Assembly: GCA_030431755.1 (NCBI GenBank)
Contig: JAUIIK010000009.1
Location: 1-63,530 of the forward strand
Length of the DNA: 63,530 nucleotides
Reading direction: 5' to 3'
DNA from: Chloroflexia bacterium
GTDB taxonomy: Bacteria; Chloroflexota; Chloroflexia; Thermomicrobiales; CFX8
The notes beneath the pieces were generated by a model, which had not been told where the DNA came from, ran no database searches, and was given only the letters and a program-made list of their open reading frames with translations. Positions 1 through 63,530 of this stretch are shown one piece after another. The stretch's first letter is position 1. Every line of letters begins with the position of its first letter. A program made the position numbers and the translations under genes.

Positions 1-507
1 ATCGCTGGTCGGCACATGCACCGGACCGCCGAGCGGCAGCGCATCCTGGAGGGTGTGGATTTCTACATTGATAAGGTGGAAGAAGGCCCGCTCATCGGTG
101 TTGAGGGGATAGGCGTGTTTCAGCTCGGCAACGAGGTTGGCGTTCCAGCCGCCACCGTTGGTCACGCTGTTGTAGTCCAACCAGCGGTCCCAGCTAACCT
201 CCTCGCCGGTCACGACCGTTGCGCCGACTGTCAGGAGCCAGCGGCGATTCGGCCCGCCGGACAGGGCGACAGCCGCGGCTGCCGGAGGGCGTGGCACCCG
301 CAAGGTCGTCTCGCCGCTGGGTTCCCGTGTATCGATCAGGGCTGCGTTGAGCATGCGGGCGAAGCGCGGGGCCGTTGCCGACGAGATCTGCTGACTGCTA
401 TCCAGTTCGCCGTGTACCAGCGCCGCGCCGCCAATCGAGATGAGCACGGGCAGATCGACGTTCGCGTTCGCGGCCTCGTACAGCAGCATCTCGAATAAGT
501 CGGACAT
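1..507 (-). CDS. Hypothetical protein, 3' end cut by the window edge
   Basis: The frame is open from an ATG at 507 to the left edge, giving at least 169 residues with no stop in the window. A GGAGG-containing ribosome binding site lies just upstream (about 516-521 on the plus strand), which fixes the start. The protein begins MSDLFEMLLYEAANANVD and later has a Trp-rich stretch (WDRWLDYNSVTNGGGW). I do not recognise a family. The next gene upstream on the same strand ends at 567, so the two may be co-transcribed. Confidence 0.6.
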   Translation of the reverse strand, partial: MSDLFEMLLYEAANANVDLPVLISIGGAALVHGELDSSQQISSATAPRFARMLNAALIDTREPSGETTLRVPRPPAAAAVALSGGPNRRWLLTVGATVVTGEEVSWDRWLDYNSVTNGGGWNANLVAELKHAYPLNTDERAFFHLINVEIHTLQDALPLGGPVHVPTSD

Positions 508-566
508 ATATGCGACCTCCAGCTAGGCTTCCCTCCACGAACATGTAACGATGGCGCGCGGAGGCG

Positions 567-1058
567 CTACATGTTGTCGCCGCAGCAGTTGATCTCGTCC
601 ATCTCGAAGGCGATATCGCGCGAGACGACGCCGTCTTCAAACTCGACCGCTTTAAGATAGACGTAGACGTTCGGGTCTGTGTGGCTGAAGCCGCTTGGCC
701 AGCATCCGCCGTTGTCGCTGTCGTTGAGCTTGTAGAACTCTTCGTCGGTGATGCGGACACCGGTCAGGCTGTGCCAGCCGTCGATGATGAACCAGTGCAC
801 CGGCTCGCCGTTGCGCTCGCCGTAGTAGGCCATCTGGCGCACGCAGCCGCGTGGGAAGCGGTATGTCGCGCCTTCGGCTTTGGGCTCGCCCATGTCGACG
901 GCCTTGAGCGACAGGATCTTGTTGTTCGACTGCCGCCGGTCGATTGCGCCGTAGTAGGTCGGCTTGCCGTCGCCCTTGGGCGTGATGATGACCCGCACGT
1001 CGTCGTCATTGCACTCCTGCGCGGCGGCGATGAGCGCCACAATCAGCGATTCCTGCAT
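567..1058 (-). CDS. Hypothetical protein, 163 aa
   Basis: The protein starts MQESLIVALIAAAQECNDDD and ends with a short acidic, Cys-containing tail (DEINCCGDNM). It has no signal peptide or membrane helix. The middle is rich in Tyr, Trp and charged residues (RQMAYYGERNGEPVHWF) and looks like a small soluble globular domain. Purine-rich GGAAGAGAAGG lies just upstream of the ATG and serves as the ribosome binding site. It sits 59 bp upstream of the left-edge gene on the same strand, so an operon is likely. No function can be assigned from the sequence. Confidence 0.65.
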   Translation of the reverse strand: MQESLIVALIAAAQECNDDDVRVIITPKGDGKPTYYGAIDRRQSNNKILSLKAVDMGEPKAEGATYRFPRGCVRQMAYYGERNGEPVHWFIIDGWHSLTGVRITDEEFYKLNDSDNGGCWPSGFSHTDPNVYVYLKAVEFEDGVVSRDIAFEMDEINCCGDNM

Positions 1059-1189
1059 CGGTCCTTCTCTTCCCCTGCGTCATTCAACTCGGATAACCCG
1101 AGACATCGTCGGGCGCGAAAACCCGCTGCCGTGGATTGTTCGTTGAATTCAGTCTAGTGGTCAGCGCCTGCCCGGGGCTATCGGTAGTG

Positions 1190-1933
1190 TTACGGATTTC
1201 CCCCACCAGAAGCGCTGTCGAGGATGCGCTGCGCGAGATCATCGAAGGGCCGGGAGCGTATGACAGGCAGCTGACGCGCCCGTGCTTCCGCAACTACCCA
1301 GGCGCTGAACAAGACTTTGGCCCGGGCTTCCGGGACAAGCTCCTCGTCGGGCCGCGCGCTTGGACCGCGGATGCGGCCACGGTAGTTCCGGAACAATTGC
1401 GCTTCGTCATCCTCGTGGAGAAAGAGGGCCCGTAGGCGGCCTGCGGCAAGGCCGCGCTGGACCTCGGCTCGCTCAACGACCGACGGCAGGATGCCATCGC
1501 CTTCGATGATGATGGGGCCGGCATTGTCCAGGTGGTTGGAGACGACGATCTCAATGGCAGGGGCCATGATCTCGCCGATTTCGATCAAGCCGTCCCGCAG
1601 CCTCTCCGGCGGCAGCGACCAGACATCCGGCGTATCGAGGAAGAAATAGAGCGCCTCGGTTCGGTCAGGCTCCGGCAGGCTGACGTGCGTCCACTGGAAT
1701 GCCAGCCGCAGGTCGTCGACGCCGAGCCAGGGGATTGCCAGACGCCGGCTCAGCTCCCGGGCCGCCGTCGTCTTCCCGCTGCCCGAGACGCCGCCGATCA
1801 GTAGGACCTCCCACGGCGGTCCGATTTCCGTGGACACGATCTCCACCCCCTTCCGTTGGACGAAGCGGTCAACCCGCTCTGCTATGCTCTCCTCACGCCC
1901 GCGAGAGCGGAGCGACGACAATGGTTGCGCCAC
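1190..1933 (-). CDS. P-loop kinase-like protein (2-phosphoglycerate kinase type)
   Basis: A Walker A motif, GVSGSGKTT, lies near residue 50 and is followed by AARELSRRL, as in small-molecule kinases. A second conserved patch, DNAGPIIIEGDGILP, resembles the substrate/Walker B region of 2-phosphoglycerate kinase and zeta-toxin-like kinases, so phosphorylation of a small metabolite is likely but the substrate is unknown. The 5' end is uncertain. A GTG at 1933 gives 247 residues but overlaps the divergent gene starting at 1921. A GTG at 1846, preceded by GGAAGGGG, would give 218 residues, remove the overlap and keep the whole kinase core. Confidence 0.7.
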   Translation of the reverse strand: MAQPLSSLRSRGREESIAERVDRFVQRKGVEIVSTEIGPPWEVLLIGGVSGSGKTTAARELSRRLAIPWLGVDDLRLAFQWTHVSLPEPDRTEALYFFLDTPDVWSLPPERLRDGLIEIGEIMAPAIEIVVSNHLDNAGPIIIEGDGILPSVVERAEVQRGLAAGRLRALFLHEDDEAQLFRNYRGRIRGPSARPDEELVPEARAKVLFSAWVVAEARARQLPVIRSRPFDDLAQRILDSASGGGNP

Positions 1934-2208
1934 ATGACTGCGGCGGCTGGCCGACCGCTGAAGCGATTGATCAGGGCGAACACGAGTGGGCGGATTGGGA
2001 GCATCAGACCCAGGCTCGCTACAGCGTATTGTCGTGCAAGAGCATCATGGCGGTCGATGAGCTGCGCTACCTGATGCTGCCGCGCCATCCGGAAGGTTCC
2101 GAGAGCATGAGTGAGGGAGAACTGCGGGAACTCGTCATCCGCGATAGCATAATCGGGGTCCGCGCCCCGCTCGGTCCAGAGCACGCGCCGGTCACTGCCG
2201 GAGACTGA
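1921..2208 (+). CDS. Small protein, possible nitrile-hydratase-beta-like N-terminal domain
   Basis: This 95-residue frame starts at an ATG with a well-placed GGAG eight bases upstream. The middle (WEHQTQARYSVLSCKSIM, then DELR) loosely resembles the helical N-terminal region of nitrile hydratase beta or accessory proteins, where a W-x-x-x-x-A pattern is followed by a short helix and a DEL motif. The resemblance is weak and there is no alpha subunit nearby. It runs divergently from the P-loop kinase gene and lies 68 bp before pyrR. It could be a decayed fragment. Confidence 0.4.
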   Translation: MVAPHDCGGWPTAEAIDQGEHEWADWEHQTQARYSVLSCKSIMAVDELRYLMLPRHPEGSESMSEGELRELVIRDSIIGVRAPLGPEHAPVTAGD

Positions 2209-2276
2209 GCGCCGGACATGCCCGGATCGTCCGACTCTGCCCCTGCGTCCTGGCTCATTTACCGAAGGAGAATGCA

Positions 2277-2840
2277 GTGGCAGCCGACGGGACGCAACGG
2301 GCTAGCGGGGCGGAGACGGTCTACGACACCGGCCAGATGCGCCGCCTTATCGACGGGCTCGCTACCGCGCTAGCGGAGGACATGGCTGGCCGGGAGGAGC
2401 TCTGTCTGGTCGGTATTCAGCGGCGTGGCGACACGCTTGCCCGGCGGCTTGCCGAACTTCTAGGAGAAGAAACCGGCCGCGAGATACCCTGCGGCAGCCT
2501 CGATATCACGCTCTACCGTGACGACTTCGACAGCCTCGCGCAACAGCCGGTCGTCGGGCAGACGTCACTGCCCTTCGCGGTGGCGGGCAAGACGATCTAT
2601 CTGATCGACGATGTGCTCTACACCGGCCGCACCATTCGCGCCGCGCTGGACGAGCTCTCCGCGCTCGGACGTCCTGCCCGCATCGTCCTCGCCGTCCTGA
2701 TCGACCGTGGTGGCCGTGAGCTTCCAATTGCAGCCGACCAGGTCGCCGCGACGGTTGAGATCGAGCCAGGGGAAGAGATTCAGGTCCACCTGATGGAAGA
2801 CGATGGCGAGGACGCCGTGCTGCGCTATCACCGCCCGTGA
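2277..2840 (+). CDS. pyrR: PyrR: pyrimidine operon regulator / uracil phosphoribosyltransferase
   Basis: The protein has 187 residues, the usual length of PyrR. The PRPP-binding loop is clear: IDDVLYTGRTIRAALDEL at about residues 107-124. The upstream GIQRRGDTLARRL and the DITLYRDD segment are both typical of PyrR. PyrR binds pyr mRNA when UMP is high and attenuates transcription; it also has uracil phosphoribosyltransferase activity. The start is a GTG preceded by GAAGGAGA six bases upstream. No pyr biosynthesis gene is in view. Instead the gene overlaps by four bases (GTGA) with a carbamoylase gene, pointing to a link with pyrimidine salvage or breakdown. Confidence 0.9.
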   Translation: MAADGTQRASGAETVYDTGQMRRLIDGLATALAEDMAGREELCLVGIQRRGDTLARRLAELLGEETGREIPCGSLDITLYRDDFDSLAQQPVVGQTSLPFAVAGKTIYLIDDVLYTGRTIRAALDELSALGRPARIVLAVLIDRGGRELPIAADQVAATVEIEPGEEIQVHLMEDDGEDAVLRYHRP

Positions 2841-4090
2841 ACACCCCGCCTGAGCTTCCAGGGATCGACGCCGGCCGCGTTCGGGAGCGGCTCCAGTCCT
2901 TTGCGCGGATCGGCTACCAGCGAGATGGCAGCGTCACCCGGCTGGCCTTTACCCGGGCCGACCTCCAGGCGCGCGAGCTATTGCTCCACTACCTGGCGGC
3001 GCTCGGGCTGAAGGTGCGCATTGACGCATTTGGCAACATCTTCGGCGAGCGAACTGGTTCCGATCCTACGCTCGCGCCGGTGCTGGCCGGTTCACATCTC
3101 GATACCGTGCCACAGGGCGGGCGCTTCGATGGCTCGCTCGGGGTCGTTGCGGCGCTTGAGGCCGTCAGCCTGCTCACTGGGGCGGGGGTCGACCTGCCAC
3201 GTTCAGTGCAGGTGGTCTCTTTCTCATGTGAGGAGTCGAGCCGCTTCGGCGTCGGCACCCTCGGGAGCGCGCTCGTGGCCGGCTCAGTCGCGCCCGGTGA
3301 AGTGCTGGCGCTTGAGGACCGCGACGGCCTGTCGATCTATGCGGCGCTGACCAGCGCGGGCTTCCGGCCCGACGAACTCGACTCCGTCCGTCTGCAACCG
3401 CAGGCCGTGCGCGCCTTCGTCGAGCTGCACATCGAGCAAGGGCGCGTGTTGGAGGAAGCCGAACAGAGCGTCGGCATCGTCACCAGCATCGCCGCGCCGA
3501 CGCGCTTTCGTGTGGAAGTCACGGGACGTCCCGATCACTCCGGCGCGACACCGATGGCGCTGCGCAAGGATGCCCTGACCGGCGCCGCCGAAATGATTCT
3601 GCTCATCGAACGCACGGCAGGGGAATCGGAGTCATCGGTCGGCACGGTTGGCACGCTCCGGGTGACGCCGAACGCCATGAACGTCGTTCCGGGCAATGCG
3701 GTCTTCGATGTCGACCTCCGTGGGGGCGACCGGGAAGACAAGCAGCAGATGGTCGCTCGCGTCGAGCAGGGGATTAAGGAGATTGCGCTGCGGCGCAGCT
3801 TGACGGTGAGTAGCCAGCCGCTTACACACCAGGAGCCGGTCGAGATGGATAGCGAGATCGTCGAGCTGCTAACGCGGCATTGCGCTGCACGGGGCATCGG
3901 GCAGCGCCAGATGCTCTCGGGCGCCGGTCACGATGCAATGCAGATGGCCCGCATTTGCCCGGCCGGCATGGTTCTGGTCCCTAGCAGTGCCGGCATCAGC
4001 CATTCCCGTGACGAGTGGACCGACCCGGAACTGGCCGTCCCTGGTATCCAGGCCCTCGTCGACACCGTCATCGACCTCGCCGCCCGCTAG
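2837..4090 (+). CDS. Zn-dependent N-carbamoyl-amino-acid hydrolase / beta-ureidopropionase (M20 family)
   Basis: This 417-residue protein belongs to the M20/M28 amidohydrolase group that removes a carbamoyl group from N-carbamoyl amino acids, allantoate or ureidopropionate. The metal ligands are visible in order: the His and Asp in AGSHLDTVPQGGRFDG, the Glu pair in SCEESSRFG, a His in ELHIEQGRVLE, and the last His in SAGISHSRDEW. The lid/dimer motif GRPDHSGATPM is also present. It starts with a GTG overlapping the pyrR stop, so the two are translationally coupled. Beta-ureidopropionase (last step of reductive pyrimidine breakdown) fits this context best, but substrate cannot be fixed from sequence. 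Confidence 0.85.
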   Translation: MNTPPELPGIDAGRVRERLQSFARIGYQRDGSVTRLAFTRADLQARELLLHYLAALGLKVRIDAFGNIFGERTGSDPTLAPVLAGSHLDTVPQGGRFDGSLGVVAALEAVSLLTGAGVDLPRSVQVVSFSCEESSRFGVGTLGSALVAGSVAPGEVLALEDRDGLSIYAALTSAGFRPDELDSVRLQPQAVRAFVELHIEQGRVLEEAEQSVGIVTSIAAPTRFRVEVTGRPDHSGATPMALRKDALTGAAEMILLIERTAGESESSVGTVGTLRVTPNAMNVVPGNAVFDVDLRGGDREDKQQMVARVEQGIKEIALRRSLTVSSQPLTHQEPVEMDSEIVELLTRHCAARGIGQRQMLSGAGHDAMQMARICPAGMVLVPSSAGISHSRDEWTDPELAVPGIQALVDTVIDLAAR

Positions 4091-4206
4091 CCGCCGCGAA
4101 CGCTCGCGCGGCCTACCGAAAGTCAACGACCGCTTTGCTGATGCTGTTGCCGCATCGGACAAGACCGAGGCAAGAATTCTCACAGTTATCGTCAGAGATA
4201 GGCATA

Positions 4207-4602
4207 TCAGCCAGAGAACAACTGGAGCCCCGGTACACGCTGAAAATGCCGTACATTGCGGGTCACGAGCACGAGGTCATGTTCGAGCGCCGTCGCGGCG
4301 ATCAGCAGGTCGAGGTCGCTGAGTGATTGCCCTGACTGTCTAAGCGCTCCCCGAAGATCGCCAAAACGTCGCATGATCTCGACCGAAAGCGTTAGCATAT
4401 CCTTGCCCTGAAGAAACGCTTCGAGGCCGTAGATCTCGCGTTCTGGGTTGCGTGCAAACTTCGCCCCTTCCCAGAGTTCACCGTAAGAGATGAGACTAAC
4501 GGCAAGTCCCTCTGGCGCAAGATCAGTGAGATGGTTAACAGCCGTTGCCTGGTTATTGAGCGCATCGATAATCCAGTCGGTGTCAATGAGATAGCGACTC
4601 AA
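4207..4602 (-). CDS. PIN-domain ribonuclease toxin, VapC-like
   Basis: The 131-residue protein has the four PIN acidic positions: Asp in YLIDTDWIID near the N-terminus, Glu in SYGELWEGA, Asp in LSDLDLLIAATA, and a final acidic/Asn region in LVTRNVRHF. This is the usual VapC size and layout. VapC proteins are Mg-dependent RNases, many cutting tRNA or rRNA, and are neutralised by a partner made just before them. Its ATG overlaps the stop of the upstream gene by four bases, giving the expected antitoxin-toxin order. Confidence 0.85.
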   Translation of the reverse strand: MSRYLIDTDWIIDALNNQATAVNHLTDLAPEGLAVSLISYGELWEGAKFARNPEREIYGLEAFLQGKDMLTLSVEIMRRFGDLRGALRQSGQSLSDLDLLIAATALEHDLVLVTRNVRHFQRVPGLQLFSG

Positions 4603-4859
4603 AGCTCGACCGGAGGGCGGCCCGGCTGTCGTCGTCGCTCAGCCAGATACGCTTTGACTTCTTCAACGTCGAGATCGCTCCATGTGCCGGCAGCGGCTCG
4701 GATACCTTCAACTGGTCGGGCACGTTCATCTGGCGCCACGAGTACTCTGTATGTCTTGCCTCCCGCGATGATCCGCAACGGTTCTCCGGTTGCAGCAGTC
4801 GTACTAATCAGGGCTGCCAACTCTGCATCGGCTTCATAGATCTCTTTGTTGGCGGACAT
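4599..4859 (-). CDS. Antitoxin partner of the VapC-like toxin
   Basis: This 86-residue protein starts at an ATG with GGAGG a few bases upstream. It has a short beta-like core (EPLRIIAGGKTYRVLVAP) and a charged C-terminal helix (EVKAYLAERRRQPGRPP), a layout typical of small antitoxins with a DNA-binding N-part and a toxin-wrapping tail. I cannot name its family with certainty. The four-base overlap with the PIN toxin gene supports the role. Autoregulation is expected from the family, but no operator was identified. Confidence 0.7.
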   Translation of the reverse strand: MSANKEIYEADAELAALISTTAATGEPLRIIAGGKTYRVLVAPDERARPVEGIRAAAGTWSDLDVEEVKAYLAERRRQPGRPPVEL

Positions 4860-4921
4860 TTCATAGCCTCCTCTATCGATCCTCTGGCAGCAATTGTGCG
4901 CTGTGAATCTCGCGAGCGCCT

Positions 4922-6139
4922 CTATCGAAAGTCGAAGACCGCCTTGACCACGCCACTGTTGCCTTTGGAGGTGACGGTCGTAAGTGCCTCGCGGTAGTCG
5001 TCGAGAGCGAAGCGGTGGGTGACGAGGCTGCCGAGGTCGACCTTCTTCTCGGCCATCAAGCGGAGGGCCAGAGCCATCGTCGAGAGCTCCTCGCCCTGCC
5101 ACTCCTCCATGGCGTAGGCGAATGCGCCGCGGATGGTCAGCTCATTGAGCCAGACCGGCGTCCAGTCGATGCCGTCGAGCTTCCCGGCCAGGCCGATCAG
5201 AACGACGGTGCCGCCGGAGCCGGCGAAGCGGACGCCCTGCTCGAAGGAGGAGGGCGAGCCGACGCAGTCGAAGACGACGTCCGCGCCACCGACGATCAGG
5301 TTGGGGCCGAGGACCGGCTTCAGGCTGCGCGCCCCAAGCGTCTCCAGCAGCTTCTGGTCGAGCGCTTTGCCGCGCGTCTTGCCGAGCACGACGTCCGCGC
5401 CGAGCCGCTGCGCCTCCTCCGCCTGGAAGCCGTAGCGGGCGATGGCGATGATGCGGGCTTTGCTGCCGAGTCCGCGCAAGGCGGCGATGGTGCAAAGTCC
5501 GATGACGCCGCCACCAATCACCAGCACCGTGTCGTCATCGGAGGGCATGTTCTGGAGGACGGCATGGAGGCTGACGGCGAAGGGCTCGGTCAGGACGGCT
5601 TCCTCGTCGCTGACGTTATCCGGTACCTGGAGCACCTGCGACGGGTGGGCGACGAACTCCTCGCTCCAGGAGCCGCCAGTGTCGCGGCAGAAGCCGGTCA
5701 TCAACCCCTCGGAGACATCGCCGAGATCGAAGATCTGACACAAGTTGGCCGGGATGCCGTCGGGGTTCTCGATGCCGCGTTGCTCGTAGGAGAGTAGCGG
5801 ATCGACGACGACCCGCTGGCCGACCTCGAAGCCCGCGGGGGTCGCCGGGCCAAGCTCGCTGATGACGCCCGCGTTCTCGTGCCCGAAGGTGAAGGGGAAG
5901 GAGGTGAAGACCGAAGTCGTCGTTGACGCGTGCAGCGTGATCGTGCCGATATCGCTGCCGCAGATGCCGCCATAGGTGGTGCGGACCCGCAGCCACTCCG
6001 GGGTCGGGAGGTCCGGCGGGTCGACGTCGCGGTAGCGCATGCAGGCGAGCGGTCCCCAGAAGGTGCCGGGGCGCAGGCGCGCGAGTCCCTTGCTCATGGC
6101 GAAGCGCGGGATCGAATCGGTCATCTGGAGTGCTTTCAT
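4922..6139 (-). CDS. Zinc-dependent alcohol dehydrogenase (MDR family)
   Basis: The 405-residue protein has the zinc-type MDR layout. The catalytic zinc site is in GGICGSDIG and GHENAGVI. The Rossmann glycine motif is VIGGGVIGLCTIAALRGLG, followed by AEEAQRLGADVVL. The C-terminal region (FVTSKGNSGVVKAVF-like) closes the fold. Family members oxidise alcohols, polyols or amino-acid-derived alcohols with NAD(P); the substrate is not evident. The chosen ATG at 6139 gives MKALQMTDSIPRF. Longer frames upstream run into a palindromic repeat and are not coding-like. Confidence 0.85.
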   Translation of the reverse strand: MKALQMTDSIPRFAMSKGLARLRPGTFWGPLACMRYRDVDPPDLPTPEWLRVRTTYGGICGSDIGTITLHASTTTSVFTSFPFTFGHENAGVISELGPATPAGFEVGQRVVVDPLLSYEQRGIENPDGIPANLCQIFDLGDVSEGLMTGFCRDTGGSWSEEFVAHPSQVLQVPDNVSDEEAVLTEPFAVSLHAVLQNMPSDDDTVLVIGGGVIGLCTIAALRGLGSKARIIAIARYGFQAEEAQRLGADVVLGKTRGKALDQKLLETLGARSLKPVLGPNLIVGGADVVFDCVGSPSSFEQGVRFAGSGGTVVLIGLAGKLDGIDWTPVWLNELTIRGAFAYAMEEWQGEELSTMALALRLMAEKKVDLGSLVTHRFALDDYREALTTVTSKGNSGVVKAVFDFR

Positions 6140-6156
6140 ATGGCCCTCACCCCTAA

Positions 6157-6182
6157 CCCCTCTCCCAATCCTGGGAGAGGGG
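6157..6182. repeat. Palindromic intergenic hairpin (CCCTCTCCCA type)
   Basis: An 11-bp perfect inverted repeat, CCCCTCTCCCA and TGGGAGAGGGG, encloses the loop ATCC. It lies between the DinB-like gene and the start of the alcohol dehydrogenase gene, both on the minus strand. The flanking text CCCTCACCCCTAA is part of the same element. It has no T-run, so it is a dispersed repeat rather than an intrinsic terminator. Confidence 0.75.
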
Positions 6183-6212
6183 GATAGATCAAGATTCTGT
6201 AATTGTAGGGGG

Positions 6213-6788
6213 TTAGCTGTGGGCGGCGCGGAGTTCTTCGAGCTGCTCGACGTGGTCGGCTTCGTGGACGGCCATGAAGTAGAGCCAGGTGCGGCCGGAG
6301 ACGTTGCCGAATCTCGGGAGCTCCTCCGAGCTCTCGATGTCGGCGTCGGCGGGGATGCGGTCAAACCACACTCCGAGGTCGATCAGCTCGGCAGCGGCGA
6401 TGGTGGCGTCTTTGTCGAGCACGCGCTGCTCGCCACTGGCGGCCAGCTCGTCGGGCCAGCCCGGCTCCGGCAAGCCCATCATCCCGGCGGCGCGCTCCGC
6501 GAAGCGCATCAGGACGAAATTGCAATGGGTAATGACCTCGCCGGCAGACCAGACCTCGTTGCCCTCGGCATCGGCCGGCTGGTCCGCGAAGGCTTCGTCG
6601 GGCAGCGTCTGCACCCCCGCGATGAGCGCCTGGCGCATCGGCACGGCGGTGGCGCGCGGGTCCGCGAGAGTCATGCCTTGCGAGGCCTCATCAAGGAGTG
6701 GCCTGCCACGGTCGGGGCTGTCCTCGTTGCGTCCTTGCTCCTGCAGCCTATCGGCCAGCGCGCCGAGTTCCGTCACCGTTGCCGTCAT
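6213..6788 (-). CDS. DinB-family protein
   Basis: This 191-residue protein shows the DinB four-helix pattern: an N-terminal helix (LADRLQEQG), a helix with WSAGEVITHCNFVLMRFAE, and a C-terminal metal-binding helix with FMAVHEADHVEQLEEL. The H-x3-H spacing there is the usual metal site. DinB-like proteins include thiol-dependent metalloenzymes and many of unknown role. It lies upstream of the alcohol dehydrogenase on the same strand, with a palindromic repeat between them, so co-transcription is possible but unproven. Confidence 0.8.
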   Translation of the reverse strand: MTATVTELGALADRLQEQGRNEDSPDRGRPLLDEASQGMTLADPRATAVPMRQALIAGVQTLPDEAFADQPADAEGNEVWSAGEVITHCNFVLMRFAERAAGMMGLPEPGWPDELAASGEQRVLDKDATIAAAELIDLGVWFDRIPADADIESSEELPRFGNVSGRTWLYFMAVHEADHVEQLEELRAAHS

Positions 6789-6848
6789 CGCGGTTCCCTT
6801 TCCCTATAGTAGTTGGCTCTCTTGTTTGTAAGCGTCGGCTGCCGGTTC

Positions 6849-7352
6849 CTATTCCGACAGATCTAGCTGCCAGTCGTTGCAGCGCATCAGATTCCCCGGC
6901 GGGTACTCGAACTCCTGCGTTTCCAGATGGCGGAAGCCGAGTTTCCTGCAGATCGCATTCGACGCCGCGTTCTCGACGGAGGGATAGGCGTGCAGGTAGC
7001 GATGTCTGTTCTCACCTCTCGCCCGGTCGATGGCGAGCGCCGTGCTGCGTGTCGCGACGCCCTGACCCTGGAACTCCGGCAGCACGCTCCAGCCGGTCTC
7101 CCAGGCCGTCTCATCGCCGACAGGTCGTTCCCAGTAGCCGACCGAGCCCGCAGGCGTGCGCTCCGGCCCGGCGACGATGACGAACATCCGGCCCGTGCCG
7201 GTGTCGCCGATGGCCATATACCTCTCGTGCCGTGACCGGATCTTCTCGTCGGATTCCGGTCCGCCGAGATAGCGCATCATCTCCGGATCGCCCATGAGCC
7301 GTTGCAGGAGCCCGAGATCAGCCTCTGACCATGCTCGGATGTCTATGTCCAT
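6849..7352 (-). CDS. GNAT acetyltransferase, RimJ/RimL type
   Basis: The 167-residue protein has the GNAT acetyl-CoA loop FQGQGVATRSTALAI and the usual C-terminal segment with an Asn in NAASNAICRKLGFRHLE. The N-terminal LRxW-like patch (IRAWSEADLGLLQRL) is typical of the RimJ/RimL group, which acetylates ribosomal protein N-termini, antibiotics or small amines. The substrate cannot be told. It sits 60 bp upstream of the DinB gene in the same direction. Confidence 0.85.
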   Translation of the reverse strand: MDIDIRAWSEADLGLLQRLMGDPEMMRYLGGPESDEKIRSRHERYMAIGDTGTGRMFVIVAGPERTPAGSVGYWERPVGDETAWETGWSVLPEFQGQGVATRSTALAIDRARGENRHRYLHAYPSVENAASNAICRKLGFRHLETQEFEYPPGNLMRCNDWQLDLSE

Positions 7353-7612
7353 ACGTCGAACGTCCCTCCGTCATCGTTCACGTGGATTCCCTCGAATGTG
7401 GCCAAATCACGAGTACGGCGTAGGGCTGTGTCGCAGTCTTGCGGGATTCAGTGTGAACTAAGGGTGCAGAGCGGTGAGGGGCATTGGGCGGCGGCATCCG
7501 AACAAAGGTGATGCTGGCGGCCGTAGATCCCTCAGCTTCCCAAACCTCGCCTCGGGATGCCATCTTGGGGACCTGGCATGTGCCCCGAAGGAGAGTCGCT
7601 GCCGCCAGTTCT

Positions 7613-7656
7613 AGTCCCTCACTGTTCCCTATTCCCTGTTACCTGTTCCCTACTCT
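7613..7656. repeat. Degenerate heptamer repeat in a gene-free stretch
   Basis: The 297-bp gap 7353-7649 holds no convincing gene. Its right end is a run of imperfect 7-mers of the CCCTGTT/CCCTATT type, ending at the 3' end of the VOC gene. Around 7530-7600 lies one GATCCCTCAG...CTCGGGATGCCA segment that matches the arms of longer inverted repeats elsewhere in the window. Confidence 0.55.
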
Positions 7657-8381
7657 TCCAATCGCTTGCCATAGCGCTGGGCGCTGTAGTCGAAGAGGTG
7701 GTCGGTGTACTGGGCGGCGTTGTCGAGGCCGGTCCAGCCGTCGCGGATTTCAGATAGCTGGATCATGAAGGTGACGTCGCCGTTACGGTAGTGGCCGTAG
7801 AGCGACCAGCGCTCCTGGCGCTCCAGCAGGGTGAAGTCGGAGACGAGCTCGCTGGCCTGCTTGAGGTCGTGGTAGGCGTGGTCGAGGCTGTCGACGACGA
7901 ATCCGAGATGGTGCCAGCGCGAGGGTTTGCCGTCGGAGAGCGGGACATCCTCGCCGGTGTCGAAGAGGAAGAGCGAGGTTGGTCCAGTCGTCAGAACCGT
8001 TAGATGCGGGTCGTGGCGCATCTCCTGCATCTTCAGGACGCCGGTGAAGAACTCGTAGGCGGCCTGGCGGTCCTCGACGGTGATTGCAAGGTGGTCGAAG
8101 GCGATGTTGCGCCAGGGGCCGGGACTGCTGCCGATCGGCTCGATCGTCGTCTGGAGCGTGACCGACTGCCCATCGCCGTAGCCACGCGCGACCTCGATGG
8201 CGAACATGTCCGGGTAGACATCCTCACCGTTCTCGGCCCGCAGGACCATGCGTTGTCCCTCGCGGACATCCTCGGGGATGCCGTGGTGGATGGCGTCGTG
8301 GATGATGTCCCAGTGCTTGAGGTCGCAGCTGTACTCGGCGTTGTCTGTCCTGAAGCGGACGCTGATCTTCTCGTCGGTCAT
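7650..8381 (-). CDS. VOC (glyoxalase/dioxygenase superfamily) protein with N-terminal extension
   Basis: The protein has 243 residues. Its C-terminal half is a vicinal-oxygen-chelate domain: FDHLAITVEDRQAAYEFF starts it, and WHHLGFVVDSLDHAYHDL supplies the second beta-alpha module and a metal-ligand His. The N-terminal 90 residues (from MTDEKISVRF) are a separate small domain that I do not recognise. The start at 8381 is chosen because GAGGAA lies nine bases upstream; an in-frame ATG eleven codons further up lacks a ribosome binding site. The reaction is unknown. Confidence 0.75.
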   Translation of the reverse strand: MTDEKISVRFRTDNAEYSCDLKHWDIIHDAIHHGIPEDVREGQRMVLRAENGEDVYPDMFAIEVARGYGDGQSVTLQTTIEPIGSSPGPWRNIAFDHLAITVEDRQAAYEFFTGVLKMQEMRHDPHLTVLTTGPTSLFLFDTGEDVPLSDGKPSRWHHLGFVVDSLDHAYHDLKQASELVSDFTLLERQERWSLYGHYRNGDVTFMIQLSEIRDGWTGLDNAAQYTDHLFDYSAQRYGKRLEE

Positions 8382-8485
8382 CGGTCCCATTTCCTCGTTG
8401 TCGCGCAGTTTCAACCAGCCCGCTCATTCTACCGACGGTTGCGGTTCTCAGTTAGCTGCTTGGTGTGCAGACAGCCCCAACGGAT

Positions 8486-8681
8486 GTCGTTCCGAGCGGA
8501 GGCTCGGCGGAGTCGACGAATCCAGACGACATGCGTGAGAGGGCCAGGACATGCGGCAAAGCTCTGGTCAATGTCGCGGCATTGCTGTGTGACGGCGGAT
8601 CGAGCATTGATCGTATGATCGATTCCATAAACGCTTGAGATTGGGGTTCCTCGACTTCGCCAAGCCTCCGCTCGGAATGAC
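8486..8681. repeat. Long inverted repeat, GTCRTTCCGAGCGGAGGCT family
   Basis: Two 37-bp arms (8486-8522 and 8645-8681) are imperfect reverse complements sharing the core TTCCGAGCGGAGGCT and GTCGA. They enclose about 120 bp without a gene. The 335-bp gap 8382-8716 between the VOC and phosphotransferase genes is almost entirely this element. Related sequence occurs near 25722 and 27570. Confidence 0.75.
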
Positions 8682-8716
8682 AGCGTCATTGAATTCGAGC
8701 TTGCCGCCAAGCCCTG

Positions 8717-9643
8717 TCAGTCACTCCGTCGCATGTGATCTCCCAGCACCTGATCGAGGGTGTAGCGTGCGATCCCGGCCAGGCCGAGATTGGTCTCGTG
8801 GTAGTAGGAGAGCGCGCCGGCCGCGAAAGAGAGCGCCACGCCACGACCACGTTCCCAGGTTGCGTCATCTGTCTGCACGGCTGTGCGGAAGACGGCACGG
8901 GCAGCCGGGGTGAAAATCGTCCAGGCCGGGAGGAGATCGATGGCGGGATCTCCAACGCCCATGCATCCGAAGTCGATCACGGCGCTCAGACGACCGCCGG
9001 TTGCCAGCAGGTTGCCGGACTGAAGATCACCGTGAAACCAGGCCGGTGGCCGGTCCCAGACCGGCGCCGCCAGCGCGGAATCCCAGATGGCAGTCGCCGC
9101 CATGATGTCGATCATGCTCATGGTTTCGAGTTTTGCCAGTGCGGAGCGCGTCGACGCGTCGCGTTCGGCAAGCGGGACACCACGGGAGACATTCGGCGAG
9201 CCTGCCAAAGGTCCACCGGTTGCGTCGACTTGTTGAAGAGTGTTGATGAACTCCGCAACGTCGCGCGCATACTGGGCATGGTCGCTGACGCGGTCGAGGG
9301 TCGCGGTTTCGCCCTCAATCCAACGGTTGACCGACCAATGCCAGGGGTAGCCCTCGCCGGGCTCACCGAGCGCCAGTGGAACTGGAATCGGAAGTGGCAA
9401 GTGCGGCGCGAGCTGCGGGAGCCAGCGGTATTCACGTTCGATCTGAGAGATGGCCCAGTCGATGCGCGGCAACCGGACAACCAGCTCGTCGCCGAGCTGG
9501 TAGAGGGCGTTGTCGGTCCCGGCGGAATCGACCCGCTGGAGCGGCAGTTCAGCCCACTCCGGGAACTGCGCCGCGAGGAGCCGCCGGACAAGATCGGCGT
9601 CGATCGGTTGCTCGTTCTCGTGCATCGTTGTGGTGCTAGACAT
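8717..9643 (-). CDS. Aminoglycoside phosphotransferase (APH)-family kinase
   Basis: The 308-residue protein has the APH catalytic loop WFHGDLQSGNLL, with catalytic Asp and Asn, and the metal-binding motif VIDFGCMGVGDPAIDLLPAW. The N-lobe has the expected RLPRIDWAISQIEREYRWL. Such kinases phosphorylate aminoglycosides or macrolides, or act on other small alcohols such as homoserine or fructosamine. The ATG at 9643 overlaps the end of the MFS gene by eight bases, so it is translated from the same transcript as the exporter and the ribosomal-protection GTPase. That context supports a resistance role, but this is inference. Confidence 0.8.
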   Translation of the reverse strand: MSSTTTMHENEQPIDADLVRRLLAAQFPEWAELPLQRVDSAGTDNALYQLGDELVVRLPRIDWAISQIEREYRWLPQLAPHLPLPIPVPLALGEPGEGYPWHWSVNRWIEGETATLDRVSDHAQYARDVAEFINTLQQVDATGGPLAGSPNVSRGVPLAERDASTRSALAKLETMSMIDIMAATAIWDSALAAPVWDRPPAWFHGDLQSGNLLATGGRLSAVIDFGCMGVGDPAIDLLPAWTIFTPAARAVFRTAVQTDDATWERGRGVALSFAAGALSYYHETNLGLAGIARYTLDQVLGDHMRRSD

Positions 9644-10868
9644 GGATTCTCTGTGCTTTCTGTAGTGACGCGTCAGTTTGCGTGAACCGGACGATGAGGC
9701 CGGTAGTGGCGAAGAGCAGGCAGGCGGCTGTGAAGGCGGCGGTGATGGTCGTCGTCTGGGCCAGGATGCCGAAGCTGACGCCGAAGACGATCTCGCCGAA
9801 ATACTCGGCCTGACCCAGGAAGGACTGCATCGTCGCCCTGACTTCGCTGGTGGCGCGGCGGTTGACCCAGATGACGCCAACGGCGCGGGTGACGGTCATG
9901 CCGATCCCGCCGACGATCAGGATACCGGCGCTGCCCGTGACGCCGTCTGGCGCGAAGGCCAGCAGCGCCAGTCCGACGGCGCCGACAGCGCAGGCCAAGG
10001 CGTAGAGACGGCGCGCCGCGCCGACACCTTCGAAGCGGCTCTCGACGACCCGCAAAGCCAGCGCCCCGGTGGCGTATGTGGCGATGCCGAGCGCGGTGAA
10101 CCAGACGACCTCATTATCCCCAGTCGGGATCCACCCCGGGATGCCGAGGTCGATCAGCTTCTTAGGGTGGAGCCGCCCGAAGGCTTCATCGACGCCGTTG
10201 ACCATGATCGTTGCCGCGAAGACCAGCAGGATCTCGCGGTCGCGCCGGGCCAGGGTCAGGCCGCGCCGGAATATCGAGGCTGAACGGCGCCAGTGCTGAT
10301 CGCGGGCCGGGGTGAAGCCGGTCTCCGGGAAGCGGGTTGCCACGTACAGGCCGAGCAGTGTCGTCGCGACCCCGGCGCAGATCATGGCGGTGTCGCGCTC
10401 GGTTAGCCAGGCCAGGGAGCCGACCGCGATCATGCCCGTTGCCGCGCCGATGTAGGACCAGCGCGCCTGCTTCGTCAGCACCCGCCCGATGCGTTCATCG
10501 TCGTTGAGCTCGTCGGTGACCCAGGCGACGTCCGCGCCGCTGGCGAAGGTCCAGCCGACCCCCCAGATCATCTGGGTGATGACCAGCGCCGGGAAGGCTG
10601 TCACCAACCCGGTCGCGACCATGCTGCCGCCGATCAGGAGCTGCGATATGACGAGCGACCACTTGCGGCTGATCGTGTCGGCCACGACGCCGGTCGGCAC
10701 CTCGAAGATGATCGAGATGATGCTCTGGGCGGTTCCGAGGAAGACCAGCTCGAAGGGCGATAGCCCGGCATCGAGCACCAGGTAGATGCTGGTGACGAGC
10801 CAGTAGCCGCGGTGCAGCACGGCCCGCATCCAGGCCCAGCGCAGGTAGGGAACGGTGATGTCCATCAT
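9636..10868 (-). CDS. MFS efflux transporter
   Basis: The 410-residue protein has about 12 hydrophobic segments and a major-facilitator signature between helices 2 and 3 (GVVADTISRKWSLVIS, the G-x3-D-x2-RK pattern). A long charged loop around residues 180-215 separates the two halves. Bacterial MFS proteins of this type often export drugs by proton antiport. It begins 21 bp downstream of the ribosomal-protection gene and overlaps the APH-family gene, making a three-gene operon. The substrate is unknown. Confidence 0.85.
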   Translation of the reverse strand: MMDITVPYLRWAWMRAVLHRGYWLVTSIYLVLDAGLSPFELVFLGTAQSIISIIFEVPTGVVADTISRKWSLVISQLLIGGSMVATGLVTAFPALVITQMIWGVGWTFASGADVAWVTDELNDDERIGRVLTKQARWSYIGAATGMIAVGSLAWLTERDTAMICAGVATTLLGLYVATRFPETGFTPARDQHWRRSASIFRRGLTLARRDREILLVFAATIMVNGVDEAFGRLHPKKLIDLGIPGWIPTGDNEVVWFTALGIATYATGALALRVVESRFEGVGAARRLYALACAVGAVGLALLAFAPDGVTGSAGILIVGGIGMTVTRAVGVIWVNRRATSEVRATMQSFLGQAEYFGEIVFGVSFGILAQTTTITAAFTAACLLFATTGLIVRFTQTDASLQKAQRIHV

Positions 10869-10889
10869 GTCCGGCTCCGCTCGCTCGCG

Positions 10890-12872
10890 CTAGACCCGCC
10901 GCAGGACATGCAGCAGGTACTCCTTGCGGTCGAGCGGGTTGTGATCAGAACGCGGCCGGACCGGGATCTCGCCGCTGATTGGGGCATAGCGGTCGAACTC
11001 CGACTCCAAGACGCCCTCGCCGCGCGTCATGCCGGGCAGGCGCTGCTGTAGCTCCTGCAGGCGCGCGGCCGGGATCTGCCCTTCCAGCAGGCAGGTCTCA
11101 CCACGCAGTCGCGGCGTCTCGGGGCTGGCATCGAGGGTCGCCAGCAGCGGCAGCAGTGGCCCGTAGGTGTCCTCGGGCATCTCGATGTAGAAGCGCAGGA
11201 CAGGCTCGTAGACTGTCGTCCCGGCCTGCTTCAATGCGTCCATCAGCACCAGCGGCGTCAGGTTGCGGAAGTCTCCGGCGGTGCTCGACATGCTCTTGTC
11301 GAAGACGCCATGGGCGCTGCTCTGGCGGGCCCAGTAGCCGGAGTGGGTCATCGTGACGATGCAGTCGGTGACCTCCCAGCCGTGGAGTCCCTGGCGCAGC
11401 GTCGCGTGCACGGCCTCTTCGACGGCGTTGAAGAAGGCCAACGGCATCGACCCCAGCTCGACCTCCAGCCGGAACTCGATACCGATGTCGAGCGGCGCCG
11501 GATCGATCCGCAACCCAAGCGTGGCGAGGAAGGGATTCGGTTCCTGGGCGATGATCTCGAAGGCCGCGCCGCTGCCGGCGGGCCGCTCGACGCAGATGGT
11601 CGTCGATTCGCTGAACTCGACCTCGATACCGAAGTCGTCCGCCAGCGTCTGCTGGATGACCTCTTTCTGGACCTCGCCGTAGAGAGACAGGAGCGTCTCC
11701 TGCCGAACCTCGTCGCGCCGCAGGTTGATGAGCGGATCCTGCTCCTCAAGCTGGGTCAGGGCGACGTGCAGGGTGCCACGATCAGCCGGATTGCGGGGCA
11801 TGATGATCGTCTCAAGCGTTGGCGGAGCGAAGTTCTGCTGACCTTGATCGAGTCGGGCTGCGCCGAGCGCGTCGCCGACCTTGATGTCGTGCAGTCCACG
11901 CAGTTGGCCGATCTGCCCGGCGGAGATTGATTTCTGCGTGACGGACGAGCCCTCGGCAAAGACCTCGATGCCAGTGACGGTGCCTTCACATTCCGCACCG
12001 AACGCGAGCCGCTCGCGCACGTTGAGCCGGCCGGAGAAGACGCGCGCATAAGCGATCTTCTCGTTGGATGCTCCCCGCTCGATCTTGAAGACCGACGCCG
12101 AGAATGGCGCGCCGGGATCGCTGCAACTGGTTGGTAACAGCTCGCGGATGCCGGCGATCAGGTCGTTTGTTCCTGCCCCGGTAATGGCCGACCCGAAGTA
12201 GACCGGCGATATCTGTGACCGCCTGACCTGTTCCTTGAACTTGCCGTCAAGCTGCCGGGAGGCCATCGACTCATCGGCGACGAAGGCCGCCAGGAAGTCC
12301 TCATCATGGTCTGCGAGCAGCTCGATCAGGCTATCGGCAAAAGCATCATCAGATGAGTCGTAGGGTGTGAATCCGGCATCGCGGCTGCCGAGATCATGTG
12401 TTGTGCCCATCGCGATGATCGCCGGGGTCAGTTTCTCGGCGATACCGTCCAGCACGCGCTCGTATGCGGCTCCGGCGCGGTCGATCTTGTTGACAAAGAT
12501 GAGCGTCGGGATGCCGAGCCGCCGCAGCGTCCGCATCAGCACCCGGGTTTGGGACTGGATCCCTTCGACGGCGGAGATGACCAGCACTGCTCCGTCGAGC
12601 ACATGCAGGACGCGTTCGACCTCGGCGATGAAGTCCGGGTGGCCGGGCGTGTCGATCAGGTTGACCGTGGTGTCGCCCAGGGAGAAAGAGACCACGGCCG
12701 ACTTGATCGTGATGCCGCGTTGTCGTTCGAGCGCGAGGGAATCGGTCTGGGTGTTGCCATCGTCGACGCTACCGATCTCGTCGATGACACCGGCGGCGTA
12801 GAGTAGCCGCTCGGTCAGGCTTGTCTTACCGGCGTCGACATGGGCCAGAATTCCGAGGTTCAACGTACGCAT
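10890..12872 (-). CDS. Tet(M)/Otr(A)-type ribosomal protection GTPase (EF-G paralogue)
   Basis: The 660-residue protein is an EF-G-like GTPase of the length seen in Tet(M) and Otr(A). The G motifs are AHVDAGKTSLTE (G1), RGITI (G2), DTPGH (G3) and NKID (G4). The C-terminal part has the STAGDFRNLTPLVL and GTTVYEPVLRF stretches typical of the Tet ribosomal-protection group rather than of EF-G itself. These proteins bind the ribosome and dislodge tetracycline-like drugs. A GAAGGA lies about 12 bases before the ATG. An overlapping 36-codon leader frame precedes it. The MFS and APH-family genes follow at once. Confidence 0.85.
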   Translation of the reverse strand: MRTLNLGILAHVDAGKTSLTERLLYAAGVIDEIGSVDDGNTQTDSLALERQRGITIKSAVVSFSLGDTTVNLIDTPGHPDFIAEVERVLHVLDGAVLVISAVEGIQSQTRVLMRTLRRLGIPTLIFVNKIDRAGAAYERVLDGIAEKLTPAIIAMGTTHDLGSRDAGFTPYDSSDDAFADSLIELLADHDEDFLAAFVADESMASRQLDGKFKEQVRRSQISPVYFGSAITGAGTNDLIAGIRELLPTSCSDPGAPFSASVFKIERGASNEKIAYARVFSGRLNVRERLAFGAECEGTVTGIEVFAEGSSVTQKSISAGQIGQLRGLHDIKVGDALGAARLDQGQQNFAPPTLETIIMPRNPADRGTLHVALTQLEEQDPLINLRRDEVRQETLLSLYGEVQKEVIQQTLADDFGIEVEFSESTTICVERPAGSGAAFEIIAQEPNPFLATLGLRIDPAPLDIGIEFRLEVELGSMPLAFFNAVEEAVHATLRQGLHGWEVTDCIVTMTHSGYWARQSSAHGVFDKSMSSTAGDFRNLTPLVLMDALKQAGTTVYEPVLRFYIEMPEDTYGPLLPLLATLDASPETPRLRGETCLLEGQIPAARLQELQQRLPGMTRGEGVLESEFDRYAPISGEIPVRPRSDHNPLDRKEYLLHVLRRV

Positions 12873-12936
12873 GGAGCTTCATATCCTTCAGATAGTTAAA
12901 GGGAATCGTCTGAATAGATATGAATGTTCCGCGCAT
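12826..12936 (-). CDS. Possible leader peptide overlapping the ribosomal-protection gene start
   Basis: A 36-codon frame begins MRGTFISIQTIPFNYLKD at an ATG (12936), with an in-frame GTG directly before it and a strong GAGGAG-type site a few bases upstream. It ends at TAA 12826-12828, 47 bases inside the GTPase gene in another frame. Its ribosome binding site is better than that of the GTPase gene. Leader peptides that control ribosomal-protection genes by attenuation are known for tet(M). Whether this one is translated is inference. Confidence 0.4.
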   Translation of the reverse strand: MRGTFISIQTIPFNYLKDMKLHAYVEPRNSGPCRRR

Positions 12937-13014
12937 CACCGTCGCTCCTCGCTCATCCGGTTAATGGCGGGAGTGTAACAGAACGTTGGAAACAGGACGT
13001 GGTGGAGTTGGCCG

Positions 13015-13620
13015 CTACGAGCCGGCGCTGGAGGGGAAGCGGGTCAGGATGTCGCGGACTTCGGCGTCGCTGGTCGGCGAGAAATCCTCGTACCAGATGC
13101 CGACGGCCTGGAATGATGTGGGTTGGAGCGGGCAGATCAGATCGTCGACGAGCTCGGCGACCATGTTGGCGGTCTCGGGCGCGGCGACCGGCACGGCGGC
13201 GGCCAGCCAGAGCGGTTCGTATTGCCGTACAGCCGCTATCGCCGCCCGCATCGTCGCGCCCGTTGCCAGGCCGTCGTCCGCCAGGATGACGATCTGATCG
13301 CGCAATGCCGGGCGGGGCCGTTCGCCGCGGTAGAGCGCCTCGCGCCGCGCGAGCTCGGCTTCTTCGCGGGCAATCACGGCATTGATCTGTTCGCGAGTGA
13401 CGCCGCTGTAGCCGACGACATCCTCGTTGAAGACGCGCGCTCCGCCGCTGGCAATCGCGCCGAGCGCCAGCTCGGGCTGGTGAGGCACGCCGAGTTTGCG
13501 GACGACGAAGACATCCAGCTGCGCGCCGATGACCCTGGCCAACTCCGCGGCAACAGGGACGCCGCCCCGTGGCAGCCCGAGCACGATAACGTCGCCGCGC
13601 CCGCTGTAGCGCTCCTGCAT
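13015..13620 (-). CDS. Phosphoribosyltransferase-domain protein
   Basis: The protein from the ATG at 13620 has 201 residues. The PRPP-binding loop is VILADDGLATGATMRAAI, and GLPRGGVPVAAELA is the other signature of this stand-alone PRTase group, which is common in Actinobacteria and Chloroflexota and has no settled substrate. The frame stays open upstream and encodes RRFADRAEAGRVLGEQ directly before the ATG, which matches the usual N-terminus of the family. No ATG, GTG or TTG is found for this extension, so the true start is unclear. The divergent Uma2 gene starts at 13812. Confidence 0.8.
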   Translation of the reverse strand: MQERYSGRGDVIVLGLPRGGVPVAAELARVIGAQLDVFVVRKLGVPHQPELALGAIASGGARVFNEDVVGYSGVTREQINAVIAREEAELARREALYRGERPRPALRDQIVILADDGLATGATMRAAIAAVRQYEPLWLAAAVPVAAPETANMVAELVDDLICPLQPTSFQAVGIWYEDFSPTSDAEVRDILTRFPSSAGS

Positions 13621-13811
13621 CTGCTCGCCGAGTACCCGACCGGCTTCGGCGCGGTCTGCGAAACGTCTGATTGGCCTGGTCTTGCTGGCGATGGCTGCTT
13701 GATCCTCGCGTTGATGACGATAGGCTGGAACTCCGATTGTATCGAACAGTACCTCTGCTCCACTCGTATGATTAAGCTGACTGTTCCGCTGCGATGCCTG
13801 AGGAGACGCCC

Positions 13812-14360
13812 ATGGCGACGACCGAGCAGTTCACCATTGAAGACCTCCTGGCGCTGGACGATGACGGCTGCCGTCACGAGCTGATCCGGGGAGAGCTGCT
13901 GTCTATGCCGCCGACAAGTGATGAACACGGAAGTCTGATGTTGCACCTGAGTGCGTTGCTCTGGACCTATCAGCGTTCTCATCCGGAGATCAAGTGCTTC
14001 GCGGGCGATACCGGCTTCCTGCTTGGGCGCGAGCCCGATACGCTCGTCGGGCCAGACCTGGCGGCGGTACGTGTGGAGCGGCTGCCGGCCGACTTCCCGC
14101 GCCGGACCTACGTGGATCTCGCGCCGGATTTTGTTATCGAAATCCTCTCGCCATCCGAGCGCCCGGCTCAGCTCAATCGCAAGGTTCAGCAATATCTCGA
14201 TGCTGGCGTCAGGTTGATCTGGTTGGTCGATCCGGCGCGGCGCACGATTACTGCGCATTCACCTGACCAGCCCCCATCCGTCGTCGAAGTCGAGGCGGAA
14301 ATCGACGGTGGTGATGTGCTGCCAGGTTTCCGGCTGGCGCTTGCCGACCTGTTTGGCTGA
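13812..14360 (+). CDS. Uma2-family (DUF820) putative endonuclease
   Basis: The 182-residue protein has the Uma2 layout: an N-terminal LxTIEDLLAL-like segment, ELIRGELLSMPP, then the PD-(D/E)xK-like core with PDLAAVR, PDFVIEILSPSE and the Lys in LNRKVQQYLDAGVRLIWLVDP. Many copies of this family occur in Chloroflexota and cyanobacteria; a nuclease role is predicted from fold and not well shown. The ATG at 13812 is chosen because GAGGAG lies seven bases upstream. Confidence 0.85.
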   Translation: MATTEQFTIEDLLALDDDGCRHELIRGELLSMPPTSDEHGSLMLHLSALLWTYQRSHPEIKCFAGDTGFLLGREPDTLVGPDLAAVRVERLPADFPRRTYVDLAPDFVIEILSPSERPAQLNRKVQQYLDAGVRLIWLVDPARRTITAHSPDQPPSVVEVEAEIDGGDVLPGFRLALADLFG

Positions 14361-14422
14361 TCCGTCGTAGGTTTGATACCCGCACACTTGCTCGATAGCG
14401 GCAAGGAAACGTCCTGCTTCGC

Positions 14423-14844
14423 GTAGGGCAGGGGCTCGTCCCCTGCCGGTTTGTGCGACTCTATCCTTCAAGCATAAAGTTTAGTCGTTCACTTGCGGCG
14501 TCCGCGAATTCGGTGCACACCCAGCGCCTTGCAGCAGACGCCACAGCAACAACCGTGGCATCCCGACGCAGGAGGGATCTTGTCGCGAGCGTGTCACATG
14601 TCAGCGCGGCGAAACGCTGGCAACAACGCCGTAGCACCGGGATACCACAGCCTCGGAGCATCAATGTTGCGTTCGAAGATCTCTCGTGCCTCGGGATGCC
14701 AGGTGCGTTGCTGGATCGCTTTAGGCGCGTACCGGTTGATATCGCGCTTGGGGTAAGCGGACTCAATGCTCGACCTCTGGAGCCTATCTTGATGCATGAG
14801 CGATAGAGTCCCGCCAGCTGGCCGGGGACGAGCCCCTGCTCTAC
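14423..14844. repeat. Nested inverted-repeat element, non-coding
   Basis: The 540-bp gap 14361-14900 has no convincing gene. Outer arms are GTAGGGCAGGGGCTCGTCCC at 14423 onward and its near reverse complement at 14820-14844. Inside lies a second inverted pair: GGCATCCCGACGCAGGAGGG near 14557 and its partner at 14675-14701. The left inner part (14523-14595) closely matches 43622-43713, including AGCGCC, GCAGC and GACGCCACAGCAACA. This looks like one repeat family member inserted inside another. Confidence 0.75.
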
Positions 14845-14900
14845 GGGTGCGGCCGAGATTCTTTCTGTTTCTATATTGATGTTACGACGGGCTGGGGCGC

Positions 14901-17885
14901 TCAGGGGGCGGTGACGGTCAAGGGCTGCATGTCGAGCTGGGTCGAGAGGGTGTCCTCGGACTCTGGCTGGCGGAAGATCAGGCGCGTCGTCCATGTGCCG
15001 GGCGCGCTGATGCTGAAGGTGTTGGCATAGACGCCGTGGCCGACCGCCGGCAGGTCGCGGATGAGCGAACCCGAGCCGACCAGGGCCAGGCGCAGCTCGT
15101 CCGGCAGGCCGTCTACCAACGTGACGCCCTCCGGCAGCGGGTCGCCGGTCGCCGCGTCGACGAAGAGGGCGCGGACCATGATCTCGGCCTCCGCAACCGG
15201 CTCCTGCGGGTCGCTCTCCAGACGCAGGACATAGGGGCGGCCGTCCGTGCCTTCGAACGTCGGCGTACCGCGGAAGACATCGCGCAGAATCAGGGTAAAG
15301 CCACCGCCCTCGCCACCTTCGCCGACGACAATGCGCGCGTTCCACCAACCCGCTTCCTTCAGCTTCACCGTGCCGCGCTGCTCGCCGGGCGCGAGCTCTG
15401 CGCCAACCGAGACGACCGACTTCGCGCCGGGTCGTTCGAAAGCGAGCGTGACCTGCTGTTCGGCGTCGTAGCGAACAAATGGAGCGTCGCTGCCAAGCGG
15501 TTCGCCGGTGGCCGGGTCGAGGAATTCGAGCTCGACCGGGACGGTGATGCCGACCGGGAGCTGCTCGTCGAGCACCCTGACACGCGCTTGCGGCAGGGTC
15601 GTGAAGTCGTCGATGTCATCGGGTGCGACACCGTCGACTGTCGGCGCGCGGCCGTAGATGGCACGGTATTCCCCGGCTGGCGAGATCAGAGTGAGATTGG
15701 CGTTCTGCTCGGTCAACTCAGCCAACTCCACCATGCCCGTTTGCTCGAATGTCGCCGTGTCGAAGGTCGAGATGACGAAGCGCCAGCGTTGTGGATCTTC
15801 TCGGTTGCTGACCTGGCTGAGCGTGTGGACGCTGGCGCTATCCGGCGCGACGGTGACGTCACGGATGTCGCCCGGTACCTCGATGCGCTGGACGACCCGC
15901 CAGCCTGCGAGATCTACCACCCACAGGGGCCGCGTGGCTGGCGGCGGCGAGCTCGGCGTGCGTAGCCAGTCGTCCGGGATGTACTCGGTCAGGAAGAGGA
16001 AGCGGCCGTCCGGCGATAGCTGAGCGTCCTCCACCGGTATTGGGCTATCCCTGAAGCCGTTGAGGTCGAGCGCGAAGGTCCGTTCGATGGCGCGCCGGGC
16101 CAGATCGACGATGGCGACCTCGCCCGAGCTGCTCGAGTAGAGATAGAGTCGCTGGCCGTCGTTCGAGGTCAGAGCCGAAACGCGACTCGTGGCTGGATCC
16201 GTGTTCGGGCCGGTGCTGAAGGCTGTCGTGAGCTCCTGAATCTCGCCGCTCTCGATGTCGAAGAAATCGACGCGCATCTGCCGGCCGTCGTCATGGGTGA
16301 TGTATAGCCCCGAGTTGTCCGGCAGGACGCGTGCACGCCCGATCGGGAAGTCTGGTTGCGCCCAATCGAACTCGGACTCGGTCGACGCGACAACCGCGCC
16401 GGTGTTGAGGAAGGTTGGCGAGAGGTCGTCGCGGTCGATGCGATAGAGCCAGCGCGTCCAGCGGTCGCGGATCTCCGGACCTTGCTGGGCGAGCGTGACA
16501 TAGGCGTAGAGCTCAGTTGCCGCGGCGTCCGGCAGCACGAAGAAGCCGACTTCGACATACCAACTGCCTTCGGGCAGCGGAATCCAGCCGGCGCGCAGCT
16601 CCGCGCCGAGGCGCGGCACTTCAATCGTTTTGCGCGCGACGGTCTCGCCGGTCGCGAGGTCGAGCGCTGTGATGGTGGCCGGTTCCGGGGCGCTGGCGAT
16701 GATGTAGAGCCGGTCGCCGGCGATGGCGGCATCCCAGGATGTGGGGAAGCCGGTGTAGGGGATGACGTACTCCCAGTCCTGGAGCACGCCGTCGTGGGCC
16801 ACCGTGAGCACCGGTACCTGCGGCGGCGCGTTCATATCGGTGTTGCTGATGCCCTCGTCCCTGCGCCATTCGAGCAAGAGAACCCAGCGGCCGTCGGGCG
16901 AGATGTGTTGGATCTGGTTCGCAGCGGAGTCCAGCGCCACAACGGACTCGGTTTGTGGAGTGTAAGAGAACCACCGGTAACCGTCTGCGCCGCGCAGCGT
17001 CTCATCGAGCAGGCTTGCCTGAATGAGCAGATCGCTGTCGAGTTCGGTGCCGATGACGCGGACGCTGGCCGGCGTGCGGGCCGGAGTCGGGGTTGGTTCA
17101 GCGGCGTTGACGACAGCCGGGCTGGCGGGAATGGCAGGTGTTGTCGCCGTTGCGCTGGCAAGGCCCTCAGGCCGCACGAAGCTCGCCGGTTCCTCGTTGC
17201 CGCTCCCGAACGGGATGCCGCCGAGGAGCCAGATGGCGGATATCAGCGCCAGAACCAGGAACCCGGCCAGCACGGCGATGACGGTCCGCCGCGTCCGGCG
17301 TCGCTCGGCGGCCGCGTGCTCCTCGACCGCCGGGGCGAGCTCTGGCCACAGGTCGCCGCGTGGCGCGCCGGTCGCGAGCCAGGCCAGGAGTCGCTGAGGC
17401 GGTTCGCCGGCTAGCCGCTGGGCCGCGTCGACGAGCCGTTCCCGGGACCAGGCGAGCATCTCATCGAGCTCGTCCGGTTCGATGCTGGTAACCGCGATGA
17501 CGTCCTTCGGCGCAAGCCCGCCGAGATCGCGCAGGACCAACGCGGCCCGCATCTGGCGGTTGAGCAGCTCCAGCGCCTCGCGCAATCGCTCTGCTTCGTC
17601 GTCTTCGGGTTTGGGCGCGCGTTCGCCGGCATCGGTCCTGGCCATGTAGCGCCGCCCGAGGGCGGTGACGAGCAGCGTCCAGGAGTTCGGGTCGAACTCA
17701 ACATCGCGCGTCGTTGTCAGCACATCGAACAGCGCGCCGCTACTTAGCGCTCGCGCGCGGGCGGCGCTGCCGGTCAGGGTGAAGGCCAGGCGCAGGAGGT
17801 CACGTTGGTAGGTCTCGACGAACTCGCGTGGCTTGACGCGGCTGGCGTCTACCTGACTGAAACCGGCAAGCTCCGCGCGGCTCAT
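14901..17885 (-). CDS. Membrane-anchored sigma-like / beta-propeller / Ig-like protein, copy A
   Basis: This 994-residue protein has a sigma-70-like cytoplasmic part: a region-2-like helix pair at about residues 20-60 (ETYQRDLLRLAFTLTGS) and a region-4-like part at about 100-155 (LLNRQMRAALVLRDLGGL, then SIEPDELDEMLAWSRERL). A juxtamembrane GDLWPELAP motif (about 178-186) precedes one membrane helix (201-222). Outside follow a linker, repeated propeller blades (SPDGRWVLLLEW, SPDGRFLFLTEYI, DSASVHTL) at about 270-770, and two Ig-like domains to the end. Its ATG overlaps the stop of copy B by four bases. Role unknown; extracytoplasmic sensing tied to transcription is inference. Confidence 0.8.
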   Translation of the reverse strand: MSRAELAGFSQVDASRVKPREFVETYQRDLLRLAFTLTGSAARARALSSGALFDVLTTTRDVEFDPNSWTLLVTALGRRYMARTDAGERAPKPEDDEAERLREALELLNRQMRAALVLRDLGGLAPKDVIAVTSIEPDELDEMLAWSRERLVDAAQRLAGEPPQRLLAWLATGAPRGDLWPELAPAVEEHAAAERRRTRRTVIAVLAGFLVLALISAIWLLGGIPFGSGNEEPASFVRPEGLASATATTPAIPASPAVVNAAEPTPTPARTPASVRVIGTELDSDLLIQASLLDETLRGADGYRWFSYTPQTESVVALDSAANQIQHISPDGRWVLLLEWRRDEGISNTDMNAPPQVPVLTVAHDGVLQDWEYVIPYTGFPTSWDAAIAGDRLYIIASAPEPATITALDLATGETVARKTIEVPRLGAELRAGWIPLPEGSWYVEVGFFVLPDAAATELYAYVTLAQQGPEIRDRWTRWLYRIDRDDLSPTFLNTGAVVASTESEFDWAQPDFPIGRARVLPDNSGLYITHDDGRQMRVDFFDIESGEIQELTTAFSTGPNTDPATSRVSALTSNDGQRLYLYSSSSGEVAIVDLARRAIERTFALDLNGFRDSPIPVEDAQLSPDGRFLFLTEYIPDDWLRTPSSPPPATRPLWVVDLAGWRVVQRIEVPGDIRDVTVAPDSASVHTLSQVSNREDPQRWRFVISTFDTATFEQTGMVELAELTEQNANLTLISPAGEYRAIYGRAPTVDGVAPDDIDDFTTLPQARVRVLDEQLPVGITVPVELEFLDPATGEPLGSDAPFVRYDAEQQVTLAFERPGAKSVVSVGAELAPGEQRGTVKLKEAGWWNARIVVGEGGEGGGFTLILRDVFRGTPTFEGTDGRPYVLRLESDPQEPVAEAEIMVRALFVDAATGDPLPEGVTLVDGLPDELRLALVGSGSLIRDLPAVGHGVYANTFSISAPGTWTTRLIFRQPESEDTLSTQLDMQPLTVTAP

Positions 17886-20812
17886 TGGCTCGCCGGATTA
17901 CCCATGCGGCTGCCGCCGGTAGTTGCCGAGGCGCCTTCGAACGGCTCGGTGAGATCGCTGATCTGGAAGCTGCCGGCATTGACCGTGATGCGCTCACCGT
18001 TGCCCAGCCCGAGAACGATGGTCGCCGTCCACTCGCCGGCCGCGCCGAAGCGCGCCCAGCCCAGGAAGGAGTCATGGTCGATGCGCGACAGGTCCTCGAC
18101 GACACGCTCGCCGCTGGGATGGGTCAGGACGATCTGGACATCTTCGGAGATGAGGTCGAGAAATTCGATCTCTTCCGGCAGACGCTCGCGTTCGTCCGAT
18201 GCCACCATCCAGACACGCAGCGTGACCGTCCGCCGGTTGACCGGGTTGGCCGGCCGGACGACGAAGCGGTATGCGCCGCCGGTCGCCGCGACAAAGCCCT
18301 CCGAGACTTCGATGGCGTCGGCTTGCTCGGCGGTCCAGCTCGTGCCGTCGCTATTGATGATCGTTGCCCGTGCATCCCAGCTACCCGCGCCGTCCATCCG
18401 CACCTGGCCGGCATAGACGCCGGTCTCGACGCTCGATGGCACGAGGATGGCCTGCTCCTCGCCGTTCGTGAGCTCGACGATGAGCGTGGCGTTGCGGTCG
18501 AAGCGCAGCGTGCGGTCGGATACGGCCGGCGCGCCGGTGAGCGGATGGACTAGCCGGGCGGTAACTGTCGTCTCCGCGCCGGCAACCACGTCATCGGCCT
18601 CGACGCTGATGCCCGGCAGCACGGCAAGGATCGAGTTGTCGACCGGCGCAACCGGTCCCGTGCCCGGCCGGAAGCCGTACTGCTCGTGATAGCTCTGCTC
18701 GACCGAGCCGATGCGCTGGATATCGGCCCAGTCTGGCGCGGGCAGCGTATCGCGGACCTCGAGCGGCTCGCCGGATGCGGTGTCGAAGGTCGTCAACCGA
18801 ACCTGGCCGTCGGCGCGGCTGGAGCGGAGGTAGATCTGCCGGCCGTCGCCGCTCATCGTCATCCGGCGCGGCAGGCCGGAGACCACCCAGCGCTCATCGA
18901 CCTGCCAGGTGGTGGTGTTGACAACCCAGACCGGCGACCGCGCCGGGTAGCTGTTGAGCGCCTGGTTCTTCTCCCGGTTGACCGCAAGGTAGAGGCGCGT
19001 GCCGTCCGGGGAAAGCAGCGCTTCAAGATAGGAGACGTGGTTCAGATTGCGCTCGAAGAGCGATGCTTCCTCGGGGCGCGGTGTTATCGGGAAGACGCCG
19101 CTCACCCTGCGCCGGTTGAGGTCGACGATCGCGACCTGCCGCTGGCGTGTCTGGATGACGTAGAGCGTCTTGCCGGTGTTGGAGGGCACAAGGTGGAGCT
19201 CGTTTTCGCCACGCTGGTCGGCCAGCGGAACGACCCGCGCCGGTATGCCGAGCAGCTGGCTGCTAATCGCGCCGGTCGGGAGGTCGAGAAAGCGCAGGAC
19301 TGCCTGGCCCGAGCGGCGGTCCTGGACGACGCTGTAGACGGCGTCCTCAGCGGGGATCGGCCGGGCGCTGGCGACGCTGAAATCTGTCGGCGTGCCTTCC
19401 TCGGGCGCATCCAGTGGGGTTGCGCGCACCGTACTGGCCGCGCCCGTCGCGGTGTCGAAGGCGACGATGGCCCGCACCCAGGCCGAATTGTCCGGCGACT
19501 TCCATTCGGAGAGCAGATACAGGCGCGCGCCGTCCGTCGATAGTTGTAGCCGGGCCGAGCGCATCCGAGCCGGCACGAAATCATCGCTGCCGAGCGGCCA
19601 GCCGGCACCCGGTTCGCCGCTGTCCAGCGCCAGGGTCTGGATTTGCAGCGCGTCCGGGTTGGCGAGATTCAGCACGTAGACGGTGTCCGGCCCGATGGCG
19701 AGGGCACGCGGGCTGGCGATCTCTGTTTCCCAGGTCGCGCCGCCGTCGAAGCGGCCGGCGGCCAGGAGCGAGCGCCCCGGCGTCGCCCGCAGTTCTCGTT
19801 CCGCGAGCGCCCACGCGCCATCCTGTGAAATCATGACCGGTCCACCGGCGGGCAGGAAATCCGTGGAGGTGTTCGTCGCCGGATCGTAGAGCGCCAACGC
19901 ACTCTGGCTATCGCCGGCTTGCTCGATCAAGCGAAGAAATTGCTGGTCGGGCAGCCGCAGCGCCGGTTCCTCCGGCGCGGTTGTCGCGACCGCGGCGAAG
20001 GAGGCGAGCGCGGGGGTGGGAGTCGGGATCTCCTCGGCGGAGGGCGGCCAGCTCGGCCACTCGCGTGTATCGGCCGAGGCCCTGGTTTCACTCGTGCCCC
20101 TACTGCCCGGCCGGAAGCCGGTCAGCCAGACCGTCGCCGCGCCCAGCATCAAGACAATGGCGGCGATGACCGCGACGGTGAGCAGCCGTTGCGAACGCCG
20201 TCGCGCCGCCCAGGCATCACGTACTTGTTCAGCAAGCTCGACCCAGAGATCGGGTCCGGGCGCTTCGATCAGCACCCGGTTGAGCAGATCGGCGACCGTC
20301 GCATCTGGCGCGCGTCCGGCGGCCTCCGCAACGCGCCCGCGCGCCTGGTCCAGGTTCGTCGTGCCGGCGCGCCGGGTGTCGATCCCGAGCGCCGTGCGCG
20401 CGACTGGTTCGGGCATTCCCGCGACGGCTTCGAGCGCCAGGAGTGCGCGGCTCTGCGGCTCCAGGCGGTCAAGCGCCGCCTTGGTCCGGGAACGCTCGTC
20501 GTCGACGCCATAGCTATTCGCGCCGTCCGTCTCCAGCCAGGTTGAGGGGCCGGGTGCTTGCAGGTAGCGCCTGGCCAGATCGAGCGCCAGCCACTCGCGC
20601 GGTTGGGTCTCGTGCTCAGCGCGGTCAGTGAGCAGCGCTGTGAGCGCCTGGCGTGCCAGTTCGGTTGCCCGCTGGCCGTCGCCGGTCAGGAGATAAGCGA
20701 GGCGCAGCAGCTCCCGCTGGCGGCGCTGGACCAGCGCCTGGGCCGCGTCGAGGTCGCCTGCCCGGCAAGCGGCAAGAAGGGCGAGATCATCCTGGCTGGC
20801 CTGCGGGATCAG
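17882..20812 (-). CDS. Membrane-anchored sigma-like / beta-propeller / Ig-like protein, copy B (start uncertain)
   Basis: The first canonical start, ATG 20416, gives 844 residues beginning MPEPVARTALGID, in the middle of a region-4-like domain. The frame is open for 131 further codons and encodes a full region-2-like part (ELLRLAYLLTGDGQRATELA) that matches copies A and C, so the gene really begins near 20812. No ATG, GTG or TTG is in frame there. An out-of-frame ATG at 20822 has GAGAGG just upstream, and removing one G after it would give MRTLIPQASQDDL in frame. The membrane helix is about residues 79-100 from 20416. Propeller blades (SPDGTRLYLAV, SGDGRQIYL) and Ig-like domains follow. Confidence 0.75.
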   Translation of the reverse strand: MIPQASQDDLALLAACRAGDLDAAQALVQRRQRELLRLAYLLTGDGQRATELARQALTALLTDRAEHETQPREWLALDLARRYLQAPGPSTWLETDGANSYGVDDERSRTKAALDRLEPQSRALLALEAVAGMPEPVARTALGIDTRRAGTTNLDQARGRVAEAAGRAPDATVADLLNRVLIEAPGPDLWVELAEQVRDAWAARRRSQRLLTVAVIAAIVLMLGAATVWLTGFRPGSRGTSETRASADTREWPSWPPSAEEIPTPTPALASFAAVATTAPEEPALRLPDQQFLRLIEQAGDSQSALALYDPATNTSTDFLPAGGPVMISQDGAWALAERELRATPGRSLLAAGRFDGGATWETEIASPRALAIGPDTVYVLNLANPDALQIQTLALDSGEPGAGWPLGSDDFVPARMRSARLQLSTDGARLYLLSEWKSPDNSAWVRAIVAFDTATGAASTVRATPLDAPEEGTPTDFSVASARPIPAEDAVYSVVQDRRSGQAVLRFLDLPTGAISSQLLGIPARVVPLADQRGENELHLVPSNTGKTLYVIQTRQRQVAIVDLNRRRVSGVFPITPRPEEASLFERNLNHVSYLEALLSPDGTRLYLAVNREKNQALNSYPARSPVWVVNTTTWQVDERWVVSGLPRRMTMSGDGRQIYLRSSRADGQVRLTTFDTASGEPLEVRDTLPAPDWADIQRIGSVEQSYHEQYGFRPGTGPVAPVDNSILAVLPGISVEADDVVAGAETTVTARLVHPLTGAPAVSDRTLRFDRNATLIVELTNGEEQAILVPSSVETGVYAGQVRMDGAGSWDARATIINSDGTSWTAEQADAIEVSEGFVAATGGAYRFVVRPANPVNRRTVTLRVWMVASDERERLPEEIEFLDLISEDVQIVLTHPSGERVVEDLSRIDHDSFLGWARFGAAGEWTATIVLGLGNGERITVNAGSFQISDLTEPFEGASATTGGSRMGNPASQ

Positions 20813-20897
20813 GGTGCGCCATCCTCTCAGCAGTCGTCCGTGGAGTTACTCTCAACGATACTCGCTCGGGCGGCAACCCGGAATGCCGTTCCCCTGT

Positions 20898-23834
20898 TTA
20901 CTCGTCGCCCGCGACAACAGTGAGCGTGCCGGCGTCGAAGTTGAAGCGTTCGCCCGCGTCATTCTCCAGCTCGATGACGATCGACCAGTCGCCGGCGCGC
21001 CAGAAGGAGTCCTCGTCGGTGTAGCTGCCGTCGGCTCCGCGTTGCAGGTTGGCGCTGGTGACGCCGACGCCGTTGGAATCGAAGACGACGCGGACGGTAT
21101 CGGGTACGCCGCCGGTAAGCTCAACATTCTCCGGCAGCGGCCGGCCGCTATCGACATCGACGAAATGGGCGCTGATGGCGGCAGGTTGATCAACCTCCGG
21201 CTGTGCCGGCTCAACTTGGACGTCGAGCATGTAGCGCCGGCCATCGCTCGCCTCCCAGGAGGGCACGATCTGGAAGATCTCCTCGATCGTGAATTCCCAG
21301 GCTGCACCGTCCTCCTCGCTGACTGTCACTTCGGCGTTCCAGAAACCAGTCTCCAGCAGAGCCGCGTTGGCGGTGTACCATCCCAGCCCGGTCCGGTTGC
21401 CGATGAGGATGACATCCTCGGCCGCGCCCTCGGCATGGACCAGCCGCAGAATCACCGTCGCGTTCTCGTCGAGCCGGACACTCGGGAGAACTTCGGTCAT
21501 CCGTTGGCCGTCGAACGGATTGAGCAGCCGCACGGCCATGTCGAAAGCCTTCCCGGCCGGGATCGTCTCGCCCGTTGCGACGACCGAGAGACGCGGCAGC
21601 GTGCTCTCTGTTTCAACCGACGCATAGGCGACGTGGTCGACCGCCGGCGCGCGGGCATGATGGAAGCGATAGAACTCGACGAGAGGCGAACTGAAGAAAC
21701 TTTCGGACCACTCAGGAAGGCCCTCGCCAGCGAACTCTGACAGCATCTCTCCGGTCTGAAGGTCGAGAAGCCTGACCCGCCGGTTGGGCGTGCCTGTGTC
21801 CGACTGTTGCACGCTAGTGACGGCCAGCGCATCGCCAAGCTCGGCTGCGCCTAGCACGAAGTCATCGAATCCCTGTGACGCGACGACCGTCCAGCTGCGA
21901 AGATCGACAATCCAAACATGGGACCCTATCTGGAGACCGGACGATGGGCGTCTAATGCCAACAAGATAAAGAATCTCGCCGTCCCGTGAGATGCTCAAAC
22001 CAGCGCCCAGGCCGCTGCCGATTGGAGCCTGGGCACGTAAGACAGTTTGCTGATCTGCCAGCGCCGGCGCGAAGGCGAGCGGGAAGACGCGCTCGACCCG
22101 CCGGGCCAGCAGATCGACGATGGCGACCTCGGCGCGGCTCAACGCGACGATATAGAGGTAGCGGCCATCGTTGGAGACCGTCCACTGGATCGCGTCGTCA
22201 GCTTGCCGCTCCTGGACGAAGGTCACCGACAGGTCGAGATCCTTGCTCGCGTCGGAGCTGCGGAACTGAACCAGCTCCTCACTTTCGTCGACCCGGTAGA
22301 TGAATTCGCCGTCCGGCGTCACACGGGCTTCGGCAAACTGGAACTCGGTCGGAAACTGGCGGCTGGCCGTCGAGTCTGTCTGGACGCTTGATGATTCGAA
22401 GGTCATGTCCGGCAGACTGTAGCTCGCCAGCGTGCGCGACGAGACGAGCGTTGGGCTGGAGCCGAACTCTTCGACGGCGACAAAGAGGCGCTGCTCGTCC
22501 GGGCTGGTGAGGAGCGAGAGCTGAAAGGACTCGCTGACGGCAGTCTGCAGTGCAGGGATCAGATCCTCCCAGGTCTCGACTAGTTCACCAGTTTCAAGAT
22601 CATAGGCGCGTAGTTCCGGGGCCACTGCCTCCTGGGTGGTATCGCCATCTTCCGCGAGCACGGCGACATAGACGCGATTTCCGGCTACGGCGAACGAGTA
22701 GAAGGGGCGCGGCAACTCGATAACCCAGCGCTCCTCGCCGGTTTCAGTCGTGATGGCAACCAGAGGGAGAGGGGCTGTCCGGTTCGACGATTCATCGACG
22801 CGGAAGCTGAAGATAGTCCGGCCATCCGGCGATATGCCACCGATGATTCCAGAAGGAAGCAGCTGGAAAGTATTGGTCGCGGTGTCGAGATATCCAGTTT
22901 CGGTGCGATCCTCGGTACCTTCGGTACCGAAGACACTGAGCACCAGCTTGTCCGGTATATCGCCCTGCGAGATGGCGAAGGATGAGAGCGAGGGAATCGA
23001 CGTCGGCGTGATTGTCGGTGTGGCTGTCGCCGCTGGGGTTGGCGTGGCTGTCGTCGCGAGCGCCGCTGAGCCGTCGTCACTCCCACCGAAGGGCAGCAGG
23101 TCGAAGAGCCAGAGCCCGGCCAGCACCAACAGCACCCCGACGACGCCGGCCGCGATATAGGTCAGCCGCTGCCGGCGGGCATCCTCGCGGGCATAGAAAT
23201 CCTCCAGCGGCTCGACCACCTCCGGCCAGAGGTTCGGGCGCGGCGCGGAAGTTGCGGCGTTGACCAGCAGCTCGCGGACAGCGTAATCCGGACCGACCCC
23301 GGCGGCGTCGCGAATCCGGTCCCGGGCCGGGTGTAGCTGTTGCCGGAGCGTGTAGGGAATCTCGCCGAGAATCCGGCAGACCGGCTCCTCTTCGAGCGCG
23401 TTGAAGTCGCGTAGGACGACGCCGAGGCGCGTTGGCCGGTCGAGCAGATCGAGCAGGGCCAGCACCCGGCTGCGGTCGTCCTCGACCCGGTAGCGGTTCT
23501 CGCCGGCATCGTAGGCGACGGTGCCGGCCAATGAGTCACCGGGGCGGCTGCCGTTGCCGTCGGCCCGGTCTTTCGGATCGACGAGGAAGCTCGCGCCGGT
23601 TGCTTCGAGCAGGCCCATCCGCGGGTCGTCCGGCGCGTCACCCTGGACGAGCCGGCGGAAATAGCTGAGGAATGCGTCGCGGGCGAGCAGTATTGCCCCT
23701 TCAGCTGTGCCGCTTAAGAGGAATGCCGTGCGCACGATCTCATTCTGGTAGACCCGCACAATACGTTCGCTGGCCGGCATGTCGCCCGGCTGGAAGGTCG
23801 CGATCAGGTCTCGGTGGTCGACGATCTGTGCCAA
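20898..23834 (-). CDS. Membrane-anchored sigma-like / beta-propeller / Ig-like protein, copy C
   Basis: This 978-residue protein heads the three-gene run and starts at a TTG with GAGG close upstream. The sigma-like part has YQNEIVRTAFLLSGTAEGA (region 2, about 29-48) and LLDRPTRLGVVLRDF (region 4, about 130-144). The shared juxtamembrane motif is PNLWPEVVEPL (200-210). The membrane helix is about 224-245. A Thr/Pro linker (TATPTPAATATPTITP) follows, then propeller blades (SPDGRTIFSF, TPDGEFIYRVD, SNDGRYLYIV, SRDGEILYLVG), then two Ig-like domains ending FDAGTLTVVAGDE. A promoter may lie in the AT-rich 23863-23882, but I cannot define it. Confidence 0.8.
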   Translation of the reverse strand: MAQIVDHRDLIATFQPGDMPASERIVRVYQNEIVRTAFLLSGTAEGAILLARDAFLSYFRRLVQGDAPDDPRMGLLEATGASFLVDPKDRADGNGSRPGDSLAGTVAYDAGENRYRVEDDRSRVLALLDLLDRPTRLGVVLRDFNALEEEPVCRILGEIPYTLRQQLHPARDRIRDAAGVGPDYAVRELLVNAATSAPRPNLWPEVVEPLEDFYAREDARRQRLTYIAAGVVGVLLVLAGLWLFDLLPFGGSDDGSAALATTATPTPAATATPTITPTSIPSLSSFAISQGDIPDKLVLSVFGTEGTEDRTETGYLDTATNTFQLLPSGIIGGISPDGRTIFSFRVDESSNRTAPLPLVAITTETGEERWVIELPRPFYSFAVAGNRVYVAVLAEDGDTTQEAVAPELRAYDLETGELVETWEDLIPALQTAVSESFQLSLLTSPDEQRLFVAVEEFGSSPTLVSSRTLASYSLPDMTFESSSVQTDSTASRQFPTEFQFAEARVTPDGEFIYRVDESEELVQFRSSDASKDLDLSVTFVQERQADDAIQWTVSNDGRYLYIVALSRAEVAIVDLLARRVERVFPLAFAPALADQQTVLRAQAPIGSGLGAGLSISRDGEILYLVGIRRPSSGLQIGSHVWIVDLRSWTVVASQGFDDFVLGAAELGDALAVTSVQQSDTGTPNRRVRLLDLQTGEMLSEFAGEGLPEWSESFFSSPLVEFYRFHHARAPAVDHVAYASVETESTLPRLSVVATGETIPAGKAFDMAVRLLNPFDGQRMTEVLPSVRLDENATVILRLVHAEGAAEDVILIGNRTGLGWYTANAALLETGFWNAEVTVSEEDGAAWEFTIEEIFQIVPSWEASDGRRYMLDVQVEPAQPEVDQPAAISAHFVDVDSGRPLPENVELTGGVPDTVRVVFDSNGVGVTSANLQRGADGSYTDEDSFWRAGDWSIVIELENDAGERFNFDAGTLTVVAGDE

Positions 23835-23995
23835 CTGACCTCGAATTCAGTCAACGTCTACTTCCCTATATATACGCAATCTACAAGCAACAGGTTCCCA
23901 CGACCGTTAGCCAGAAGCGATGGATGTGATGGCGTCGGAGGCAGCGTATGCCTGTACCGGCAAGCGCTGCGTTGCCTCCCCGTTCGTGGCCGCCG

Positions 23996-24877
23996 CTAGA
24001 GGACCTGCTTGAGCGCGTCCAGGTCGAAGTTGCCGCCGCTGAGGATCGCGACGGTGTTTGCGCCGCGTGGCAGGTCCAGCCGGCCCGAGAGCACAGCTGC
24101 GACGGAGGCCGCCCCGGCAGGTTCGGCGTAGAGCTTGCAGTAGACGAGCAGATCCTTGACCGCGCCGATGAGCTCGTCATCGGTCACCGTCACGATGTCA
24201 TCCAGCATCTCGCGGGTGATCGCGTAGGTCAACTCCCCGGCGACCGGGGATGCGAGCCCGTCGGCGATGGTCTGTGGCGTCATCGTCAGCGGCTTGCCGG
24301 CGTCCCACGACTGGCGCATGACGGCCCCGCCCGCCGGCTCGACGCCGATGACCTTGACATCCGGCTTGCGCGCTTTGGCGGCCAGCGCCACGCCCGATGC
24401 CAGCCCGCCGCCGCCGATCCCGACGATGAGCGCGTCGACGTCCGGGACGTCCTCGACGATCTCTAGCCCGATCGAGCCCTGTCCGGCAATGATGAGCGGA
24501 TCGTCGAAGGGATGCACAAGTGTCAGACCGCGTTCGGCCTGGACCTGCTCGACATGGGCGAAGGCTTCGGTGATGCCGCCGTCAACGAGAATCACCTCAG
24601 CGCCGTAGCCACGGGTTGCCGCGACCTTCGACTCACTCGCCGTCGAAGCCATGACGATGACGGCCGCGACGCCGGCTTCCGAGGCGGCCCAGGCAACCCC
24701 CTGGGCGTGGTTGCCGGCCGAAACGGCGACAACGCCGCGCTCGCGCTCCTCCGGGGATAGCGAGCTGATCTTGTTGAAGGCCCCGCGCACTTTGAACGAA
24801 CCAGCACGCTGGAACTGCTCGGCTTTGAGCGACAGGTTCAGCCCGACACGGTTGCCGAGCCGTGTTGCCGAGAGCAC
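23996..24877 (-). CDS. Threonine/serine dehydratase (PLP-dependent, no ACT domain)
   Basis: The protein has the PLP-Lys motif GSFKVRGAFNK, the AGNHAQGVAWAA loop and the Gly-rich phosphate cup GIGGGGLASG. The Ser/Cys near the end (AILSGGNFD) is where PLP N1 is bound. With no C-terminal ACT domain it resembles catabolic TdcB-type enzymes that turn threonine into 2-oxobutyrate and ammonia; serine racemase activity is an alternative. The only canonical start, GTG 24877, removes a conserved N-terminal helix. The frame stays open upstream and encodes TDIEEARERLTGRVRRTP. A single extra G in the GGGG at about 24957-24960 would put an ATG in frame. Confidence 0.85.
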   Translation of the reverse strand: MLSATRLGNRVGLNLSLKAEQFQRAGSFKVRGAFNKISSLSPEERERGVVAVSAGNHAQGVAWAASEAGVAAVIVMASTASESKVAATRGYGAEVILVDGGITEAFAHVEQVQAERGLTLVHPFDDPLIIAGQGSIGLEIVEDVPDVDALIVGIGGGGLASGVALAAKARKPDVKVIGVEPAGGAVMRQSWDAGKPLTMTPQTIADGLASPVAGELTYAITREMLDDIVTVTDDELIGAVKDLLVYCKLYAEPAGAASVAAVLSGRLDLPRGANTVAILSGGNFDLDALKQVL

Positions 24878-25070
24878 CGGCGTGCGCCGTACCCGGCCCG
24901 TGAGCCGCTCCCGCGCCTCCTCGATATCGGTGATGGTGACTGGCGTCTGAATCGTTACCCCGCTTCCATCGGCGAATGCCTTGCGAGTATACGGCAGCGC
25001 CGTCGATCAGACGGTGTATTCTTGCCGGCGCTGTCTGTCATTGCCTGCTTGACCTGGAACGGGGCTAACG

Positions 25071-25631
25071 ATGAAGAGCTTCGCGGACAAACCGACACTT
25101 ACAGGCGAGCGAGTCATGCTTCGCTCGATGCTCCCGGAGGACGCGGAGCCCTTCTTCGCGGCGCTTGATGACGAGGAGGGTAACCGCCTGACCGGCACGC
25201 ACGCGACCTTCACCTTCGAGCAGATCCAGCAGTGGGCGGCGTCGCGGCAGGAGCAGACCGACCGGCTCGATCTCTCGATCATCGACCGCGCGACCGGGCT
25301 GTGGGCCGGCGAGCTTGCGATTCTCGATTGGGACGAAGACAACCACTCCTGCGGCTTCCGGATCGCCATCGGGCCGAATGGCCGCAACCGGGGGCTCGGC
25401 AGCGAGGCAACGCGCCTGGTCATCGACTACGTCTTCGAGCATCTGCCGATCAACCGCATCGGCCTCGAGGTCTTCGACTTCAACCCGCGTGCCATCCACG
25501 TCTACGAACGCGCCGGCTTCACCCGCGAGGGCGTCCTCCGCTCGGCCCTCCACTGGGATGGCGCATACTACGACGCCATCCTGATGAGCATCCTGCGGGA
25601 TGAGTGGAGCGCCCGACGAGCCGGTAGGTAG
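25071..25631 (+). CDS. GNAT acetyltransferase, RimJ/RimL type
   Basis: The 186-residue protein has the GNAT core: FRIAIGPNGRNRGLGSEATR is the acetyl-CoA loop, and NRIGLEVFDFNPRAIHVYER with AGFTREGVLR is the classic C-terminal part, including the conserved Asn and Tyr. It likely acetylates a protein N-terminus or a small amine. It is divergent from the threonine dehydratase gene, with a 118-bp gap. It differs from the GNAT protein at 6849 enough to be a separate lineage. Confidence 0.85.
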   Translation: MKSFADKPTLTGERVMLRSMLPEDAEPFFAALDDEEGNRLTGTHATFTFEQIQQWAASRQEQTDRLDLSIIDRATGLWAGELAILDWDEDNHSCGFRIAIGPNGRNRGLGSEATRLVIDYVFEHLPINRIGLEVFDFNPRAIHVYERAGFTREGVLRSALHWDGAYYDAILMSILRDEWSARRAGR

Positions 25632-26323
25632 CGTTCGCTCGCGCTGGACGCGCTCAATGCCCGTTGGGCCGCCATCGGGACGTGCCTCACCAGCTTGGAA
25701 GCAGACCAACGAACAGCACTGTCATCCCGAGCGGAGTCTTCGGAGAGAGGAATCTAGTGGTCTGTGACACATGATTTGATCGACATTCTGCGGCTTCCCG
25801 GATGACTCAACAAGCATCAAGCTTGTCATTTCGACCAGCGGGAGAAATCTCAGTGCAGCCCATCACTGGTGTTCGACTGAGATTTCTCGCACCCACGCTG
25901 TGGGTCCCCGCTCGAAATGACAGGTCCGGTACGGTTGAGTTGCCTGGCGAGGTGGGACAATCCCATCACTTCATGAGTAACAGAGCACTAGTCGCGTTGT
26001 CGCGTAGCAACGCGGGTTCATCCCAATGGCTACAGGACACCGCTACCTCTCATAGGGCCGAGGCGCGTCTCCGGCCGGCTGGCGGGACTCAGCCGTTTGG
26101 CGGCTGAGGACGAGCCTCAGCCCTACGCTCCAGGGCTTGTGCTGCCGTCGGAGCGGGAAGCGCATGATGGGAATGATCCCTATCGGCATTGCAGACCTCG
26201 GATGGCCAAGCCCGCGCTCGTAGATCCCGCGCTGCGCGGAGCCTTCGCTCGGGATGCCATTGTTGGAGACCATTGGTTCCAGTCGGGTATTCCGTGTGGC
26301 AGCTCGGGCGAGGCCGTCAGCGG
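25632..26323. repeat. Gene-free repeat cluster
   Basis: This 692-bp stretch has no credible gene. It contains a GTCATCCCGAGCGGAGTCTT segment at 25722. It also has a long inverted pair with cores TTGTCATTTCGA (25823-25854) and TTTCTCGC...TCGAAATGACA (25876-25925). A degenerate GTAGGG/CTCGTCC pair lies at 26052-26077 and 26101-26127, and a CTCGGGATGCCA half-site near 26250. At least three repeat families are stacked here. Confidence 0.65.
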
Positions 26324-27112
26324 CTACCAGAGTGACCGGATCATGCCGCCGTCAACCTGCAACGTCGCGCCGGTGATGTAGCTGGCGGCGTCGGAGGCGA
26401 GGAAGACGGCGGCGCTGGCGAACTCCTCGGCCTCGCCGTAGCGACCCATTGGGATGTTGCCGAGCTGCTGCTGTGTCACGGTCTCGACATCGACGCCCTG
26501 GCGTTCGGCGTTGGCGCGGTCGAGCTCCTCAATGCGTTGAGTCGCGATGCGTCCTGGCACGAGATTGTTGACCCGGATGTTGTCGACGGTCAGCTCGTCG
26601 GCCAGCGTCTTTGCCAGCGCCGAGACCCCGGCCCGCATGACGTTCGAGAGCAGCAAGTTCGGGATCGGCTGCTTGATCGACGATGAGGTCATCGCGACGA
26701 TCGAGCCACCGCCGCGCTGGCGCATCTCCGGGATCGTCCGCCGGATCAGCCGGACGGCGCTCATCAGCGTGAGGTCAAAGGCCGTCTGCCAGGCCGTGTC
26801 ATCGAAGCGGTCGAAGGTCCCTGCCGGCGGACCACCCGCGTTCGTCACCAGCACATCGATGCCGCCGAAGTGCTCGACAGCCGAGGTGATGAGCCGCTCG
26901 ATGTCGTCGGGGTTGGTCACGTCGATCTCTAGCGCCAGCACCTCCGCGCCGGTATCGCGCACATCGGCGGCGGCCGCCTCGATGCGTTCCTGGCTGCGGC
27001 TGCACATGACGACCTGCGCGCCCTCGCGACCAAAGGCCGTCGCGATGCCCTTGCCCAGCCCGGCGCTCGACGCGGTCACGACTGCTACTTTTCCGTTGAG
27101 TCCCGTGTCCAC
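26324..27112 (-). CDS. SDR-family oxidoreductase lacking the usual catalytic Tyr
   Basis: The 262-residue protein has the SDR cofactor motif TASSAGLGKGIA, the NAGG strand motif and the C-terminal ITGATLQVDGGMIRS typical of FabG-like reductases. The active site is unusual. Where most SDRs have Y-x-x-x-K, this one has LLLSNVMRAGVSALAK, so the Tyr position is Ser/Asn and only the Lys further on remains. This matches a known FabG-like SDR subgroup with LSN-x-x-RAG at that place. NAD(P) binding is likely; the reaction is not known. It is monocistronic as far as can be seen. Confidence 0.85.
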   Translation of the reverse strand: MDTGLNGKVAVVTASSAGLGKGIATAFGREGAQVVMCSRSQERIEAAAADVRDTGAEVLALEIDVTNPDDIERLITSAVEHFGGIDVLVTNAGGPPAGTFDRFDDTAWQTAFDLTLMSAVRLIRRTIPEMRQRGGGSIVAMTSSSIKQPIPNLLLSNVMRAGVSALAKTLADELTVDNIRVNNLVPGRIATQRIEELDRANAERQGVDVETVTQQQLGNIPMGRYGEAEEFASAAVFLASDAASYITGATLQVDGGMIRSLW

Positions 27113-27155
27113 TGTCGGTGTTCCTTTCTAGAACTTGCACAACTGATACGGTAGC

Positions 27156-27539
27156 GTGAATCGGCGGAGGTTCGCGACGATTGCGTTGGTGCAGATGCTC
27201 CGGGACGCGCTCAATCTATGGTTGGTAGTCGTCCTGATCCTCATTGCCGTCGCCTATGTCGTTGCCTTCGTGGGTGCGCTGGTCTGGATGTTGATTGCTC
27301 AACGTCGATTCTTCAATACCCTTCGCGAACATCATCCCGATCAACTGCCGCGTCACATGCGCGGGCGTGGAGAAACGCCTTGGCCGCGAGACAGCGGAGA
27401 CTCGTTGCGACTGCTATTCAATCCACACCCAGACACCAATGTCGAAGTACATCGCGCGCGATGCGTCCAGATGTTTGGTTGGACGGTCGGCTTGACGCTT
27501 CTCTTCCCACTCGTGATTTGCGTCATCATCAGCGTCTAG
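27156..27539 (+). CDS. Small membrane protein, about two helices
   Basis: The protein has a strong N-terminal helix (LWLVVVLILIAVAYVVAFVGALVW, given here in outline), a charged soluble middle with HRARCVQMFG, and a second helix at the end (TVGLTLLFPLVICVII). I do not recognise a family. The start is unclear: GTG 27156 has no ribosome binding site, GGAGG lies at 27166-27170, TTG 27186 is 15 bases after it, and ATG 27195 is further. An ATT at 27180 sits at ideal spacing. It is divergent from the SDR gene. Confidence 0.55.
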   Translation: MNRRRFATIALVQMLRDALNLWLVVVLILIAVAYVVAFVGALVWMLIAQRRFFNTLREHHPDQLPRHMRGRGETPWPRDSGDSLRLLFNPHPDTNVEVHRARCVQMFGWTVGLTLLFPLVICVIISV

Positions 27540-27569
27540 CTTGAGTGGGCAGCGAACCCTCTTCACACT

Positions 27570-27740
27570 CGTCATTCTGAGCCCCGCGAAGAGTCCGACT
27601 CACGATTTCCACTAGGAGCTTCGTCGCGACGCTGTTCGTGCCAATGGTCTTCACAGCATCCGCGCATTGGGATATCCACCGTTTGGTTCGAGGTCCGTTG
27701 TTCGGCTTGGGTCGGGTTCTTCGCGGGGCTCAGAATGACG
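27570..27740. repeat. Long inverted repeat, GTCATTCTGAGCCCCGCGAAG family
   Basis: Arms at 27570-27599 and 27711-27740 are near-perfect reverse complements over 30 bp, with the shared core GTCATTCTGAGCCCCGCGAA. They enclose about 110 bp with no gene. The rest of the 358-bp gap 27540-27897 holds only the ArsR promoter at its right end. Confidence 0.8.
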
Positions 27741-27836
27741 GGGATGGGTGGGGTTTGTCATCGGTGAAAGTAAGGGTATCGAATGCTCGGAAGAGCGCTT
27801 GCCTTCGCTGCTCACCGCATTCATCGGGGTTGGGTA

Positions 27837-27878
27837 TTGACTCATACAAATCAATCTGTATAATAACATCAGTTTGTA
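27837..27878 (+). promoter_or_regulatory. Sigma-70 promoter and operator of the ArsR-led operon
   Basis: A -35 box TTGACT (27837-27842) and a perfect -10 box TATAAT (27859-27864) are spaced by 16 bp. An inverted repeat, TACAAA (27845-27850) and TTTGTA (27873-27878), straddles the -10 box. The AT-richness is exceptional for this window. The layout suggests that the ArsR-type repressor encoded just downstream binds here and shuts off its own operon. Confidence 0.75.
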
Positions 27879-27897
27879 CGATGAGGCGAGGGTAATC

Positions 27898-28539
27898 ATG
27901 CAGGAAGTGCTCTATATCGACGATGTGGAACGGGCCGGGGCGCTGCTCAAGCCGCTACGGGTCGAATTGCTGCGCCGCATGATCGAACCTCGCACCTGTC
28001 AGGAGCTGGGCGACGCGCTAGGCGAGACGCCTCAGAAGATCTACTACCACGTCAAGGTGCTCGAAAAGGCCGGCCTCGTCCAGAAGGTCGCCGAACGCCG
28101 CGTGCGTGGGATCAACGAGGGGCGCTATCAGGCGTCGGCGCGCAGCTACTGGATGTCGCCGCGGCTTGTCGGGCAGGTTGGGGGCGGCCAGACCGCCCGC
28201 GATCAGCTCAGCCTCGGCTACATCCTCGGCATCGCCGAGCAGCTCCAGGCGGACATCGGACAGCTCGCGCGGCGGGTCGGCGAGGACACGCCGTCGCTCG
28301 GCCTCTCGGCCGAGATCTATCTGGAGGACGGCAACCGCCGGGCGGCCTTCCTCGACGAGGTACGGGAGGCGGTGCAGGGCATCGCTGAGAAGTACGGCCA
28401 GGTCACCGGGATCGAAGCTGACCCGGAAGCCTACCGGCTGATGATCGCCTGCTACCCAGCGCCGCATGGCGCGGATACAGCCCGGCAGGAAACCGGGGGC
28501 GATGAGCCTCCGCATCGCGATGAGACGCGGGAAGGATGA
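27898..28539 (+). CDS. ArsR-type winged-helix transcription regulator
   Basis: The 213-residue protein has an N-terminal winged-helix domain: LLKPLRVELLRRMIEPRTCQ with the recognition helix around ETPQKIYYHVKVLEKAGLV. No Cys cluster for metal sensing is seen; this fits the ArsR-like group often found with SRPBCC proteins. The C-terminal 110 residues are probably a dimer or ligand domain. The ATG at 27898 has GAGGG five bases upstream. The stop overlaps the next gene by four bases (ATGA). It most likely represses its own operon from the palindrome at 27845-27878. Confidence 0.85.
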   Translation: MQEVLYIDDVERAGALLKPLRVELLRRMIEPRTCQELGDALGETPQKIYYHVKVLEKAGLVQKVAERRVRGINEGRYQASARSYWMSPRLVGQVGGGQTARDQLSLGYILGIAEQLQADIGQLARRVGEDTPSLGLSAEIYLEDGNRRAAFLDEVREAVQGIAEKYGQVTGIEADPEAYRLMIACYPAPHGADTARQETGGDEPPHRDETREG

Positions 28540-29483
28540 CGATGATGTCAGCACCAGTAGTTGAGGCCCGGATTCGCATTGGCGCGAGCCCGGCCGATGT
28601 TTACACAGCCCTCACCGATGAGGCCGCGCTGCGCGCCTGGTTCGCCGAGGACGCCAGCGTTGATCTGGCGGCGGAGCGCTACGAGTTCTCGGGCCGCTAT
28701 GTGCTCGGGACGCCGGAGCCGGGCCACCCGGGCATGCGGCTCCATCAGGCGGAGCCGGACAAGCGGCTGGTTTACTCCTGGCCGCTCGACGATGAGGATT
28801 CCGTCGTCGCGCTGGAGATCGAAGCCGGCGACGGCGCGTCGACGCTGAAGCTGGAGCACCATAAGCTCTCCGGCAACATGCCCTGGCTGGTCGAGGCGTT
28901 CTGGTCGATGGCGCTGGAGAACCTGCGCGGCTACGTCGAGCGCGGCGAGCCGGGCTTGCGCTTCGACTTTTCGACCATCCCCTACGGCGATGTCCGTTGC
29001 TCGACTGAGATCAACGCCGAGCCGGACGAGGTTTTCGACGCGCTGATCAACCCCGCCCAGCTCGATCGCTATATGTCGGAAGCCCCGGCACGGATCGAGC
29101 CAGAGGTTGGCGGCGCGATCGACCTGGGTTGGAGCAGCGAGGGGCCGCTCAAGATCCTCGACCTCGCGCCGGGTGAGAAGCTCAGCTACTCCTGGCGCTC
29201 CGACAAAGAGGATGTCAGCGGGACGGTCGTCACCTGGGAGGTTGAAGGCAGCGCCGGGCGCACCCGCCTGACGCTTGTCCACAGCGGCTTTGCGCCGGAG
29301 CGCGCAGGCACCGACTACGGCCTCGGCTGGCTCGACTTCATGAACCGCATCAAGATGATGGTCGAGTCCGGTGATCCCTGGGAGAAGCCGCATCTCCGCA
29401 TCCGGGAACGCTCCGATACCGACCTCTACATCCCATCTGCCGGGATAGCCGCGTCGATCCCGGCCGGAACACGCGGCCGCTAA
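28536..29483 (+). CDS. Tandem SRPBCC/AHSA1 protein, first copy
   Basis: The 315-residue protein has two SRPBCC (START-like, helix-grip) domains. Domain 1 runs from about residue 8 (RIRIGASPADVYTALTDEAA) to 145 and domain 2 from about 150 (TEINAEPDEVFDALINPAQL) to 300. Each has the W-x-E/V-rich strand patterns of AHSA1-like proteins (KLSYSWRSDKEDV; RTRLTLVHSGF). Such domains bind small hydrophobic ligands or act as Hsp90-activator-like folds. It is coupled to the ArsR gene by ATGA overlap. A paralogue with the same two-domain plan follows at 29592. Confidence 0.85.
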   Translation: MTMMSAPVVEARIRIGASPADVYTALTDEAALRAWFAEDASVDLAAERYEFSGRYVLGTPEPGHPGMRLHQAEPDKRLVYSWPLDDEDSVVALEIEAGDGASTLKLEHHKLSGNMPWLVEAFWSMALENLRGYVERGEPGLRFDFSTIPYGDVRCSTEINAEPDEVFDALINPAQLDRYMSEAPARIEPEVGGAIDLGWSSEGPLKILDLAPGEKLSYSWRSDKEDVSGTVVTWEVEGSAGRTRLTLVHSGFAPERAGTDYGLGWLDFMNRIKMMVESGDPWEKPHLRIRERSDTDLYIPSAGIAASIPAGTRGR

Positions 29484-29485
29484 CG

Positions 29486-29638
29486 ATGACCGCCGACCGG
29501 CGCGCCAAGCGCCGCCCCAGCCAGCGCCGCAAGCCCTGCCTCGCGGCGCTGGCCGAACAATCACAAGCTCAAGAAGAAGGGACCCCCGAGGGTGACAAAG
29601 ACGATCCGCGTGAGTGTGACAGTCAACGGGACGGCTGA
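29486..29638 (+). CDS. Possible small basic protein between the SRPBCC genes
   Basis: A 50-codon frame starts at an ATG three bases after the first SRPBCC stop and overlaps the start of the next SRPBCC gene in another frame. It begins MTADRRAKRRPSQRRKPC, very basic, then becomes acidic. No ribosome binding site stands out, so it may not be expressed. Confidence 0.2.
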   Translation: MTADRRAKRRPSQRRKPCLAALAEQSQAQEEGTPEGDKDDPRECDSQRDG

Positions 29639-30473
29639 GGCCGCCTACGCCGCCTATACCGACCCGGACCAGGTCAGCCGCTGGCTGGCCGAGGGCGCGG
29701 CGATCGACATCGATGCGGGCAAGTACGCCTTCTGGGGGCCGAGCGTTCCCGGCGTGCCGGGTGAAGCAGACGACAAGATGACGCTCGTCGAGGCCGTGCC
29801 CGCGGAACGGCTGGAGTTCAACTGGCAGCTCCTCGACGACCTGACGACGGTCACGATCAGCTTCGAGGAGGTGGACGGCGTCACGACGGCGACCTTCGAG
29901 CAGGCCGGGATGGCCGAGAACGACTGGGCCTGGACCGTCGCCAGCTTCTGGACAACCCAGGCCGAGAACATGCGCGCCTGGGTCGAACGCGGCGTGGTCG
30001 GCCCGCGCTTTGACTTCCGCGAGCTTGCGCCCGGCGACATCGAAGTCTCGGCCGAGATTGACGCCCCGGCGGCGGAGGTCTTCCGCGCCATCACCGACCC
30101 GGAGCAGGTCGAGCAGTGGATGATGACCGACAACGCCACCATCGAGCCGGAGGTCGGCGGCGTCTACAACGTTGCCGGTTGGGATCAGGATGGGCCGGTC
30201 AAGATCGTTGACCTGGAAGAGAACCAGAAGCTCAGCTACTCTTGGCGTTCCGACTTCGTTGGGCACGAGACGCTCGTCACCTGGGAGCTGGCCGAGTCGC
30301 AGGGCCGCACTCGCCTGACGCTGATGCACAGTGGCTTCGCCCCGGACGCCCGCCACGACTCCTACCGCACCGGCTGGCACAGCTTCCTCGTCCAGATTAA
30401 GACGCTGCTCGAGCGCGACGGCTGGGCCCCGCCGAGCTTCGAGATCGTCGATGCGGTCGCAACTCCAAGCTAG
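29592..30473 (+). CDS. Tandem SRPBCC/AHSA1 protein, second copy
   Basis: The 293-residue protein repeats the two-domain plan of its upstream neighbour: domain 1 starts SVTVNGTAEAAYAAYTDPDQ, domain 2 starts EIDAPAAEVFRAITDPEQV. The second domains of both proteins share SYSWRSD and RTRLTLxHSGFAP, so they arose by gene duplication within the operon. The start is a GTG at 29592 with GAAGG further upstream. Ligand and function are unknown. Confidence 0.85.
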   Translation: MTKTIRVSVTVNGTAEAAYAAYTDPDQVSRWLAEGAAIDIDAGKYAFWGPSVPGVPGEADDKMTLVEAVPAERLEFNWQLLDDLTTVTISFEEVDGVTTATFEQAGMAENDWAWTVASFWTTQAENMRAWVERGVVGPRFDFRELAPGDIEVSAEIDAPAAEVFRAITDPEQVEQWMMTDNATIEPEVGGVYNVAGWDQDGPVKIVDLEENQKLSYSWRSDFVGHETLVTWELAESQGRTRLTLMHSGFAPDARHDSYRTGWHSFLVQIKTLLERDGWAPPSFEIVDAVATPS

Positions 30474-30524
30474 AGCCAACCGCGTATACCCAGTGCAAAC
30501 ACAGTTGGAAGGAAGCAGGCGCAG

Positions 30525-31232
30525 ATGACAATTGCCACGACCATATACCCGAATGAGACAGTTGAATACAGGGCCGCCAGGGATCGATTGCTCGACGCCG
30601 AGATCGAGCTGCGCGGCCGGATCGAAGCGGTAGCCCGGATGCGCCGCGCGCTCCCGCCCGGCCCAATCGTCGACCAGGACTACGTCTTCACGGAAGGTCC
30701 GCGTGATCCGAGTGCGGACGGCGCAGAAACACCGGTCAAGCTCTCCGAGCTCTTCAGTCCGGGCTGTGATGAGCTGATCATCATCAACTATATGTATGGC
30801 CCGAACGACGACGCGCCTTGCCCGATGTGTACGATGTGGGCAGATGGCTACGACGCCGTCGCGCCGCACGTCGAGCGCCGCGCGAACTTCGCGCTCGTCG
30901 CTGCGACCGAGCTATCGAATCTGCGGGCGGTGGCGCGCGACCGTGGCTGGCGCAACCTGCGTCTGCTGTCCAGCCACGGCACGACCTTCAACCGCGACTA
31001 CAACGTCGCCGACGCCGCGGGCGGCCAATCGCCTGGCGTCATGGTCTTCCAACGTGAGCAGGACGGCACGATCCGGCTCTTCCACGCCGCCGAGTTGATG
31101 ATGGGCGCGAAGTTCAGCCCGCCACCGGGCGAGGACCCGCGCGGCATCGACCTCTACTCCCCCGTCTGGCAGCTCTTCGACCTGCTGCCTGGAGGCCGTG
31201 GCGACGGCTACCCGAGCCTCGCCTATGACTAG
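30525..31232 (+). CDS. DUF899-family thioredoxin-like protein
   Basis: The 235-residue protein has the DUF899 pattern: an N-terminal YRAARDRLLDAEIELRGRIE helix, then a thioredoxin-like core with YMYGPNDDAPCPMCTMW carrying a CPMC pair, and the FNRDYNV and C-terminal PVWQLFDLLPGGRGD segments typical of the family. A redox role is suggested by the CxxC-like pair. The gene overlaps the next SRPBCC gene by eight bases (ATGACTAG). DUF899 next to AHSA1 proteins is a common pairing. Confidence 0.85.
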   Translation: MTIATTIYPNETVEYRAARDRLLDAEIELRGRIEAVARMRRALPPGPIVDQDYVFTEGPRDPSADGAETPVKLSELFSPGCDELIIINYMYGPNDDAPCPMCTMWADGYDAVAPHVERRANFALVAATELSNLRAVARDRGWRNLRLLSSHGTTFNRDYNVADAAGGQSPGVMVFQREQDGTIRLFHAAELMMGAKFSPPPGEDPRGIDLYSPVWQLFDLLPGGRGDGYPSLAYD

Positions 31233-31683
31233 CGGCACACCGCCGCTGCTTGACGTCGACATCCGGCTAGGCACGCTGATCCGCGCCACACCAGAGCAGG
31301 TCTGGCAGGCGCTCACGACGGCGGAGGGCGTCAATCGCTGGTTCACGAGCAGCGCAGAGTGGAACCACGAACCGGGCTCACCGATGCGCTGGCGCTGGCG
31401 GGATTGGGGTGTCTACGGGATCACGACGGACTCTGTCGGCGAGATTGTCGCCGTCGAGCCGCACCGGCGGTTTGTCTTTCGCTGGGGTAACGGCTCCGGC
31501 GAGCGCCCCTCAACCGTGACAATGACCTTCGAGCCAGTCGCCGACGGCACGAAAGTCGAGCTGGTCGACGCCGGCTATCCCGACACCCCGGAGGGCCGGC
31601 ATGCGTTGATGGACTGCGCTTGCGGCTGGGGCGAGGCGCTGACACTGGTGAAGATGTTCGTCGAGCATGGCGTGACCTATTGA
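31225..31683 (+). CDS. SRPBCC/AHSA1 protein, single domain
   Basis: The 152-residue protein is one AHSA1-like domain: LIRATPEQVWQALTTAEGV at the start, YGITTDSVGEIVAVEPHRR in the middle, and GWGEALTLVKMFVEHG at the C-terminal helix. The ATG at 31225 overlaps the DUF899 stop, so it is the last gene of the operon arsR-SRPBCC-SRPBCC-DUF899-SRPBCC. It differs from the tandem proteins in being half their length. Confidence 0.85.
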   Translation: MTSGTPPLLDVDIRLGTLIRATPEQVWQALTTAEGVNRWFTSSAEWNHEPGSPMRWRWRDWGVYGITTDSVGEIVAVEPHRRFVFRWGNGSGERPSTVTMTFEPVADGTKVELVDAGYPDTPEGRHALMDCACGWGEALTLVKMFVEHGVTY

Positions 31684-31774
31684 CGCTCCGCCTCGCAGCC
31701 GCTCCTGACGCCATCTAGTGCTTTAGTCGGAGACGGCGGCAAGACGCCATAACGTATACTTGTCAGTTGAGTAG

Positions 31775-31798
31775 GGCCCGTCCGATCGTGGACGGGCC
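31775..31798 (+). promoter_or_regulatory. Hairpin in the typA leader
   Basis: A perfect 9-bp stem, GGCCCGTCC (31775-31783) with GGACGGGCC (31790-31798), encloses GATCGT. There is no T-run, so it is not a typical terminator of the upstream operon. It sits about 60 bp before the typA start and may fold in the 5' untranslated region. Confidence 0.5.
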
Positions 31799-31859
31799 AC
31801 ATGCTGTCCGGCGTGGATGCGACTGAGCGTCCGGCCAACGAACGGAGCAAGCTGACACC

Positions 31860-33710
<1,851 letters not shown>

Positions 33711-33732
33711 CCCCAGAGACTCTTGCGCGCGA

Positions 33733-33875
33733 ACTCGTAGGGATGGGGCTCGTCCCCATCCTGTTGTCGGTCACGACAACACGCGGACGCCACCAGATCG
33801 TCATCTAAGCGTTGGCGTGTCCATCAAGTGGTCGGGCTCAAAACCAGGATGGGGACGAGCCCCATCCCTACGAGT
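33733..33875. repeat. Perfect 31-bp inverted repeat (GTAGGG/CTCGTCC family)
   Basis: Arms at 33733-33763 and 33845-33875 are perfect reverse complements over 31 bp and enclose 81 bp. Each arm holds its own palindrome ATGGGG-CTCGT-CCCCAT after GTAGGG. It fills most of the 277-bp gap between the convergent ends of typA and the nuclease-like gene, so it could also stop transcription from both sides. Confidence 0.85.
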
Positions 33876-33987
33876 GGTTAGTGTTTCTGTTGCCTCGGGA
33901 GAGCTCCGCGACCGCAGCAGCGAGGCGTTCATCTGCGTCCCAAGCGACTCTAACGTCTTGTTCGCGTTCCGGCCGCTCATGTGGGCG

Positions 33988-35250
33988 TCACTTGGTTGCC
34001 CGAATTGGCTCGCCGATCCAGTCGAAGAACGGCTCAATCTCGCGGATGTCGTCAAGCAGCGTTGATTCGAAGTCATCTGCTGCCAAGAGGTGTGTTGATG
34101 GATGGGTCTTGACAATGAGTATCTGTGGCGCCGCTTCACCATCAGGCTTTGTTGTCATTTTCTCAATAAATCCGACCAGTTCGGAATTGTCCCAGGTCTG
34201 AAAAACAGTCGTTGCGACATCGATTAACGGGTAGTAATGATATTGACGGGGTGGTCCAAGCGGCGTCCGGCGCACGACCCTGAATCGCCATGGGCGATCA
34301 CTGTCTGAACGAATCGGATTCCTGCCCAATTGTCGCAGTAGTCCTGTTAGACCAGCCGGTCGTCCCCGCAGGGTTTTCTTGAACCTTTGGTAAGGCGGCT
34401 CGAGTTCTATGTTTGGATGGATATGCAGGCCAGAGGAATCGATTGAAATGGTGAGATGTGGGTGACTCGCTCTGCTACCTGGTTCTATCACCACAACACC
34501 GAAATCGGCGCCGTGGCTAGCATTTGACGCAATGTTCAGTACTCGCCTATTCCACTCCGTGGGGATCCCCTTCACGAGGTAGCCGCCGATCTCTTCAAGT
34601 GATCGTCGGATACCATCCTTGACCAGCATATCTCGTTCTTCGGGCGGCAACGCGAAATAGGCAAAGTGCTCGTGGGTAAGTCCACCAAATCCATTCATCG
34701 TCAGATACTCCTCAAATTGACTGAGAACGTAGCGTGCAACGTGAGGGGCTGCCGGAGTCAGCGAGATCGATCGGATTGCTCGCGCCAACTCTGACCACGT
34801 GAGGTCGAAGACATTGGTCGCGGGAACTTCGAAGGCTGCGCGATGCCGGTCAAGTTGAGAACGCTCAACAACATTGTCAATCTTGCTCTCAATCGCAACC
34901 ATCGTTCGCCGCGAAACCACGACGGCGTCTACACGGCTCGTTGTGGCGGTATTTTCCCTTTCGTTCATCTGTAGCTTTGGTCCGCCGTGTATCACCAGCA
35001 GGAAGCGTTTCGCAGGTGGCGTAGTTGGTGGTCTAGCCAGCTGAAGATGCACTCGATAATCATCTTCGCTCTCGCTAGAGTCAAAACCAAGTCGTTCAAG
35101 CAGCGCCGCTTGCATAGAAGTTCCGTGAATTGCACGCAATGTAATACCAAGAGCGCGTGTGAGGTTGTCCTCCAGCTGTCGATACGCTGCTGCTTCTGAC
35201 CTGTTTGATCCACGGTAAGCATGAAAGATATTGAAGTGAGGATCGGACAT
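33988..35250 (-). CDS. Unknown 420-aa protein with a PD-(D/E)xK-like nuclease motif
   Basis: I do not recognise a named family. At about residues 105-125 is SRVDAVVVSRRTMVAIESKID, with Asp followed after about a dozen residues by an E-S-K triad, the pattern of PD-(D/E)xK nucleases. The N-terminus has a helix pair (EAAAYRQLEDNLTRALG) and the C-terminal half is beta-rich. Base composition is visibly lower in GC than in neighbours and codon use is more mixed, which suggests transfer. A defence-related nuclease is plausible but is inference. The ATG is at 35250 and the gene stands alone. Confidence 0.65.
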   Translation of the reverse strand: MSDPHFNIFHAYRGSNRSEAAAYRQLEDNLTRALGITLRAIHGTSMQAALLERLGFDSSESEDDYRVHLQLARPPTTPPAKRFLLVIHGGPKLQMNERENTATTSRVDAVVVSRRTMVAIESKIDNVVERSQLDRHRAAFEVPATNVFDLTWSELARAIRSISLTPAAPHVARYVLSQFEEYLTMNGFGGLTHEHFAYFALPPEERDMLVKDGIRRSLEEIGGYLVKGIPTEWNRRVLNIASNASHGADFGVVVIEPGSRASHPHLTISIDSSGLHIHPNIELEPPYQRFKKTLRGRPAGLTGLLRQLGRNPIRSDSDRPWRFRVVRRTPLGPPRQYHYYPLIDVATTVFQTWDNSELVGFIEKMTTKPDGEAAPQILIVKTHPSTHLLAADDFESTLLDDIREIEPFFDWIGEPIRATK

Positions 35251-35259
35251 GGATCTCGC

Positions 35260-35790
35260 CTACCCAGTCAACTCCGCGACCGCCGCCGCAAGGTGTTCGT
35301 CGGCGATGGCGTCTGCGCCGCGTTCGAGGCGGATGCGGTGGGCGGCGGCGAGGACGTCGGTGGTGGTCCTGCCGGGCGGCGGGGTGAATTTGTAGACGGC
35401 GAGCTCGATGCGCAGGCCGTTGGGGTCGTGGAAGTAGAGCGAGTCCATGAAGCCGCGGTCGATGCTGCCGGTGTTTGGGTAGCCCAGCTCTGCGAGCCGT
35501 TGGGCGGCGTGGTCGTGCGTCTCGCGGTCGACGGCGAAGGCGAGGTGGTGGACGTTGCCGACGACTTCCGGCACCTCCTCGGGATCGGTTGTTCGATCCT
35601 CGCGGACGAAGAAGGTCATCAGGCGGCCGTCGCCGGGGTCGAAGTAGAGATGGGTCTCCTCCGGCACGTCAAGGTTGGGCTGCTCGAAGATGAGCGGCAT
35701 GCCGAGGACGCCCTCGTAGAAGTCGATCGTGTCCTGGCGGTTGGAGCCGATCAGGGTGATGTGGTGGACACCGGTCGTCGGGAATTCCAT
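35260..35790 (-). CDS. VOC-family (glyoxalase/bleomycin-resistance/dioxygenase) protein
   Basis: The 176-residue protein begins with VOC module 1: VHHITLIGSNRQDTIDFYEGVLGM. Module 2 is VHHLAFAVDRETHDHAAQRL, and YFHDPNGLRIELAVYKF carries the usual C-terminal metal-ligand Glu. This resembles ring-cleaving dioxygenase-like VOC proteins annotated as ring-cleavage or glyoxalase. The C-terminal 30 residues form an extra helix. The ATG at 35790 has AAAGGG upstream. It is separated by 34 bp from the GNAT gene in the same direction, so the two may form an operon. Confidence 0.8.
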   Translation of the reverse strand: MEFPTTGVHHITLIGSNRQDTIDFYEGVLGMPLIFEQPNLDVPEETHLYFDPGDGRLMTFFVREDRTTDPEEVPEVVGNVHHLAFAVDRETHDHAAQRLAELGYPNTGSIDRGFMDSLYFHDPNGLRIELAVYKFTPPPGRTTTDVLAAAHRIRLERGADAIADEHLAAAVAELTG

Positions 35791-35824
35791 GCCGTAGCCC
35801 TTTCTGGTTGGTCGATTGCGGCTG

Positions 35825-36430
35825 CTAGCCGGCTTCCCGGAGCAGCGGGATGCCGAGCAGTTCGGCGGCTTCGACGGCGCGTCCGGCGGCGATGCCGTCG
35901 GCGACGAAGATCGGGCCCGCCCCTTCAACTGCATAGACCTCGCCGACGGCGCGGAACCCGGCCTTGATGATGCCGCGGCCGGAGGCGCTATTGTCCAGAT
36001 CGTGCCCGACCCAGAAGCGCTCGACCTCGGTCTCGGCGTCGAGGAACGCCCGGATGAGCGCCGGGTAGATGCCTCGGCCGCGCCACTCCGGCAACGTCAC
36101 GAAATCCCAAACGTAGCGGTTGCCGGGCGGCAGCTGGAAGTCGAGGCCTAGCTCGCCGATCTCGACCCGGCCGGCGCAGGACCAGCCGCTGGCGACCGCT
36201 TCGCCGCCGATGTGGCCGATGACGGCGCGGTTGCCGTGCTCCCGGCGCTCGGCAAGCGCGGCGTCGGATAGCCCGGTGAGTTGTTGGATGTCGGGGGCGG
36301 GCGGGTCGAGCTGGATGGTCAGGTCTGCTGATCCGAGGTTATCCGGCAGCGCGTCGCCACGCCACCAGGCATAGAAGAGGCCGACCGGCGCTGGCGGCAG
36401 CTTCTCCCGGCTGATCCCGTTTTGCTCCAC
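35825..36430 (-). CDS. GNAT-family acetyltransferase
   Basis: The 201-residue protein has a GNAT core in the second half: FVTLPEWRGRGIYPALIRAFL is the acetyl-CoA loop with the R-G-R-G-I signature. A following segment (NSASGRGIIKAGFRAVGEVYAVEG) matches the family's C-terminal strands. The first 60 residues are poorly conserved and Pro-rich. It is upstream of the VOC gene on the same strand. Substrate unknown. Confidence 0.75.
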   Translation of the reverse strand: MEQNGISREKLPPAPVGLFYAWWRGDALPDNLGSADLTIQLDPPAPDIQQLTGLSDAALAERREHGNRAVIGHIGGEAVASGWSCAGRVEIGELGLDFQLPPGNRYVWDFVTLPEWRGRGIYPALIRAFLDAETEVERFWVGHDLDNSASGRGIIKAGFRAVGEVYAVEGAGPIFVADGIAAGRAVEAAELLGIPLLREAG

Positions 36431-36518
36431 GCAACCCCCTTCGCGTCTCCTGGAGCCGGACAGGCGACTTCGCGCACTGATTGTACTTTCGATTCGGAGC
36501 CGTGCGGGGCAGCGCGCA

Positions 36519-36728
36519 TCAGGTGACGAAGACGAGAATCGCCGCGCCGAGGAAGAAGAAGGCGAAGATCGCGATCAGGACAACCGCGATGCTGTATCCG
36601 GCAATGGTGATGCCGTCGCGTGGCGCGGGCGTGTCGGCCTGGTTGCCGGCGAATTCCTCTTCGATGGGCGAGTGGTCGGCATGTTGCTGTTCGCTGGCCG
36701 GGTTGTTCTGGCGCTGTGCGGTAGCCAT
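36519..36728 (-). CDS. Small single-pass membrane protein, 69 aa
   Basis: The protein has a polar N-terminal part rich in Gln, Glu and Asp and one C-terminal helix (IAVVLIAIFAFFFLGAAILVFVT, shown here in outline). The ATG at 36728 has GAGAGGA nine bases upstream. The end of the helix is the end of the protein, so it is a tail-anchored type. No family recognised. It is isolated between the GNAT gene and a GerW-family gene. Confidence 0.6.
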   Translation of the reverse strand: MATAQRQNNPASEQQHADHSPIEEEFAGNQADTPAPRDGITIAGYSIAVVLIAIFAFFFLGAAILVFVT

Positions 36729-36888
36729 TGAGCGTGGTCCTCTCCATAGCGGCGAGGGCCGACTGGGAGCTGCCCTCGCCTGAACCACTATCAACGCTAC
36801 GGGGCGAGCGGTCATTGGAGCGCAAGAAAGATAGAGTGCCGCGTCATGTTTCAGTGCCTAATGACGCGGCTGCCGGACTGGAATTGCG

Positions 36889-37323
36889 CTACCCGCGTGA
36901 TCTGACGGCTCTGGTGACGCCGAGGACGAAGACCATCGCGACGAGGCAGCCCATCGTGATCGCCCGGATGGCGACGGCTGTGCTGTCGGTGATCTCGACG
37001 AAGCGGCTGCCGCCGGCGCTGACCTCGATGTAGCCGATGGGCTTCACATCGAGTCCTCCGCCGCCGCCACCACCGCCGCCTCCGGAGGGGCCGTCCGCGC
37101 TCGGACCCTCGCCCGAGCCGCCGCCGAAGCCGAAGCGGCTCGACGCCCGGCCGACCGGGATCACGGTGCAGTCGCCGCGCTCGACCGGCGCGCCGAAGAT
37201 CGTCCCTGCGTCGACCTGGCTGAGCGCCCGGCCGACGACGTTGTCGCCAATCCGGTCGAGCAGCGACCCCGCCGATTCGATCTCATCCTTGTGTGTGGTG
37301 ATCGCGTCTGATGCCGAAACCAT
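36889..37323 (-). CDS. GerW/YtfJ-family protein with C-terminal membrane helix
   Basis: The 144-residue protein matches the GerW (YtfJ) family: GRALSQVDAGTIFGAPVERGDCTVIPVGRA, then FGFGGGSGEG, a run of about ten glycines, and LDVKPIGYIEVSAGG. In Bacillus this family is linked to spores, but members are widespread in non-spore-formers. Here a C-terminal helix (AIRAITMGCLVAMVFVLGV) is added after the family domain, which would anchor it. The ATG at 37323 has GGAAAGGA upstream. No sporulation genes are in the window. Confidence 0.8.
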   Translation of the reverse strand: MVSASDAITTHKDEIESAGSLLDRIGDNVVGRALSQVDAGTIFGAPVERGDCTVIPVGRASSRFGFGGGSGEGPSADGPSGGGGGGGGGGLDVKPIGYIEVSAGGSRFVEITDSTAVAIRAITMGCLVAMVFVLGVTRAVRSRG

Positions 37324-37710
37324 TGCCGGGGTTCCTTTCCTAGCGTGCGTCTCGATGCGAGGACGGCTGTCACTGTCTGCTGCTATGCGCGCTGGTTGCC
37401 GCCTGAGGCCGCCGGTCCCACGGCGATCGTGCGCGGCGGACTGCAGCCGACCGGTTGACAACCGGCGTTTCGCAACCTGCTTCCAGCCTACAACGAATCT
37501 CCAGCAATGGCCGCGCTGAATAAGTGGCGGACGGCAGGTAGGGGGGCAGCAGGCTGCACGACCTCCGGGAGTGGCAGCGGATTCAGGCAACGTGTTGACG
37601 TTGCCGTATGTCGCAACGGAAATGTATCCCGAGCCACAAGACGGATCGGTTTGGACTCCGTATGATTCGCCGCATTCGTGTCTATTGGGTGTCCGTGGAA
37701 GGGAAAGTCC
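37324..37710. other. 387-bp gene-free stretch
   Basis: This gap lies between the divergent starts of the GerW-family gene and the exported protein gene. I see no convincing coding frame, repeat arm or terminator in it. It should hold two divergent promoters, but none is clear enough to place. Confidence 0.5.
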
Positions 37711-38235
37711 GTGGGCATTGGGCGTGTTGTTCTGGCGAATCCGCGTGTCTTCGCGGCCGGGTTGTTGAGCGGCGTTCTCTTGATCGCGCTGGGGTTCATG
37801 GCTGCCGTGTGGTGGCTGGCGCCGGTCGGCCGGGCGCAGACACAGCCGAGCGTCGTGCAAGCGTGTGTCAGCCTCTATACCGGTGCGGTCCGCATGACCT
37901 ACCCCGGGGCATCCGCAAACTGTAAGAGCCATGAGTTTCTCGTCGAGCTTGGGGCTGGCGATCCGGCGAAGAACCTGACCTACGTCGTGCGCACGCAGAT
38001 ACATGACAACCTGGGGGCCAGTGGCAGCAGCACAAGAATTTTGAGTTGTCTGCCCGGTGAAACAGCGCTCAATGGGGGCGTGCTCCACCGCGTCGACGAT
38101 CAATACGAGTTTGGCTCATTCGAGCCCGGCATCGGCGGTCCGGTCGGCTCGCCGCCAACAGGCTGGCGCGTGTCGTATGCGTACTCAGGCTCTCCGTCGG
38201 GCGTAGGAGAAGTCTGGATTCTCTGCGTTTCCTGA
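37711..38235 (+). CDS. Exported protein with Cys-rich surface domain
   Basis: The protein has about 174 residues. A GTG start at 37711 is preceded by GGAAGGGAAA. The N-terminus has a signal or anchor helix (AGLLSGVLLIALGFMAAVWW) followed by VGRAQTQPS, a likely signal-peptidase site. The mature start QACVSLYTGAVRMTYPGA and the next Cys (NCKSHEFLVELG) match a motif seen in many exported bacterial proteins, where Cys-Val-x-x-x-Tyr-G-A-x-R is followed by a conserved Cys-x-x-x-E. The partner or role is unknown. Confidence 0.65.
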   Translation: MGIGRVVLANPRVFAAGLLSGVLLIALGFMAAVWWLAPVGRAQTQPSVVQACVSLYTGAVRMTYPGASANCKSHEFLVELGAGDPAKNLTYVVRTQIHDNLGASGSSTRILSCLPGETALNGGVLHRVDDQYEFGSFEPGIGGPVGSPPTGWRVSYAYSGSPSGVGEVWILCVS

Positions 38236-38455
38236 TGCGCTTGATCTACCCGATGCCGCCGGCAACGCGGGGGTTCGCTCCGTAGTGCCTGACTGGAGCG
38301 GTGCAGTCGCGCCGCTCCAGTATCGTCGTGGATTTGCGGCGGCACACGTCGCGCGATGAGCGGCACGCAATACGAGCGCGCCGTAGCTCGTCCCGGCTTC
38401 GAACCGGCCGATTCGACCTCGCCTCTGTGTACGCTGAAAGCGTCTGTTGCCGCCG

Positions 38456-39343
38456 TCAGGCGACTCCCTCTTCTTTTAAGACCAGGATATCGCGCTGCGT
38501 CGCGTCGGAGCGTTCGCGTCCCTGGCGGGTAAGCGGATTCCAGAGCTTGCCGGTCAGGAGCGCCAGACCGGCGGTTAGCGAGACGAAGAGCGCTATGCCG
38601 GCGGCGTCGGCCGCGGGATCGCCGGTAACGATCAGGACGAGCGCCATCGAGGCGATCGACGCCAGCATCACCGTGATGAAGCCGGTCAGGGCGTAGGCGC
38701 TTCGTAGTGCCGTCGCGCTGCCTCGTAGCAGCCCGATGGCCGTCGCGATGGAAGCCGGGATCAGGATCGCGAAATCGAGCGTCCGGATCAGCCAGAAGGC
38801 CGTCGGGTGAGCGAGGTACTCCGTCGAGTAGCTGCCGGCCATGACGTCGGCGATCTGCCGGCCCCAGGTCAGCCCGAAGAAGAGCGCGATGAGCGCCAGT
38901 GTCCCGGCCGTCAGCCGCCGCAGCCGTTGGGATGGCTCCGGCAGGGTTATGTGCCCGAGGGCTGCCCAGGCCATCGCCGTGAGGGCGATGCTGAGCGCCA
39001 GGACCGCCGCAAAGAGCGGATAGAACTCCTCGTTGTTGCCGGGGTAGCGGCTGTAGTCGGGGATCAGGATGAAGCCGAGGTAGGTGTAGGCTGTGAAGCT
39101 GGCCGGGGCGAGCGCTAGCAGCGGCGCAAGCGGGTTACCGCGCAGCCAGAGGAGGGCGGCCAGGAGTGCCATTGGCGCGGCAAGCGCCAGCAGGACGGCG
39201 TCACCACCCAGTGTCTGCTGCTCCATGTTCTCGGAAACACGGTAGGTGATGGTCTCCGTGCCGAGCGGGCCGAGCAGCGCGGTCAGGAGGAGCCCGAGGC
39301 CGAGCAAGGACAGCATGCTGGAGACGATTCGCCGGTCAACCAT
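38456..39343 (-). CDS. Polytopic membrane protein, about eight helices
   Basis: The 295-residue protein has about eight hydrophobic segments (near residues 9-27, 50-66, 70-92, 112-130, 145-163, 184-208, 215-238 and 247-265) and a charged C-terminal tail with RQGRERSDATQRD. An extracellular loop has PDYSRYPGNNEEFYPLF. I do not recognise a family, and no transport motif is seen. It stands alone; the 220-bp gap 38236-38455 before its end shows nothing. Confidence 0.65.
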   Translation of the reverse strand: MVDRRIVSSMLSLLGLGLLLTALLGPLGTETITYRVSENMEQQTLGGDAVLLALAAPMALLAALLWLRGNPLAPLLALAPASFTAYTYLGFILIPDYSRYPGNNEEFYPLFAAVLALSIALTAMAWAALGHITLPEPSQRLRRLTAGTLALIALFFGLTWGRQIADVMAGSYSTEYLAHPTAFWLIRTLDFAILIPASIATAIGLLRGSATALRSAYALTGFITVMLASIASMALVLIVTGDPAADAAGIALFVSLTAGLALLTGKLWNPLTRQGRERSDATQRDILVLKEEGVA

Positions 39344-39668
39344 TATGGGACCTCCTTTGCGCTCGGCCGCTATGCGGCTTGTGCCCCCAGCGCCGGCGGG
39401 ACACGCTCAAACTCTAGCCGATGCGGGTCCCGAAGTCCGCCAAGAATCCCCGATTTTGTCCTGCAAAACGGGGATGTTGCGACACTGTAACTTCGCTCCC
39501 GGCGGCTGTTCAACTTTGTAATGGCAGTGGGTGGAAACTATAGGTGGGCCTGCGGGATGAGCGGCCTTTGCGAACGCGCTCTCTTGGGAGAGCAGAGCGC
39601 AATGGCGTCGCACACACCATTTTCTGCTCCCGCGGGCCGACGCCGGTTGATTGAATGGAGGCACACCG

Positions 39669-39947
39669 ATGGCTACACGCTTTACCGCCGATCAAGCGCG
39701 TGAGACCGGCGCTCAGATCGGGATCGACTGGGACAGCTCGCCCTTTGATGTCGAACAGTTCCGAGTTGGAATGAATGTCGAGTTGGAGCACGGAGCCCAC
39801 GACCCGGAGACCGACGTCACCGGCGACGATCCGCTCCTGACCGGCAAGATCGCCTGGGCCCATCTGAAAGAGTTCGCGGACTACTACACTCGCCTCGAAG
39901 CGATGGAAGAAGAAGCTGAACGGGAGTGGGAACAAGCAGGCAACTAA
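39669..39947 (+). CDS. DUF5661-family small protein
   Basis: The 92-residue protein has the DUF5661 pattern: FTADQARETGAQIGIDW, FDVEQFRVGMNVELEHG, DPLLTGKIAWAHLKEF and DYYTRLEAMEEEAE. The family is small, soluble and acidic, common in phyla with many hypothetical genes, and of unknown role. The ATG at 39669 has GGAGG about eight bases upstream. It is convergent with the Zur-like gene. Confidence 0.85.
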   Translation: MATRFTADQARETGAQIGIDWDSSPFDVEQFRVGMNVELEHGAHDPETDVTGDDPLLTGKIAWAHLKEFADYYTRLEAMEEEAEREWEQAGN

Positions 39948-40024
39948 ACCGCCGACATGTGCGGGCGCACGCGCCTCCACAGTCGTGCGCCCGTCGGCAT
40001 GACCATCGGCGACGTTGGCGTTGC

Positions 40025-40465
40025 TCAGACAGACCGGGCGTTTGTCCGGCACATAGCGCAGGCGCCGAAGAGGACCAGGTGGTCGGTCGCGACGGCAAAG
40101 CCATGGCGGGCTTCGACCTCGTCGAACATCGCCTGCAAGGCTGCCGCGTCAATTTCCCACTCGGACCCACACACCCGACACACGAGGTGGTGATGGGGCT
40201 CCGGCCGGGCTACCTCGTAGAAGGTCTCCTCGCCCCCTGTTTCCGCCGATAGCACGAGGCCGAGATCAACGAACAGGCGCAAGGCCCGGTACACGGTCGA
40301 GCGGTCGATCGACGCGTCGGCTTGCTTCACGCGCAGGTGGATATCGCCGAACGCAGTGTGACCATCACCGGCGCAGACGGCGTCGAGCACCAGCGCACGC
40401 TGCCGGGTAACGCGATAGCCCGCGTCCCAGAGTGTTTCTTCCCAGCCCAGTTCGTTGTGCGTCAA
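40025..40465 (-). CDS. Fur-family regulator, probably zinc-responsive (Zur-like)
   Basis: The protein has about 146 residues. The winged-helix part has YRVTRQRALVLDAV and RSTVYRALRLFVDLGLV. The metal part has HHHLVCRVCG and CAMC, the structural-zinc cysteines, plus HHH and a following D/H cluster for the regulatory site. A TTG at 40465 is preferred because AGGAG lies six bases upstream; an ATG at 40471 sits directly on that AGGAG. It is divergent from a CDF metal exporter, and the operator-like palindrome at 40476-40489 lies between them. This suggests zinc control of both, including itself. Confidence 0.85.
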   Translation of the reverse strand: MTHNELGWEETLWDAGYRVTRQRALVLDAVCAGDGHTAFGDIHLRVKQADASIDRSTVYRALRLFVDLGLVLSAETGGEETFYEVARPEPHHHLVCRVCGSEWEIDAAALQAMFDEVEARHGFAVATDHLVLFGACAMCRTNARSV

Positions 40466-40475
40466 CGCCATCTCC

Positions 40476-40489
40476 TGCAAATGTTTGCA
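40476..40489. promoter_or_regulatory. Zur/Fur-type operator palindrome
   Basis: The site TGCAAA-TG-TTTGCA has perfect 6-bp arms around a two-base centre. It overlaps the start region of the Fur-family gene and lies about 75 bp before the CDF gene start. AT-rich inverted repeats of this kind are typical of Fur/Zur boxes. Confidence 0.65.
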
Positions 40490-40564
40490 ATAAACCGATT
40501 CATCGTATCCCGGTTCCTAGACTCAATGATAGGTAATCAGAGCTAGCCCCGGAAAGGTCTCGGT

Positions 40565-42106
40565 ATGCAGCAAGCAAACAGGGGAATGGGATCGTATGGT
40601 CACAGCCATGGTGGAGGGCCGCTTGGCTGGCTCGCCGCTGTGCTGCACCTGCACGGTCATGAACACGCGGAACCCGAGCTAGGCACGGACCCCGCTGTCG
40701 CGACAAAGGAAGGTATTCGCACCGTCTGGATCGCGCTGGCGGCGCTCGGCGTCACGACGATCCTGCAAGTCGCTATCGTCGTGCTCAGTGGCAGCGTCGC
40801 GCTGCTGGCCGACACGGTCCACAACCTTGGCGACGCGCTCAACTCCGTGCCGCTGCTGATCGCCTTCTACCTGGCGCGGCGCTTGGCGACGCGGCGCTAC
40901 ACCTATGGCTATGGCCGGGCCGAGGATATCGCCGGCATCGTCATCGTCGCCTCGATCCTCTTTAGCGCCGGGTATATCTTCTGGGAATCGTTTGGCAAGC
41001 TGCTGGATCCCCAGCCAATCGAGCGGCTGCCCTGGGTCGCGGCGGCGGCTCTGATCGGCTTCGCCGGCAATGAAGCGGTCGCCTGGTTCCAGATTCGGAC
41101 CGGCAACCGCATCGGCTCGGAGTCGCTGATCGTGGATGGGATGCACGCGCGCATCGATGGGCTGACATCCCTGGTCGTGCTCGTTGCCGTCGCCGGCTCG
41201 GCGCTCGGCTATCCGATTGTCGATCCGATCGTTGGTCTGTTGATCGGCGTCGCGATCGTCTTCATTGCCCGCGACGCCACCCGCCGCATCTGGTATCGCT
41301 TGATGGACGCCGTCGACCCGCTGGTCGTCGACCGCATCGAGCAGTATGCCGGCGACATCAAGGGCGTCGAAGAGGTCACGAGCGCCCGCGCCCGTTGGGT
41401 CGGCCACCAGCTCTTCGCCGAGACGAGCATCGTCCTCGCCGACAGCGCGATGCCGGAGCGCGACCGCATTGTCGAGGAGGTGCGGCGGACGCTGCTCGCC
41501 TACGTCCGGCATCTCGCGCTGGTGACGATCGAGGTCGTTCCGGCCAGCGCGGTAGCTAGTCACAACCAGGTCGTTCAGGCCGCGACGCAGGGCACGAGCA
41601 TCCTGCCGCCGCGCTACCAGGACAGCTCGGTTGCGGTCAGCGCCGCGCCGATGGGCGCAGCTGCCCTGGAGTACGACGCGGATGGCGAGGTCGCCTGGGA
41701 CGAGATGTGGACAGGTTACTGCGAGCTGGCGCTGGCCGGTGGCGCGCCGCATCGGGGCACCTTGCTCGAACCGGTCCACGAGACGGCAATCGCTGAGAAT
41801 CCCGAGAAATACGAGTGGGTGCTCAACGAGATCGAGCGCGGCATCAAGCTGGTGACCGGCCAGCCGGTCGTCCGCAGCGTTACGCCGGGCTGGATCGGGA
41901 TGGAGTGCGACAACGAGGAGATGGCGCTCTGGCTGCTGCGCGCCATCGTCGTCGAGAACGTCACCGTGCGCCGCGAGGACAACGTGCTCTGGTTCCCGGC
42001 CGGTCCCGATTTCCGCCTGGAGCGCGAGATCAAGAACGTCGTCACCGTCGTCGCCAAGACCAACCACTACTGGGAGGAACACATCGCCGGCGGCATCCCG
42101 GCCTAG
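40565..42106 (+). CDS. CDF-family cation (zinc) exporter fused to an extra C-terminal domain
   Basis: The 513-residue protein starts with a His-rich tail (GHSHGG, HLHGHEH), then about six helices of a CDF exporter. The metal site residues are in LLADTVHNLGDAL and GMHARIDGLTSLVVL (H/D-x3-D in helices 2 and 5). A cytosolic domain follows (VTSARARWVGHQLFAE). The last 130 residues from about residue 380 are not part of CDF proteins: they contain GYCELALAGGAPHRGTLLEP, IERGIKLVTGQPVV, EEMALWLLRAIVVENV and KNVVTVVAKTNHYW. I do not recognise this domain. The gene is divergent from the Zur-like gene and shares its operator. Confidence 0.85.
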   Translation: MQQANRGMGSYGHSHGGGPLGWLAAVLHLHGHEHAEPELGTDPAVATKEGIRTVWIALAALGVTTILQVAIVVLSGSVALLADTVHNLGDALNSVPLLIAFYLARRLATRRYTYGYGRAEDIAGIVIVASILFSAGYIFWESFGKLLDPQPIERLPWVAAAALIGFAGNEAVAWFQIRTGNRIGSESLIVDGMHARIDGLTSLVVLVAVAGSALGYPIVDPIVGLLIGVAIVFIARDATRRIWYRLMDAVDPLVVDRIEQYAGDIKGVEEVTSARARWVGHQLFAETSIVLADSAMPERDRIVEEVRRTLLAYVRHLALVTIEVVPASAVASHNQVVQAATQGTSILPPRYQDSSVAVSAAPMGAAALEYDADGEVAWDEMWTGYCELALAGGAPHRGTLLEPVHETAIAENPEKYEWVLNEIERGIKLVTGQPVVRSVTPGWIGMECDNEEMALWLLRAIVVENVTVRREDNVLWFPAGPDFRLEREIKNVVTVVAKTNHYWEEHIAGGIPA

Positions 42107-42254
42107 CGGCCTGGGAGTGCGTAGGTTGTAGGTTGGAGTTGGTAGGCAAGCCGGGAGCGCCAGCCGCGCTACCCGGCTGCTATCCCCTTCCCCGCTCCGC
42201 GCCAGGTTCAGCGCTAGCAAACGCCGCCGGTTTGCCGTGTCGGCGGCGCTCGCG

Positions 42255-42542
42255 CTACTGGGAGGTGAAGAGCCGTTCCAATACCGGGCGTTGCCGGGTA
42301 ATCATGCGCCTGAGTGCCTTGTAGCGCCCGTATTGCCGCGCGGTTAGATTCCCGCTCACCACCTGGGATTCGAGTAGCGCCAGGTTGTCATCCTTGATCG
42401 ACCACTCCAGCTGATAGACCTCTTTGTCATCGCGATCCATCTCGGAATCCCACAGATCTGCGATATCGGTGACCTCACACCACTGAGACTCAAGATAGGC
42501 GAGTAGTTCCTCTACATCGTGCATACGCTTTAGTTCAACCAT
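42255..42542 (-). CDS. Small acidic protein, possible immunity/antitoxin partner
   Basis: The 95-residue protein is helical and acidic: MHDVEELLAYLESQWCE, then DIADLWDSEMDRDDKEVYQ and a basic C-terminal helix (RYKALRRMITRQRPVLER). It overlaps the upstream gene by 13 bases, which points to translational coupling and a stoichiometric partner. Size, charge and order fit an immunity or antitoxin protein, but no family is recognised. A GTAGGTTGTAGGTTGG heptad-like repeat lies at 42122-42140 after its 3' end. Confidence 0.5.
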   Translation of the reverse strand: MVELKRMHDVEELLAYLESQWCEVTDIADLWDSEMDRDDKEVYQLEWSIKDDNLALLESQVVSGNLTARQYGRYKALRRMITRQRPVLERLFTSQ

Positions 42543-43036
42543 TGTGCGTCTCCAGGAATGTATAGCGTCGCTTCTGAAGAATATTGATATCCGGTGATGA
42601 GGCAGCCGCGGTCGGCGCTATAGACGACGATCAGTCCGGCCAAGGCCCGCGCTCCACGGCTCTCAGATGAAACAATGAGATTCGTCGGAGCGAGGATGGC
42701 TGCGAGCGCCCCGCCACGTCGATGATACACCGCAAACCTGGCGTCAGGATGTCGCACCGCGCGGCGCAAGTCGTCAAGATATGATCGCAACGTCGTACGC
42801 TCAGACCACTGTTCATCGATCAGCACGCGCCGCGCAACGTGAATCAGATCCGAACGCTCTCGACGATCCAAACGCTTGCCGAGATACGAAAGACCGCGCA
42901 GAGCGTGCGGCACTCGGCGTAGGCTGCCGTCAAACCCCACACTCGAGATCCTCGCCTGGATTGCCTCGACGGTTGCGTGTGTGTCAGCACGACCTCCTGA
43001 AACCATGCTCCGGATGGCAACATTGACCGGGTGCAT
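42530..43036 (-). CDS. Unknown 168-aa protein, possible RNase-type toxin
   Basis: The protein from ATG 43036 begins MHPVNVAIRSMVSGG; ATG 43006 is an alternative start. The N-terminal two thirds are helical and basic (LGKRLDRRERSDLIHVARR). The C-terminal part has LAGLIVVYSADRGCLITGYQYS, a strand-turn-strand pattern that resembles the end of small RNase toxin domains (often x-V-V-Y-x-x-x-x-G-x-x-I-T-x-Y). This similarity is weak and no catalytic set is proven. It lies 24 bp after the remains of a DNA methyltransferase and overlaps the small acidic gene, so these may be left-over parts of one defence island. Confidence 0.45.
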   Translation of the reverse strand: MHPVNVAIRSMVSGGRADTHATVEAIQARISSVGFDGSLRRVPHALRGLSYLGKRLDRRERSDLIHVARRVLIDEQWSERTTLRSYLDDLRRAVRHPDARFAVYHRRGGALAAILAPTNLIVSSESRGARALAGLIVVYSADRGCLITGYQYSSEATLYIPGDAQWLN

Positions 43037-43059
43037 CGAGTGTGGTCCAGGATCGCGGC

Positions 43060-43436
43060 TCAAGCACTGGCCCGCTCTAGATTCAGCGCCAGCAAGCGCC
43101 GCAGGATCGTCTCGTCGTCGGTCTCCGAAGGGTCTTCCTGCCAGCCGTAGGCGGCCCAGACCGCGCGGTCGAGGGTCTTGAGGCGGCGTTGAGATTGGCG
43201 TGGCGGCCCTTGTACTCCCAGGCGAAGTGGCTGCGGTACCAGACATCGGCAAAGCCCTTGCCGCCACCGCTCTTGGCGACGCCACGCTCGAAGGTATAGA
43301 AGGCCCCAGCGCTATCGGCCTCAGCCGGCGTCTGCATCCCCAATGCCCGACAGAGGTCGATGAAGTGTTCCTGCGACGCCGCGCTCTCCTTGAGCGCCAC
43401 AGCGCGCCACTTGGCCTTGAAATCCTGAATCGTCAC
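43060..43436 (-). pseudogene. Remnant of a class I DNA methyltransferase: N- and C-terminal ends joined by a large deletion
   Basis: A GTG at 43436 with GGAGG upstream opens a frame reading TIQDFKAKWRAVALKESAAS and, further on, GGKGFADVWYRSHFAWEYKG, the usual N-terminus of type IIG-like methyltransferases of about 900 residues. After KGRHANLNAA the reading shifts. In another frame, ending at TGA 43060-43062, comes LDRAVWAAYGWQEDPSETDD followed by ILRRLLALNLERASA, the usual C-terminus of the same family. The catalytic core is absent. So some 800 residues were lost with a frame change at about 43190. Confidence 0.8.
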
Positions 43437-43449
43437 GGTTCCTCCAAAT

Positions 43450-43935
43450 AGGTTGTAGTGTGTAGGTTGTAGTACGTAGGAAGAGTTTACGGTAGGCGGG
43501 GTTTGAAGAGGCTCCCTCCCCTGTCCCCTTTCTCGTGCCCGGAGGGCGCGTAGAGGGATCGGGGGATGCATGCATCAGTTAGGCCGTTCGCGTACCGTGT
43601 GCCCGAGATCCGGCGGCGGCCAGCGCCATGCAGCGGACGCCACAGCAACACCATGGTCATCCCGAGGAAGGCTTTGCGCCCGAGGGATCTTGCTGCGAGC
43701 GTGCCAGCTGTCGGAGGAGCAGACGGCGGTCGACCGCGCGGTAGCGACTGGGGCAGTCCTCCACGGAGCGCGGTGCTGTCGGTCGGAGATCCCTCAGGCG
43801 CAAAGCCTTCCTCGGGATGCCAGGATCTGAGTGGGACGTCCACAAACAGCGGTGCATGGCGGCGTGTGCTGACGAGCAGAGGCGCGATCTTCTCCCGGCT
43901 GCTCACTACAACCTACAACCTCCAACCTACAAACT
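43450..43935. repeat. Nested inverted-repeat element upstream of fliC
   Basis: The 734-bp gap 43437-44170 has no gene. Outer arms carry heptad-like GGTTGTAGTGTGTAGGTTGT (from 43450) and CTACAACCTACAACCTCCAA (to 43926). Inside, arms at 43656-43692 and 43788-43821 are near-perfect reverse complements with the core CCCGAGGAAGGCTTTGCGCC. The part 43622-43713 matches 14523-14595. The right part of the gap holds the fliC promoter and leader. Confidence 0.75.
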
Positions 43936-43955
43936 CCCCACTTCCCGACAAGCCC

Positions 43956-43982
43956 TAAAGTCTCCCGGCGGCCTGTCGATGA
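43956..43982 (+). promoter_or_regulatory. Sigma-28 (FliA)-type promoter of fliC
   Basis: The site TAAAGTCT (43956-43963), 11 bp, GTCGATGA (43975-43982) fits the sigma-28 pattern TAAAGTTT-N11-GCCGATAA with small changes. It lies 188 bp before the fliC ATG. A near copy precedes flaG at 45553-45579, including CCCTAAAGT and GTCGATGATG, which strongly supports both. Confidence 0.8.
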
Positions 43983-44114
43983 TGGATATGGAAAGGAGCT
44001 TTCCTTCCCGTCACATGCGGCGGGACAGTTCGGGTCAACCGGGTGCAGGCGCCGTTACCGCCGCGGTGAGTGGTCATCAGGAATAGCTTCGGTTCATACA
44101 CACACATAGACATG

Positions 44115-44144
44115 TTCCAAGCGCACGGATGCGCGAACTTGGAC
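44115..44144 (+). promoter_or_regulatory. Hairpin in the fliC leader
   Basis: TCCAAG (44116-44121) pairs with CTTGGA (44138-44143), and inside it CGCA (44122-44125) pairs with TGCG (44130-44133). It ends just before the GGGAGG ribosome binding site (44154-44159) of fliC. The leader from the promoter to the ATG is about 180 nt, long enough for post-transcriptional control. Confidence 0.5.
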
Positions 44145-44170
44145 AATTGGCACGGGAGGCCTAGTCCATC

Positions 44171-45349
44171 ATGCGAATTAACACCAATGTCGACGCGCTG
44201 AATGCTCAGCGCAACTTGAACGTCACCGGTCAGATGTATGCCAAGTCGATCGAGAAGCTCTCGAGCGGCCTGCGCATCAACCGCGCCGCCGACGACGCGG
44301 CCGGTCTTTCGATTTCCGAGAAGCTGCGCTCGCAGGTTCGCGGCGTCAATCAGGCGATCCGCAACTCGCAGGACGGCATCTCGATGATCCAGACGGCGGA
44401 AGGCGCGCTCAATGAGGCGCACGACATCGTCCAGCGTATGCGCGAACTGTCGGTCCAGGCGGGTAACGATACCCTCAGCTCTGCCGACCGCGTTGCGATC
44501 GGTGAAGAACTTACCCAGCTCCGCGACGAGATCGACGGCATCGCCTCACGCACCAACTTCAACGGCAAGAACCTGTTGAACGGCAGCCTCTCGGTTGCTC
44601 AGGACACAGGCACCAGCACGTTGAATGTCGGCACGACGGTCGGCACGACCGCGATCACGTCACTCGATGTCACCGGCGCCGCTGCGGGCGAGACCTATAC
44701 CGCCTCGTACGACGCCACTGGCGATACCCTGACCCTCACCCGCGGTTCCGACTCGGTCGCCCAGACGGTGGCCGTTGTCGACGATTCCCAGACCTTCAAC
44801 TTCAGTGAGCTGGGCGTCAGCTTCACGGTCTCCGGCACCGACGTGGCTGACGACATCGGCGCTGCCCTCGACGGCGGCACGATCGTCACCAGCGCCGGTT
44901 CCGGCAACGCCACCTTCCAGGTCGGCGCTGACACGGGCCAGACCATCGATGCGGCCTTCAACGCCATGGCGGCCAACGCCATCGGCAGCGGTAGCGGCAC
45001 CGATGTCGACGCTGCTGTCACGGCCTACGCGGCCCTGACGACGGCCAGCACCGACGCTGACTTCAAGACGGCCGCCAACACGCTGCGCGATTCGCTCGAC
45101 GCCGCGCTGACGGACATCTCGGCCCAGCGCTCCGAGCTCGGTTCGGTTCAGAACCGCCTCGAGCACACGGTCAAGAACCTCGGCGTTGCCTCGGAGAACC
45201 TGGCAGCTTCGGAAGCCCGCATCCGCGACGCCGACATGGCGGCGGAGACGGTCGCCTTCACGAAGGCCCAGATCCTGCAGCAGGCCGGCACGGCGATTCT
45301 CGCCCAGGCCAACCAGGCTCCGCAGTCGGTCCTCGGACTCCTCCGGTAG
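44171..45349 (+). CDS. fliC: Flagellin
   Basis: The 392-residue protein has the conserved flagellin ends. The N-terminal D0/D1 part begins MRINTNVDALNAQRNL and has KLSSGLRINRAADDAAGLSI; the C-terminal D1/D0 part has RSELGSVQNRLEHTVKNL and ends QAPQSVLGLLR. The middle (about residues 140-290) is a variable Thr/Ser/Asp-rich surface domain of moderate size. Flagellin polymerises into the filament after export. The gene is monocistronic, with its own sigma-28-type promoter and a strong terminator at 45385-45421. The ribosome binding site is GGGAGG. Confidence 0.95.
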   Translation: MRINTNVDALNAQRNLNVTGQMYAKSIEKLSSGLRINRAADDAAGLSISEKLRSQVRGVNQAIRNSQDGISMIQTAEGALNEAHDIVQRMRELSVQAGNDTLSSADRVAIGEELTQLRDEIDGIASRTNFNGKNLLNGSLSVAQDTGTSTLNVGTTVGTTAITSLDVTGAAAGETYTASYDATGDTLTLTRGSDSVAQTVAVVDDSQTFNFSELGVSFTVSGTDVADDIGAALDGGTIVTSAGSGNATFQVGADTGQTIDAAFNAMAANAIGSGSGTDVDAAVTAYAALTTASTDADFKTAANTLRDSLDAALTDISAQRSELGSVQNRLEHTVKNLGVASENLAASEARIRDADMAAETVAFTKAQILQQAGTAILAQANQAPQSVLGLLR

Positions 45350-45384
45350 TCGAGTCGCTGACCGCGACCCCGAACTGACCCTTC

Positions 45385-45421
45385 GACGCCGGCTCCCTCA
45401 CGGGGGCCGGCGTCTCTTTTT
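45385..45421 (+). terminator. Rho-independent terminator of fliC
   Basis: A perfect 9-bp stem, GACGCCGGC (45385-45393) with GCCGGCGTC (45406-45414), is followed directly by TCTTTTT. It lies 35 bp after the fliC stop. Confidence 0.9.
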
Positions 45422-45556
45422 AGGGATTAGGGACGAGGGATTAGGGATTACGACAGACCACCGCGGCACGCACACGCTCTGCTATCCCCTGTAACCTAGC
45501 ACCTATACCCTTCAACTAATCCCTGGTCCCTAATCCCTAATCCCTCGTTCCCTAAA
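45420..45556. repeat. Telomere-like heptamer repeat pair (TTAGGGA / TCCCTAA)
   Basis: After the fliC terminator, copies of TTAGGGA run from 45420 to 45450. Their reverse complement TCCCTAA runs from 45517 to 45556, making an inverted pair around about 65 bp. The right arm ends in CCCTAAAG, which forms the -35 part of the flaG promoter. The gap 45350-45645 holds nothing else. Confidence 0.7.
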
Positions 45557-45579
45557 GTTCCGCCGCGATCCGTCGATGA
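45553..45579 (+). promoter_or_regulatory. Sigma-28-type promoter of the flaG-fliD-fliS operon
   Basis: TAAAGTTC (45553-45560), 11 bp, GTCGATGA (45572-45579). It matches the fliC promoter site in both boxes and spacing. It lies 67 bp before the flaG start. Confidence 0.8.
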
Positions 45580-45645
45580 TGATGGGGAGAACCCATCGCT
45601 GAGCGTGATGGAACACGCGGGCAGAACGACAGGAAGGAGGCAGAC

Positions 45646-46005
45646 GTGGCTGAATCTATACATAACCTGGAACGCGCTACGAACGCCTCCCCGGTGAACC
45701 TGGTGCAAGAGGCGCGCAAGGCGCATACGCCACGCACCCTCGGACAGCAAGCCCAGGCCGAAGCCCAGGCTCAGGAATCACCATTCAATGTCGAGGACAA
45801 GGTCGAGCTCAAGCTGGAACCGGAAGCTATCCGGCAGCTCCAGCCCAACACCCACCTCAAGTTCCTCGTCAACGACGGTAGCGACCGGGTGGTCGTTCAG
45901 ATCATCCAGAGCGATACCAACGAAGTGCTGCGCGAAGTTCCGCCGAAGAGTCTCTCTGACGCGCTCGCCGCCCTCAATGGCGGTTTCGTCAAGAAGGTTC
46001 GTTAG
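45646..46005 (+). CDS. flaG: FlaG-family flagellar protein
   Basis: The 119-residue protein has the FlaG signature in its C-terminal half: LKFLVNDGSDRVVVQIIQ followed by EVLREVPPKSLSDALAAL. The N-terminal 60 residues are Gln/Ala-rich and unconserved. FlaG is found beside fliD in many bacteria and affects filament length. The start is a GTG with GGAAGGAGG upstream. It is ten bases before fliD, in the operon flaG-fliD-fliS. Confidence 0.9.
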   Translation: MAESIHNLERATNASPVNLVQEARKAHTPRTLGQQAQAEAQAQESPFNVEDKVELKLEPEAIRQLQPNTHLKFLVNDGSDRVVVQIIQSDTNEVLREVPPKSLSDALAALNGGFVKKVR

Positions 46006-46014
46006 GAGCGGAAC

Positions 46015-48012
46015 ATGTCGGCGGGAATTGGTTTCAACGGACTCGTCTCCGGGCTCGATACCAACGCGATCGTCAACGCGCTGATGCTTGCCGAACGCGC
46101 GCCACTGACGACCCTGGCCAATAAGCGCGAGGACATCGTCAACCGCAATGAGACGGTGAGCACGATCAAGAGCCGCCTCTCGGCGCTGCAAGGCTCGCTG
46201 ACCAGCCTCAAGCTCGAATCGACGCTCAACGGCCGCAGTGTGACGCTCAGTGGCACGACCACGTCGGCCGTCTCGGTCAGCGCCAACTCGAAGGCCACGC
46301 TCGGCAACTACGCCATCGGCGTCGAGCGGCTGGCGACCTCGACGACGGCTGCCTCGAACGCGCCGCTCGGCCAGGCCATCGACCCCGACGTCGTCCTTGA
46401 GAACGCCAACTTTGGGACCGAGATCGAGAGCGGCAGCTTCAAGATCAACGGCGTCGCTATTGCGGTCGACACCAGCACCGACACGCTCAACGACGTCATC
46501 AACCGGATCAACACCAGTGGCGCGGGCGTCACCGCGTCGATTGTCAACGACGCGCACGGCCGGGCCAACGTCCTCCAGCTCGACGCGAACGCCCCCGGCG
46601 GGGCGATCCAGCTCGGCGCGGGCAGTGACACCAGCAATTTCCTGGCGGCGACGAAGATCGACGCCGCCCCGCGTGTTGGCGACAGCGTCACCGCGACCGG
46701 CGGGCTGGGCGCGCTCCAGACGAGCGTGCCGCTCAACCAGGCCAGCCTCGATAATCCGATCGCCGCGGCCGGCACGCTGACGATCAACGGCGCGGAGATC
46801 GACTACGATCCGGCGACGGATTCGCTGAATGACATCATCACGCGGATCAACGCGTCGGAAGCCGGCGTCACCGCCAGCTACGACGCCGGCAACGACAGCC
46901 TTATCTTGAGTAACCGGGCGCAGGGCGGCTCATTGATCGACCTCTCGGACACCGGCGATTTCCTGGCCGCTGTCGGGCTCGACAATCCAGCCGAACAGAC
47001 GCTCGGCCAGACCGCCAAGTTCACGGTCAACGGCGCGACCTACTACGCCAACTCGAACAGCGTCTCCAACGCCGTGCCGGGCTTGACGATCAACCTCAAA
47101 GGCACGACGACCTCGGACATCACCGCCAACGTCGTCAACGACTCCAGCGGCGCGGTCAGCAAGATCAAGGACTTCGTCGAGAAGTACAACGAGGCCATGG
47201 GCCAGATCACCTTCCATAGCCGGGCTGAGGCCGGCGGCGAGCGTGGTCTGCTGGCGGGCGACAGCACGATCCGCTCGATCCGCGACAACTCGCGCCGATT
47301 CTTGACCAGCACAGCCGAAGGACTGTCGGGCAAGTACTCGAATCTGGCTTCGATTGGCCTCAATTTCGGGGCCATTGGCAGCGCCCCCGGCACGACCGAG
47401 GATCTGAAGTTCGACGAGGCCACGTTCCGCGAGGCGCTGGCGTCCAACCCGACCGCAGTCCACGACCTGTTGGCGGCCAAGACGCGCGGGGTGCTCTCAG
47501 CGCCGGGTGACGTCACCCAGGCCACCGGCACGCCGAACGAGCACGCCGTCAGCGGCAGCTACCAGATCGACTCCGACGGCGCGGGCAATTACACGGTCAC
47601 ATTTACCGATGAGAACAGCGTCGTCTACCCGCCACGCAACGTGACGGTCACGCCCGGCGAGAGCAGCACCGAGCTGATTCCGGGCATGACGATTGAGACC
47701 TCGGCCAGCCCGACCGGCGCGAGCTCGACAATTGCCGTTGACTACCGTCAAGGAATCGTCGAACAGGTCGATGGTTATCTCAAGGGGCTGCTTGGATCAG
47801 ACGGTATCTTCGCGGCCCGCGCGGATCAGGTAGGTACCCAGCTGGACGCGATTGATGACCAGATCGCGCGCCAGGAGGATCGGATTGCAGCCCGCGAGCT
47901 CGCGTTGCAGCGCCGCTTCAGCGCGCTGGAAGTGACACTCGCGCAGTTGCAGTCCCAGAGTTCAGCACTGACATCATCGCTGTCCGGGTTGCTCTCGAAC
48001 TCGAACAACTAG
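46015..48012 (+). CDS. fliD: FliD, flagellar hook-associated protein 2 (filament cap)
   Basis: The 665-residue protein starts with the FliD N-terminal signature GFNGLVSGLDTNAIVNALM and has a coiled stretch (TVSTIKSRLSALQGSLTSL). The middle holds flagellin-IN-type repeats (TLTINGAEIDYDPATDSLND and a relative near 430-500 nt in). The C-terminal domain has FVEKYNEAMGQI, and the last 60 residues are a coiled coil (DRIAARELALQRRFSALE, QLQSQSSALTSSLSGLL). FliD caps the filament and helps flagellin fold. It is preceded by a GGAG site and followed by fliS. Confidence 0.95.
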   Translation: MSAGIGFNGLVSGLDTNAIVNALMLAERAPLTTLANKREDIVNRNETVSTIKSRLSALQGSLTSLKLESTLNGRSVTLSGTTTSAVSVSANSKATLGNYAIGVERLATSTTAASNAPLGQAIDPDVVLENANFGTEIESGSFKINGVAIAVDTSTDTLNDVINRINTSGAGVTASIVNDAHGRANVLQLDANAPGGAIQLGAGSDTSNFLAATKIDAAPRVGDSVTATGGLGALQTSVPLNQASLDNPIAAAGTLTINGAEIDYDPATDSLNDIITRINASEAGVTASYDAGNDSLILSNRAQGGSLIDLSDTGDFLAAVGLDNPAEQTLGQTAKFTVNGATYYANSNSVSNAVPGLTINLKGTTTSDITANVVNDSSGAVSKIKDFVEKYNEAMGQITFHSRAEAGGERGLLAGDSTIRSIRDNSRRFLTSTAEGLSGKYSNLASIGLNFGAIGSAPGTTEDLKFDEATFREALASNPTAVHDLLAAKTRGVLSAPGDVTQATGTPNEHAVSGSYQIDSDGAGNYTVTFTDENSVVYPPRNVTVTPGESSTELIPGMTIETSASPTGASSTIAVDYRQGIVEQVDGYLKGLLGSDGIFAARADQVGTQLDAIDDQIARQEDRIAARELALQRRFSALEVTLAQLQSQSSALTSSLSGLLSNSNN

Positions 48013-48072
48013 GCTCCAGCGATGTAACCACGGCGCATGGATGAGCGCCGGGATCTTATGAGAGGGAACGAG

Positions 48073-48486
48073 ATGATCGCCCAGAACCCTTACGCGCGTT
48101 ACCAGCAGATTCAGACGGAGACAGCCGACGGCCTCGATCTGGTCATCATGCTCTACCGCGGCGCAATCCGGATGCTCGGCCAGGCCGAGGAAGCTATTAC
48201 TGCCGGCGTAAACGCCGATGCCCATAACTGGCTCCTGCGGGTTCAGGAGATCATTCGCGAGCTCGACCTCACTCTCAACCTCGACGCCGGCGAGATCGCC
48301 GTCAACTTGCAGCGGCTCTACGCCTACATGACCGAGCGTCTCATCGAAGCCAACATCAGCAAGGACCGCGAGCCGGTTCTGGAGGTGCGGGGGTTGTTGA
48401 ACGACCTGCTCGACGCCTGGCTCGATACGCGCGACAACGTCAAGCCGCAGGCTGCCAAGGCGCCGGCCGCCTTCGCCGCCGCCTAG
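48073..48486 (+). CDS. fliS: FliS, flagellin export chaperone
   Basis: The 137-residue protein has the FliS N-terminus NPYARYQQIQTETADGLDLVIMLY (shown here in outline) and the helical repeat with LDLTLNLDAGEIAVNLQRLY. FliS binds the flagellin C-terminus and prevents early assembly. The ATG at 48073 is chosen because AGAGGG lies six bases upstream; earlier ATGs lack a site. It is third in the flaG operon. An Ala/Lys-rich tail ends the protein. Confidence 0.9.
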   Translation: MIAQNPYARYQQIQTETADGLDLVIMLYRGAIRMLGQAEEAITAGVNADAHNWLLRVQEIIRELDLTLNLDAGEIAVNLQRLYAYMTERLIEANISKDREPVLEVRGLLNDLLDAWLDTRDNVKPQAAKAPAAFAAA

Positions 48487-48504
48487 CCGCGAGCAACACC
48501 CGTG

Positions 48505-48855
48505 ATGCAGGCACACGACATCGCCGGCCGGATCGCGACCCTGATCGGCGAGCAGGCCGACGCGATCGCCGGCAGCGACTTTGACCGGCTCGAAGCGCTG
48601 ACGACGGAGACGACCGAGCTGTTGCAGGCGCTCGACGCCAGCGCGACGGAGCTCGGTCCCGAGGGCCGCGCGGACATCGCGGCCATGCTCCAGCCGGCCG
48701 CGACGCAGGCCAATGCGCTGGTTGAGGCGACCAGTACCAGCCTCGGCGAAACGCGCCATGAGCTCCAGGAGCTCCGCCACGGCCAGTCGGCCACCAGCGC
48801 CTACCGCCAGGCAGTCCCGAAGACGGCGGCTATCGGCTACTCACGACAGGGCTAG
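48505..48855 (+). CDS. FliT/FlgN-like flagellar export chaperone candidate
   Basis: The 116-residue protein is all-helical: HDIAGRIATLIGEQADAIAG, FDRLEALTTETTELLQALD, and a final helix with GETRHELQELRHGQ. Its size, helicity and place right after fliS fit the FliT/FlgN chaperones of FliD or hook-associated proteins, which are poorly conserved in sequence. The ATG at 48505 (or GTG 48502) lacks a strong ribosome binding site, so it may depend on readthrough from fliS, 18 bases upstream. Confidence 0.65.
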   Translation: MQAHDIAGRIATLIGEQADAIAGSDFDRLEALTTETTELLQALDASATELGPEGRADIAAMLQPAATQANALVEATSTSLGETRHELQELRHGQSATSAYRQAVPKTAAIGYSRQG

Positions 48856-48866
48856 AGGTAGCTTCG

Positions 48867-49736
48867 ATGCAGGATGCACGAACGCCAGACAAGCACGACG
48901 GACCGGGCAAATCCGCAGAGATGTGCCGCTCGCGCGTATTAACATCATGCGCGACACCTCCCCCCCGTAACGCATGTTCGGCAAACAACGGCGTGCCGGC
49001 GGCACCTCTCTGCGGCTCTGCTCCGCGCTTTTCGCGTCTGCGCATCGCCGGGTTGGTCGGCGGGCTGGCGCTCGCGCTCTCGGTTGCCGCCTGCGGGCAT
49101 CCGGTCAGCAGTGACGAACCCGCAACGGCGGTCCGCCCAAATGTCTCGAATGTCCAGCACATGGAGGCTACCGCCGGCCCGTCGCGCGCCGATCAGTACC
49201 GCGCAACTGCCGCGGCTTACGAAGCCGAACGAGCAGCGGAGGGCGCGGCAGACGGTGCGGCGGAGACGGACGACTTTGGCGATATCGTGACCCTGCTCCG
49301 AATGCCGGCCGCGCACCACATCCTGATCCCATCGATTGGCGTCGATGCCGCGGTCGAGGATGTCGGCACCGAGCTCAAAGACGGCGAGCTGGTCTGGGAG
49401 GTCATCGAGGACATCGCAGGCCACCACCGCGCCTCGGCCAACCCAGGTGAGCCCGGCAACATCGTCGTCACCGGCCACGTTGAGAGCCGCAGCAGTGGCA
49501 ACGTCTTCCTCAATCTTCCGAACATCCAGGTCGGCGACGAGGTCACGATGACCTCCCCCGCCGGGGAGTTCGTCTACGTCGTCACCGCCGTCGACATCCG
49601 CCACGAGTCGGAGATCGGTGTGCTTACGCACGGCTACGAGGAAAAGCTGACGCTCATCACTTGCGTCCCGGACGGCATCTACGACCACCGCGTTATCGTC
49701 ACCGCCATGCCGGCCGACCTCATCGCCTCGACCTAA
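48867..49736 (+). CDS. Class E-type sortase
   Basis: The 289-residue protein has the sortase catalytic set in the second half: the His in VVTGHVESR, the Cys in LTLITCVPDG and the Arg in YDHRVIVTA. The substrate-recognising strand PSIGVDAAVEDVG is also clear. The N-terminal region is long (about 55 residues) before a membrane segment (AGLVGGLALALSVAACGHP) that ends in a lipobox-like VAAC. So it may be a lipoprotein, unusual for a sortase. GAGG eight bases before the ATG supports the start. It follows the flagellar chaperone gene by 11 bp. No LPxTG-type substrate is in the window. Confidence 0.85.
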   Translation: MQDARTPDKHDGPGKSAEMCRSRVLTSCATPPPRNACSANNGVPAAPLCGSAPRFSRLRIAGLVGGLALALSVAACGHPVSSDEPATAVRPNVSNVQHMEATAGPSRADQYRATAAAYEAERAAEGAADGAAETDDFGDIVTLLRMPAAHHILIPSIGVDAAVEDVGTELKDGELVWEVIEDIAGHHRASANPGEPGNIVVTGHVESRSSGNVFLNLPNIQVGDEVTMTSPAGEFVYVVTAVDIRHESEIGVLTHGYEEKLTLITCVPDGIYDHRVIVTAMPADLIAST

Positions 49737-49792
49737 CCCGCTCTACCTACGAAACAACACCACGTTCACGCAGGAAGTCTCCCGATGAATCC

Positions 49793-49869
49793 CGTAGGGC
49801 AGGGGCTCGTCCCCTGCCGGCTTGCAGGATCGTGTCCGAACACGGCAGGGGACGAGCCCCTGCCCTACG
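49793..49869. repeat. Perfect 27-bp inverted repeat (GTAGGG/CTCGTCC family)
   Basis: Arms at 49793-49819 and 49843-49869 are perfect reverse complements, with a 23-bp spacer. Each arm has the inner palindrome CAGGGG-CTCGT-CCCCTG after GTAGGG. It lies between the convergent ends of the sortase and the amidinohydrolase genes. Confidence 0.9.
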
Positions 49870-49917
49870 CCGTTTATGCAGTGCTTCCCTGTACTGTTAG
49901 AAATCCCGCGGGTCGGT

Positions 49918-50811
49918 TTAACCCTGTCCATCCGGGCGGCGGCGCAGCAGCGGGCGGGTCAGGCAGGTCGGGCCGCCGGTGCGGTTGTGGGAGATCTCGT
50001 TGCCCTTGTAGAGCGTCACCCGGCAACCGGCCTCCTCCAGCAGCGCCGCCGTCACCGGGTTCTCCCGGAGCATGACGCACTGGCGCGGGGCGGTCACGAG
50101 GACGTTCGTTGCCTGGGTCGCAAACTCGTTCTCGGGAATCTCGACCAGCTGAATGCCGCGCTCGCGCAGGAGCTGGATGAACGGAACCTCCAGCAACGGC
50201 AGGTGGACGACGGCCAGATCATCGTCGAGCATGCTGATGAGCGATAGCAGGTGCAGGCACTCGGCCGGACCGTGCCAATGGGGCAAGCCGACCCGCACGA
50301 CATCGACGCCCTGCGGGGCCATGATCGCCGCCATCTGCTCGATGCCGGCGTCGTTCGTCCGGTAGCCCGCGCCGATCGCCAGCGTCTGCTCGTCGACCCA
50401 GAGGCAGTCACCGCCTTCGAGCAGGCCCGGCGGCTCGATCCGTCCGGCAATCGGGATGTTGAGCTCTGCCATTGTCCGCTCGGCGAGGTCGACCTCGGCC
50501 TCGCGTAGTGGTTTGCCCATGCGCGTCAGAACGGCGCCGGCGTTGGTCGTGAAGACCGGGTCGAAGGGGAATATGGCGTCCTGGAGGGCCGGATCGTCGA
50601 TCTCGCCGGTCAGGACGTCGACGCCGGCCTCGCGCAGGATCCGCCGGAACGCGTCATGCTCCTCGACGGCCTGAAGATGGCGGATCTCACGCAGGTAGCC
50701 AAACTCCTGCCAGGAGACGTCGTCGGCTGGCGCGGCCGGCGGGTAGACCAGCACCCGCTCGAGCGGCCAGACCATCGAGTGTCCGCCCCATTGTCCTGTT
50801 GTCCCCGTCAT
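49918..50811 (-). CDS. Guanidino-group amidinohydrolase, DDAH / arginine-deiminase family
   Basis: The 297-residue protein has the pentein-fold features of dimethylarginine dimethylaminohydrolase and arginine deiminase: FDPVFTTNAGAVLTRMG, EGGDCLWVDEQTLAIG, the catalytic His in GPAECLHLLSLIS, and the catalytic Cys in RTGGPTCLTRPLLRR near the C-terminus. It would cut a guanidino group to give citrulline plus ammonia or amine. The ATG at 50811 is preferred, as the frame before it is not conserved. It is divergent from the PadR gene. Succinyl- or agmatine-like substrates are alternatives. Confidence 0.85.
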   Translation of the reverse strand: MTGTTGQWGGHSMVWPLERVLVYPPAAPADDVSWQEFGYLREIRHLQAVEEHDAFRRILREAGVDVLTGEIDDPALQDAIFPFDPVFTTNAGAVLTRMGKPLREAEVDLAERTMAELNIPIAGRIEPPGLLEGGDCLWVDEQTLAIGAGYRTNDAGIEQMAAIMAPQGVDVVRVGLPHWHGPAECLHLLSLISMLDDDLAVVHLPLLEVPFIQLLRERGIQLVEIPENEFATQATNVLVTAPRQCVMLRENPVTAALLEEAGCRVTLYKGNEISHNRTGGPTCLTRPLLRRRPDGQG

Positions 50812-50973
50812 CGGCAATCCGTCCACTCTCTTGTCTCGCGATACTCCAGCGACCAGGCGCTGCGGCAAACGAGCGCGTGCGGCCGAGTGCGATGAACCAT
50901 GGCTGAATCCGGCAGTTGCGTCAAGGCGCTGCGTCATTGACACTGGAGAGAGGGCTGCTGTAGTTTTGGATGC

Positions 50974-51013
50974 GGCCTACTCAATGACTGAATAGCATGA
51001 TGCTGAGTAGGCC
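50974..51013 (+). promoter_or_regulatory. Nested palindromic operator before the padR-modABC operon
   Basis: A perfect 10-bp inverted repeat, GGCCTACTCA (50974-50983) with TGAGTAGGCC (51004-51013), has a 20-bp centre. Within and overlapping it is a second palindrome, AGCAT-G-ATGCT (50994-51004). It ends 18 bp before the padR start, so it is probably the operator where the PadR protein binds. Confidence 0.75.
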
Positions 51014-51030
51014 GATGGGAGCGTGATGCA

Positions 51031-51561
51031 ATGGCTATCGAGCATGCTGTCCTAGGGCTACTCGCGATCGAACCTCGCCACGGATACGAATTGGCCAAGG
51101 AGTTTGGCCCCGATACCGTCGTCGGCGACATCGTCCATCTTGAATCGGGGATGCTCTACGCCCACCTGAAGAAGCTCGAACGGCGCGGCTGGATCGGCTC
51201 CGAGCTGGAGCCACAGGAGGCGCGTCCGGCCCGCAAGGTCTTCTCGCTCACGCCGGATGGAGAGGCGGAGCTGCAACGCTGGCTCTCGGAACCGGTCGAC
51301 AAGACGCGCGACATCCGGCTCGAATTTCTCCTGAAGCTCTACCTCGCCTATCAATCCGAGCCTGAGCGGGTCGAGCTGCTGGCGCGCGAACAGCAGGCGC
51401 AGTGCGAGCAATTCATCGAGTCGCTGGAGGCACAGATAGGTGAAGAGGAAGACGAGTTCCGGCTGCTCGTGCTCGAAATGCGCCTCGCCCAGAACCGCGC
51501 CCTGGCCAAGTGGCTGGAGCGTGCCCGGACTATCGACAGCCCCGTTGGCGCGGGGATCTAG
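51031..51561 (+). CDS. PadR-family transcription regulator
   Basis: The 176-residue protein starts IEHAVLGLLAIEPRHGYELAKEF, the PadR hallmark, followed by the wing GMLYAHLKKLERRGWI and RKVFSLTPDGEAELQRWL. The C-terminal half is a long coiled-coil dimer helix. PadR proteins are mostly repressors that respond to small ligands. Its 3' end overlaps the modA start by 17 bases, making a padR-modABC operon. Regulation of a molybdate transporter by a PadR protein is not the usual ModE arrangement. Confidence 0.9.
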   Translation: MAIEHAVLGLLAIEPRHGYELAKEFGPDTVVGDIVHLESGMLYAHLKKLERRGWIGSELEPQEARPARKVFSLTPDGEAELQRWLSEPVDKTRDIRLEFLLKLYLAYQSEPERVELLAREQQAQCEQFIESLEAQIGEEEDEFRLLVLEMRLAQNRALAKWLERARTIDSPVGAGI

Positions 51562-52363
51562 CGCCTTCCAGCGGGCCGCGCTCCTCATCGCCGCGTTGCT
51601 GGCGTTGCCCTGGATCGTAGCCTGTGGCGGGGCGGACGCGAGCGACGATGACACCTTGACCGTCTTCGCGGCGGCCTCGCTGACCAACGCCTTCACCGCG
51701 CTCGGCAACGCCTTCGAAGCCGAACACCCGGATACCGTCGTCGAGTTCAACTTCGCCGGGTCGCAGACACTGGCGACGCAGCTCCTCGAGGGCGCTCCGG
51801 CCGATGTCTACGCCGCCGCCAACACCGTCCAGATGTCACGTGCTGCCGAGGGCGGGGTCATTGAGGGCACACCGGTCATCTTCGCGACCAACCGGCTCGT
51901 CATCATCACACCGGCCGACAATCCGGCCGATCTCCAGAGCATGTTCGATCTCGGCAACCCGGAGCTGAAGCTCGTCGTTGCCGCCGAGGAGGTTCCTGCC
52001 GGCCGCTACGCCCGGCAGGTCCTCGACCAGCTTGCGGTATCGGAGCCGCTGCTGGAGCGTTATCCGGACTTCGACGGGTTCAACATCGTCTCGAATGAGG
52101 TCAACGTGCTGCAAGTCGTGACGCGGGTGCGGCTTGGCGAGGCCGACGCCGGGATCGTCTACGAGACCGATGTGACGCCGGATATAGCCGCCCAGCTTCA
52201 GGTGCTCTCGATCATCGACCGTTTCAATGTCACCGCCGAGTACCCGCTTGCCGGAGTGGTCGATGGCGATGCCGAGCTTGCGGCCGCGTTCATCGACTTC
52301 GTGCTCTCGCCTGCCGGTCAGCAGATCCTCGCCGGTTGGGGCTTCGCGGCCCCCGCTAGCTGA
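51545..52363 (+). CDS. modA: ModA, molybdate (or tungstate) ABC transporter binding lipoprotein
   Basis: The protein of about 272 residues has an N-terminal signal (ALLIAALLALPWIVACGG) with a lipobox, so it is a lipoprotein. The mature part starts TLTVFAAASLTNAFTALG, a ModA signature whose Ser binds the oxyanion, then FNFAGSQTLATQLLEG, and RLGEADAGIVYETDV near the end. The start is probably TTG 51545, overlapping padR by 17 bases; GTG 51521 is an alternative. It is coupled to modB by TGATG. Tungstate or another oxyanion cannot be ruled out. Confidence 0.9.
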   Translation: MARGSSAFQRAALLIAALLALPWIVACGGADASDDDTLTVFAAASLTNAFTALGNAFEAEHPDTVVEFNFAGSQTLATQLLEGAPADVYAAANTVQMSRAAEGGVIEGTPVIFATNRLVIITPADNPADLQSMFDLGNPELKLVVAAEEVPAGRYARQVLDQLAVSEPLLERYPDFDGFNIVSNEVNVLQVVTRVRLGEADAGIVYETDVTPDIAAQLQVLSIIDRFNVTAEYPLAGVVDGDAELAAAFIDFVLSPAGQQILAGWGFAAPAS

Positions 52364-53223
52364 TGCTGCGCTACCGTTCCTCGTCTGACTCACGCCCAGG
52401 GGCCGAGCGCCTGGCGGGTTCCGTCCGCGGTCGCCCGTCCGCGCTTCTCTGGCTTTCGACGGCGGTGTTGCTGGCCTTCATCCTCACGCCGATCATCGCC
52501 ATCTTCTGGCGCGGGTTCGGCGATGTGCAGATCTTCGATCGGCTGGGCGACCCGGTCGTGCGGGAATCGCTGCGGCTCTCGCTGGTGACGACCGGTATCA
52601 CTCTGGGCGTCACGATCATCTTTGGCACGCCGACGGCGTATCTGCTGGGCCGACACGAGTTTCGTGGCAAGGCGGCGGTGTCGACGCTGATCGACTTGCC
52701 GATGGTCCTGCCGCCGGCCGTTGCCGGCATCGCGCTGCTGATGGCATTCGGCCGGCGCGGTGTGCTCGGCCCGGCCCTCTCCGACTACCTGGGCATTGAG
52801 CTGCCATTCACGCTGGCGGCGGTCGTCATCGCCCAGACCTTCGTGGCGATGCCGCTCTATGTGCGTTCGGCTCGCTCGGGTTTCGAGGCCATCGACGATG
52901 AGTACATGCAGATCGCGGCGACGATGGGCCTGTCGCGCCCGGCGGTTTTCCGGGCGGTCACCCTGCCGCTGGCCTTGCCGGCGCTGGTCAGTGGCGCGGT
53001 GCTGACCTGGGCGCGGGCACTTGGGGAGTTCGGCGCGACGATCATGTTTGCCGGGAACTTCGCGGGCCGCACTCAGACAATGCCGCTCGCGATCTTCGAG
53101 TCGCTTGAAGGTGGCGATCCCGGCGCGTCGCTGGCGCTGTCGGCCATCCTCATCATTGTCTCGTTTACGGTGCTGATCGCCTTCCAGTGGCTGACGCGCT
53201 CCTCGACGGCGAGAAGCGGCTAG
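52363..53223 (+). CDS. modB: ModB, molybdate ABC transporter permease
   Basis: The 286-residue protein has five to six membrane helices and the permease EAA loop: YMQIAATMGLSRPAVFRAVTLPLALPALV (in outline). LPMVLPPAVAGIALL and ARALGEFGATIMFAGN are typical of ModB/CysT-type permeases. The first 30 residues are a polar tail. Its ATG overlaps the modA stop. Confidence 0.9.
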   Translation: MLRYRSSSDSRPGAERLAGSVRGRPSALLWLSTAVLLAFILTPIIAIFWRGFGDVQIFDRLGDPVVRESLRLSLVTTGITLGVTIIFGTPTAYLLGRHEFRGKAAVSTLIDLPMVLPPAVAGIALLMAFGRRGVLGPALSDYLGIELPFTLAAVVIAQTFVAMPLYVRSARSGFEAIDDEYMQIAATMGLSRPAVFRAVTLPLALPALVSGAVLTWARALGEFGATIMFAGNFAGRTQTMPLAIFESLEGGDPGASLALSAILIIVSFTVLIAFQWLTRSSTARSG

Positions 53224-54354
53224 ATGCTCGAACTCGATCTCGGGCTGCGCCTGCCGAGTATTGCCATCGATGTTCGACTAGATGTCGATGATGAGATCCT
53301 GGTGCTCTTCGGGCCGTCCGGCGCGGGTAAGACACTGACGATCAAGATGATCGCGGGCCTGGAACGCCCGTCGCGGGGCCGCGCGGTCATCAACGGGACC
53401 GTCGTCTTCGACGCAGACGAACGGATCGACCGGCCGCCACAGCAGCGCAACACCGGCTACGTGCCCCAGCGCTCCGGTGTCTTCCCACATCTGACGGCGG
53501 CTGAGAACATCGCCCTGCCACTGGCGCGCGGCCGGCAGCGGCTGACCCGCGGCACGGCGCATGAGCAGGCGCTGGCCCTGCTGGAGCGCTTCGGGCTCGG
53601 GCAGCGCGCCGGAGCCTATCCGGCCCAGATGTCCGGCGGCGAGCTCCAGCGTGTCGCCCTGGCCCGCGTCATGGCGCTGCAGCCAGACGTGCTGCTGGTC
53701 GATGAGCCTTTCGCGGCGCTCGACGGGCCGGTGCGGGCCGGGCTGCGCCGTGAGTTCCGGGAGTTCCAGCGCGAGCTTGGCGTGCCGGCTATCTTCATCA
53801 CCCACGACATCGAGGAAGCCGCCGTTGTCGGCGACCGCATCGCGATCATGGTCGCCGGGCAGATCCGCCAGGTAGGGAGAACGCGCGAGATCCTCGATGC
53901 CCCGGTCGACCGCGAGGTGGCGATGCTGGCGCAGTCCGGCAACCTGTTCGATGGGACCGTGGCTGAACGTGGCGGCGAAACGGTCATTGAGACGCCGGTC
54001 GGGCCGCTGCGCGTGCCCCAGTGCCGGCTTGCGCCAGGCAGCGCCGCAACGGCGGTCATCAGGCCGGAGGGGATCCGCGTCATGCGCGAGGACCGGAGTG
54101 TCGAGCGCTTTGCTAACGCGACGCTGCTGGACGCCGTTATTCAAGACATCGCCGATCACGGCTCGCTGACCTCTGTCACCTCGACTGTCGGAGCCGGGCG
54201 GATCACGGTAACGCTCTCGCCGACGGCCGCGTCCAACCTGGGGCTGGAGCGTGGCAAGCGCATCCGCCTGGCGATCCCGCCCGCCTGGGTCCATGTGATT
54301 CCAGGGGAACCCGGCGAGGGGCTGGCGCGGGGGCGGTATGATGGTGGCCGCTGA
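53224..54354 (+). CDS. modC: ModC, molybdate ABC transporter ATPase
   Basis: The 376-residue protein has Walker A (GPSGAGKT), Q-loop (YVPQRSGVFPHL), signature (MSGGELQRVALAR), Walker B (VLLVDEPFAALD) and the switch His in ITHDIEEA. The C-terminal part is a TOBE/MOP-like regulatory domain (about 255-360). It begins one base after the modB stop. Together with modAB it makes a high-affinity oxyanion importer. Confidence 0.9.
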   Translation: MLELDLGLRLPSIAIDVRLDVDDEILVLFGPSGAGKTLTIKMIAGLERPSRGRAVINGTVVFDADERIDRPPQQRNTGYVPQRSGVFPHLTAAENIALPLARGRQRLTRGTAHEQALALLERFGLGQRAGAYPAQMSGGELQRVALARVMALQPDVLLVDEPFAALDGPVRAGLRREFREFQRELGVPAIFITHDIEEAAVVGDRIAIMVAGQIRQVGRTREILDAPVDREVAMLAQSGNLFDGTVAERGGETVIETPVGPLRVPQCRLAPGSAATAVIRPEGIRVMREDRSVERFANATLLDAVIQDIADHGSLTSVTSTVGAGRITVTLSPTAASNLGLERGKRIRLAIPPAWVHVIPGEPGEGLARGRYDGGR

Positions 54355-54386
54355 GGAGCGCCTGTACCTGGGGAGGGAACCGACGC

Positions 54387-54746
54387 ATGGATGGCCTGGT
54401 TTCGATTCATCGCGGGATTGGCGAAGGACTCTTCGTCGTCTACGTGCTGGCGATGATTGTCGCGATTATCTACAGTCGCAGAGAGTCCAAGCCCCCGGCG
54501 TGGCTGTTCGGCATCGCCCACGGGTTGCTGGCCTTGCAGGTGCTTTTCGGGTTGACCTTGCTCGCCTTTGACGGACTGGCGGGCGTGCCCTGGTACCACC
54601 CCGTGCTCGGGCTGATCACGCTGGCGGCGCTTGGCCTCGCGCCACTCTTCCAAACGCGCTTCTTGCCGGGCATCGACAGCGCCGTGCTCTTCGCGCTCGT
54701 CGCCGTGCTGGCGCTGGCGACGCAATTCGCGGCGCGCCTGGGGTAA
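54387..54746 (+). CDS. Small membrane protein, four helices
   Basis: The 119-residue protein has about four helices (GLFVVYVLAMIVAIIYS; GIAHGLLALQVLFGLTLLAF; HPVLGLITLAALGLAPLF; AVLFALVAVLALATQFA). The ATG has GGGAGGG upstream. It follows modC by 32 bp in the same direction and may be co-transcribed. The His residues in helices 2 and 3 are of note, as in small haem or cytochrome-like membrane proteins, but no family is recognised. Confidence 0.7.
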   Translation: MDGLVSIHRGIGEGLFVVYVLAMIVAIIYSRRESKPPAWLFGIAHGLLALQVLFGLTLLAFDGLAGVPWYHPVLGLITLAALGLAPLFQTRFLPGIDSAVLFALVAVLALATQFAARLG

Positions 54747-54803
54747 CAGCGGAATCGGCTAGGATTACGCCGTTCGAGTTGGTTGTGGGATAGGAGCAGT
54801 TCG

Positions 54804-55205
54804 ATGGCGCTGGAAACGCGCACCCTGCCGGGCACGATCGTCGCTGAACGCGGCGGCGAGGAGATCGCTAGCGGTTGGTGCATCATCGCCTATGAAACGG
54901 GCGAGAAATTCGAGCCGCTTGACGAGTGGCGCGGCGAGATCATCGTTGAAGATGGCGACGCGCGTTCGGCGATTTCCGATGCGGCCGGACAAGTCCTCTA
55001 TCTCCAGTGCCTGCCCTATGGCGGCGAGTTCGAGTCCTGGCACGGCCCGGTCCTCACTGAGCTGGTTGCAGCGGAGCACGATCCCTACGAACGCCGGGTG
55101 CGCCTCCGGGCGGCCGGCAAGCTCGAACGCGGCGACCGCGCTATCCCCGGCACCGACTGGGCCCCGCGTTACCCGCGCAACACCGGCGAGAGCGACGAGC
55201 GCTAG
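54804..55205 (+). CDS. Hypothetical soluble protein, 133 aa
   Basis: The protein starts MALETRTLPGTIVAERGGEE and has a beta-rich middle (VLYLQCLPYGGEFESWHG). The C-terminal tail is charged and probably disordered. The ATG at 54804 has TAGGAG eight bases upstream. No family recognised. It follows the small membrane protein by 57 bp and is convergent with the metallo-hydrolase gene. Confidence 0.65.
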   Translation: MALETRTLPGTIVAERGGEEIASGWCIIAYETGEKFEPLDEWRGEIIVEDGDARSAISDAAGQVLYLQCLPYGGEFESWHGPVLTELVAAEHDPYERRVRLRAAGKLERGDRAIPGTDWAPRYPRNTGESDER

Positions 55206-55264
55206 TACGGGTTAGTTAAGGAACGCGCGGCATTTCTGTCGGGTGAAGGGTCGCGCTCTACAAG

Positions 55265-56038
55265 CTACGGGGGCGGAACATCGACGACCAGTCCATCGGT
55301 CGCGATCTCGACACCCGGCGGGAGTTCCGCGCTAACCTCGGCGTGGCGTCCCATCTCGTGCGAGATGTGCACCAGGTAGGCGCGTTCCGGGCCGATCTCA
55401 TCGACAACCACTAGCGCTTCCTCCAGTGAAAGATGCACCGGGTGCGGGCGATGGCGTAGGGCGTTGATGACCAGCACCTCCGCGCCACGCATGGCATCCA
55501 TCGCCGGCTCGGGGATGACCTTGGCGTCGGTCAGGTAGACCAGATTGTCGAAGCGGAAGCCATTGACCGTCCAGCTGCCGTGGCCAACCTGGAAAGGCGT
55601 GACCGGATTACCGAGTACGTCGAAGGGACCATCGAAGACGTACATGTCCAGGTCCGGCTTGCCCCCGAAAAAGGGGAACGGGTGCTCGAAGGCATAGGCG
55701 AAGCGCTGGCGGATGTTCGCGGCCGTGACCTCATCGGTATAGACCGGCAGCTTTGCCTGGTTGATCTGGTTGAAGCGCCGGAGATCGTCGAAGCCGCCGA
55801 CGTGGTCGGCGTGAGGGTGGGTAAACAGCGCGGCGTCGATCCGGTCGACGCCGGTGGCGAGGGCCTGGAGTCGCAGTTCGGGCGACGTGTCGATCAGGAT
55901 ACGCGTGCCGTCGATCTCGACGAGCGCCGATGTCCGGGTTCGTTTGTCGCGCTGGTCATCGGATGTGCAGACGTCACAGGTACAGCCGATGACTGGAATA
56001 CCGTTGCTGGTGCCGGTTCCCAGGAAGGTCAGTTTCAT
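55265..56038 (-). CDS. MBL-fold metal-dependent hydrolase, PhnP-like
   Basis: The 257-residue protein has the MBL motif THPHADHVGG and the later metal ligands LTDAK and LVHISHEMGRH. The N-terminus MKLTFLGTGTSNGIPVIGC and the C-T-C-x-x-C cluster that follows are typical of PhnP-like phosphodiesterases, where cysteines bind an extra zinc. PhnP acts on 5-phosphoribosyl 1,2-cyclic phosphate in phosphonate use, but many relatives act on other cyclic phosphates. No phn genes are nearby, so the substrate is open. Confidence 0.85.
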   Translation of the reverse strand: MKLTFLGTGTSNGIPVIGCTCDVCTSDDQRDKRTRTSALVEIDGTRILIDTSPELRLQALATGVDRIDAALFTHPHADHVGGFDDLRRFNQINQAKLPVYTDEVTAANIRQRFAYAFEHPFPFFGGKPDLDMYVFDGPFDVLGNPVTPFQVGHGSWTVNGFRFDNLVYLTDAKVIPEPAMDAMRGAEVLVINALRHRPHPVHLSLEEALVVVDEIGPERAYLVHISHEMGRHAEVSAELPPGVEIATDGLVVDVPPP

Positions 56039-56263
56039 GTGTTGAGCCTACGCGCCCTGACCGCAGTCGCGCAAGGCGCGCTCAAAAACCTGCGGTATCC
56101 CGTCATTTCGTGCAAAGACGGTACCAATAGGGTACGTCGTAGCCGTTGCTCCCACGCCCGGCATCCCTATGATTGAAGTAAGAGTCTGCGCGCTGGCGTG
56201 GGGTATCCCCGTGCCGCTAGTGCTCGGGCTCGGAGACGTCGCGAGCGCGTAAGGGATTGGTAG

Positions 56264-58612
56264 TTGCAGACGGCCTGGGAAGAAACCACTCCAAACCTCT
56301 CCGTTGAGACCGTGGCGCTGGCTGCGCCGACGGGCGACGATGCTTCATTGACCAGCTTGCTCGCGCGGCTGGCGTTGCTTGCCGCTGGCCCTGATTCCGG
56401 TGAGGTGCAGGACGAGGCGGCAAAGGCCGCGTTGACGGTTCTCGACGCCGATATCGCCGTCGTGCGGACGCTGTCTGCAGATGAGCAGAGCTTTGTCGTG
56501 ACCGCCGCCGCCGGCCCGTCGCCGGTAATGACGCAGGGCTTGATCGGCGCGTACACGCCAGTCACGACCGATTTGGAACAGGTCAACCCTGGTTACGGCC
56601 TGTGCGTCGAGCTAGGCGAGGGTGGCGAACGGCCCGGCTACCTGGTCGCGAACGAGTATTGGATGTTCGAGCAGCTTGGCATCGACCGGGCGCTGGTGAT
56701 CCCGCTCTTCGCCAGCGGGCGGCTCGTCGGACGCTTCGATCTGGCCCGGACGACTGACCGGCCATTTGACGGTGAGTTCGAGGGCCGGGCCGGCTTGCTG
56801 GCGCATGTGCTCGCCACCTCGATTGAGATCGAGCGGCTGGCGGCGGAATCGCGCGAGGCGATGATCCACCGAGCGGTATTCGGCCTCTACCAGCAGATCG
56901 AGCATCTGGCCGACCCGCGCACGATTCTCCAGGCAGCCGTCGAGCTAACCCGTCGCGAACCCGGCTGCGACCGCTCCTACGCCATGCTCTGGAACGACGA
57001 CCGGCGCGAGTTCGTGCCGATTGCCGTCTCCGGGATCGAGCCGCAGCTGGTCGAGATGCTAAAGATGATCAGCCTCTCGCCGCAGGTCGTCCCGGCTATC
57101 GACCGGATGATGCACAGCGGCGAGACGATCATTGTCGACGACGCCGTCTCATCGACGCTGATGCCGCGTTCGCTAGTCGACGCGCTCGGCATCCGGGCGG
57201 CGATGCTCGTGCCATTGCGCGGCCGCAGGCACCGGACGCTGGGCTTTCTACTGCTCGATTACAACGCCGAGGGCTCGCGCTTTACCGAATCCGATGAGCA
57301 GGTGATGGCGGGCATGGCCCCGCCGCTGGCGACGATGATCGAGAATGCGATGCTCTACGAGGATGTCGTCGCGTCATCGGACAGCCTGGCCGTCATCAAC
57401 GAGATCGGCATTCAGCTGGCGATGCTGACCGATGAGGAGAGCTTGTTTCGGCAGCTCCATCATCAGGTCGGCTCCGTCGTCGACGCAACCTATTTTGCGC
57501 TCGGTTTGCTTGATGAGTCACGCCAGGAGTTCGATCTGCGGGTAGCCGCCGATGGCGAGTTCCACCGCTTTCGTTCCCAGTTTTCACCGGGCAGCGACGC
57601 GATAGCGCGAGCGATCCAGCTTGGGCGCAGCTCGATTCACGGTTCGCGCGCGGCGGCGGCAGCGGACCAGTGGGCGGCGCGCATCGAAGGCTCGAAGCTC
57701 TGCCACTCGCAGATGACTGTGCCGATCACCGTCGGGCGTAGCGTCGTCGGCGCGATGACCGTGCGGACGCCATTTCGCCATGCCTACGGGCCGCACGACC
57801 TATCCGTCTTTGGCGCAATCGCCGTACATACCGGCGTAGCGCTGGACAACGCCCGGCTCTACCGCATCGTCCAGGAGCGGGGCGACCGGCGGGCGGCGGT
57901 GCTCGACCAGATCTTGCAGCAGCAGGAGACCGAGCGTAAAGAACTCGTCGATGATATCCACGACAACACGCTCCAGACTCTGGCAGCCTGTCTCTACAGC
58001 CTCGACAACGTGCATTTCCTGATCGAGGAGAACAAGAGCGCCGAGGAGCTTGCCGCGCAGGTCGAGAGCGTCCGCACACAGCTCGCGAGCAACATCGACC
58101 GGCTGCGGAAGCGCATCTTCGCGGTGCGCCCGGCGACGCTCGATGTGCTGGGCTTGAAGCCGGCTCTCAATGAGCTGATCGAGGCGCTACAGGAGCAGAG
58201 CGAGGTCCAGGTCAATCTGGACGTGCGGCTTCCGGGGCGGCTGGCGACGATGATCGAGACCGCTGTCTACCGGCTTATTCAGGACGCGCTCTCGCTGCAC
58301 ATGCTGCCCGGCCGCACCGGCATGATTACCGTGCGGGTGCGCGGCGGCGCGGGCGACGTCACCGTGACGATCAATGATTTCCAGGGGCGGCCGGCCGGCG
58401 AAGGGCCCGAAGATGAGCAGGACATTGCCATGCTTGCGCTCATCGAACGGACCGAACTGCTGGGCGGCACGATCCGCCGAAATGGGACAACCGAGCGGGG
58501 CACATCTCTCCAGATCACCCTCCCGCTTGACGAAGCGCGCCCGGCCACCGGGCGCACCGCAAATGCCACAGACCCGAACGCGGGCATTCGAACCGGAGGC
58601 GGCACATCATGA
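56264..58612 (+). CDS. GAF-domain sensor histidine kinase with degenerate ATPase domain
   Basis: The 782-residue protein has about three GAF-like domains (roughly residues 30-190, 205-370 and 385-545), then an HisKA_3-like helix pair with LVDDIHDNTLQTLAACLYSL (His at about 566). The ATPase part is abnormal. The N-box reads YRLIQDALSLHML where E-A-x-x-N-x-x-K/R-H-A is expected, and the G-box reads NDFQGRPAG in place of D-D-G-x-G. It may not bind ATP, and might serve as a sensor partner of the next kinase. The start is TTG with AAGGG upstream. It overlaps the next gene by four bases. Confidence 0.8.
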   Translation: MQTAWEETTPNLSVETVALAAPTGDDASLTSLLARLALLAAGPDSGEVQDEAAKAALTVLDADIAVVRTLSADEQSFVVTAAAGPSPVMTQGLIGAYTPVTTDLEQVNPGYGLCVELGEGGERPGYLVANEYWMFEQLGIDRALVIPLFASGRLVGRFDLARTTDRPFDGEFEGRAGLLAHVLATSIEIERLAAESREAMIHRAVFGLYQQIEHLADPRTILQAAVELTRREPGCDRSYAMLWNDDRREFVPIAVSGIEPQLVEMLKMISLSPQVVPAIDRMMHSGETIIVDDAVSSTLMPRSLVDALGIRAAMLVPLRGRRHRTLGFLLLDYNAEGSRFTESDEQVMAGMAPPLATMIENAMLYEDVVASSDSLAVINEIGIQLAMLTDEESLFRQLHHQVGSVVDATYFALGLLDESRQEFDLRVAADGEFHRFRSQFSPGSDAIARAIQLGRSSIHGSRAAAAADQWAARIEGSKLCHSQMTVPITVGRSVVGAMTVRTPFRHAYGPHDLSVFGAIAVHTGVALDNARLYRIVQERGDRRAAVLDQILQQQETERKELVDDIHDNTLQTLAACLYSLDNVHFLIEENKSAEELAAQVESVRTQLASNIDRLRKRIFAVRPATLDVLGLKPALNELIEALQEQSEVQVNLDVRLPGRLATMIETAVYRLIQDALSLHMLPGRTGMITVRVRGGAGDVTVTINDFQGRPAGEGPEDEQDIAMLALIERTELLGGTIRRNGTTERGTSLQITLPLDEARPATGRTANATDPNAGIRTGGGTS

Positions 58613-59913
58613 GCGACACTTTCGACCGGCCAAGCCGGGAACGGTACTTGCGAACGCCACTCGCAAGCTTCCCGTTCGACCTGCAATCGCGGCTGGTCGA
58701 GGCGACATCCGTGCAGGACGTCTACGAGATCGGCGTCGCGATTCTGGCGCGCATTCCGGCGACCGTCTGTATCCGCATTTTTCAGCGCGACGATATTGGC
58801 CAGATGGTGCTGGTCCACGCCTGGCAGTCGCCGCTCTCCGATCCATCCGGCGTTAGCCCGGAGGAGATCGGCAAGGCTGTCCACCAGCGCTGGATCTCGA
58901 CCCACCGTGTCGGCAGCAACACGATGGAGTTCGCCCGCCCCTTCATCCACCCTAGCCATCCGGGCTGGTTGATCGTGCCATTGATGGCCAGCGACGAGCT
59001 GATCGGCGCGATCGCCGCCGAGCGCCGCGACGGCCAAACATTCCAGTACGCGCCGGAGGACATCATCGCCTTTTCGGCCTGCGCCGCCGGCATGTCCTGG
59101 GGCATCCAGTCGCTCTTCCTGCGCGACCGCACCGACAACCTGGGCGGCAAAGCAAGTGGCGACTCGATTGAAGAGATCATTGCCCGTGAGCGCCGCGAGA
59201 TCGGCCGCGAATTGCATGACAATGTCGTCCAGAATCTCGCCTACCTCAATATGAAGATGGAGATCGTCTCCCGGTATGTCAACGACAACCCGGAGATCGC
59301 CCAGAATGAGATCAAGGCGGTGCAGGACCTCGTCGACAAGACCGTCGTCGAGCTGCGCCGGACGATTGGCGAGATGCGCCGCCCGGCCCCGGCCCGCCGT
59401 GGCATCACCGGCCAGCTCCGGTCGATTGCCCGCAACATCGAGATCGACGCCTCCGACTTCGAGATGGATATCAAGCAGGTTTCGGGGATACAGCTGATTC
59501 CGGAAGTCGAGCGGGCCGCGGTCGGCATTGTGCGCGAAGCGTTGCAGAATGTCCGCAAGCACGCCGATGCCAGCTCGGTGCGCCTGGAAGTAACCCGGCG
59601 CGATGGCGATCTGGTCGTCAACGTTGTCGACGACGGCATCGGCATCGACGATCCAACCAAGCTCCCGCTCGACCATTTCGGTATGGTCCAGATGCGCGAG
59701 CTGGCCGAGGATCTTGGTGGAGAGATTTCAATTCATTCGGAGCCGGGCGAGGGCACGCGTGTCGAAGCGCGGCTGCCACTGCTGGTTCCGGCCCAGGGCG
59801 TTCCGTCCAGTATGCAGGGATCTGGGCTGAGCGCCAGCGAGTACCTGTCGCAGCCGCCGCCCGGACCGGCGGATATGGCGCGCCAGGGCGGGCCATTTGA
59901 CGCGGGGGAATGA
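58609..59913 (+). CDS. NarL-type sensor histidine kinase
   Basis: The 434-residue protein has one GAF-like domain (about 25-175). The HisKA_3 motif REIGRELHDNVVQNLAYL follows (His near 203). A normal HATPase domain comes next: VREALQNVRKHADASSVRLE (N-box), VVDDGIGIDDP (G1), FGMVQMRELAEDLGG (G2). It is soluble, so it senses a cytoplasmic cue. A Pro-rich tail ends the protein. Its ATG overlaps the stop of the first kinase, and its own stop overlaps a 22-codon frame that leads to the response regulator. Confidence 0.9.
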   Translation: MSDTFDRPSRERYLRTPLASFPFDLQSRLVEATSVQDVYEIGVAILARIPATVCIRIFQRDDIGQMVLVHAWQSPLSDPSGVSPEEIGKAVHQRWISTHRVGSNTMEFARPFIHPSHPGWLIVPLMASDELIGAIAAERRDGQTFQYAPEDIIAFSACAAGMSWGIQSLFLRDRTDNLGGKASGDSIEEIIARERREIGRELHDNVVQNLAYLNMKMEIVSRYVNDNPEIAQNEIKAVQDLVDKTVVELRRTIGEMRRPAPARRGITGQLRSIARNIEIDASDFEMDIKQVSGIQLIPEVERAAVGIVREALQNVRKHADASSVRLEVTRRDGDLVVNVVDDGIGIDDPTKLPLDHFGMVQMRELAEDLGGEISIHSEPGEGTRVEARLPLLVPAQGVPSSMQGSGLSASEYLSQPPPGPADMARQGGPFDAGE

Positions 59914-59978
59914 CCATGTTGTACGGCAGAGAGAAAAACCTGGAAGAATTCACCCGCACTGAGAAGGACGGCCAGTAG
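59910..59978 (+). CDS. 22-codon frame bridging kinase and regulator
   Basis: An ATG overlapping the kinase stop (ATGA) opens MTMLYGREKNLEEFTRTEKD, and the frame ends at TAG 59976-59978, immediately followed by the ATG of the response regulator. This can carry translating ribosomes across the 65-bp gap and couple the two genes. Whether the peptide has a role is unknown. Confidence 0.4.
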   Translation: MTMLYGREKNLEEFTRTEKDGQ

Positions 59979-60644
59979 ATGTTACGTGTAGTCATTGCAG
60001 ACGACCACGACCTGTTCCGCGAAGGGCTCCGCCAGCTTCTGGCATCCGTTGATGATGTCGAAGTCGCCGGCGAGGCAAGCGATGGCAAGCAGGCCGTCGA
60101 GCTGGTGAAGCTCCATAGCCCGGACGTTGTCCTGATGGACATCAGCATGCCGGAGATGGACGGCATCCAGGCCACGGAGATGATCGTCAAGAATTACCCG
60201 AATACCCACGTCGTCGTCCTCACAATGTACGCCGACGATGAGTACGCGATCCACGCCATCCGCGCCGGCGCGAAGGGCTACCTGCTCAAGAACACGCGCT
60301 CGAACGAGGTCATCCGGGCAATCCGCCTGGCGGCAGCCGGCGGCTCCAGCATCGACCCGGCGCTTGGACCAGTCCTGATGCGCGAGTTCCAGCGCCTGCT
60401 CAACAGCTCGCCGGGCAACAACCGCCAGCAGCTGACCGAGCGCGAGCTGCGCTTCCTCGAGCTGCTGTCGCGCGGGCGCAACAATCGTCAGATCGCCGAC
60501 GATCTCGACCTCGCCGAGAGCACGGTCAAGAACAACCTCAGCGCGCTCTTCCAGAAGATCGGCGTCCGCGACCGCACCCAGGCCGTCCTCTACGCCTTCC
60601 AGAACGGTCTCGTCGCCCCGCCTTCGGAGACGCGCCGGGTCTAA
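59979..60644 (+). CDS. NarL/LuxR-family response regulator
   Basis: The 221-residue protein has a receiver domain with IADDHDLFREGL and phospho-acceptor Asp at about residue 54 in VVLMDISMPEMDG, Thr in VLTMYAD and Lys in GYLLKNT. The C-terminal LuxR-type helix-turn-helix is LTERELRFLELLSRGRNNRQ with IADDLDLAESTVKNNLSALF. It is the output of the two kinases encoded upstream, in one operon ended by the terminator at 60718-60749. Confidence 0.95.
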   Translation: MLRVVIADDHDLFREGLRQLLASVDDVEVAGEASDGKQAVELVKLHSPDVVLMDISMPEMDGIQATEMIVKNYPNTHVVVLTMYADDEYAIHAIRAGAKGYLLKNTRSNEVIRAIRLAAAGGSSIDPALGPVLMREFQRLLNSSPGNNRQQLTERELRFLELLSRGRNNRQIADDLDLAESTVKNNLSALFQKIGVRDRTQAVLYAFQNGLVAPPSETRRV

Positions 60645-60717
60645 ATCATCCCACTATCTTCCGTAGTGTGGGCGCTTTCGGGAGCGGAAAGCGCGACGGT
60701 TGTCGCCGTGACGCATG

Positions 60718-60749
60718 AACCAGCCACCGCACGGTGGCTGGTTTTCGTC
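60718..60749 (+). terminator. Rho-independent terminator of the kinase/regulator operon
   Basis: A perfect 12-bp stem, AACCAGCCACCG (60718-60729) with CGGTGGCTGGTT (60732-60743), is closed by a two-base loop and followed by TTCGTCT. A smaller hairpin, GCGCTTTC with GAAAGCGC (60672-60694), lies just before it. Confidence 0.85.
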
Positions 60750-61016
60750 TACTGAGCGCACTCCCGTGTCATGCCGGTTCACTATGACAACGGCATATCG
60801 CGGTCGTACATGAGCCCGACCTGGTCGACCGTGGCTCGGACTACGCCAGCGACGCAGTGACAATCTCTGGCTACTCGCGCGTGCGCCGCGTAATCCGGCG
60901 ATGTGATCCGCGCCGTGGCTTATATGCGTGCCTCGATATCAATTTCGCTACGCATTCGATCCATCGAGCGTTACTCCTACAGTGATTGCATTACATTCCT
61001 GATAGGAGCACAGCAG
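60750..61016. other. Gene-free stretch before the FN3 protein
   Basis: No gene or repeat arm is seen here. It is likely to hold the promoter of the FN3/CARDB protein; the AT-richer part at 60970-61005 is the best candidate, but no clear boxes can be placed. Confidence 0.4.
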
Positions 61017-62945
61017 GTGGGTAAGAGACACTCCAACCTACTGCCGCCGTGGTACGCATCGTCCAATCCAACAGCTCCATCCTGGCAGCGGACCGGTCGG
61101 GGAGCCCCGCGCATGCGGTTGATCGCGGCCATCTTGCTGCTCGGTATGGTCGCCATTCCGGCCGGGACGCAAGCGGCGCGTTCGGTTGAAGGCCCCGTCT
61201 TGGTCGCAGCGAGCCCGCAGACTCTGGATGAAGACGCTGCTCCGGTTGAATTGACGCTCGTCGGTGAGAACTTCACGCGCGGGTCGCTTGTGCGAGTTTT
61301 ACACGGGAATGAGGAACAGCTCGCAATGGATCTGACACCGGTTTCAATCACCGGTACACGCATCAGCGTATTAGTCGATGCCGAGTGGTTCGACATGCTG
61401 CGGCAAGCTCCAGAAACACCAACCGGCTTGCGGCAGGCAGGCCCGGCGTTGCCCGATCACTTCCTTGTCAAGGTCATCGGACCAGATGGCCGGGCATCGC
61501 AGGCGCGGAGCGTGCGCATCGACCGCGCGCCGGTGCGTGTGGCTCGGCTGCCGCTGCGGCAGGTCGCGGCGGGTAGTTGGACTCAGGTAGAGGTCCGGGT
61601 AGAACGCCGCGATTGGGACGGCGAGATTCCCCTGGTCGTGCGGGCTTTTGATCCGGCGTCGCCAGCCGGCGGCGAGGACGTGGAGTCGCGGCCTCTGAGC
61701 AACCTGGAGATTCCCGGCATTTTCGGAGCGGGCTTGATCGCGGCCGGCGAGTCCAGCGGGCTCATCGGCATCTGGGTAGCCGACAGTGTCCCGCCTGGGG
61801 ACTATCAGTTCGACGTCATCACGCTGCTTGTGACAGACGCCTGCCCGGCCGGGCAAGGCTGCACTGTCTCAGTTGTGCAGGATCTCACCGTGGTGCTCCC
61901 GGCCTGTACCCCGAATTGTCCACCATTGCCGCCTTCGGGCTTGCAGATTGAAGAGACGACTATTACGACCATCGCAATGAGCTGGCACGATCAGGCGACT
62001 GATGAGCTAGGCATTGCGGTGGAGCGGCGCCCTCCCGGTGGGAACTGGTCGACCATCGCAAACTTGGCTCCGGCTGCCAACCCGCCCGGCGTCAGTCCGT
62101 ACATGCAGTACACCGACTCCGGGCTGGCCCCCGGGACCCAGTACTGCTACCGCATCCGCGAGTGGAACGCCTTTGGCTCTGCGTACTCGGTCGAAGCCTG
62201 CGCGACGACCGGAGCGCCGCCGGAGCTCGTCGCGCCGAAGGTTTGGGTCCATGGAGCGGGGAGCCAGTACATCACCGTCGACTGGTACGACCAGACCGAT
62301 CATGAGGACAAGTACTCTGTTTTGCGCTGCAACTCCACGGAGGTCAAACCGTTCTGCAAGGCCTTCGGCACCGTGTTTACAGCCGGGCCGATGAACCAGG
62401 GTGAGAAAGGCACGTTCACCGATACGTCGACCGTGGCGGGCAAGCTCTACTGCTACCAGGTGCGCGTGAACAACGCGTTCGATGAGGCCTACGCCGAGTG
62501 GCAGTGCGCGGTGGCAGGCTCGCAGTCTCCGCCCAGTGATGGCGGCGGCGGGAATGGCAACGGTGGCGGCGGCAACGGGAGCGGCGATGGCGGGTCGCCC
62601 GCCGATCTCGTCGCCTATGGTGCGATGTGGACCGATGTCGGCTTCTGGCCGAAGCCGGGGCAGCCCTTCACCCTCTACCAGAATGTCTGCAACTTCGGCG
62701 GCAAGGCCAGCGGTGGATTCACCGATGCGTACTCCGAGACGCCCGCGAACGGATCGCCCGCGTTGTATCCGAAGGACCAGAGTTCGCTCGCGCCGGGCCA
62801 ATGTATCCAGGCCAAGCTAACCTACGACGATGGCCTGCCAGCCGGCGATTGGTACTTTGCCTACTGCGCGGACACGAAGAACGCCGTCACCGAAGCGAGC
62901 GAGACGAATAACTGCAATTACCTCGGACTGTGGGTCGGCTTCTAG
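61017..62945 (+). CDS. Secreted fibronectin-III / CARDB-domain protein
   Basis: The protein has 642 residues from GTG 61017, which has AGGAG eight bases upstream. ATG 61113 (GGGGAG eight bases upstream) would give 610 residues and a shorter signal peptide (MRLIAAILLLGMVAIPAGTQ). After an N-terminal Ig/IPT-like region (LTLVGENFTRGSLVRVL) come two FN3 domains (about residues 340-430 and 435-530), each with Cys pairs. A Gly/Asn linker follows, then a C-terminal CARDB-like domain (ADLVAYGAMWTDVGFWPKPG; SETNNCNYLGLW). It is probably cell-surface or secreted and adhesive. No sortase signal is present. Confidence 0.75.
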   Translation: MGKRHSNLLPPWYASSNPTAPSWQRTGRGAPRMRLIAAILLLGMVAIPAGTQAARSVEGPVLVAASPQTLDEDAAPVELTLVGENFTRGSLVRVLHGNEEQLAMDLTPVSITGTRISVLVDAEWFDMLRQAPETPTGLRQAGPALPDHFLVKVIGPDGRASQARSVRIDRAPVRVARLPLRQVAAGSWTQVEVRVERRDWDGEIPLVVRAFDPASPAGGEDVESRPLSNLEIPGIFGAGLIAAGESSGLIGIWVADSVPPGDYQFDVITLLVTDACPAGQGCTVSVVQDLTVVLPACTPNCPPLPPSGLQIEETTITTIAMSWHDQATDELGIAVERRPPGGNWSTIANLAPAANPPGVSPYMQYTDSGLAPGTQYCYRIREWNAFGSAYSVEACATTGAPPELVAPKVWVHGAGSQYITVDWYDQTDHEDKYSVLRCNSTEVKPFCKAFGTVFTAGPMNQGEKGTFTDTSTVAGKLYCYQVRVNNAFDEAYAEWQCAVAGSQSPPSDGGGGNGNGGGGNGSGDGGSPADLVAYGAMWTDVGFWPKPGQPFTLYQNVCNFGGKASGGFTDAYSETPANGSPALYPKDQSSLAPGQCIQAKLTYDDGLPAGDWYFAYCADTKNAVTEASETNNCNYLGLWVGF

Positions 62946-63024
62946 CGAGGTCTTCCCGCGATGCGGGCCGCCGCCGGCCGTTGGCTGTTCTCGCCAGCGG
63001 AGACGGCGGTCCGCTACCGCCCGG

Positions 63025-63530
63025 CTAGAACAGTCGTCCGGTCTCAGCGACGCGCTGCATCCAGTGGCGTTCCGCGCCGATTGTCGTCGTCAGGCCGTGG
63101 CCGGGGTAGACAACCGTCTCGTCCGGGAGCGATAGAAGGCGGCGAATCGTCTCGACAGTCTCCTCGGCGCTGGCGTCGGCGATCTCGATTGTCCCGTAAC
63201 CGCCAGGAAAGAGTGTGTCGCCGCCCAGGAAGGCCGCTTCGTCCGCGTTGTAGAGCGACACCTGGCCGGGTGAGTGCCCAGGGGTGTGCATGACGGTGAA
63301 GGCGATGCCGCCGAGTTGGACGGTGTCGCCCTCAGCGACCGTCTGGTCGGTGCTGAAGCCCGCGATATCGCCGTACGACGGCTCCTCGATCTTCGGCCGG
63401 TCAGCTGCGTGTACCAGCAGCGGCACGTCGTAGTGTGTGCGGAGCGCGTCCGCGTCGCCGATGTGGTCCCAATGGCCGTGGGTGATGAAGACGAGCTCCG
63501 GTTGCAAGCCGCGTCGGTCGATCTCGGATG
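63025..63530 (-). CDS. MBL-fold hydrolase, 5' end cut by the window edge
   Basis: The frame is open to the right edge, so the N-terminus is missing. The metal motif FITHGHWDHIGD is clear, followed by HTPGHSPGQVSLYN, GGDTLFPGGYG and VYPGHGLTTTIG, all typical of the glyoxalase-II-like MBL group. Glyoxalase II, persulfide dioxygenase-like or lactonase functions are all possible. The C-terminal end at 63025 is normal for the family. It is convergent with the FN3 protein gene. Confidence 0.85.
   Translation of the reverse strand, partial: SEIDRRGLQPELVFITHGHWDHIGDADALRTHYDVPLLVHAADRPKIEEPSYGDIAGFSTDQTVAEGDTVQLGGIAFTVMHTPGHSPGQVSLYNADEAAFLGGDTLFPGGYGTIEIADASAEETVETIRRLLSLPDETVVYPGHGLTTTIGAERHWMQRVAETGRLF

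Follow-up and report, generated by a model that had tools for sequence, protein, structure and literature searches.

The window analysed here, a stretch of 63,530 nucleotides corresponding to contig G000:C158 of a 5.1-Mb genome in 272 contigs, encodes three paralogous single-pass transmembrane proteins whose N-terminal domain derives from an ECF sigma factor and very probably no longer works as one. Together with their relatives, these proteins may well form a lineage-restricted family of pseudo-sigma receptors, in which the sigma fold serves as a binding module, e.g. for an anti-sigma factor, or for docking at the membrane; in this functional reading our confidence is about evenly divided.

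The three open reading frames, g3, g2 and g1, follow one another in the same orientation on the minus strand between positions 14901 and 23834 (Table 1), in agreement with the preliminary description of three large tandem genes with a common domain order. Protein g3 shares 26–29% sequence identity with g1 and g2. The start codon of g1 overlaps the stop codon of g2 as ATGA. In g2, no ATG, GTG or TTG start covers the sigma part, and none of these codons occurs in frame before position 20416. This sigma part is taken as real because the open frame extends upstream as far as about 20846, the GC3 upstream of the ATG at 20416 is of the coding type (0.80) and the similarity to the paralogues is clear in the same region. 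From the sequence, translation of g2 probably starts at CTG 20812 or ATC 20809, behind AGAGGA; a single-base error of the assembly close to this start is possible. A mechanically called reading frame from ATG 20416 removes sigma region 2, and automatic gene calling would hide it. Decay into pseudogenes was ruled out by the open frames in all copies and their even divergence.

Table 1 Features of the pseudo-sigma gene array in the window
Feature	Positions	Strand	Description and basis
g3	20898–23834	minus	978 aa, leading gene of the array; open frame, TTG start behind GAGG
g3 pseudo-sigma domain, residues 1–180	23295–23834	minus	Sigma2 and sigma4 fold; profile, AlphaFold model, Foldseek
g3 residues 196–243	23106–23249	minus	P-x3-L-W segment (198–203) and single TM helix (about 222–243); alignment
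g3 extracellular beta-propeller, residues about 296–717	21684–22949	minus	SPDG-type repeats; model, Foldseek
g3 first Ig-like domain (FixH/YtkA-like), residues about 745–857	21264–21602	minus	Beta-sandwich in model
g3 second Ig-like domain, residues about 860–974	20913–21257	minus	Model
g2	17882 to about 20812	minus	Second gene; open frame and paralogue similarity
g2 pseudo-sigma part	about 20330–20812	minus	
g1	14901–17885	minus	Third gene, 994 aa; ATG start
g1 pseudo-sigma part	about 17406–17885	minus	

All three proteins begin with a sigma2–sigma4 domain of 160–180 residues, followed by a juxtamembrane P-x3-L-W motif and one transmembrane (TM) helix that is flanked N-terminally by basic residues; a Thr/Pro-rich linker then leads to a propeller and a pair of Ig-like domains. 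The single TM helix described previously is present in each copy, and residues 203–243 of the g3 model form one continuous helix. The juxtamembrane motif had been given as xLWxE; its leucine and tryptophan are invariant in the alignment of all seven available copies, the glutamate is not, and the equally invariant proline makes P-x3-L-W the better form. The external propeller with Ig-like ends was borne out by the ectodomain model (twelve sequences, pLDDT 77), for which Foldseek returned as top match an archaeal surface protein with a YVTN propeller and a PKD domain (PDB: 1l0q). The g3 propeller gave weak Pfam matches to PQQ_2 and Lactonase. Its first Ig-like domain matched FixH just above the Pfam cut-off (3.8e-5), and those of the other copies gave weak YtkA/FixH matches. 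A metal as ligand of the ectodomain would be a guess from this signature alone.

The descent of the N-terminal domain from an ECF sigma factor appears secure, as judged from sequence profiles and structural models. Single copies from the window matched the NCBIfam model of ECF (SigE-family) sigma factors at about 1e-5, and the paralogue C225-A, encoded elsewhere in the source genome, at 1e-11; C225-A also exceeds the Pfam cut-off for Sigma70_r4_2. A profile of the seven N-termini matched SigE from Mycobacterium tuberculosis (PDB) at 2.5e-14 across regions 2 and 4; all but one of the 31 matches to this profile were sigma factors or PhyR-type sigma-like domains. A template-free AlphaFold model of the g3 N-terminus, built from the seven sequences (pLDDT 83.7, pTM 0.77), retrieved ECF sigma factors and PhyR in Foldseek. 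It was nearest to closed, anti-sigma-bound sigma factors (SigW–RsiW, TM-score 0.75 by target length), versus scores of 0.3–0.4 against RNA polymerase-bound ones. Chance or compositional likeness is ruled out by these profile and fold matches, and the proposed region 2-like and region 4-like parts thus withstood both a profile search and a fold prediction. By homology and fold over both regions, the domain is ECF by descent.

The residues with which an ECF factor contacts polymerase and promoter, in contrast, are eroded. The seven copies were compared with 67 ECF sequences from the source genome and its relatives, a few of which represent one gene fetched twice; numbering follows E. coli RpoE, whose reference sequence was checked for length and named residues only. 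In region 2.2, Q51, which contacts the beta' clamp, is absent from all copies (60/67 ECF sequences have it), and an acidic residue is found at position 52 in one copy (54/67) and at position 48 in three (66/67). W73 is kept in two copies (66/67), N80 of the −10 contacts in none (54/67), and a basic residue at position 87, a −10 contact that is arginine in ECF factors, in one. Among the −35 contacts, K/R171 persists in a single copy (57/67), while R173 (48/67) and R176 (47/67) are missing throughout. The net charge of the recognition helix (165–177) is zero or below in every copy and at least +1 in every ECF sequence. Comparison with 26 ECF factors encoded in the source genome and a HMMER alignment to M. 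tuberculosis SigE gave a matching result. The domains thus lack both the clamp and the promoter contacts of functional ECF factors. Replacements at the lost positions vary from copy to copy, as expected once constraint is lost; owing to their common ancestry, the seven copies do not represent seven independent losses. The fold-bearing positions are retained. At the end of sigma4, positions 178 and 180 are arginine in all seven copies. R178 of RpoE coevolves with anti-sigma factors (PMC7406223), and the two arginines may be what remains of an anti-sigma interface, which is suggestive, no more; in sigma2, a number of positions in contact with anti-sigma factors, including 47 and 51, are not retained.

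The mean identity between copies is 29% in the sigma part and 23–27% in the ectodomain. The sigma part therefore diverges no faster than the rest of the protein and appears to be still constrained, and we consider a constrained binding module a rather probable description of it. Of the two options left by the preliminary description, a re-use of the sigma fold for signalling is hence the better supported one, with the fold kept and the contact residues gone. The receptor reading is favoured because of this constraint and by analogy with PhyR, the alphaproteobacterial sigma mimic and anti-anti-sigma factor, whose sigma-like domain has degenerate polymerase and promoter contacts (PMC8103513). 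PhyR shares the ECF-derived sigma2–sigma4 fold and represents the nearest functional precedent. It is, however, a soluble protein gated by a phosphorylated receiver domain, and no receiver domain was found in any pseudo-sigma copy; here the gate would be the propeller/Ig part on the other side of the membrane. Another difference is that no NepR-like partner is known for the pseudo-sigma receptors. The ectodomain would sense a ligand or a surface state, and the pseudo-sigma domain would relay the signal by binding a protein that normally recognizes a sigma factor. The most plausible type of partner would be an anti-sigma factor, as a membrane-bound counterpart of the mimicry by PhyR, an assignment drawn by analogy that we put forward tentatively; alternatively, the domain would provide a docking site on the membrane. 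In a bolder scheme, which we consider possible though unlikely, the extracellular propeller/Ig part would act as the sensor and itself control a sigma decoy to which anti-sigma factors are recruited at the membrane, i.e. partner switching within a single protein and without a phosphorelay, the paralogues sensing different ligands.

Against the receptor reading stand the lack of an adjoining anti-sigma or ECF gene at the loci examined, the loss of several sigma2 positions for anti-sigma contact, and the existence, in five genomes, of homologues whose ectodomain sits on a signal anchor alone, so that other lineages can dispense with the sigma part. Together with the existence of secreted Ig–propeller relatives and the loss of the sigma contact residues, these sigma-less homologues would also fit a vestigial sigma domain that merely anchors or stabilizes the protein in the cytoplasm, all function residing in the propeller and Ig-like domains (adhesion, binding or envelope structure). 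We regard such a vestige as unlikely, though still a serious competitor, since the whole sigma2–sigma4 domain has been kept in all seven available copies from two genera, evolves no faster than the ectodomain and ends in two invariant arginines, and the P-x3-L-W motif that follows it is likewise invariant.

Membrane-tethered, working ECF factors are known. In ECF52/ECF53, ECF48 (e.g. SCO4117) and IutY (ECF243), an ECF domain is fused via TM segments to an extracytoplasmic part (PMC8999054). Proteolytic release of the tethered sigma factor has been demonstrated for IutY and suggested for ECF52/ECF53. The pseudo-sigma proteins resemble ECF52/ECF53 and IutY in overall architecture, and C225-A still exceeds the Pfam cut-off for region 4. 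They could accordingly be imagined to release their N-terminal domain by proteolysis upon an outside signal, the freed domain then joining RNA polymerase, as the preliminary description had envisaged. This is improbable given the erosion of the clamp, −10 and −35 residues in every copy and a recognition helix devoid of positive charge. In the known fusions the sigma part is regarded as functional, as shown for IutY, and mostly accompanied by a zinc-finger anti-sigma segment; the pseudo-sigma proteins share TM helix and sensor with ECF52/ECF53 and have lost the sigma contacts. Between sigma4 and the TM helix, neither a zinc-finger Pfam match nor a Cys/His cluster was found. Restoration of the clamp contact by phosphorylation, as in EcfP/ECF43, where Ser/Thr residues replace the DAED motif (PMC8103513), would account for the loss of the acidic motif and is nonetheless highly improbable, as the four motif positions in g3, g1 and G002a (GAIL, RARA and AAIA) are without Ser/Thr and the −10 and −35 contacts have also disappeared.

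Fusions of ECF factors to propeller-type repeats had been named in the preliminary description for planctomycetes, and correspond to ECF57 with its WD40-like C-terminal extensions (PMC8999054). Compared by description, ECF57 shares with the pseudo-sigma receptors the joining of an ECF domain to such repeats and differs by its intact sigma parts and by extensions for protein–protein contacts in place of the TM helix, outer propeller and Ig-like ends seen here. The literature searched, which covered sources other than the 2021 ECF reclassification, contained no account of a transmembrane protein whose sigma domain is degenerate. Membrane-fused ECF factors and the soluble mimic PhyR being known already, a membrane receptor with an eroded sigma domain would join both and, if our reading holds, mean that a sigma factor was turned into a signalling module for a second time, independently of PhyR. 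For annotation, contact residues of proteins composed of a sigma-70 domain, a TM helix and a sensor should be checked before these are called transcription factors.

The source genome contains a second array with the complete C225-A and with C225-B, which is cut by a contig end. A further sequence, C66, comprises only the C-terminal part and is possibly the remainder of C225-B, and the total amounts to five or six copies. A metagenome-assembled genome of the same taxonomic family (G002; JACCZH010000318.1, Chloroflexia bacterium isolate MGR_bin225) encodes two single copies that are not in tandem. A search for the architecture, as proposed in the preliminary description, located the fusion of sigma part, TM helix and ectodomain in these two genomes and in none of 156 others of the class (E ≤ 1e-12). 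In a phylum sample of 400, full-length ectodomain matches were confined to genomes of this order, and two further genomes had a partial propeller match. Of the five genomes with sigma-less homologues on a signal anchor, four belong to another family of the order and the fifth is G004; there (L053 2597–6816), the gene overlaps the next one downstream, which codes for a lipoprotein combining propeller repeats and a NosD-like beta-helix. No gene neighbourhood was common to the loci examined, no anti-sigma or ECF gene was found adjoining any copy examined, and a defence system was discarded as PADLOC returned no match.

The seven pseudo-sigma domains formed one clade (support 0.997), which suggests that the conversion from sigma to pseudo-sigma probably happened once, before the split of the two genera. 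C225-A and one G002 copy (L046) have in common a shorter ectodomain in which the second Ig domain is absent. The two are closest to each other in the ectodomain (propeller 33%), which does not hold for the sigma part (27%), a pattern suggestive of shuffled domains or of gene conversion among paralogues.

The source genome also encodes two-gene systems of related design. At locus L116 (2–3929), a true ECF gene is directly followed by the gene for a membrane protein of 1162 aa with two extracellular propellers, the second of which is homologous to the pseudo-sigma family (1e-26); this is likely a pair of an ECF factor and a propeller-bearing anti-sigma factor. The ECF gene is probably split over two contig ends, that of L116 and the end of G000:C259. 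Further pairs of ECF factor and membrane partner were found in the source genome (L113 with, L114 without a propeller), and in a comparable pair of G002 (L131) NHL repeats are present. The propeller pairs L116 and L113 combine a sigma protein, a TM helix and an extracellular propeller, as the pseudo-sigma receptors do, but comprise separate genes and an intact ECF factor. An origin of the family by fusion of such a pair would be attractive. A sister grouping of pseudo-sigma domains and propeller-paired ECF factors was not seen in the tree, and the idea that the juxtamembrane segment is a fused anti-sigma domain was rejected, as hhalign detected no relation to the N-termini of five ECF-adjacent membrane partners.

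A different fusion is encoded in genome G077 (L049 518–1909), with an intact sigma region 4, a TM helix and an extracellular DUF4232 domain. Four loci (L121, L122, L125 and L126) encode secreted proteins of 558–584 aa with the reverse order, an Ig-like domain followed by a propeller. In each case a conserved gene lies 3' of them, whose product begins with MTKxxRVxAAxRGExVDRxPVCFWHHF and which we take to be uroporphyrinogen-decarboxylase-like. Elsewhere in the window, the minus strand encodes a ribosomal-protection-type GTPase (10890–12872), which adjoins an MFS transporter (9636–10868). Its best NCBIfam model is Otr(A) (4e-222; 739 bits, below the 900-bit cut-off), and it reaches 727 of the 775 bits of the general tet_protect model; as judged from these scores, it is a chromosomal relative of the tetracycline ribosomal protection proteins.
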